In this document: positions 1 to 25,684 of the stretch, in pieces | How positions within the stretch are numbered: the stretch's first letter is position 1 | Layout of the letters: every line of letters starts with the position of its first letter | From: a virus | IMG/VR virus record: IMGVR_UViG_3300014497_000026 | Span: 1-25,684 of that record | Length of the DNA stretch: 25,684 nt | Direction: 5' to 3' (one strand) | Notes under the pieces: model-generated | The model's database searches: none | What the model was told of the DNA's origin: nothing | The model's input: only the letters and a program-made list of their open reading frames with translations | Position numbers and translations under genes: made by a program

Positions 1-821
1 AAGAAACGACCCTCGGCGTACGAGCCTGAACACCCGGGAGCTCCGAGACTAATGTTCCCCGCACTTGGGGTGGCCAATCCGGCACCTGCACCACCACCAC
101 CCTGAACTTTGAAAATAACCGATGTCATCCCAGGTGTGGGCGTATAGGTGCCACTTGCCAAGAAGACCTGCGGCAGCCCCATAAGACGCCCGGTCGCCTG
201 GCCAAGCTGCATGGCCTGCTGGCTTTTCGTGGCTGGAGCAACTTGGGAGGCGCCACCCAGCGATTCGATAATGATCCATGCGCCGTTACCACCGTTTACG
301 CCGGCCTGCACCAGGTACATCAATACCGCGACACCAGCCGGCAACTCACCGCCCTGCAATGGCTGAAGGGCAAGGCCATAGATTGGCTTTGCCGTAAGTC
401 CGTCAGGGGCATAAGTGGACGCGCCGGTATTTGCGTTGGCGATGTTGATTCGCTGGCTGTAACCAGTTGCCGGCAAAGCTGCAAGAACTGGGGAGTTCAC
501 AGCGCTGTAGATGTTCGCTGTGCCGGTGTCGGCCAAGATCGTGGATTGACGTGTGGCGGCGCGAATTGCCGTCAACAGGTTGGCCACCAGAGTGACGGTG
601 GTCCCATCATCAACGGCATTCTGCCCAGACTGATCGGCAATAAACTGGCCCAAAACTGCGGCCATGATTGCCGATTGGCGCCACGTTTTGTTGAGCTGAG
701 CCGAGTTGGCAGTACCAGAAGCGAACCCGCTTAACCTGGCAGCGAGTGCAAGGTAGTCCGCTTGGGACAGCACATTAGCGCCCACGGCAGAGCCGAACGG
801 CAAAAAGTCATTCGTTGGCAT
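1..821 (-). CDS. Tail fibre / receptor-binding tail protein (partial, cut by window edge)
   Basis: An open frame runs without a stop from an ATG at 821 (protein begins MPTNDFLPFGSAVGANVLSQ) to the left edge, giving about 273 residues with the C-terminus missing. The N-terminal half (NDFLPF, then a stretch around NKTWRQSAIMAAVLGQFI) is the kind found at the base of tail-fibre proteins in many Pseudomonas phages. From about residue 225 it changes into a beta-rich segment (ASGTYTPTPG, then FKVQGGGGAGAG), which resembles glycine-rich adhesin tips at fibre ends. It lies 12 bases after the DUF2612 baseplate gene, the usual place for a fibre gene. The role, binding the host surface, is inferred from family resemblance and position. 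The missing C-terminus would carry the specificity. Confidence 0.8.
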   Translation of the reverse strand, partial: MPTNDFLPFGSAVGANVLSQADYLALAARLSGFASGTANSAQLNKTWRQSAIMAAVLGQFIADQSGQNAVDDGTTVTLVANLLTAIRAATRQSTILADTGTANIYSAVNSPVLAALPATGYSQRINIANANTGASTYAPDGLTAKPIYGLALQPLQGGELPAGVAVLMYLVQAGVNGGNGAWIIIESLGGASQVAPATKSQQAMQLGQATGRLMGLPQVFLASGTYTPTPGMTSVIFKVQGGGGAGAGLATPSAGNISLGAPGCSGSYAEGRF

Positions 822-833
822 AAGAACCCCGAG

Positions 834-1496
834 TTATGAGTAGATTTTTCCCCAGTTCCCTTGATCGAAACCGGCGATGTATTGATTGGAGACGTCAAAC
901 CCGAAGAGCGGGCCGTCGACAGTTGGGGCTATGTAATATCTGACGCCGACGCTTTGCGGCTTGAGGGGGATGTAACCGCCAGTGAGCAATGCAAGTTCAA
1001 TCGCGCTTGGAGACTTTCCAGCCACACCGATAGTTATCGTCATGTCCTGGTTGTCCTGCATGAACACCAAAGAGTCTTCGCTGAAGATCAGTTCTAAAAT
1101 CTGTTTTGCATGAGGCAGAGTTCCATCCCAATGGTTTGCACCAATCTTCGCCCTGATCAGCGTCCGATAAGTTTCGTTATCGAGGGTTGTGATCCCTGTT
1201 GCAGGGTCAAAAGGACCTTTCCAAGCCCCCTGATCAAACCCCAACCCTGGCGTATCCAAAGCGAAATAAACGTTTGTCAGCGGGATGGGGATGTTCCGCG
1301 ACACGCCCACCCATAACCCAACATCGTCTAACTGGGCATCGACCGCAGAATCGAGATCAAAGTCCTCGGGCAATTCAGCCGTAACCAAATTCACATCGAC
1401 AAAACACTGGGCGACGGCCTCGACCATCGCCATAAACTTTGGTTTGTCGGAATGCTGGCTTGTGATTTTTCCGGTGTAATCCGTGATATCAACCAT
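834..1496 (-). CDS. Baseplate protein, DUF2612 family (gpI/Mu gp48-like position)
   Basis: A 220-residue protein with the features of the DUF2612 family: an acidic N-terminal segment (AELPEDFDLDSAVDAQLDDVGLWVG), a middle region with YRTLIRAKI, and repeated FDQG motifs (GLGFDQGAWKG near the middle, IAGFDQGNWG at the C-terminus). Members sit between baseplate J and the tail fibre and are thought to join the baseplate wedge to the fibre, like P2 gpI. The start follows the stop of the J-like gene by one base, so the two are probably translationally coupled. The family assignment is strong. The exact structural role is inferred from gene order. Confidence 0.85.
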   Translation of the reverse strand: MVDITDYTGKITSQHSDKPKFMAMVEAVAQCFVDVNLVTAELPEDFDLDSAVDAQLDDVGLWVGVSRNIPIPLTNVYFALDTPGLGFDQGAWKGPFDPATGITTLDNETYRTLIRAKIGANHWDGTLPHAKQILELIFSEDSLVFMQDNQDMTITIGVAGKSPSAIELALLTGGYIPLKPQSVGVRYYIAPTVDGPLFGFDVSNQYIAGFDQGNWGKIYS

Positions 1497-1497
1497 G

Positions 1498-2676
1498 TCA
1501 GGTCACCGTCAGGACAACGCTCGCTGGCGCGCAGGAAGCTGCTTGATTGAATGCCAGTGGCACGTCTGGAGTACCGGCACCGCCAGGCCCTGAAAGAGAT
1601 AGCGCCGTCAGTTTGAATGTTGGGCTGCCTGGCACGCTGTTAGCGGCCGTTAGAGCATCAGCCCATTCAACTGTGCCGCTGGGGCCACCGCCGATCGCTA
1701 CTTGATTCACGTAGTCGGAGGTGTCTTGCTGCAGAGCGGTACCGGTCGCCGTGGTGTAGCCGGTCAGCGCTTTGATCGACACAGCTACCGCGATGGCGCG
1801 ATATGTCGGCCGGAAGAAATTAATGGTGATCGGATTTCCATAAGCATCCGGCACGGTCACTGAAGTCGTTCCGTACGTCCCACCTCCTGGGCCTTTCTTC
1901 GCTGCAACAGCCATCGCGATTGCAGTTGCATCACCACCTTCAACAACCATGGCCAGGTGATTTCCCGGGATGCCGTTTGCATCGGTGACGTTGGTGTCGT
2001 TGTCATAAGCCACGCACCTGGTGACGCCTGGGACGCTGGCAACTGCGCCGATAGTGCCTTCGAGAACTGTCCGCGACGGAAGAGCGGTAGACGTCTTCTG
2101 CCGCCCACGCAACGCGGAGTCGGTCTCAACTGGCGCGCCGGCACTTGCGGCAAACACATTTGTCACGCTCTGCCAGCCGCGCGTCATGGTCGATATTTTG
2201 TTGATTTGGTCGGGCCCCGCCGACACAGCACCAAGCGTGGTGCAGGTTGCCGTAACGATGATCGATCCCGAAGGCGGGATGATCACAACATCAGGAAGGG
2301 CCCATTTATTATTGCTTTGGTCCTCCGCGACGCCCTGAGTGATGACAGTCCCGGCCTGCCCGATGATGGTGAGATCGGCTTGCGAGTTGGTCGGCACAGA
2401 ACGCTTTATGCCGTTGATCTTCACGTTACTGGACAGTGCCGCCTTCTGGGCGGTGGCCGGCGAGTACGAAAGATAAGAGCCGATCGCAGAAGCATTGGAA
2501 TCGCTGATAGCAAGGGCGATTACAGACAGGAACTGCCCGTCCTGCGAATCCGCCTCAAGGTAAGTGTCGGCGCCGTAAATGGATCGGTATTTCGACTTTA
2601 GGTAGGCCAAAACTTCGGCATAAGTCGGCGCCGTAATGCCTGTCGCAGTGATCGTCGCTGCAGTTGGAGAGGCCAT
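1498..2676 (-). CDS. Baseplate wedge protein J / Mu gp47 family
   Basis: A 392-residue protein of the baseplate J/gp47 family. The N-terminus (TYAEVLAYLKSKYRSIYG, then ADSQDGQFLSVIALAISD) is the typical start of this family. The core contains the ETDSALRGRQKTSTALPSRT-type segment (E-x2-S-x-L-R-x-R) and a VPGVTRCVAYDNDTN region, both hallmarks. J-like proteins form the arms of the baseplate wedge and contact the gp25-like subunit, whose gene is immediately upstream (2677). Start and stop codons abut those of both neighbours, so it is part of the tail operon. Length is normal for the family. Confidence 0.93.
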   Translation of the reverse strand: MASPTAATITATGITAPTYAEVLAYLKSKYRSIYGADTYLEADSQDGQFLSVIALAISDSNASAIGSYLSYSPATAQKAALSSNVKINGIKRSVPTNSQADLTIIGQAGTVITQGVAEDQSNNKWALPDVVIIPPSGSIIVTATCTTLGAVSAGPDQINKISTMTRGWQSVTNVFAASAGAPVETDSALRGRQKTSTALPSRTVLEGTIGAVASVPGVTRCVAYDNDTNVTDANGIPGNHLAMVVEGGDATAIAMAVAAKKGPGGGTYGTTSVTVPDAYGNPITINFFRPTYRAIAVAVSIKALTGYTTATGTALQQDTSDYVNQVAIGGGPSGTVEWADALTAANSVPGSPTFKLTALSLSGPGGAGTPDVPLAFNQAASCAPASVVLTVT

Positions 2677-3030
2677 TTAGAGTGTCTCGCTGATGGTCGT
2701 CTGCCCGTAATCCGTGGTGACTGTCACCGTCGGTGTAAATTTGCGGGTATCGGGGTCGACATTGCTGTCGTAGCTGTCGATTTGGGTCAGTCCTTCAGTG
2801 CCAAGAATTCGCTTCTGAACGGCGCCGTCACGGGTCGCAGCAGTGCGCTCACCAAGAACTTGGGACTTCCAGGGCATGCCCTCGGTTTTGTCGAGGAACC
2901 ACTCGCCTTGATCGAGCCTCAACCTGGTGCTGACCGCCTGCGCCACTGCCTCAGGAGAATCGCGGTAGAAGTCGGCTTGCTGGTTGCCGAATGAATAGTC
3001 GCCATCAGCGTCGAGCTTTCGGTAGCGCAT
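2677..3030 (-). CDS. Baseplate wedge subunit, gp25/gpW-like (Mu gp46 position)
   Basis: A 117-residue protein starting MRYRKLDADGDYSFG. It contains EAVAQAVSTRLRLDQGEWFLDKTEGMPW, a pattern shared by gp25-like and Mu gp46-like proteins, followed by a beta-rich C-terminus (FTPTVTVTTDYGQTTI). In contractile tails this protein nucleates sheath assembly from the baseplate. It is encoded between spike and J, the standard order, with start and stop separated from its neighbours by at most one base. Family-level call from motifs and synteny. Confidence 0.85.
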   Translation of the reverse strand: MRYRKLDADGDYSFGNQQADFYRDSPEAVAQAVSTRLRLDQGEWFLDKTEGMPWKSQVLGERTAATRDGAVQKRILGTEGLTQIDSYDSNVDPDTRKFTPTVTVTTDYGQTTISETL

Positions 3031-3031
3031 A

Positions 3032-3751
3032 TCAGCCGCCCTTCACCGTCGTGGTCATGTGGTCATCGGTTATTTGCTGGTTGGGAACGCCAGCTCCGGC
3101 AGAAGCGTGGGTGTGGCCGTTGAAAAGCGCTTGAAACGCCTCAGTGATGAACTTCAACAGGGTCTGGCCGGCCGCCGCGAGGTGGATAACTGGCGCCGTC
3201 ACATTTGCCGAAGCGGTCGAAGTCACATTGATTGGTGCTGTGGTGGTGATGTTGATCGCGTGACTGACAGAGTCGACCTCAACAAACGCCGCACCATCGT
3301 CGGTGCGCAGCTGCGCGGCCGACGTGCTGATGCTTGGAATCACCCTGGGCAATGATCTGAAGCCCAGCAGCGCGAAACCGTCCGAAAGGTCGTGCATGCG
3401 CAACTCAGGCTGAGCCTGGATGCCGCCCGACTGCCACCAGGAATCAATGCAGCGCGACGAGAACACAACCAGGCATTCGTCCTCTGCCTTCACAGGAAAG
3501 GTCAGCGTGCATCCGCCACCCGCCGGAAACTGAACGGGGCAATCGACCAGCAGGGGCAATTCTGTTCCAGTTACCGCACCGGTCTCGTCCCGGATTTTTC
3601 CACTGATTGCCGGCTGAACCGTGCAGGTCATAGACTCCAGATCGAAAGACTGAATTATTCCCGGGATAGCCGTCTGCAATTTCGACTGCCACCCACCAAG
3701 AGCGACCGTCATTGCGACAACCGGGTCGTTCATACGCTCGCGTGAATCCAT
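3032..3751 (-). CDS. Membrane-puncturing tail spike, Gp138/gpV-like
   Basis: A protein of up to 239 residues. The N-terminal OB-fold-like region (AIPGIIQSFDLESMTCTVQP, then LPLLVDCPVQFPAGGGCTLTFPV and DECLVVFSSRCIDSWWQSGG) matches Gp138-type spikes. The C-terminal half is a Thr/Ala/Val-rich beta-helix-like stretch (INITTTAPINVTSTASANVT). Near the end is NGHTHASAG, an H-x-H motif of the kind that holds an iron ion at the spike tip in P2 gpV and relatives. It would pierce the outer membrane on contraction. The start is uncertain: ATG at 3751 or ATG at 3733 (MNDPVVAM); neither has a strong ribosome-binding site. The region upstream is occupied by an opposing gene. Confidence 0.88.
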   Translation of the reverse strand: MDSRERMNDPVVAMTVALGGWQSKLQTAIPGIIQSFDLESMTCTVQPAISGKIRDETGAVTGTELPLLVDCPVQFPAGGGCTLTFPVKAEDECLVVFSSRCIDSWWQSGGIQAQPELRMHDLSDGFALLGFRSLPRVIPSISTSAAQLRTDDGAAFVEVDSVSHAINITTTAPINVTSTASANVTAPVIHLAAAGQTLLKFITEAFQALFNGHTHASAGAGVPNQQITDDHMTTTVKGG

Positions 3752-3762
3752 GGAGAGTCACC

Positions 3763-4173
3763 ATGAGAAAGTTGATTTTGATTGGCATGCTGATAGCGCC
3801 GGCGATGGCCAGTGCTGAAATCGTGTATGTGCAGACCGCGAAGGGGCATCAGTGCGTCGGGGATAAATTCCCTATCGCCGCACCACAGGAGGTGCTCTAC
3901 CAGGACCGCCAGTGCGATCTGCCGCTGGCCCACGCAAAGGACCTGCGCGCCTACACCTTTGTGAGCGGCGCGGGGCCGGCCTTGGCCCTCAAGGGATGCT
4001 GGGGCAAGCATCTGGACGGCTCATATCTTGTCGTGAGACAGGACGGCAGTGAGAGCTTTGCGCCACCCAACGCCTACGTCACCGCAGACCTGGCCAAAAG
4101 CGGAACCGCGACGGTAACCGCGTCACCAAATCAGGGCTCTCGCTACGCCCAGGCAGTGGGGATGTGCCCTTAA
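3763..4173 (+). CDS. Small exported protein of unknown function (moron candidate) inside the tail operon
   Basis: The only plus-strand gene within the late operon. I chose the ATG at 3763 rather than the longer frame starting at 3712, because it has a good ribosome-binding site (GGAGAG, 5 bases away) and begins a clear signal peptide: MRKLILIGMLIAPAMASA with predicted cleavage after ASA. The mature part is about 118 residues with four cysteines (QCVG, RQCD, KGCW and GMCP at the end), fitting two disulfides in the periplasm. Its stop codon shares the palindrome TTAA (4170-4173) with the stop of the hub gene on the other strand. I do not recognise the family. Position, orientation and export suggest a lysogenic-conversion or superinfection-exclusion role, but that is inference. 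Confidence 0.8.
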   Translation: MRKLILIGMLIAPAMASAEIVYVQTAKGHQCVGDKFPIAAPQEVLYQDRQCDLPLAHAKDLRAYTFVSGAGPALALKGCWGKHLDGSYLVVRQDGSESFAPPNAYVTADLAKSGTATVTASPNQGSRYAQAVGMCP

Positions 4174-5135
4174 CCGTATGGCTTGACCGATCCGACCGGG
4201 CCGACGCCGCCCGTTTGTGGCAGCAATCCAAGCGGTACTGTTGAATCGATCGCAAGGCAAATGGTGTCGGTGTACCAATCGTTTCCACGGGTGTCGCCGT
4301 AGTGGTCGACAACAAATGCTTTGTAGAACCCGTCATCCGTAATCTTCGCCTGTTGCGCAACAAAGCCGTTTGATGTGCCCGCATTGACGCTCAGGCCGAA
4401 TCGATACTGCTGAATACTCGTGTTGTTGATGTGGAGTTGCTTACCGATTCTAATTCCCGGGTTGAGCAGCGTCCGGACGTTGATGCCGTTCTGGGTCTGC
4501 TCCGGCAGGCCGATCATGCCGGTGGCCGAAGTAATGACGACCGCTTCACCTGGTAGATAGGCATTGTTCGGCACCAGTGTCAGTTTTCCGTCTTGAATGC
4601 TCCAGCTCACGTCCTGCGTTTTGCCAAGGATGTCGAGAAAATCTCGAGTCATCCCATAGAAGACTTTCCCGCGCGGAAGCTTGTTGGCCGACAAGGCCGG
4701 TGACTCGCCCATCGTAATGCCGCGGGATGCCATCGACTGTAGAACCTGCTGAAGGTGATCATTCGCCGTCGAGCCAGCGGCAAGCGTCACATTCATCACG
4801 GCGAAGTTGTAGGCGCTGTCGCCATCCGCCGCCGTGAGATCAAGGTAGGTATCGGTCGGACTCTCCCTGCCACGCCTAGCCTGCTTGATCGTCCCGTCAA
4901 AAATGACCCCGTAGCTGCCTGCGTACCCAGCTTGAAGAACAACCCGGGTGAACTCACGCTGAACCCACTTCACAGTGTTTTCGCTCAGGTTGTATATCCT
5001 GATGTCGGCTGAGTTTGGGGTTCTGAAGTCACCCCGACGGACCGCAAACCGGATGCGCATATCAGAAAGATCCAGCGCCTTTTGATCGTTACCGATCTTC
5101 AGGCTGATTTTTCTCAGGTACTGGGGAACGCTCAT
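4170..5135 (-). CDS. Baseplate hub protein (gp27/gpD-like)
   Basis: A 321-residue protein starting MSVPQYLRKISLKIGNDQKALDLSDMRI. Early motifs (RFAVRRGDFRTPNSADIRIYNLSENTVKWV, then VVLQAGYAGSYGVIFDGTIKQARRG) are typical of phage hub proteins that carry a gpD/gp27-like fold. These form the ring on which the spike sits and through which DNA passes. In the usual order the spike gene would follow directly, but here a plus-strand gene lies between them. The hub call rests on sequence pattern and position; assignment to an exact Pfam family would need a profile search. Confidence 0.75.
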   Translation of the reverse strand: MSVPQYLRKISLKIGNDQKALDLSDMRIRFAVRRGDFRTPNSADIRIYNLSENTVKWVQREFTRVVLQAGYAGSYGVIFDGTIKQARRGRESPTDTYLDLTAADGDSAYNFAVMNVTLAAGSTANDHLQQVLQSMASRGITMGESPALSANKLPRGKVFYGMTRDFLDILGKTQDVSWSIQDGKLTLVPNNAYLPGEAVVITSATGMIGLPEQTQNGINVRTLLNPGIRIGKQLHINNTSIQQYRFGLSVNAGTSNGFVAQQAKITDDGFYKAFVVDHYGDTRGNDWYTDTICLAIDSTVPLGLLPQTGGVGPVGSVKPYG

Positions 5136-5137
5136 TG

Positions 5138-5449
5138 TTACTCCGTGAACCAGTAGAGGTGCGATCCGACGCCCAGGTTATCGAACGTAGGCACAGCATC
5201 AGGATCGTCTGTGGTTTGCACCCAAAGCACACCGTTGAACCCCAGATAGGCGTATTGCTCAAGCAGGTTGATGCCAGTTACTAGAGGTATTCCCTGAATG
5301 ATCGGGTTGCCGCTGATATCGGAGATATCCACCACCCAGCCCAGGCCGTCGGCGTTTCGCCACTGCACCGTGAGCCTGTGTTCAGTGCCAGATAACGAAA
5401 CGGTGAAGGTTTGAGGGCTCGGCGTCAGCGGGATTTCAAAGTTGGCCAT
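5138..5449 (-). CDS. Baseplate plug family protein
   Basis: A protein of 103 residues from the ATG at 5449 (MANFEIPLTPSPQTFTVSLSG). A longer frame from 5494 would overlap the upstream Dit-like gene by about 40 bases and adds a segment without family character, so I prefer the shorter start, four bases after that gene ends. The pattern of a short beta-rich protein with a WRNADGLGWVVDISD motif and a GINLLEQYAYLG motif matches the small baseplate plug family that accompanies Dit-like and hub genes in such phages. It is expected to seal the tail channel or link hub and Dit-like ring; the exact role is inferred. Confidence 0.75.
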   Translation of the reverse strand: MANFEIPLTPSPQTFTVSLSGTEHRLTVQWRNADGLGWVVDISDISGNPIIQGIPLVTGINLLEQYAYLGFNGVLWVQTTDDPDAVPTFDNLGVGSHLYWFTE

Positions 5450-5453
5450 GGGC

Positions 5454-6044
5454 TTATCCGTTGGGTGGCTGCCATCCGCCAGGCGCTGGAACACCGACTA
5501 TTACCTGCTTTGTGCCGGTATCCGATGTTTCAGCGGTCGACTCCGGCTGCACCTGGTCATCCTTGGGCGGCAGCGTTGTCGCCTGGGTTTCAGTAATGAG
5601 GATCTGCTTGAACACCGCCGTTACCATCAGCGTGTATTCACTGGTTTGATCAGTGGTTACGCCAAGGCTGCGCATCAGCATGTTCGTGTAGAGGCGCTTC
5701 CCCGTTGCGACATCGAACGGTACGCGCGATTCCTGCAACGCCAGCAGCTGGTTGTAAACCCCGGACACATAGTCAGAGCCGAACGCATCACCGCCCTGTA
5801 GCGCCGTGATCAGGCCCTTCACACCACCGAGCACACCGGCAAGGCTGGCATTGCTCCAACCGCATCGGATCAGTAGATCCGGCGGCTTCTTGAAAGCGTG
5901 GTCGGTGATGTTTGCCCCAAGCTCGACAGGGTGCTCGGTGATGTGCAGCTCGTCGTTGCCAATTTCCTCCAGGGTTACGTGAGCAACGATGGTGTCGATC
6001 GAGCGCTTTGGATCGATGGTGATGAAGCCTGCAAAGTTCGGCAT
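5454..6044 (-). CDS. Dit-like baseplate/distal tail protein
   Basis: A 196-residue protein. It begins MPNFAGFITIDPKRSID and carries VTLEEIGNDELHITEHPVELGANITDHAFKKP, a strongly conserved signature of the Dit-like family in contractile phages. The motif SEYTLMVTAVFKQI follows near residue 140. The C-terminal 40 residues are Pro/Thr/Gln-rich and probably flexible. It probably forms the ring at the distal end of the tail tube, next to the tape measure tip. The gene starts one base after the tape measure stop. Confidence 0.83.
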   Translation of the reverse strand: MPNFAGFITIDPKRSIDTIVAHVTLEEIGNDELHITEHPVELGANITDHAFKKPPDLLIRCGWSNASLAGVLGGVKGLITALQGGDAFGSDYVSGVYNQLLALQESRVPFDVATGKRLYTNMLMRSLGVTTDQTSEYTLMVTAVFKQILITETQATTLPPKDDQVQPESTAETSDTGTKQVIVGVPAPGGWQPPNG

Positions 6045-6045
6045 G

Positions 6046-7782
6046 TCATTGCACCGCCGTATTCATGTTGCGGACGATTTGTTGGTTGACTTGGTTCTGA
6101 GCCCCACTCACCGCTGTAGCAGTACTGGCGGGGTCGGTGGCACCGTTGACGGTGATGTTGGTCGTCTGGTTGAGCTGAGCAGCCAGGGCCCCGCGCACCG
6201 ATGCTTCGCGCTCCGTATCCTTCGGCCGCTCGTAGTGGCGCGATACAACGGCGCCAGCGTCCTCGGCGTTTTGAGTCGCTTTCAGCAGGTTGCCAGCCTT
6301 CTTTTCCGCCCCTTGGGTCAGTTCGTAATGAACAAACTCAAGTTGCTTCACCAGGTCGGCGCGATCGTCCTTGATATCGAAGCCAGCCCACTTCTCAAAC
6401 TCGCGCTGGCGGTCGTCGTGCCATTGAGCAACACCACGAGCGCGTCCCCAATCACCTCGGGCTTTCGGATCAAAGTTGCTTTCGGTGGCCAGATTGGCCG
6501 TGATGCCGGCGGATTGTTCCTTCGTCCATCCCATCGACTCGAAAAAGTCAGATACGAAGTTCGACTTGTCCTTGTCGACGTCCTGACTTTTTCGCCAAGC
6601 ATCTGCCATCGCACGCTCACGTGATGCCTGTTCCTTGGTCTGCCCCTCATAAAGAGGCTCTCCTTGTTCGTTTACCTGGCCCTCACGCGGGGGTAACCCT
6701 TGTTTCTCCCTGATCTGATCGACAATTTTGTCTTCGCCATCATTCAGCGTGGGCGAGTAAAGCAGAGCAGCAGCACCAGCCAGCGGCGTCAGGATGGCAG
6801 CAGCACCAGAGAGCCCGGCGATCGAGCTGCCCAACCCGAGAAACGAACCAGCCAGCCGTGAAATGCCGCTGACAAGCGATAGCGCACCAAGCGCATTTAG
6901 CAGCCCAAGCAAAACGATAATGCGAGTGCTCCAGCCGTCTGTAGCCTCATCTAGCTTGACGAAGAAATCCCAAATCTTCTGGAGGTACGGCCCCGACTTC
7001 TCGGCGAAATCAATCAGCTTGACCGCGATATCAGCGATCCGATCGGCGATCATCGGGCCGTTCTGCTGGAACCACACCGAAAAGCGCTGCAGGTCAGGGC
7101 CGAGCTTACCCATCAACGCCGCTTGGACCTGTATCGAGAATGTCTCGAACTGCAGCCCGATGCTTCGCAGCACTTCCATGAACGAGTGCGCGTCCTTGGT
7201 GGCTTGGTCTAGACCGCTGTCCTTGAGCTTCTTCCGGTTCTGTTCAAGCTTGGCGCCAAACTTATCGTCCATGGCGGCACGCAACGTGCGCTCATCGATG
7301 CCGAGCACGCCAGCATATTGATTCGCCTGGTACCACGGCATTGCCTTCAGCTTCTGGCCAATGTTGACCAGCATGTCAGCGGTGTCCCGCAAGTTGCCGT
7401 TGGCATCACGCGTCTGAACCCCGATCCCTTTTAGAAAGTCTTCGCCGCCCGGGTTGTCGCGCAGAAATTTGGCAATGCCCTCGATCGAGCCGCGTGCCTC
7501 GTCCGCCGAAGCGCCAAGGTCGCGCGCGGCATACTCGGCAGACTTCAGGCTTTCAGCTGATGACCCAACTCTTTGGGAAGCGAAATACAGCCCCTCAAGG
7601 TTGGATGCGAACGCTGATACACCTGCTGCCACGGTGAGCGATGCGCCAGCAATTACCGTCACCAGCGTGATAACGCTTTTGGTTGCGGTGTCGATACCGT
7701 TTACAAATTCCCTCGAGCCCTTTGGATCAACCTTGAACCCCAGGCTGACCAAGAACTCTTTTATGACGTCTTGATCGGCCAT
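6046..7782 (-). CDS. Tape measure protein with C-terminal tail-tip lysozyme domain
   Basis: A 578-residue tape measure protein. Residues 1-350 are the measuring part: predicted helices, an early hydrophobic stretch (about 37-60), and a long hydrophobic region (about 287-342) of the type thought to enter the inner membrane. Residues about 405-530 match the phage tail lysozyme fold (SNFVSDFFESMGWTKEQ, then ITANLATESNFDPKA, GVAQWHDDRQREFE). E434 in ATESNFD is the likely catalytic acid. The domain would cut peptidoglycan locally during DNA entry. The ATG at 7782 immediately follows the TAA of the chaperone downstream frame (7783), so the cassette is coupled. The protein is short for a myovirus, implying a short tail. 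Confidence 0.9.
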   Translation of the reverse strand: MADQDVIKEFLVSLGFKVDPKGSREFVNGIDTATKSVITLVTVIAGASLTVAAGVSAFASNLEGLYFASQRVGSSAESLKSAEYAARDLGASADEARGSIEGIAKFLRDNPGGEDFLKGIGVQTRDANGNLRDTADMLVNIGQKLKAMPWYQANQYAGVLGIDERTLRAAMDDKFGAKLEQNRKKLKDSGLDQATKDAHSFMEVLRSIGLQFETFSIQVQAALMGKLGPDLQRFSVWFQQNGPMIADRIADIAVKLIDFAEKSGPYLQKIWDFFVKLDEATDGWSTRIIVLLGLLNALGALSLVSGISRLAGSFLGLGSSIAGLSGAAAILTPLAGAAALLYSPTLNDGEDKIVDQIREKQGLPPREGQVNEQGEPLYEGQTKEQASRERAMADAWRKSQDVDKDKSNFVSDFFESMGWTKEQSAGITANLATESNFDPKARGDWGRARGVAQWHDDRQREFEKWAGFDIKDDRADLVKQLEFVHYELTQGAEKKAGNLLKATQNAEDAGAVVSRHYERPKDTEREASVRGALAAQLNQTTNITVNGATDPASTATAVSGAQNQVNQQIVRNMNTAVQ

Positions 7783-8013
7783 TTAATTCTCCAAAGCCCT
7801 GCGCACCCGCTCCTTGTTTTCGGCGCGGACCAGTATCGAATCATTCATTTTTGCGATGTCGGATAGGTCTAGAGTCCCGTCAAGCAGGGACTCATAGCGG
7901 CACATTCCTTCATGGACCGGCATCAGCAGAAAGTCTTCACCGTTGGGCATCTTCGCGAGTTCGACCGTCAGCCCTTGGGAGTGCTCCGGCCGGTAAGCAT
8001 CCCTCGTAAAAAA
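7783..8013 (-). CDS. Downstream (-1) frame of tail assembly chaperone, DUF6889-like, reached by frameshift
   Basis: This frame is open from the slippery site to a TAA at 7783. From an internal ATG at 7950 it would give 55 residues (MPNGEDFLLMPVHEGMCRYE, then LLDGTLDLSDIAKMNDSI). The GMCRYESL and DGTLDLSDIAKMND parts resemble the short DUF6889-type proteins found between tail chaperone and tape measure genes. It lies in the -1 frame relative to the upstream chaperone gene, with no stop from 8007 onward, so a -1 shift at T TTT TTA adds 74 residues to the first 154 of the upstream protein, giving about 228 residues. I see no strong ribosome-binding site at 7950. Expected role is the T-like extension of a G/GT chaperone pair. 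Confidence 0.8.
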   Translation of the reverse strand, partial: FFTRDAYRPEHSQGLTVELAKMPNGEDFLLMPVHEGMCRYESLLDGTLDLSDIAKMNDSILVRAENKERVRRALEN

Positions 8014-8468
8014 GGGCCCAGAGATTCGGTGATGACTCGCACGGCCAGTTTCAGCATAAGCCCAATGTCGATGTCATCGAACATGCAAACATTCTGCTTG
8101 GTGTTCCAGACAGGTGACCACGTGGACCCTTGCTTACGTTGCACGGCTGCTAAACAGGTCGACAAGATGAACTCCGCCGTTTCATCCGGCATCGAGGCGA
8201 TGCCTTCGGCGAATGGCTGCATGAGCTCAGCCAGTGCGCCAAGATCACCGCTCAATGGATTCAGAGCAGCGCCATTGGGCGGAACCTCTGTTGCTACCGG
8301 GTTAGCCTGCTGTGCCGCTTTTGCGGCCTGCGCCGATGCCTCAAGCTTCAGAAATACCGGAATCAGCGTTGGAATCATCGGTGCCACCTTGCGGGAAAGG
8401 TGGAACTGCTGAAAGGCGTTCAGCTTGCCGATTCGGAAGGAATCGGCGCCCAGTTCAAATTCGCTCAT
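7968..8468 (-). CDS. Tail assembly chaperone (upstream, G-like frame)
   Basis: A 166-residue protein (MSEFELGADSFRIGKLNAFQ) with helical, Ala-rich content and the motif NAFQQFHLSRKVAPMIPTLIPV, typical of small tail assembly chaperones encoded between tube and tape measure genes. These bind the tape measure protein and guide tube polymerisation. The ATG overlaps the stop of the tube gene (TGATG at 8470-8466). Codons 152-154 are CCT TTT TTA, a -1 slippery heptamer in the correct frame, followed by a predicted stem-loop, so a minority of ribosomes should produce a longer fusion with the downstream frame. The zero-frame stop is 12 codons after the slip site. Confidence 0.85.
   Translation of the reverse strand: MSEFELGADSFRIGKLNAFQQFHLSRKVAPMIPTLIPVFLKLEASAQAAKAAQQANPVATEVPPNGAALNPLSGDLGALAELMQPFAEGIASMPDETAEFILSTCLAAVQRKQGSTWSPVWNTKQNVCMFDDIDIGLMLKLAVRVITESLGPFLRGMLTGRSTPKG
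7977..8013 (-). promoter_or_regulatory. Programmed -1 ribosomal frameshift signal (T TTT TTA plus stem-loop)
   Basis: On the minus strand the heptamer TTTTTTA occupies 8013-8007 with zero-frame codons CCT TTT TTA, the X XXY YYZ arrangement used for -1 frameshifting. Three bases downstream GGGATGCT (8003-7996) can pair with AGCACTCCC (7985-7977), an eight-pair stem with one bulged C and a 10-base loop that itself contains CCGG repeats. The zero frame stops at 7970-7968 and the -1 frame stays open to 7783. Placement between tube and tape measure matches lambda G/GT. Confidence 0.8.
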
Positions 8469-8908
8469 CAGTAAGTACCAAGGATTGTGTCGATTTTTAT
8501 GGAGTCAAAAACCCACTCGACGATATCGCCGTCTTTCTTGTAGCTCAGGTCCGGCGCCTTCTTGAATGCGCAGCTGCGGCAGCCAGTTGCATCACCGCTG
8601 GCGCTGTTCGTGACTGTGATGACGTTCTGGCCCCACAGCGAAGAACTGAGGCCCTGTGCGTCATACAGGGCCATCAGCTTGGCGTTCGTTGGGGAGGTCT
8701 TGAGATAGCGCAGGGTTACGGTCCCGGACTTTGCGGCGTGCAGCGAGTGCATGCCTTCGCCGTCGGCCCCAGTGAGCATGGTGTTCTTGTCGTCCACCCG
8801 GGAAATCGTAATACCCTCTTCGGCGTTCGCCGAGCCGGCGCCAAGGTCGATTACAGCACCAGCGCCGACCAAAGTCGCGTTTACATCGAGAAAGCTATAA
8901 GTGGTCAT
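8468..8908 (-). CDS. Tail tube protein, DUF3277 family
   Basis: A 146-residue protein that begins MTTYSFLDVNATLVGAGAVIDLG and carries GITISRVDDKNTMLTGADGEGMHSLHAAKSGTVTLRYLKTSP, a recognisable DUF3277 signature. This family is the tail tube (core) partner of DUF3383 sheath proteins. It follows the sheath gene by 16 bases and overlaps the chaperone start by one base. It is expected to polymerise into the inner tube around the tape measure. Call based on sequence signature and on the conserved sheath-tube-chaperone-tape order. Confidence 0.87.
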   Translation of the reverse strand: MTTYSFLDVNATLVGAGAVIDLGAGSANAEEGITISRVDDKNTMLTGADGEGMHSLHAAKSGTVTLRYLKTSPTNAKLMALYDAQGLSSSLWGQNVITVTNSASGDATGCRSCAFKKAPDLSYKKDGDIVEWVFDSIKIDTILGTY

Positions 8909-8924
8909 AAGTGATCAGCTCCGA

Positions 8925-10403
8925 TCAGCGGTTGACGTTGACGATGACGTCGACGAAGTGGACGGCACCGGCCAGTTTGATGGCGATCTGAATTACCGGA
9001 GCCTTGCGTGCTTCGCGATCTGCCTGGGATTGCGTATCGACCGGCGCGGCATAGACGTAGTAGCCCTTCGTGAGGTACTGGCCTGTGGTGATCGCGCCAA
9101 ACGCTGGTCCGCCCCATTGACCTGGTGCAACGAGACCGTTGGTCACAGCCTGATCCAGGCGGGCTTCCAAAGTGGTGACGATCTGGTTGATACCGGCGTT
9201 CGTCTGCGGAACTTTGTTCTGACTGGTGTAAAGCAGGTTGTAGACGGCGGTTTGCAGATCGTTCTGCAGCCAATCAAGGCCATGCACTTCGTCGAAGAAG
9301 TACCCGTTGCACATCACACCTTCCTGGATGATGGCCGTGTCGTTGTTGTAGTTGACGAACACGTTGCAGTTTTTGCCCTTCAGCGCGGAGGCTTGGCCTT
9401 CCGTCAAGCTCTCGGCGGCAATGCCGGGTTCCTGCTTGAACTTCAGGGTGATGGTCGTTTTGTTGCCTTGGAAGTTCACGGTGAATGCCCGACCGAACAT
9501 CGAGGCGGCGGCATACGGCGTAGCGCTTGAGAACTGAGTAAACGTGCGCTTGTAGTTCGCTGCTTTGAGCTTGCTCGCGATGTCCGTGGTGCTGACCGGG
9601 TCGAGCGCCAGTGAATTCTGCGTGGTGTAGCCGAAAATGCGGCTTTGACCGGCCCCCTCAACGTAGGCGGCGGCAGCCAAGACATCAGCCTCGGCCAATG
9701 CTGAATCGGCGACAAGCAAGCCATACCAGTCGTTCGACATGCCGGCGAGGCGCGAAATGGCACTGACAAGGGATTCTGCGATTACACCATTCACCGGTGC
9801 CGAAGCCTGTCCCGATTGCAGACCAAGCAAAGCCGAAACGTCCACGCCACTCGCAGGAACATCTGCATAGCTGATCGTCGAGGTAGCACCGGTAGTTGCA
9901 CTGGTGATCTCGAACCGGCTTTGCGTGGCGTTCCACACGCAGGTGGCTGCGGATGCCAGCTTCGTGGTAATTGCAGACGCCACGCCATTTAGGTTAGTGA
10001 CGCCAGAAAGATCGATTGCAGTCAGGTTCTTCAGCGTGCCGTCGACGGTAATTTTCATACCACCGGCGGTTACCGCAGTGAAGTTGGCCAGGGCTTGCTG
10101 AGCTGCCGACAGCACCGCACCTTTGAGAATCGCAGCAGTAGCAGTTTTCGCCCAACGCCCGATGTAAACGATTGATGGCTGCGGCGACTGACTGAAGAAA
10201 TAGTTACTCGCCAGATATTCAGGGGCAGAGGTGCCGAAATCGCTTTCAACGCCACCAGGCGCGTAGGGCCGCAAGCCCTCACTTACATCGATCACAGGCG
10301 ACGAACCGAGGACCAGCAGCGCGCCAAAATTGCGCGTAGCAGCTGCCTTCGGAGACATGACGATCTGGACGTTCACGACGTCCGAAATGGCAAGAGTCTG
10401 CAT
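8925..10403 (-). CDS. Contractile tail sheath protein, DUF3383 family
   Basis: A 492-residue protein. The start ([20 protein letters not shown]) and the segment [20 protein letters not shown] are typical of DUF3383 sheath-like proteins. The C-terminal third ([46 protein letters not shown]) is the conserved sheath core, ending with a beta strand ([13 protein letters not shown]) suitable for donation to neighbouring subunits. A Thr/Ala-rich region (residues about 115-210) is probably the outer variable domain. Its presence shows that the phage has a contractile tail. Length is normal. Confidence 0.92.
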
Positions 10404-10422
10404 TGCTTTCTCCGGGATTTAA

Positions 10423-10974
10423 TCAGACGACGATCAACGGATCTGCCGACAGGATGTTGAGGACGGGATAGACGCGAACCACTTGGCGGCGCATCTGGAT
10501 AAAGAGGTCGTAGCGGCGTACCCACTGCTGATTGACCAGCTCGGGCACAGGGCGAATATCGGAAGCTCCGACGAACGCCATACGAAGCGCTTTGATCGCT
10601 TCGCTGTTTTGGGGAATGAAGATGCCGTCGCGCAAGATCGAGGCGTAAGCCTGGGCCTGCGGGCCGTAGAAAGTGCACAGCACGTTCAGCTCTTCGTGCA
10701 TCTGGTAGGTGTCATGCCCGTCATCGGTACCGTCATGGACAACGGCCGGATTGGCGACGGTTTTTGTTTCGTGGACGCCGATCGCGCACCAGTTGATTTG
10801 GGGCTCGGGCTGTTTGGGTGGCTTCGGCTGCCAGCGCGGACGGACAAATTGACCCGCTAGACCGCTGATACCCACCACCATCGCCTGCAAAACATCTTCG
10901 AGCTGGTCGTCTTCTGGTGGCGCAGGCGACCCCGCCGGTGCGAGGTAGCCACCGGTTGCTGAGGTATTCGCCAT
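10423..10974 (-). CDS. Neck / tail terminator protein
   Basis: A 183-residue protein. After a Pro/Gly-rich leader (residues 1-25) it has LEDVLQAMVVGISGLAGQFVRPRWQPKPPKQPEP, then EELNVLCTFYGPQAQAYASILRDGIFIPQNSEAIKALRM, a pattern conserved in the neck terminator family encoded just before DUF3383 sheath genes. These proteins cap the tail and join it to the head connector. The C-terminal motif RRYDLFIQMRRQVVRVYPVLNI is also typical. It is separated from neighbours by only 3 and 19 bases. The functional label follows the family and its position. Confidence 0.8.
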   Translation of the reverse strand: MANTSATGGYLAPAGSPAPPEDDQLEDVLQAMVVGISGLAGQFVRPRWQPKPPKQPEPQINWCAIGVHETKTVANPAVVHDGTDDGHDTYQMHEELNVLCTFYGPQAQAYASILRDGIFIPQNSEAIKALRMAFVGASDIRPVPELVNQQWVRRYDLFIQMRRQVVRVYPVLNILSADPLIVV

Positions 10975-10977
10975 GGG

Positions 10978-11349
10978 TTATCCCGCCAGAGGAAGAAGGT
11001 CACAGGTCGCGCTGACGAAGCCACGGCCGAAGTGCTGGTAATCGTTGATGTTCGAGACGGTGCATTTCTTGCCGCGCCAGGTGACGATATCGGCAGTGAT
11101 ATCGCCCTCACCGGCGGTCAGCGGGAAGATGGTGTGGATGGTGATAGAGCCCTTCTTGCGCTCCAGCCCAGCCAGACGCTCAAGGAAGTCGCCTTTGTCG
11201 CTGGTAACGACACCGGCGAACGTGGTGTTGACGTCGCTGATGGTGGTCCTGCCGTTTTCCCCGACCGTCTGAACCGACCTGGTGCAAACCAGTCCGGTAT
11301 CCATAAAGTCAGGGTCAAGCAGGATGTCTGACACATCGAGATTGGCCAT
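10978..11349 (-). CDS. Head-tail joining protein (unrecognised small family)
   Basis: A 123-residue protein beginning MANLDVSDILLDPDFMDTGLVCTRSVQTVGENG. It is beta-rich with a conserved-looking core (ITADIVTWRGKKCTVSNINDYQHFGRGFVSATCDLLPL). Proteins like this occur between a gp10-like tail completion gene and the tail terminator gene in this phage type and are usually annotated as head-closure or hypothetical. I do not recognise a catalytic motif. Position suggests a stopper or adaptor in the neck. Start and stop lie two or three bases from neighbours, indicating a tightly packed operon. Confidence 0.75.
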   Translation of the reverse strand: MANLDVSDILLDPDFMDTGLVCTRSVQTVGENGRTTISDVNTTFAGVVTSDKGDFLERLAGLERKKGSITIHTIFPLTAGEGDITADIVTWRGKKCTVSNINDYQHFGRGFVSATCDLLPLAG

Positions 11350-11351
11350 GG

Positions 11352-11840
11352 TCAGTCCTTCTTACGGATCACGTAGGTGATGGAGTTTCGCAGCTGACCT
11401 GTGTCGATCAGCGGCTTGACACCAGTCCGCCCGCGCTTGCGGCGAGCCGCCAACGTGGACTTCTTCAGCTCTTCGAAGATGCCATTGTTGATTTCGAACT
11501 TGGCCCCGGCTTGGGCTACCAGACCGGTTGCGTTGAGTTCGACGTCAACCTTTTCGGCGTTGCCGTCCATGGCAGCTTTCGCAGCCTTCTGAAGGTGGTT
11601 GTTGATGCTGTCCTGCGCGTGCGCAACACCAGGAATTAAGAAAGGGCGCGGCGGAATATTCGAAGCCGGCGCGCCGTATTCATGTATGTACCCAAGCTGG
11701 GCGTTATTGATGGGTTCGTCATCACCCTCTTCGCGCTCAGTTTTGGATGCCGGAATACCCACCAGCACCTGTTTGCTGGCGAGTTCCTGAATGGATGCCA
11801 GCACCTTTGCCACGTTGTCGGTGGTGATCTTCATGCTCAC
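11352..11840 (-). CDS. HK97 gp10-like tail completion / virion morphogenesis protein
   Basis: A 162-residue protein. After a helical N-terminus it has VLVGIPASKTERE, then INNAQLGYIHEYGAPASNIPPRPFLIPGV, a diagnostic motif for tail completion proteins (the Y-I-H-E-x-G-x6-I-P-x-R-P-F-L pattern). The C-terminus has PLIDTGQLRNSITYVIRKKD, also diagnostic (D-T-G-x-L-x-x-S-I). These proteins help join finished tails to heads. The ATG overlaps the DUF4054 stop by four bases (11837-11840), a sign of translational coupling. Confidence 0.9.
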   Translation of the reverse strand: MSMKITTDNVAKVLASIQELASKQVLVGIPASKTEREEGDDEPINNAQLGYIHEYGAPASNIPPRPFLIPGVAHAQDSINNHLQKAAKAAMDGNAEKVDVELNATGLVAQAGAKFEINNGIFEELKKSTLAARRKRGRTGVKPLIDTGQLRNSITYVIRKKD

Positions 11841-12220
11841 AGCTGGATCCCCCCAGTCCCGACCATGCGGGCAAATTGCAGGTACTGGATGCCGTAGGTG
11901 GTCAGGTTGAAGAACCCGCCGTCCTGAAGCGCTACAGCACCTGTGTCATAGCCCGCACTGACCTTGTCCACCGACTTCGACGTCAGCGGGCCTTTGACCT
12001 GTCCGCCAGCACCACCGACAGCCGCCGCAAGCTGGTTGCCGGCGGCGATGGTGAGGTTGTGAGCAACGAACAACTCAAGGCCGATGTCCAGGTAATCGCA
12101 CCACCGATCAGGGTTGAGCGTTTTCTGCCCCAGATTCAGCCACAGATTAACGGCTGAATCCGGGTACTTCGTGGTGTCGGTGAACTCCGGGAAGTCCGTG
12201 CGGAACTGAGTGGCGTCCAT
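11837..12220 (-). CDS. Head-tail connector, DUF4054 family
   Basis: A 127-residue protein with the start MDATQFRTDFPEFTDTTKYPDSAVNLWLNLG and the motif PDRWCDYLDIGLELFVAHNLTIAAG, the classic DUF4054 signature (a small helical adaptor). The C-terminus reads YDTGAVALQDGGFFNLTTYGIQYLQFARM, also typical. It is thought to sit below the portal as the first adaptor ring. It follows the STY1053-like gene by three bases. Confidence 0.88.
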   Translation of the reverse strand: MDATQFRTDFPEFTDTTKYPDSAVNLWLNLGQKTLNPDRWCDYLDIGLELFVAHNLTIAAGNQLAAAVGGAGGQVKGPLTSKSVDKVSAGYDTGAVALQDGGFFNLTTYGIQYLQFARMVGTGGIQL

Positions 12221-12223
12221 GAT

Positions 12224-12499
12224 TTACCCCAGATTGACGGGCTTCGCCGGCGCGGCATCAGAAGAGGCATTTGCCGAAGAGTCTGCGGCAGTATCACCTT
12301 CCGCAGAATCAGACGCTTGGGCCTCAGTGGATGCCGCCTGAATAGCCTTGGCCTGCTTGGCCGTCACCACTTCGGTGTTGGCCTTCACATACCAGTGCTC
12401 CGCGATATCGTCCTCGACCTCTTGAAGGCCGGCTTCGAAATCGCGGATACCGTCAGCCAAATTCAGCTTGAAGGCTTGGAGCACATTGAGAAATTTCAT
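12224..12499 (-). CDS. STY1053-family phage-associated protein
   Basis: A 91-residue protein. The N-terminal half (MKFLNVLQAFKLNLADGIRD, then EVEDDIAEHWYVKANTEVV) matches the STY1053 family found just after DUF2184 capsid genes. The C-terminal 40 residues are Ala/Ser/Asp/Glu-rich and low in complexity (AQASDSAEGDTAADSSANAS) and are likely disordered. The function is unknown. The position between capsid and connector suggests a minor head component or an assembly factor. Confidence 0.8.
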   Translation of the reverse strand: MKFLNVLQAFKLNLADGIRDFEAGLQEVEDDIAEHWYVKANTEVVTAKQAKAIQAASTEAQASDSAEGDTAADSSANASSDAAPAKPVNLG

Positions 12500-12511
12500 G
12501 GCGCTCTCCAG

Positions 12512-13507
12512 TTAGATGCCGTCACGGTAGCCGACAGTTTCCGGGTAGACCACTTCGGTGACGCCCAGGCGGCCGTAGTAAGTGGTGATCTGACGAATCC
12601 CGCGATATTCCAGCGGGGTGCGTTGCAGCGGTACCAGAGGGAAGCGAACGCGATCCTTCTCGTTGGTGTACGCCATCATGCGGTCAGTACCCGATGCGCC
12701 ACGACCGGTCAGCCATTTCAGCGGCTGGATGTTCAGCGGACGGCCGGTCAGGGCATTGGTCAGGCTGTTGATACGCAGGTACTCGATAATCGAGATATTG
12801 CCCGCGCTGGAAACCTTCCGGCTTACCAACTGGCTGAACTTGAGCGGAGGCAGGCGCAGTTCGGCAGGACATACAGCAAAGGCCGATGCCGACCAGGTGC
12901 TGTTCAGCAGGTCGTTCACGTCGGCCAGGATCTGGTCTTCGGTAGCGGTTGCCCAGTTGCCGGTGACGGCGTTGCTGACGTTGGTCACAACCGAAGAGTT
13001 GACCAGGCCGGTTTCACCCAACTCGGTATCACCGATGTAAACCTGCTCGTCGGTGTCCATGTTGTGCTTGAGCTGCAGGCCGGAGAACTTCTGGCTATCG
13101 ACCGGGCGGCCAAGCTGCATGGCAGATGCCAGCTCAGGCAGCGTCCAAGAAAGCTCCATACCCCAGAGGGTCAAAGGTTTCGGGGTCTTGCCGATGTCCA
13201 GTGCCAGGCTGGCGATCGAGGTGGAATCCTTGCCGATCCACGCCTTACCGGTGGTGCTGGTGCCGCCGACAGACGCGAAGGTGCTGTTGGTGAAGCTGGA
13301 GACTTCGTCTGCGATGCTGACGTCTTCACGCAGCTGAATATCGCGGCTCCAGGTAACGGTAGCCAGTGGGCCATGCAGCGTCTGATCGAGTCGCTCCAGC
13401 TCGCCAACTAGGAACACGCCGGTGGAATCGATGGTCTGAGCGTCGAACGTCATGAGACCGTCGCGAGTGTGGACGCGCTTGTAGCGCGGCAAAATCAAGT
13501 TGCTCAT
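12512..13507 (-). CDS. Major capsid protein, DUF2184 family
   Basis: A 331-residue protein beginning MSNLILPRYKRVHTRDGLMTFDAQ. It carries LVGELERLDQTLHGPLATVTWSRDIQLREDVSIADEVSSF, then ALDIGKTPKPLTLWGMELSWTLPELASAMQLGRPVD, both characteristic of DUF2184 capsid proteins, and ends with YYGRLGVTEVVYPETVGYRDGI. The fold is expected to be HK97-like. It lies directly after the decoration protein gene and the DUF2213 gene, the standard capsid cassette. A long plus-strand open frame across it is antisense shadow and not a gene. Confidence 0.93.
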   Translation of the reverse strand: MSNLILPRYKRVHTRDGLMTFDAQTIDSTGVFLVGELERLDQTLHGPLATVTWSRDIQLREDVSIADEVSSFTNSTFASVGGTSTTGKAWIGKDSTSIASLALDIGKTPKPLTLWGMELSWTLPELASAMQLGRPVDSQKFSGLQLKHNMDTDEQVYIGDTELGETGLVNSSVVTNVSNAVTGNWATATEDQILADVNDLLNSTWSASAFAVCPAELRLPPLKFSQLVSRKVSSAGNISIIEYLRINSLTNALTGRPLNIQPLKWLTGRGASGTDRMMAYTNEKDRVRFPLVPLQRTPLEYRGIRQITTYYGRLGVTEVVYPETVGYRDGI

Positions 13508-13519
13508 CGAGCGTTCCCC

Positions 13520-14014
13520 TTAGATGTTGTAAGCGATTTCGACGTTGCCAGAGGCATCGGCGGCGCCCATGAAAGACGCGGTGGTGATCGCGACGGTGTT
13601 GGTGCTGTCGGCGGCGGCTTCGATACCACCAATTGGCTTGCCAGCAGCAGCGGCTGCGACACGCACATAGACTTGGCTGTCTTTCGACGCGGTGCCGGCG
13701 TTCAGCTTCACGGTCATGTAACCGCGGCGCAGGACATCAGCAACGCCCTTGGTCTGCGGTGTCGCAGTGCCCAGCGGGTCAGAGCCGGAACCACCAGTGA
13801 TCGGATAAGGCCGGGCAAACAGGCCGTATTCAGCACCAGCGGCATCGCCCGCACCGAATGGAACGAACTGGCCGCTGACGATCTTGCCGAATAGGCCGTA
13901 GCCCGCAAACGGCAACGAAGGATTCAGGAACACAGGCTCAATCGTGGCCTGGCTGGCGCGAGTTACGTCGCCGGGAATGCCCGCAGGCATCCGATACAAA
14001 AATGCGTTGCTCAT
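13520..14014 (-). CDS. Head structural (cement/decoration) protein
   Basis: A 164-residue protein, MSNAFLYRMPAGIPGDVTRASQATIEPVFLN. The R-M-P-A-G-I-P-G-D-V-T-R motif and the later FAGYGLFGKIVSG and RPYPITGGSGSD segments are typical of the Gp24-like structural cement proteins encoded upstream of DUF2184 capsid genes. It is beta-rich with Gly and Ala, as expected for a trimeric decoration protein that stabilises the capsid lattice. It is 12 bases upstream of the capsid gene and probably expressed at a similar level. Confidence 0.85.
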   Translation of the reverse strand: MSNAFLYRMPAGIPGDVTRASQATIEPVFLNPSLPFAGYGLFGKIVSGQFVPFGAGDAAGAEYGLFARPYPITGGSGSDPLGTATPQTKGVADVLRRGYMTVKLNAGTASKDSQVYVRVAAAAAGKPIGGIEAAADSTNTVAITTASFMGAADASGNVEIAYNI

Positions 14015-14025
14015 CGGGTCTTTCC

Positions 14026-15375
14026 TCAGTTACGGCTCTGGTTCGGAGACCAGAACTCTCGGTTGCGCTTATTGATCTCTTCCACGCTCAGCGGAGCGCG
14101 GCCAAAATCCTTGGTGTTGATCGATGTGCGGTTGCCGGCGCTGTTGTTCCTGGCCTTGGCCAGTTCGGACGCACCGACGAACACCGCCGAGACCTGATCC
14201 GCGGTGAGCTTCGAGATGTCACGGCCAATCAGGAACGGTTCGACGATGGTCTTGCCGTCAGCGGTTTGCAGAGCGGTGGTCAGTGCCGCACGCTGGCAAC
14301 TGCAAATGTGATCCGAGGTTTTAACCTTGGCGTCGCGGGTGGCCAGGGTGAAGCCCGGTACCAGCACTTCAGCGCGGGAGCGAAGATCGGTCATCACCTC
14401 TGCGTCACCGGTGTAGGCCGTGCCCAGCGCTTCGGGAGTCTTGTTGACGGGTTCAGGCTCGAGCAAGTTGTCTTTGGTCTTGCCCTCCTGGTCATCATCG
14501 TCGCCGTCCTCGGTGATTTTCTTCACCTCGGCTTCCATATCGGCCATGCGCTTGTCCATGGACTTCATGGTTTTGAGGATGGTGGCGAGCGCGGCGGAAT
14601 CGCCGGTTTTGGCTTTGCCGCCTTCATCCTTGTCGTCATCTTCTTCCTCGTCGCCGGTTTTGGCCCCTTCCAAGGCTTCTTCCAGCGCCGCTTCATCCTT
14701 CGCACGGAAGGCAGTCAGCACCCGGTCTTTCCAAGTGCGTTTCGTTTTTGCATCAGTCGTCTTGGCCACTTCGGAATCTCCAATTGCACATCGCGGGCCA
14801 CAGCGGCCACGCTCTACCAGGGCTACGTGGTTTCCCACGATGTTCATCTGGCGGCCGCGACCGACCGCCAGTTGTTCGTAATCAGCGTCATATCCGCAGG
14901 ACACTTCGCGCAGAGGCTTCACTGGGGTTCCGGTGACAGGGTCATTGATGATCCTGACCAGCCCGATGGCCTCGGCGTCGGTGATCAGCAGGTCAGCGAT
15001 CATCAAATCGTTTTCGATGCCATCGCCTTGCCGAACGTTTTGGGTGATCCCGACACTCAGCTCTCGCCAGTTTTTCGGGGTCACGAAGTCATCCGGGTGG
15101 CTCAAGGTCACCGGTTTGCCTTCAAAGCTGGCAATCGTCTCGGGGCGGAACACCTCATCGGGGTTGCGCTCGATGGTCACAATGCCGCCGGCACCGCCTT
15201 GGACGATGGGGCCATCGTCGTTGACCAGTTCGCTTTCGTCGTAAACGAGCGTCCCGGTTCTGGCGATGGGGACCGCTTCACATAGCAGGAAGCCCTCAGG
15301 CGTCATCCGCTGCCGAGCGCTCAACCGCTCAGGCGCAAACCAGCGCCCAGCTTCGTCTTGGGTTCTAACGTGCAT
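14026..15375 (-). CDS. DUF2213 protein, probable prohead protease fused to scaffold
   Basis: A 449-residue protein. Residues 1-200 are the DUF2213 region: RMTPEGFLLCEAVPIARTGTLVY, PVTLSHPDD (H93), PLREVSCGYDADYE (S159), and NHVALVERGRCG (H183). The conserved His and Ser suggest a serine protease like other prohead proteases, although catalysis is inferred. Residues about 230-330 are highly charged and Asp/Glu/Lys-rich with coiled-coil potential (ILKTMKSMDKRMADMEAEVKKI), fitting an internal scaffold. The C-terminal 120 residues probably contact the capsid. The gene lies between the Mu F-like head gene and the decoration protein gene, the usual protease/scaffold position. Confidence 0.85.
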   Translation of the reverse strand: MHVRTQDEAGRWFAPERLSARQRMTPEGFLLCEAVPIARTGTLVYDESELVNDDGPIVQGGAGGIVTIERNPDEVFRPETIASFEGKPVTLSHPDDFVTPKNWRELSVGITQNVRQGDGIENDLMIADLLITDAEAIGLVRIINDPVTGTPVKPLREVSCGYDADYEQLAVGRGRQMNIVGNHVALVERGRCGPRCAIGDSEVAKTTDAKTKRTWKDRVLTAFRAKDEAALEEALEGAKTGDEEEDDDKDEGGKAKTGDSAALATILKTMKSMDKRMADMEAEVKKITEDGDDDDQEGKTKDNLLEPEPVNKTPEALGTAYTGDAEVMTDLRSRAEVLVPGFTLATRDAKVKTSDHICSCQRAALTTALQTADGKTIVEPFLIGRDISKLTADQVSAVFVGASELAKARNNSAGNRTSINTKDFGRAPLSVEEINKRNREFWSPNQSRN

Positions 15376-15381
15376 AGGGGG

Positions 15382-16122
15382 TCACTCAGGGATAACGGGG
15401 TCGGGATAGCAGCGGCAGTTCGGGAAGCACCCGGCGTGGCCGGTCATTTTGTCTAGGGTTGGGGGTGAGTCCCAACGAACGAACTTGCCATTCATTTCGG
15501 CGTGCGAATGGCGCACGTCGCTGTCACCGGAGGTTCGCCAGATGTAACCCTCACTGCCCACAGCCTTGGCACGGGCCTCGGTCAGGGTTGCAGCCGTTCG
15601 GGAAACCTCAGTACGCGCAATCAGCTTGGCCTTGCTCTCTGATACCTCGCCTGAGCGATGTATCTCTTTGGCAATCTCGCTGGCCCTGGTGCCGTCCTCA
15701 ATGCCCTGCAGGGTGAGTTCGTGCACCCGTTTGGCGGCGTCGAGCGGGATGCTCTTGATCAGCGTGACCTGCTCGGCCAGCAATCCCTGCATCACCATCC
15801 CTGTCGGGGCGGTGCGGATCTCCGTGCGCAAAGCCTGCGACATCTGCTCAGTGAGAGTTGCCCAGGCCTTGCGGTCCTGTTGGTTGACCTCGACGAGCAT
15901 TTTGCTTGCCGTCGAGATTGCCCAGTCGTTCAACAGCTCGGAATACCGGTTGAGCATGTGCGAGATAGTCGGCTCGACCGATGGATCACCAGGCGGGAAG
16001 CCGTTGATGATGCTTCCCACCTGGCGAGCAACCTGCGACAGCGAGGACTGGTATTGCCGTTCGGCTCTACTCGTCCTGACCGGGTTCCGGCTTCGCTTCT
16101 TGTCCCGGGTTTTCAGGCGCAT
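15382..16122 (-). CDS. Head morphogenesis protein, Mu gpF-like
   Basis: A 246-residue protein. The C-terminal half contains IARTEVSRTAATLTEARA (the R-T-E motif of the Mu F family), YIWRTSGDSDVRHSHAEMNGKFVRWDSPP, and a His/Cys cluster HAGCFPNCRCYPDP, all signatures of phage Mu gpF-like minor head proteins. The N-terminus is basic ([25 protein letters not shown]) and overlaps the portal C-terminus by 56 bases; no better internal start is apparent. It probably sits inside the head near the portal and aids DNA packaging or ejection. Confidence 0.9.
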   Translation of the reverse strand: MRLKTRDKKRSRNPVRTSRAERQYQSSLSQVARQVGSIINGFPPGDPSVEPTISHMLNRYSELLNDWAISTASKMLVEVNQQDRKAWATLTEQMSQALRTEIRTAPTGMVMQGLLAEQVTLIKSIPLDAAKRVHELTLQGIEDGTRASEIAKEIHRSGEVSESKAKLIARTEVSRTAATLTEARAKAVGSEGYIWRTSGDSDVRHSHAEMNGKFVRWDSPPTLDKMTGHAGCFPNCRCYPDPVIPE

Positions 16123-17527
16123 CGATCAGATCCTTTTCGCCGGGGACGGGTGGCGGCTCATCTTCAGCCGCCTTGATTTCATCGTCGGTGATGTTCGACC
16201 AGAGGCCCGTCGTGTTGCTGGACTGGCGCAGCTCTTTCAGGGCTGTGCCACGGTCAACAATTTCCGCATTGAACGCTTCAACAACAGAGTTCGTGTCCTT
16301 GGCGCCAATCTCGGCTTTCTCGGTGTCACTGAGTTGCCAGAGCGGCACGAAGTCGAACGCGAAGCCATCAGGCAATGGCTTTCCAAGCTCGGAGCGGGCA
16401 ATGACGTCGCACAGCGTTGTAACGCCTGGGCGCAGGCACGAGTCCTGGTCAGCCTTCACGCTGTCGTAGTAGATACGCACGGAAGTGTCATCGCCGTTGC
16501 TGATCCCACCAGGCGACTGCCCGAAGAGAATGATGTCCGGCGTTTCAACAGCACCGCACACCTGCTCACTGAATTTGTCGATCAGGTCTGACAGACCGGC
16601 AAAGTTGTACTGATGGGACTCGAACTTGTCCTTTGCATCCATGAGGGTCAGCCCCTCGTTGGATTGCATCAGACGAATCATTTCAATCTGCTTTAGCAGC
16701 GCCTCAAAGGTGCGCCCGCCAGTAGCGATCAGTTCACGAAGCCCCTCAACCGAATAGGTGCGCAAGTGGGCCTTGTAAACCAGTTGCGCAGTGCCGGATG
16801 TGACGCTATCGAATGCCACAAGGCGATCCCACAGGCGTTCCAGCACAGATTGCCCCCAGCCGTTCTCAGCGATTCGCTGCCAGTAGGGAAGCTCAACCCC
16901 CTCGCGCCGAATCACCCGACTGTGGTGGATCTTCTGATTGACCAGCGCCTGGGCATCGGCAACCACGGTGTAATACTTCGGTTTTCCGAGGTCTGGACCG
17001 TATTCAGTTACCAGATTTTCCAGTGACGGCTGCACAAGCCAGCGGTCGAGCACCAGCAGGCCTTTGAACTGGCCTCTGCCGATCGATTCAAGGCGCAATG
17101 GGGTTTCAGGCTTCTGGCCATCGATCAGCATCACGGCGATGGAGCCACCGTAGAGGCGCGACCACTTTTCGTTGTCGCCGAGGCTTTTCCAGATTTGCAG
17201 CCGCTCAAACGCCCGGGACAACTTGTCCTTTTCCTCTGGCGGCATGATCGAGTTGAATTCGATACCCTCGCGGGTCATATCCTTGGCCCGGCAATCAACA
17301 GAGCGCCCAGCCAGCCAGCTCGACCGGTAAACCGCTTCCATCTGGATGCGGTTACGGCTGACGAAGTTGAACCCGTAGCTGCTGTCGCTGTGCTGGTTGT
17401 TGGTACCAAGCCCCACGCGCGCGGTGAAGTTTTGGAAGCTGTCGCCCGTCATGAACGCCTTGCGCGCAGCGTCGGTCTGCTGGTTTACCTTCGCAGCCCG
17501 AGCGCTCAACTGATGCTTTTTGCTCAT
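16067..17527 (-). CDS. Portal protein, DUF1073 family
   Basis: A protein of 486 residues from the ATG at 17527 ([19 protein letters not shown]). A longer frame starts at 17578, but 17527 gives a four-base ATGA overlap with the terminase stop and is the better choice. Motifs: [48 protein letters not shown], and [27 protein letters not shown], all diagnostic of DUF1073 portals. It would form the dodecameric channel at the head vertex. The C-terminal tail is Pro/Glu-rich. Length is typical for the family. Confidence 0.92.
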
Positions 17528-19119
17528 TCTGCGAGTCTCTTCCAGATGTCGATGGACCTGGCCGCCGGCTGATAACAAATCATCACGGAGTCAGCGAGGT
17601 TGGGTGATTTCGTGCCCTCGGGTGCCTTGTCGATGACAACCTTGCCCACGGCATTGATCGTGTAAGTGGGCTGAGAGAGCTCCATGGTCAGGAGCGACAA
17701 TTCGGCCAGATCAGGAGATATCGAAATCAGTTCGTCCGGATCGAATGGCATCCCCTCGACAACGGCACGATATGTCGCCTGAAATCTCATCCTCAGTGCC
17801 CACCAGGACTGAGCCTTGGCATTGGCAAAGAAGTCCTTGTTTAAGCGTTCCTTGACCATCTGGCCTTCGGGGTCGTGGACCCCACCAGAGCCGCGAAACG
17901 GCTGGTCGTTGATCTGCTGAACACCCTGTTCACGGCGCAACTCGTTGATCACCCGGGCATCACCGCGAACCCCGGCGCCAAGTCCATCGGCGTCGTAGTC
18001 GAACATTTCGTATTGGCGTTCATCGCAGATCGAAAAAGCCTTGACCACCGTGGCGTAGATGTCGCCACCCTTGCCAGACCAGGACTCAAGAAAGTCGAGC
18101 AGGAAGCCGTGCCGCCCGGCGAAGGCGTTCTTGTCGATGCCTTCATCCGCGACGTCGAGACCACCACGGCGCATGCCGGTTGGTTCGATGCCAAGCTTCA
18201 GATGTGCGCCGATGGCCGCTTGTACCCAAGCTGACGGGATCACCACGCCCTCAACCGAGGCTGCGTAGTTGATGTCGATCTCTTGAGCGACAGTGACGGG
18301 GTCCAGGTCGTTTACCTGTTTCTCGTACCAGGCGTCATCCTTTCGCGGATCATCCCGCCAGTGGAACGTGAAGACTTTTATTTTTCCGCTGTGCCGGCGC
18401 TGTGCGAACGAGTTGCCCATGCCGTTCGGTGTCGACACGTCTTGCCGGCAGTTGGTGGTGGCTGACAACGAAGCGTCGACCAGTTGAGGACGCTCAAGGA
18501 ACGCCGACTCGTCCACGATGTAGAAGCTGGTCCGGTCGCCCCGGCCAATGCCATCACCAGATTCTCCGGTGATCACCGATCCGGAATCAGGGAATAGGAT
18601 TCGCATGTGTGGCGCGTGCTTACGGTCGTTCCAAGTGCCCCGGAACTCTGTCGGCAGTAGGCGCATGAACGTCCGCGCCTTATCGAACAGGGACTTTGGC
18701 GAGCCGATCTTGTCGACGTACTCCTCTTTGCGGGAGCCGAAGCCCACAACGAAGCCAGAGTTGAACATGCACACCGTCGAAGCCAGGCCGATGGTCAGCC
18801 ATGACATGCCCATGTCCCGGGTCTTCTCGGTAATTCCGGGCTCTTGGTTGCGCCAGCGGTCCATGAACCATTCAATCCATTCTTCCTGCCTCGGGAACAG
18901 CAGGAACGGGATGGATGCAGGCAAACCTCGCTCAACGTTGCGAGGGTCAGCGGTCATGCCCCAGTCAATGATGAACTGGGCAGGGTTGTCGCGGTAGAAC
19001 GTGCGCAGCGCTGGGAGCACTGTTGGATCTTCACGGATGCGTGAAAGCCGCTCAATCCGCCATTCGAACACCTGAAGGTAATCCGGCTTTTTGAAGTCAA
19101 ACGGAAATGGGATGGGCAT
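17524..19119 (-). CDS. terL: Terminase large subunit
   Basis: A 531-residue DNA packaging motor. The ATPase half has an atypical Walker A ([12 protein letters not shown]99-S106) and a Walker B ([10 protein letters not shown]203-E204). The nuclease half has acidic residues at GGLDVADEG (D322), [11 protein letters not shown] (D374/D376/D378) and NLADSVMI near the C-terminus, the expected RNase H-like pattern. It cuts concatemeric phage DNA and pumps it through the portal. It follows the small subunit by one base and overlaps the portal start by four. Confidence 0.95.
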
Positions 19120-19120
19120 G

Positions 19121-19690
19121 CTATCCGCCTGACATCAGTTTCTGATAAATGCGGGCCGCTTCTACCGGATCCGTGGTTGTGGTTGTAATCGACTTGAGCG
19201 GGCCGCCACTCGGGTCACCGATGCCAAGCTGCTCGCGGAAAGCGTTCACGTTGACGTGCTTGCCGAGCAACTCCAGGTTCTTGACTTTGTCCGGCCATTT
19301 GATCTTTTTCAGAATGCCGACCATGTCCCGGTCCTTGCCGGAGCCTTCAAACATTTCCGCCAGGTCGAAGCCCGACAGGTACTGGCGCCAGACCTTGGGC
19401 CATTGGCGAACAGGCTTGAAGGACATGTCGTCTTCGAGGATGTCGATGAAGTCCATCTGGTCAATTTCGGTGAGTCGCTGCAGCACGTAGTCGGCGTCGA
19501 CCTGGGTACGCGTGCGGCGCTCGGCCTTGGCCAGCTCAATCGCCTCGACGATCTCGGTGCGTTGCATGAGCTGCCATGCCTGATCCTTGGCGCTTCGGGT
19601 GCTGTACCCGGCCCGGATGGCAGCCTGCGTAGCGTTCAGGTCAATCAAGTACTCGACTACGAATTGACGCTGCTTAGCTGTCAGCGCCAT
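19121..19690 (-). CDS. terS: Terminase small subunit
   Basis: A 189-residue protein with the N-terminal HTH typical of terminase_2/XtmA-like small subunits: [30 protein letters not shown], followed by [26 protein letters not shown]. The C-terminus includes [17 protein letters not shown], also common to the family. It recognises the packaging site on phage DNA and recruits the large subunit, encoded one base downstream. The start has a recognisable upstream AGGAGTTCC on the minus strand. Confidence 0.93.
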
Positions 19691-19699
19691 GGGAACTCC

Positions 19700-20050
19700 T
19701 TAGGGATTGCGCGGCGGGGCTTTGATTTGGCCGCTTCCCCCTATTGGTTGATATCCGCTTCTGCGCTCATAGCCGGGAAACTCGAAATCCTGCATGAAGA
19801 TGTATTGCCGGCGCGCCCAGGCATACAGCACGACACCGGCATGCAGCGTCATGGAGAACAGTGAGGCGCCACCACCACGGAGCATGTCCAGCACCAGGCC
19901 GAATGCACCGATGGCCACCAGGTAGAACGCGGCAGCAAGCACCGGATGCTTGAAAACGTTGACCGCTCGCAGGTATTCCAACGCGGCCAGCACCACAAGG
20001 ATGCAGAGCAGCGCGTCAATGCTTGTGACTATGGTGTTCATGTCAGGCAC
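19700..20050 (-). CDS. Phage holin-like membrane protein (second)
   Basis: A 116-residue protein with three predicted hydrophobic segments (about residues 11-28, 37-57 and 63-82) and a soluble, Pro/Gly-rich C-terminus (RRSGYQPIGGSGQIKAPPRNP). Small proteins of this form encoded next to a first holin-type gene and just before terminase are common in Pseudomonas and enterobacterial phages. It overlaps the preceding gene by eight bases. It may act as a holin, an antiholin, or a partner; the sequence alone does not decide. Confidence 0.75.
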   Translation of the reverse strand: MPDMNTIVTSIDALLCILVVLAALEYLRAVNVFKHPVLAAAFYLVAIGAFGLVLDMLRGGGASLFSMTLHAGVVLYAWARRQYIFMQDFEFPGYERRSGYQPIGGSGQIKAPPRNP

Positions 20051-20366
20051 CTCGCGTTGAAGGGAACGCCCCTATTACCGCTTTGATGGCCGGAATGATG
20101 TTCATCGCGGTCAGGCCCAGGACAAAGGCCACTCCGCACAAGAGGTAATCGTCCATCGCCATATCCAACTTGCGGGCGAGGAATGAAGTTACCGGCTGGG
20201 TGAGAAATATCGAGAAGAAGAAGCCCGTCAGAACGGCCGTTGCGGCTTGGCCACGGGTCAGGTCCTTCAGGAAACCAAGGGACAGAATTGCACCGATGAA
20301 GGACCCGGTGACAATGCCGTACTTCGCCAGCAGAACACCTGCGGCTGTGCTTGCTGGTTCAGCCAT
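20043..20366 (-). CDS. Phage holin-like membrane protein (first gene of late operon)
   Basis: A 107-residue protein with three predicted transmembrane segments (about 12-33, 40-63 and 74-94) and short charged ends, a class I holin-like topology. It begins MAEPASTAAGVLLAKYGIVTGSFIGAI with an upstream GGAG. It is the first gene after the early/late junction, directly preceded by a minus-strand hairpin terminator (20385-20405). It should form membrane lesions that allow an endolysin to reach the wall. No endolysin gene is visible in the window, so that gene probably lies beyond the tail fibre. Confidence 0.8.
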   Translation of the reverse strand: MAEPASTAAGVLLAKYGIVTGSFIGAILSLGFLKDLTRGQAATAVLTGFFFSIFLTQPVTSFLARKLDMAMDDYLLCGVAFVLGLTAMNIIPAIKAVIGAFPSTRGA

Positions 20367-20384
20367 TTGGAACTCCGGAGGAAT

Positions 20385-20405
20385 AAAAAGGGCCTGAATT
20401 GACCC
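20385..20405 (-). terminator. Hairpin terminator ahead of the late operon
   Basis: On the minus strand GGGTC (20405-20401) pairs with GGCCC (20394-20390), five pairs with one G-U, a six-base loop, then TTTTT. It lies 19 bases upstream of the first holin ATG, so it would block transcripts entering the late genes unless they are antiterminated. The stem is short, so confidence is moderate. Confidence 0.5.
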
Positions 20406-20426
20406 TGAAAGACTTCATTAAAACAA

Positions 20427-20466
20427 ACCACAAAAGAGTTGTTTTATACCATTTGTGGTGTATGAT
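20427..20466 (+). promoter_or_regulatory. hicAB promoter with overlapping inverted-repeat operator
   Basis: A sigma-70-type promoter: TTGTTT (20439-20444), 16-base spacer, TATGAT (20461-20466). The -35 is framed by a perfect inverted repeat ACCACAAA (20427-20434) and TTTGTGGT (20452-20459). A second imperfect repeat ATACCA / TGGTGTAT touches the -10. HicB antitoxins with a C-terminal DNA-binding domain repress their own operons by binding such repeats, so this is the likely operator. Confidence 0.7.
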
Positions 20467-20495
20467 GAACCCATCAACACAACAGAGGAGAGCTG

Positions 20496-20681
20496 ATGAA
20501 ATGTAATGAGTTCAAGCGGTGGCTGTTAGCCCAAGGGGTTCAGATTTCGAAAACGGCAAAAGGAAGCCACTTCAAAATCTACTACGAAGGCAAGCAGACA
20601 ACCCTTCCCAACCACGGGGCCAAGGAAATGGCCGAAGGGACTAGGAAGGCAATCATCAAACAACTGGGCCTCAAGGATTGA
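20496..20681 (+). CDS. hicA: HicA toxin, mRNA interferase
   Basis: A 61-residue protein with a typical HicA/YcfA pattern: MKCNEFKRWLLAQGVQISK, TAKGSHFKIYY with the catalytic His at position 25, and LPNHGAKEMAEGTRKAIIKQLGL. The fold is dsRBD-like. It cleaves mRNA and arrests translation unless bound by HicB. The ATG at 20496 has an AGGAG five bases upstream. Its stop is 49 bases before hicB. It is on the strand opposite to the phage operons. In prophages such pairs may stabilise the element or defend against other phages. Confidence 0.92.
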   Translation: MKCNEFKRWLLAQGVQISKTAKGSHFKIYYEGKQTTLPNHGAKEMAEGTRKAIIKQLGLKD

Positions 20682-20730
20682 GGCTCTACCCTTTGAACTC
20701 CGTTTCATCAGCTCCACAAGAGGTAATGCG

Positions 20731-21153
20731 ATGTACGACTATGCAATCAACGTGACCGAGGATGTAGGCTCTTTCTGGTCATCGTGCGACGACATCCCAG
20801 AAGCACACAGCGCGGGCGACACGCTCGAACAGCTGCTGCATAACGCTGCCGATGGGCTTGAGGTAGCGTTGTCGATCTATGTCGACCAGTTGCGGCATAT
20901 CCCTCGGGCATCGCCTCCGAAAGAGGGCCAGCACGTCATCCACCTGTCAGCCCTAGTCAATGCCAAGATCGCGCTATGGAATGCCATGCGCGATAAGGGC
21001 ATGCGAAAAGCCGACCTGTGCCGCCTGCTTGGCGCTGCGCAGTCGAAGGTTGATCGCCTAGTGGACTTCGAGCACAGCTCTAAAATCGAGCAAGTTGAAA
21101 GCGCTTTGGCTGCACTCGGTAAACGCCTGGTGATGTCTGTTGAGGCAGCCTGA
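20731..21153 (+). CDS. hicB: HicB antitoxin with C-terminal HTH
   Basis: A 140-residue antitoxin. The N-terminal part (MYDYAINVTEDVGSFWSSCDDIPEAHSAGDTLEQLLHNAADGLEVAL) is the HicB fold that covers the toxin. The C-terminal part (VNAKIALWNAMRDKGMRKADLCRLLGAAQSKVDRLVDFEHSSKIEQVESALAALGKRL) is an XRE-type helix-turn-helix for autoregulation. The start has AAGAGG seven bases upstream. Together with hicA it forms a complete toxin-antitoxin module between the early and late phage operons. Confidence 0.92.
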   Translation: MYDYAINVTEDVGSFWSSCDDIPEAHSAGDTLEQLLHNAADGLEVALSIYVDQLRHIPRASPPKEGQHVIHLSALVNAKIALWNAMRDKGMRKADLCRLLGAAQSKVDRLVDFEHSSKIEQVESALAALGKRLVMSVEAA

Positions 21154-21155
21154 AT

Positions 21156-21179
21156 AAAAAAGGCCGTCAGGTGGCGGCC
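21156..21179 (-). terminator. Minus-strand terminator downstream of tRNA
   Basis: On the minus strand GGCCG (21179-21175) pairs with CGGCC (21166-21162) and is followed by six T. It starts 22 bases after the tRNA CCA end and would stop tRNA transcripts. The T-run reaches almost to the hicB stop from the other side. Confidence 0.7.
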
Positions 21180-21181
21180 AA

Positions 21182-21196
21182 ACCGCTGGGAGCGGT
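21182..21196 (-). other. Short hairpin between tRNA and terminator
   Basis: A perfect inverted repeat ACCGCT / AGCGGT with a three-base loop, just after the tRNA 3' end on the minus strand. It has no T-run, so it may help 3' trailer processing rather than terminate transcription. Confidence 0.4.
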
Positions 21197-21201
21197 GGAA
21201 A

Positions 21202-21278
21202 TGGTTGCGAGGGCTGGATTTGAACCAGCGACCTCCGGGTTATGAGCCCGGCGAGCTACCAAGCTGCTCTACCACGCA
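21202..21278 (-). tRNA. tRNA-Met (CAU), initiator-like
   Basis: A 77-base cloverleaf with CCA encoded. The stems are: acceptor TGCGTGG / CCTCGCA (one T5-T68 mismatch), D-arm GAGC / GCTC, anticodon stem CCGGG / CCCGG with loop CTCATAA (anticodon CAT), T-arm GCTGG / CCAGC with loop TTCAAAT. The body resembles bacterial initiator tRNA: three consecutive G-C pairs in the anticodon stem (29-31/39-41) and the A11-T24 pair. It differs in having a T1-A72 pair rather than the C1-A72 mismatch of bacterial initiators. It lies just downstream of one minus-strand terminator and upstream of another. No promoter is visible, so read-through may supply it. Confidence 0.9.
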
Positions 21279-21287
21279 TCTGAAATG

Positions 21288-21313
21288 AAAAAGCCCCGCA
21301 CGATGGCGAGGCT
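21288..21313 (-). terminator. Minus-strand terminator upstream of the tRNA
   Basis: On the minus strand AGCCTCGC (21313-21306) pairs with GCGGGGCT (21299-21292) with one mismatch and a six-base loop, followed by a T-run (21292-21288). It ends 10 bases before the tRNA 5' end, so the tRNA lies behind a terminator. Confidence 0.65.
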
Positions 21314-21318
21314 TTGAA

Positions 21319-21437
21319 TTGGTGCAGATGGCCGGTGCTGATCTCCGGCATTTGATAATTCGACTTCGGGTCCCGGACTTCCGCGATTCGCTGCCTACCT
21401 AATCTAGCGCATCAGCCTGCGCATCCATCCGCATAAA
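21319..21437. other. Non-coding stretch, possibly structured
   Basis: About 120 bases without a credible reading frame, between two terminator-like hairpins. It contains a hairpin GCCGG (21331-21335) / CCGGC (21345-21349) with a nine-base loop and a GACTTC direct repeat (about 21362 and 21376). On the minus strand a 75-base segment ending in CACCA has weak acceptor-like pairing (GCAG / CTGC) but no T-loop, so it is not a functional tRNA by eye. It could be a leader, a small RNA or a tRNA remnant. Confidence 0.35.
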
Positions 21438-21474
21438 GCAAAAAAACCGACTCAATGGCCGGGTTTTTGGGGTT
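21438..21474. terminator. Weak, possibly bidirectional terminator after early genes
   Basis: A run of A (21440-21446), then CCG / CGG arms and a T-run (21463-21467); the arms can pair with a bulge in either direction, leaving T-rich ends on both strands. It lies about 60 bases past the last early gene, where an early-transcript terminator is expected. The stem is imperfect. Confidence 0.4.
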
Positions 21475-21534
21475 GTATTCGCGCTGGGCGAAGTACGGAA
21501 AGTGGGAAAAGCATGTCGCCAGCCGTGCGGGAAG

Positions 21535-22128
21535 TCAATCGTCGTCTTTGAATAATTTTTTTGTATTCTCTGAGCAGGTCTTCAGCTGCTCCTCAATCTT
21601 AGGCATTCCCCACCCAGCACCGGCATGAGTAAGGGAATACTTCTCCCTGAGCGCTTTCGAGATTAACAAGGCTTCGTACCCATAGTATCCGACAAGATCG
21701 GCATAGCACTCCGATGCCTCGTAGCCGTCCATGTAAGCCTCCCATCTGGCCCGAATTCCGTTATCGCCCAGTGAAACATCATTCTCCAACCAAGCGATTC
21801 GACATGCGATTGAACGATCTATCTTGGCGAGACTGCCAGCATCGATGGTCACATCTGGTTTCGAGCAGCCGGGAACATCCTTCTCGTGTATCGTCCCTCG
21901 CGCCTGTCCCCATGCCTGATGGAAAATCCAGAAGTTGTTCGCACACTCCACAGCTAGAGCATCCAGCTTTGAAATTAAGTGAATGGCGTCAAATTCAGCA
22001 TCAAGCCGGCGCTGTTCCTTCCGCTGCAAACTTTCCTTAACCGCTGAAAAAATCACGTTGAACACTGCAGCTACGACGCCGGAGCCAGCGGCGATTTTTA
22101 TTACGTCCAGCCACGCCAAACCTTCCAT
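21535..22128 (-). CDS. Unknown membrane-anchored protein
   Basis: A 197-residue protein. The N-terminus has one hydrophobic segment (about residues 9-31, VIKIAAGSGVVAAVFNVIFSAV), followed by a charged helical region (KESLQRKEQRRLDAEFDAIHLISKLDAL), suggesting anchoring in the inner membrane with a cytoplasmic helical domain. The remainder is helical with conserved-looking aromatic residues (WIFHQAWGQAR, YADLVGYYGYEALLISKALREKY). It ends KKLFKDDD. I do not recognise the family. It is the last gene of the early operon, right after the 200-residue gene, in a place where phages often carry accessory genes. Membrane anchoring hints at exclusion or defence, but nothing proves it. Confidence 0.75.
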   Translation of the reverse strand: MEGLAWLDVIKIAAGSGVVAAVFNVIFSAVKESLQRKEQRRLDAEFDAIHLISKLDALAVECANNFWIFHQAWGQARGTIHEKDVPGCSKPDVTIDAGSLAKIDRSIACRIAWLENDVSLGDNGIRARWEAYMDGYEASECYADLVGYYGYEALLISKALREKYSLTHAGAGWGMPKIEEQLKTCSENTKKLFKDDD

Positions 22129-22129
22129 G

Positions 22130-22732
22130 TCACGCCGCCTCTTTCATGTCGTAGATGATCGCCCCAATTGGGCCGAGCGCCATCCTATCGAGGTCCTCGC
22201 AGCATTCGAAGCACTTTTGAATGAGCGGCTCCCAGTCCCTCGCCCAGGCACAGGACTCGATGCGCACGCCGTGGTGATCAAATAACCAAGCCCTGAACGT
22301 TTCCGGCTTGCTCAGAGGATCAGGATTAGAGGACTGGCCCCCCTGGTGCATGTACTGGTACCGGTGCATCACGCCGGCTACAACGTACACAGCCTTGTCC
22401 TTCTTCGCCCTGGTCATGCGTGGTGACTTCGACAGCGTCATCCCGTAGACCACTTCTTCGGCGGCCTCACGGATATCCTCGGTGAACTCACGCGTGATGT
22501 GTGGCGAATACATGAACTCGCCGAAGACACGCACCTGCGGGTGCAGCTTGGCGATTGCCGACTGCACCCAGCCAGCCAGCGTTGAGTGCATGGCGTGGTC
22601 TGCGGTGATGCCTCGGTCAGTGGTCTGCACCGAGACGCCCAGCAGGCTCTGCTGCTCAAGCGATGAAAGCCCCCCGCGTGATTCGGTGTATGAGCAATCG
22701 TGCCATGCCATACGAGCGCTGTTCAGCTTCAT
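22130..22732 (-). CDS. Unknown early/middle phage protein, candidate late-gene regulator
   Basis: A 200-residue protein beginning MKLNSARMAWHDCSYTESRGG. It contains GITADHAMHSTLAGWVQSAIAKLHPQVRVFGEFMYSP, a helical middle, and a Cys-containing C-terminus (ESCAWARDWEPLIQKCFECCEDLDRM). I do not recognise a defined domain. The position after rusA and before the terminator cluster leading to the late operon is where lambdoid phages encode the Q antiterminator, and no other candidate for that job is visible in the window. That role is inferred only from position. Upstream GAGGGGAGAAAC on the minus strand provides a good ribosome-binding site. Confidence 0.75.
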   Translation of the reverse strand: MKLNSARMAWHDCSYTESRGGLSSLEQQSLLGVSVQTTDRGITADHAMHSTLAGWVQSAIAKLHPQVRVFGEFMYSPHITREFTEDIREAAEEVVYGMTLSKSPRMTRAKKDKAVYVVAGVMHRYQYMHQGGQSSNPDPLSKPETFRAWLFDHHGVRIESCAWARDWEPLIQKCFECCEDLDRMALGPIGAIIYDMKEAA

Positions 22733-22772
22733 GTTTCTCCCCTCGAAGCGTAGTTATGCGTAGTTCGGTGTT

Positions 22773-22871
22773 TCACTGGCAGACAGCTGGTAAACCGAGC
22801 CAGTAGAGCTTCATCCCCATGAAGCAAAGAGCGCACAGGGCGAAGAAGCCGGATAACAGGATTGTGTTCAC
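22773..22871 (-). CDS. Small single-span membrane peptide (32 residues, GTG start)
   Basis: A GTG at 22871 overlaps the rusA TGA (GTGA), with GAGGGG nine bases upstream. It encodes VNTILLSGFFALCALCFMGM followed by KLYWLGLPAVCQ and stops at 22773. The peptide is almost wholly hydrophobic and would span the membrane once. Start-stop overlap with rusA, a ribosome-binding site and the hydrophobic pattern support it as a real small gene. The function is unknown. Coding by chance cannot be excluded for such a short frame. Confidence 0.55.
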   Translation of the reverse strand: MNTILLSGFFALCALCFMGMKLYWLGLPAVCQ

Positions 22872-23311
22872 GATGGTTTCCCCTCAAGCGGTACGACACG
22901 CACGGAAACGCCCGGGGTTTCCCCAAAGCGCTTGTTCATCGAAACGTTGGTGATCTGGACGTCGTCCTTGAAAACGATGCCGTTGATGCCGTCGCAGATC
23001 GCTTTCAGGATGTTGTCGATGTCGGGTTTTTTGGTTGGCTTGATCACGCCGGCCAGTGCCTCAGCAGTTTTCTTCTTCGACCAGGACGCTGCGACGGACA
23101 CGCGAATGGCCAGTTCCATCAGCACGGGGCCGGCAATCAGCTCACGGCCCTGCATGGCCTGCTGTGCTGCCATGGAAATCAGGGTTTCGTAGTTGGCGGT
23201 CTTCTTTGGCGTGAACATGCGTGCATGCCCGCCGATGGTGCTGACGCGTGGCCTGCCCTTCCCCACTGGCTCTGTGGGTACGAAGAACGAAACGGGCTTG
23301 AAGTTATCCAC
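22868..23311 (-). CDS. rusA: RusA-family Holliday junction resolvase
   Basis: A 147-residue protein. VPTEPVGKGRPRVSTIGGHARMFTPKKTANYE is the RusA N-terminal pattern. The catalytic acid residues lie in KPDIDNILKAICDGINGIVFKDDVQI (D97, D99 and D116/D117), as in E. coli RusA. It resolves branched DNA during phage replication and recombination so that heads can be filled. It overlaps the zinc-ribbon gene by eight bases and the 32-residue peptide gene by four. Confidence 0.94.
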   Translation of the reverse strand: MDNFKPVSFFVPTEPVGKGRPRVSTIGGHARMFTPKKTANYETLISMAAQQAMQGRELIAGPVLMELAIRVSVAASWSKKKTAEALAGVIKPTKKPDIDNILKAICDGINGIVFKDDVQITNVSMNKRFGETPGVSVRVVPLEGKPS

Positions 23312-23507
23312 GGGCCCCCCCGCTCATGTGATCAGCCAAAGCTCCCATGAAACCTCCGGACTCATCGCGAGCCTGGGAGCAACCCGGACAGTGGCAGCCG
23401 AGGAACCAACTGCCCTTGCCTCGATACTCATGAACAGGATCGGTTTCTTGCAGGCCCTTGCAGTCGCGCTGACCGCATACCGGGCATGGATTCGGTTTGT
23501 TAGGCAT
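23304..23507 (-). CDS. Small zinc-ribbon protein (Lar-like?)
   Basis: A 67-residue protein from the ATG at 23507 (MPNKPNPCPVCGQRDCKGLQ). It has cysteines at 8, 11, 16, 38, 40 and 43 (CPVCG and CHCPGC), a zinc-ribbon arrangement. The longer frame upstream overlaps the replication protein in another frame and lacks support, so I use the internal ATG, which overlaps the P-like gene stop by eight bases. Small proteins with a CPxCG start and a second Cys pair include the Lar restriction-alleviation family; this could be one, but the match is loose. Confidence 0.7.
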   Translation of the reverse strand: MPNKPNPCPVCGQRDCKGLQETDPVHEYRGKGSWFLGCHCPGCSQARDESGGFMGALADHMSGGARG

Positions 23508-24252
23508 GTTTGTCTCTCCGGATACCGACGGTGGCCAGCAGCATGGCGCGCGCTGCCTTTGGGTCTTTGGGGATTTCGAGGGTGTCGACAATGCGTTCCG
23601 CTTCCTTGCGGGAGTACTCGAGCTGGACCTGTTCGCGCGGCCGGGTGCTGTCGTGTCCCAGGCCCTTGGCAATTCGGCCTTCGAGTGGCTGACCGGTCTG
23701 GGCACGGCGCACGACGATGGCGTAATTGCGTTCGAAGCGTTGGCGCAGTGCTTTGTCGCCCTGCTTGGCCGAACGTAGGTCGAACGTGCTGGTGGCTTCT
23801 GCGGCGATTCGCACAGCTGGGTGGCTGTAAACACCGATCAGGGCTTCGTCCCATGCTTGCGATTCAGTTGGCAGCCCTGGCACTTGCAGGCACATGGCAC
23901 GAAAGACGTTCGCCGGCGGTGGCCAGTCAAATTCGGCGCCCTTCTCGACCAAAGCATTCAATCCATTGGCGATCTGTCGACCATTGAGGCCCTTGAGGAC
24001 CGATGCCCAAGCGTGGTTGGGATCAGCTGATACGCCGAAATTCGCCGTCCAGCGGTGCCCGTACATGTCCACCATCTTGATCCACAGGTTGTCCATCAGG
24101 CTCTGCGACAACTTCTCGGGCTTCTCGGTCGGCAATGGCGTCTCTGACCTGGTCACCAGCTGACCTTGAGCCTTGTCGACCATTGCGTTGATTTGATTTG
24201 GAATCACGGCCGGCTTGGTCTTGGGCAGTGTTTTCAGGTCGAGCGTGTCCAT
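23500..24252 (-). CDS. Replication protein P-like (helicase loader)
   Basis: A 250-residue protein. The start is MDTLDLKTLPKTKPAVIPNQINAMVDK; the next part (SQSLMDNLWIKMVDMYGHRWTANFGVS) and the segment WASVLKGLNGRQIANGLNALVEKGAEFDWPPPANVFRAMC resemble lambda P-type proteins and their Pseudomonas phage relatives, which bring the host DnaB helicase to the initiator at the origin. It follows the O-like gene and overlaps its end by 230 bases in another frame. An internal start would shorten that overlap, but the N-terminal part looks like family sequence. Confidence 0.8.
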   Translation of the reverse strand: MDTLDLKTLPKTKPAVIPNQINAMVDKAQGQLVTRSETPLPTEKPEKLSQSLMDNLWIKMVDMYGHRWTANFGVSADPNHAWASVLKGLNGRQIANGLNALVEKGAEFDWPPPANVFRAMCLQVPGLPTESQAWDEALIGVYSHPAVRIAAEATSTFDLRSAKQGDKALRQRFERNYAIVVRRAQTGQPLEGRIAKGLGHDSTRPREQVQLEYSRKEAERIVDTLEIPKDPKAARAMLLATVGIRRDKHA

Positions 24253-25045
24253 GGGTGGTTCTCCCAGAGGCTTGTGTGTTGCGAAGATCGCGCTTCATGG
24301 CCATGGCGAGCGCGTGCTCCCACTTGGCGTGGGTGCGGTGTTCGTCGGGGGAGGCGATCCAAAATGATTTGAATTCGAGCAGTAGGTCGGCGTGCAGCGT
24401 CTGGCCTGCCATTGCGTTCATCGTCAGCACAGCGCTGAAGGACTTCTCACAGGGCAGCCAGTCTTGGGTCATGCTGAATTTGTTTCGCGAATCGAAAACT
24501 TCGCTCGCGTAAATAGGTGGTGGAGGAGGTGTATCTAATCTCCTCTCCTCTTCTCTGTCGTGACTTTGCGTGACAGTGCGTGACTCATCGTGACATCCGG
24601 GATTTTGAGCCTCAGCTTTTTCCCTTTCCCGTTGTTCGCGTTTCCGCTGTGCCGCTGATTTGGCCCCGGATTCATTGGCTCCGGAGTCTTCGCGCTTCGG
24701 TTGACGCCCATCCCACCCGGACATTTTCGAACCGGACAAAACACGCCCTTGCATTGCGGAAAGGATGACTTCTACGTGCTCAATTTCTATGTCGAGAGCT
24801 GTCGAAATACCCTCAACAAGATTGATTTCGTGACATGTCACAAATGTCACGTTTGTCACGTTTTCGCGTGACATGTCGTGACAGGTGATGCCGTCAACGT
24901 GACCTCGATCAGGATTTGAAGACGCCATAACGAGCAAATGGCAGTAGACCGCCATGACTTCGGATATTGATCTGCGTGATACGCGGGCAATGGTCCGCCA
25001 CTTCGGGTCATTGGGCATGTCGTGCCAGAGCCTGAGCCAGTCCAT
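24023..25045 (-). CDS. Phage replication initiator, O-like with DnaT-type domain
   Basis: A 340-residue protein. Residues 1-110 (MDWLRLWHDMPNDPKWRTIARVS, then MAVYCHLLVMASSN) resemble the winged-helix N-termini of phage replication proteins. Residues 125-175 are a charged linker (AAQRKREQREREKAEAQ). Residues about 190-250 (FSMTQDWLPCEKSFSAVL, then DLLLEFKSFWIAS, then HAKWEHALAMAMKR) match the DnaT-like ssDNA-binding domain. The last 80 residues are polar and low complexity and overlap the start of the P-like gene, so they may be unselected read-through. The gene contains two GTGAC repeat clusters, as expected when the origin lies inside the initiator gene. Confidence 0.85.
   Translation of the reverse strand: MDWLRLWHDMPNDPKWRTIARVSRRSISEVMAVYCHLLVMASSNPDRGHVDGITCHDMSRENVTNVTFVTCHEINLVEGISTALDIEIEHVEVILSAMQGRVLSGSKMSGWDGRQPKREDSGANESGAKSAAQRKREQREREKAEAQNPGCHDESRTVTQSHDREEERRLDTPPPPPIYASEVFDSRNKFSMTQDWLPCEKSFSAVLTMNAMAGQTLHADLLLEFKSFWIASPDEHRTHAKWEHALAMAMKRDLRNTQASGRTTHGHARPENTAQDQAGRDSKSNQRNGRQGSRSAGDQVRDAIADREAREVVAEPDGQPVDQDGGHVRAPLDGEFRRIS
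24560..24594. repeat. Phased GTGAC direct repeats, putative origin iterons (cluster B)
   Basis: Four copies of GTGAC start at 24560, 24570, 24580 and 24590, exactly 10 bases apart, so they lie on the same face of the helix. Nearby is a purine tract and a pyrimidine tract with an inverted repeat GAGGAG (24524-24529) / CTCCTC (24541-24546). They lie inside the initiator gene (codons about 151-162). Confidence 0.65.
24830..24903. repeat. GTGAC/GTCAC repeat cluster, putative origin iterons (cluster A)
   Basis: Seven copies of the same pentamer in both orientations: GTGAC at 24830, 24868, 24878 and 24899; GTCAC at 24837, 24846 and 24855. Adjacent copies are 7-13 bases apart, except for the last spacing of 21, and several form short palindromes such as GTGACATGTCAC. 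They lie in the initiator gene, codons about 48-72. Confidence 0.6.
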
Positions 25046-25048
25046 GGG

Positions 25049-25357
25049 TCAGTTCTCCTCAAGCTGGTCGACGTTCTGGACGTGTTCCATCCAACGCTTG
25101 GCCTGATGAAAGATCGCTTCGATGTCGCGCTGGTTGAAACAGCGCATGTCATTCGGGACGACCTTCAGCCCTAGCACAGCCAGGATCTGGCAGAACTGCT
25201 CAAACTTCTCGGGCTTCATGCGGCTGATAGTTGCCTCGTCGCAACCCACTGCAAGTGCGACAGGGGCGTTGCCGATCGATGCAAGGCTCTGCATGAGAAC
25301 GGAGTAGTTCTTGCGGGCCCTTACGGTCTGCTCTTGGTTCAATGGGCTCGTCGACAT
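25049..25357 (-). CDS. CII-like transcriptional regulator
   Basis: A 102-residue protein with a CII-type HTH: NAPVALAVGCDEATISRMKPEKFEQFCQILAVLGLKVVP (residues about 30-68), close in pattern to lambdoid CII proteins. It ends four bases upstream of the replication initiator, the cII-O-P order of lambda. CII proteins activate repressor and integrase promoters and favour lysogeny. It is two bases after the stop of the Cro-like gene, so both are probably on one early transcript. Confidence 0.85.
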   Translation of the reverse strand: MSTSPLNQEQTVRARKNYSVLMQSLASIGNAPVALAVGCDEATISRMKPEKFEQFCQILAVLGLKVVPNDMRCFNQRDIEAIFHQAKRWMEHVQNVDQLEEN

Positions 25358-25359
25358 GA

Positions 25360-25599
25360 TCAGGCCGCCTGTTCACCGGAGTCGGGAAAGCGCTCCGGAT
25401 AGAGGATGTGGATTTCGGTGATTTCGCCGTCGAACACCTTGCTCAGGTTTTCTGCAAGACCTGCGGAGGCACGCTGAACCCCGCGTTCAACGCGAGAGAG
25501 GTTGCCGGAGTCGATGGCGTCACCGATCTGAGCAAGACGTGCCGAAACATCGGCGAGCGTCCATTTCTTTTCGAGACGTGCACGTTTTAAGGGAGTCAT
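25360..25599 (-). CDS. Cro-like HTH regulator
   Basis: A 79-residue protein with an XRE-type HTH: MTPLKRARLEKKWTLADVSARLAQIG, then DSGNLSRVERGVQRASAGLAENLSKVFDG. It is the first gene of the rightward-type early operon (here on the minus strand) and lies next to a set of operator-like palindromes, as Cro does in lambdoid phages. It would repress the lysogeny promoter and damp early transcription. A repressor gene should lie beyond the right edge on the other strand. Confidence 0.85.
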   Translation of the reverse strand: MTPLKRARLEKKWTLADVSARLAQIGDAIDSGNLSRVERGVQRASAGLAENLSKVFDGEITEIHILYPERFPDSGEQAA

Positions 25600-25606
25600 G
25601 GCGGGG

Positions 25607-25625
25607 CCCTGAGTTGATTTCAGGG
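25607..25625 (-). promoter_or_regulatory. Hairpin in the leader of the Cro-like gene
   Basis: CCCTGA / TCAGGG (six pairs, seven-base loop) sits eight bases before the ATG at 25599. The CAGGG on the 3' side may also be the ribosome-binding site, so the hairpin could reduce translation; it might equally be an operator half-site pair. Confidence 0.45.
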
Positions 25626-25629
25626 TGAT

Positions 25630-25679
25630 TCTGCGATTAGCGCAGATTTAATACAAGCAAATTCTGCGCTGATCGCTTT
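25630..25679. promoter_or_regulatory. Repressor operator pair (lambda-type control region)
   Basis: A perfect 17-base palindrome TCTGCG-ATTAG-CGCAGA (25630-25646) and a second site TCTGCG-CTGAT-CGCTTT (25663-25679) whose right arm is degenerate. Their centres are 33 bases apart. Between them is AT-rich DNA suited to divergent early and maintenance promoters, although I cannot name clear -35/-10 boxes. Confidence 0.65.
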
Positions 25680-25684
25680 GCGCA

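Follow-up and report, generated by a model that had tools for sequence, protein, structure and literature searches.

A candidate programmed -1 frameshift site joining the tail assembly chaperone and DUF6889 frames of a myophage

The stretch of DNA analysed here (the window, a 25.7-kb virus record of 25,684 nucleotides) very probably contains a myophage tail assembly chaperone gene that is expressed by programmed -1 ribosomal frameshifting. As read from comparative sequence data, most ribosomes would complete a gpG-like chaperone of 166 residues, and a minority would slip back one base while decoding CCT TTT (C_CCT_TTT, 8016-8010), aided by a putative stem-loop six bases downstream. The slipped ribosomes would produce a chaperone-DUF6889 fusion of 228 residues, comparable to gpGT. 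If lambda is a guide, the short form may coat the tape measure protein and the DUF6889 tail of the fusion may recruit the tube protein. Frameshifting in this gene family is not new, since the announcement of Burkholderia phage Magia (MT701587) reports it for the same gene pair (PMC7883833). What our analysis adds is a correction of the slip site and of the spacer, together with a proposed role for DUF6889. This Pfam family, to which no function has been assigned, is likely to be the frameshift-made C-terminal domain of the tail chaperone of a contractile-tail phage. Among named cellular genomes, the closest relatives of the window belong to Pseudomonas.

All features described below lie on the minus strand. 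The frame-0 ORF (7968..8468, 166 aa) matches the tail assembly chaperone family Phage_TAC_15 (PF21822, E 8.7e-25, 88.1 bits against a Pfam gathering cut-off of 22; phrog_1688, E 6.7e-33). The -1 frame read after the slip (7783..8010, ending in a TAA at 7785-7783) matches DUF6889 (PF21829, E 1.9e-15, 56.7 bits against a gathering cut-off of 23.9; phrog_4364, E 1.5e-16). A likely tail tube gene (8468..8908, KPP10_Orf10, PF11681, E 7.5e-56) is the upstream neighbor of the chaperone gene, and in Magia the gene in the corresponding position carries the annotation putative tail tube protein. Beyond it, a tail sheath gene was recognized by profile matches (8925..10403, DUF3383/phrog_205). Downstream, the tape measure gene (6046..7782, phrog_9570 and others) begins with an ATG that adjoins the DUF6889 stop. 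The chaperone gene is therefore placed between the tube and tape measure genes, and this order supports a chaperone-type frameshift. The tape measure protein is short (578 aa), with a phage lysozyme-like domain at its C-terminus (PF18013, E 2.4e-25).

The initial annotation had described the two frames accurately. The heptamer T_TTT_TTA is found at 8013-8007, the frame-0 codons being CCT (8015-8013), TTT and TTA, and the -1 frame has no stop between the slip and the TAA directly 5' of the tape measure ATG at 7782. A slip at TTTTTTA gives a fusion of 228 residues (154 + 74, with 74 codons of the -1 frame after the slip), and a slip at CCCTTTT gives the same length (153 + 75, with 75 such codons). 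Tryptic peptides are predicted for each product: VITESLGPFLR for the short form (neutral monoisotopic mass 1230.70), VITESLGPFLTR with Leu for the junction made at T_TTT_TTA (1331.74), and VITESLGPFFTR with Phe for the junction made at C_CCT_TTT (1365.73).

Relatives were found by tblastn and degenerate scans, and loci were gathered from virus and genome collections by their DUF6889 frame and later also by fused forms; blastn with words of 11 against annotated phages returned only 2 short matches. Both domains were scored in 559 loci. The two frames stand in a -1 relation in 553 of them, a count that includes two fetches of one contig (L377 and L428) later recognized as in-frame fusions; these had first been paired with a neighboring chaperone gene and so counted as split loci lacking a slip site. 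No locus has the frames in a +1 relation, and 6 have a single in-frame ORF. This distribution makes -1 frameshifting of the lambda G/GT type very likely, as had been proposed for this gene. It also bears out the proposal that the DUF6889 frame is a hidden C-terminal domain of the kind that is usually missed or taken for a separate gene. Gene finders do lose or misname this frame: the public records of Salmonella phage SEN34 (L579) and Bordetella phage IFTN9 (L578) omit it, and that of Burkholderia phage BgManors32 (L577) lists it as an independent gene. Clustering of the split loci gave 265 clusters. Counts of site motifs refer to 260 or 265 of these, and an earlier set to the first 166.

The conservation of the slip site was followed at the nucleotide level in these clusters. 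At the junction, 260 of 265 clusters have a frame-0 codon with T at its third position and then TTT or TTC (NNT_TTY), and 5 lack this motif; the site was picked by this same motif, which slightly biases the count, and the clusters are not independent. Under local codon usage, NNT in all of the first 166 clusters has a log10 probability of -121, a value uncorrected for relatedness and obtained at a site picked by the same motif. Where the site encodes proline, the codon is CCT in 85/85 clusters (background 15.7%) and the phenylalanine codon is TTT in 80/85 (background 16.8%). The main evidence is this conservation. The raw frequency of TTTTTTA or CCCTTTT in the window is close to that expected. 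In-frame X_XXY_YYZ heptamers are rare in the other genes of the window (11 in 5117 codons), and three of them overlap within 13 bases at the junction.

Two of these overlapping heptamers could serve as the slip site. The initial annotation named T_TTT_TTA (8007..8013) and missed C_CCT_TTT (8010..8016), at which CCT TTT would re-pair as CCC TTT. A slip mainly at T_TTT_TTA, with a three-base spacer to the stem, is possible but somewhat doubtful. The heptamer is perfect and in the correct register, and T_TTT_TTN is present in 122 of the 260 clusters; in 68 of these there is no X_XXT_TTY. However, the refuting condition set by the initial annotation, homologues with both frames but no slippery heptamer, applies to the other 138 clusters, which lack T_TTT_TTN and keep NNT_TTY one codon upstream, so that T_TTT_TTA does not define the site in the family. 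L016, the relative nearest to the window (97% identical), reads CCCTTTCTTA at the site, as do three further near relatives (L001, L004, L006), and none of the four has T_TTT_TTN. In the 24 clusters whose identity to the window is 65% or more, C_CCT_TTY occurs in 22 and T_TTT_TTN in 16. The spacing to the stem points the same way. Stimulatory structures usually begin about 5-9 bases after a -1 heptamer. The spacer measures three bases from T_TTT_TTA and six from C_CCT_TTT (8004..8009), the latter being the spacing found in 67 relatives. The short spacer that had been remarked on was probably an error of register, and the oddity disappears with a slip at C_CCT_TTT. We therefore place the conserved slip core of the window at 8016-8010 instead of 8013-8007 and consider C_CCT_TTT to be probably the main register, although both are present, either may be usable, and T_TTT_TTA is perhaps a second one.

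In the family as a whole, a perfect X_XXT_TTY heptamer occurs in 135 of 260 clusters; 54 have both this and T_TTT_TTN, and 57 have neither. One tentative reading, which we put forward with reserve, is that the slip determinant is a minimal NNU_UUY core rather than a tandem X_XXY_YYZ heptamer, a core on which tRNA-Phe would re-pair on U_UU with little need for re-pairing of the preceding tRNA. If true, this would explain the free swaps among CCCTTTY, AAATTTT, GCCTTTT and TTTTTTN in relatives, as well as the 57 clusters without a perfect heptamer at the site. In L176, L200, L203, L207 and L209 the junction reads GGA AAT ACT/ATT TTC, which contains a lambda-like G_GGA_AAT heptamer, and the slip site seems to have been moved or replaced in this subgroup. 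L520, L559 and L558 have CCT TCT (Ser for Phe) or CCC before TTT and keep both frames without an NNT_TTY core.

A stem-loop follows the slip site at 8003-7977. Its position and its single bulge agree with the initial annotation, which had counted eight pairs where we find nine. Folding energy alone was rejected as evidence for it: the stem has -10.3 kcal/mol, with a z of -1.38 against shuffled sequences, and the 50-nt segment has a z of 0.09. The stem was accepted because of compensatory changes in relatives. In 67 distinct relatives of the N-CCT-TTY type, the 5' arm (GGGNTGCT type) begins exactly six bases past the heptamer, as it does in the window at 8003, and all eight stem pairs form in 56 of the 67. 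Arm positions 3, 4, 5 and 6 have changes on both sides, for example from G-C to C-G or T-A. The arms were located by best match, which favors pairing, and a control that re-paired the arms of 20 haplotypes used the same search; none of 500 re-pairings scored as well as the true pairs. The stem is likely a frameshift stimulator. In several close relatives the minimum-energy fold is predicted to be a different one. The mean energy profile over 166 sites has a local minimum at the stem and a lower one further downstream, within the coding region, and was therefore not used.

The DUF6889 frame could instead encode a separate protein of 55 residues, starting at the ATG at 7950, in which case the overlap would be ordinary gene packing. 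This ATG (7948..7950) is the first ATG, GTG or TTG in the -1 frame, and BgManors32 is annotated in this manner. We find such an arrangement highly improbable, since the start is not conserved: the position is Leu in 126/166 clusters, and 17/166 lack any start codon from the slip to the YESL motif. The segment before it is also under coding constraint. Between the frame-0 stop and the ATG at 7950, differences from 16 relatives number 6 at first, 14 at second and 27 at third codon positions, and this concentration at third positions argues that the segment is translated from upstream. In the overlap region the corresponding numbers are flat (53, 52 and 49, 16 relatives), as expected for two coding frames. 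In addition, the -1 relation is fixed in all split loci, and in-frame fusions exist in nature. Equally hard to maintain is transcriptional slippage on the run of T as the source of the fusion. The window does have six T in a row, but many relatives with runs of only 3 or 4 T (CCCTTTCTTA, CCCTTTTATC) keep both frames, and the stem is conserved. That a single gene was broken by a recent indel or a sequencing error, an idea to which the few in-frame fusions might lend color, is already refuted by the identical -1 arrangement in 553 loci.

The mechanism of the lambda gpG/gpGT tail chaperone is established, according to the summary in PMC5009743 (Levin 1993; Xu 2004, 2013, 2014). As described there, the lambda gene likewise precedes the tape measure gene and yields a short form and a -1 frameshift fusion. 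Unlike lambda, the window phage has a contractile tail. The Pfam scan of the window gene returned PF21822 and PF21829 only and no lambda chaperone family. The lambda slip site is G_GGA_AAG, whereas the window has C_CCT_TTY/T_TTT_TTN. The AlphaFold model of DUF6889 is helical (pLDDT 82) and had no meaningful match in the PDB, so we claim no structural link to gpT. No paper in the literature searched names DUF6889.

Nearer to the window are Magia and Klebsiella phage Mulock (MN098327), which have a homologous two-frame tape measure chaperone with the joined frameshift product annotated. Magia has C_CCT_TTT, although its -1 frame is only 55% identical to that of the window; in Mulock the identity is only 42% and the junction reads AAATTTTTTG. 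A nearly identical run of C3 and U is found in the tail chaperone gene of Escherichia phage 9g, where a G/T frameshift is reported at CCCUUUUUUU (PMC4276943), but that shift is reported as -2 and the phage is a siphovirus. The family could serve as a clean comparative system: nature supplies a single slip site in hundreds of versions, and the same stem accompanies many of them.

Six clusters encode an in-frame chaperone-DUF6889 fusion: L118, L114 and L119 from Methylobacterium, and L324, L332 and L377/L428 from virus contigs. In three of the six, upstream sequence is visible, and all three also carry a separate Phage_TAC_15 gene without DUF6889 (L406, 3704-4204; L407, 4281-4841; L428, 1296-1739). 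In L428 the short chaperone gene runs straight into the fusion gene (TAATG); in the other two, L406 and L407, the fusion gene is located after the tape measure gene, not before it. The chaperone copies of L406/L118 and of L428 are about 23-24% identical where alignable, and with such divergence they are not recent duplications. A few distant relatives thus appear to have replaced the frameshift by two genes, and the separate short gene beside the fusion suggests that both the short and the long form of the chaperone are needed. Separate short and long chaperone genes are described for T4-like phages in the passage of PMC10885494 that cites Vladimirov 2022. The two-gene solution of these distant relatives resembles that of the T4-like phages and would be a further instance in another family (Phage_TAC_15/DUF6889), with other gene orders, whereas the window itself very probably uses a frameshift. 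With two genes apparently in place of the slip in a few relatives, it becomes directly testable why phages rely on frameshifting and not on duplication. In the order to which the Methylobacterium genome G001 belongs, few genomes have DUF6889 (4/397), so the fused lineage is not deeply sampled there. A 13.2-kb contig of Methylobacterium ajmalii (L411) carries two chaperone genes within a single tail cluster, and no DUF6889 was detected on that contig. Two contigs of one assembly (L409 and L410), each of 11,325 bases and with a very high stated coverage, carry related but different tail genes, and could represent either amplified phage DNA or a peculiarity of the assembly.
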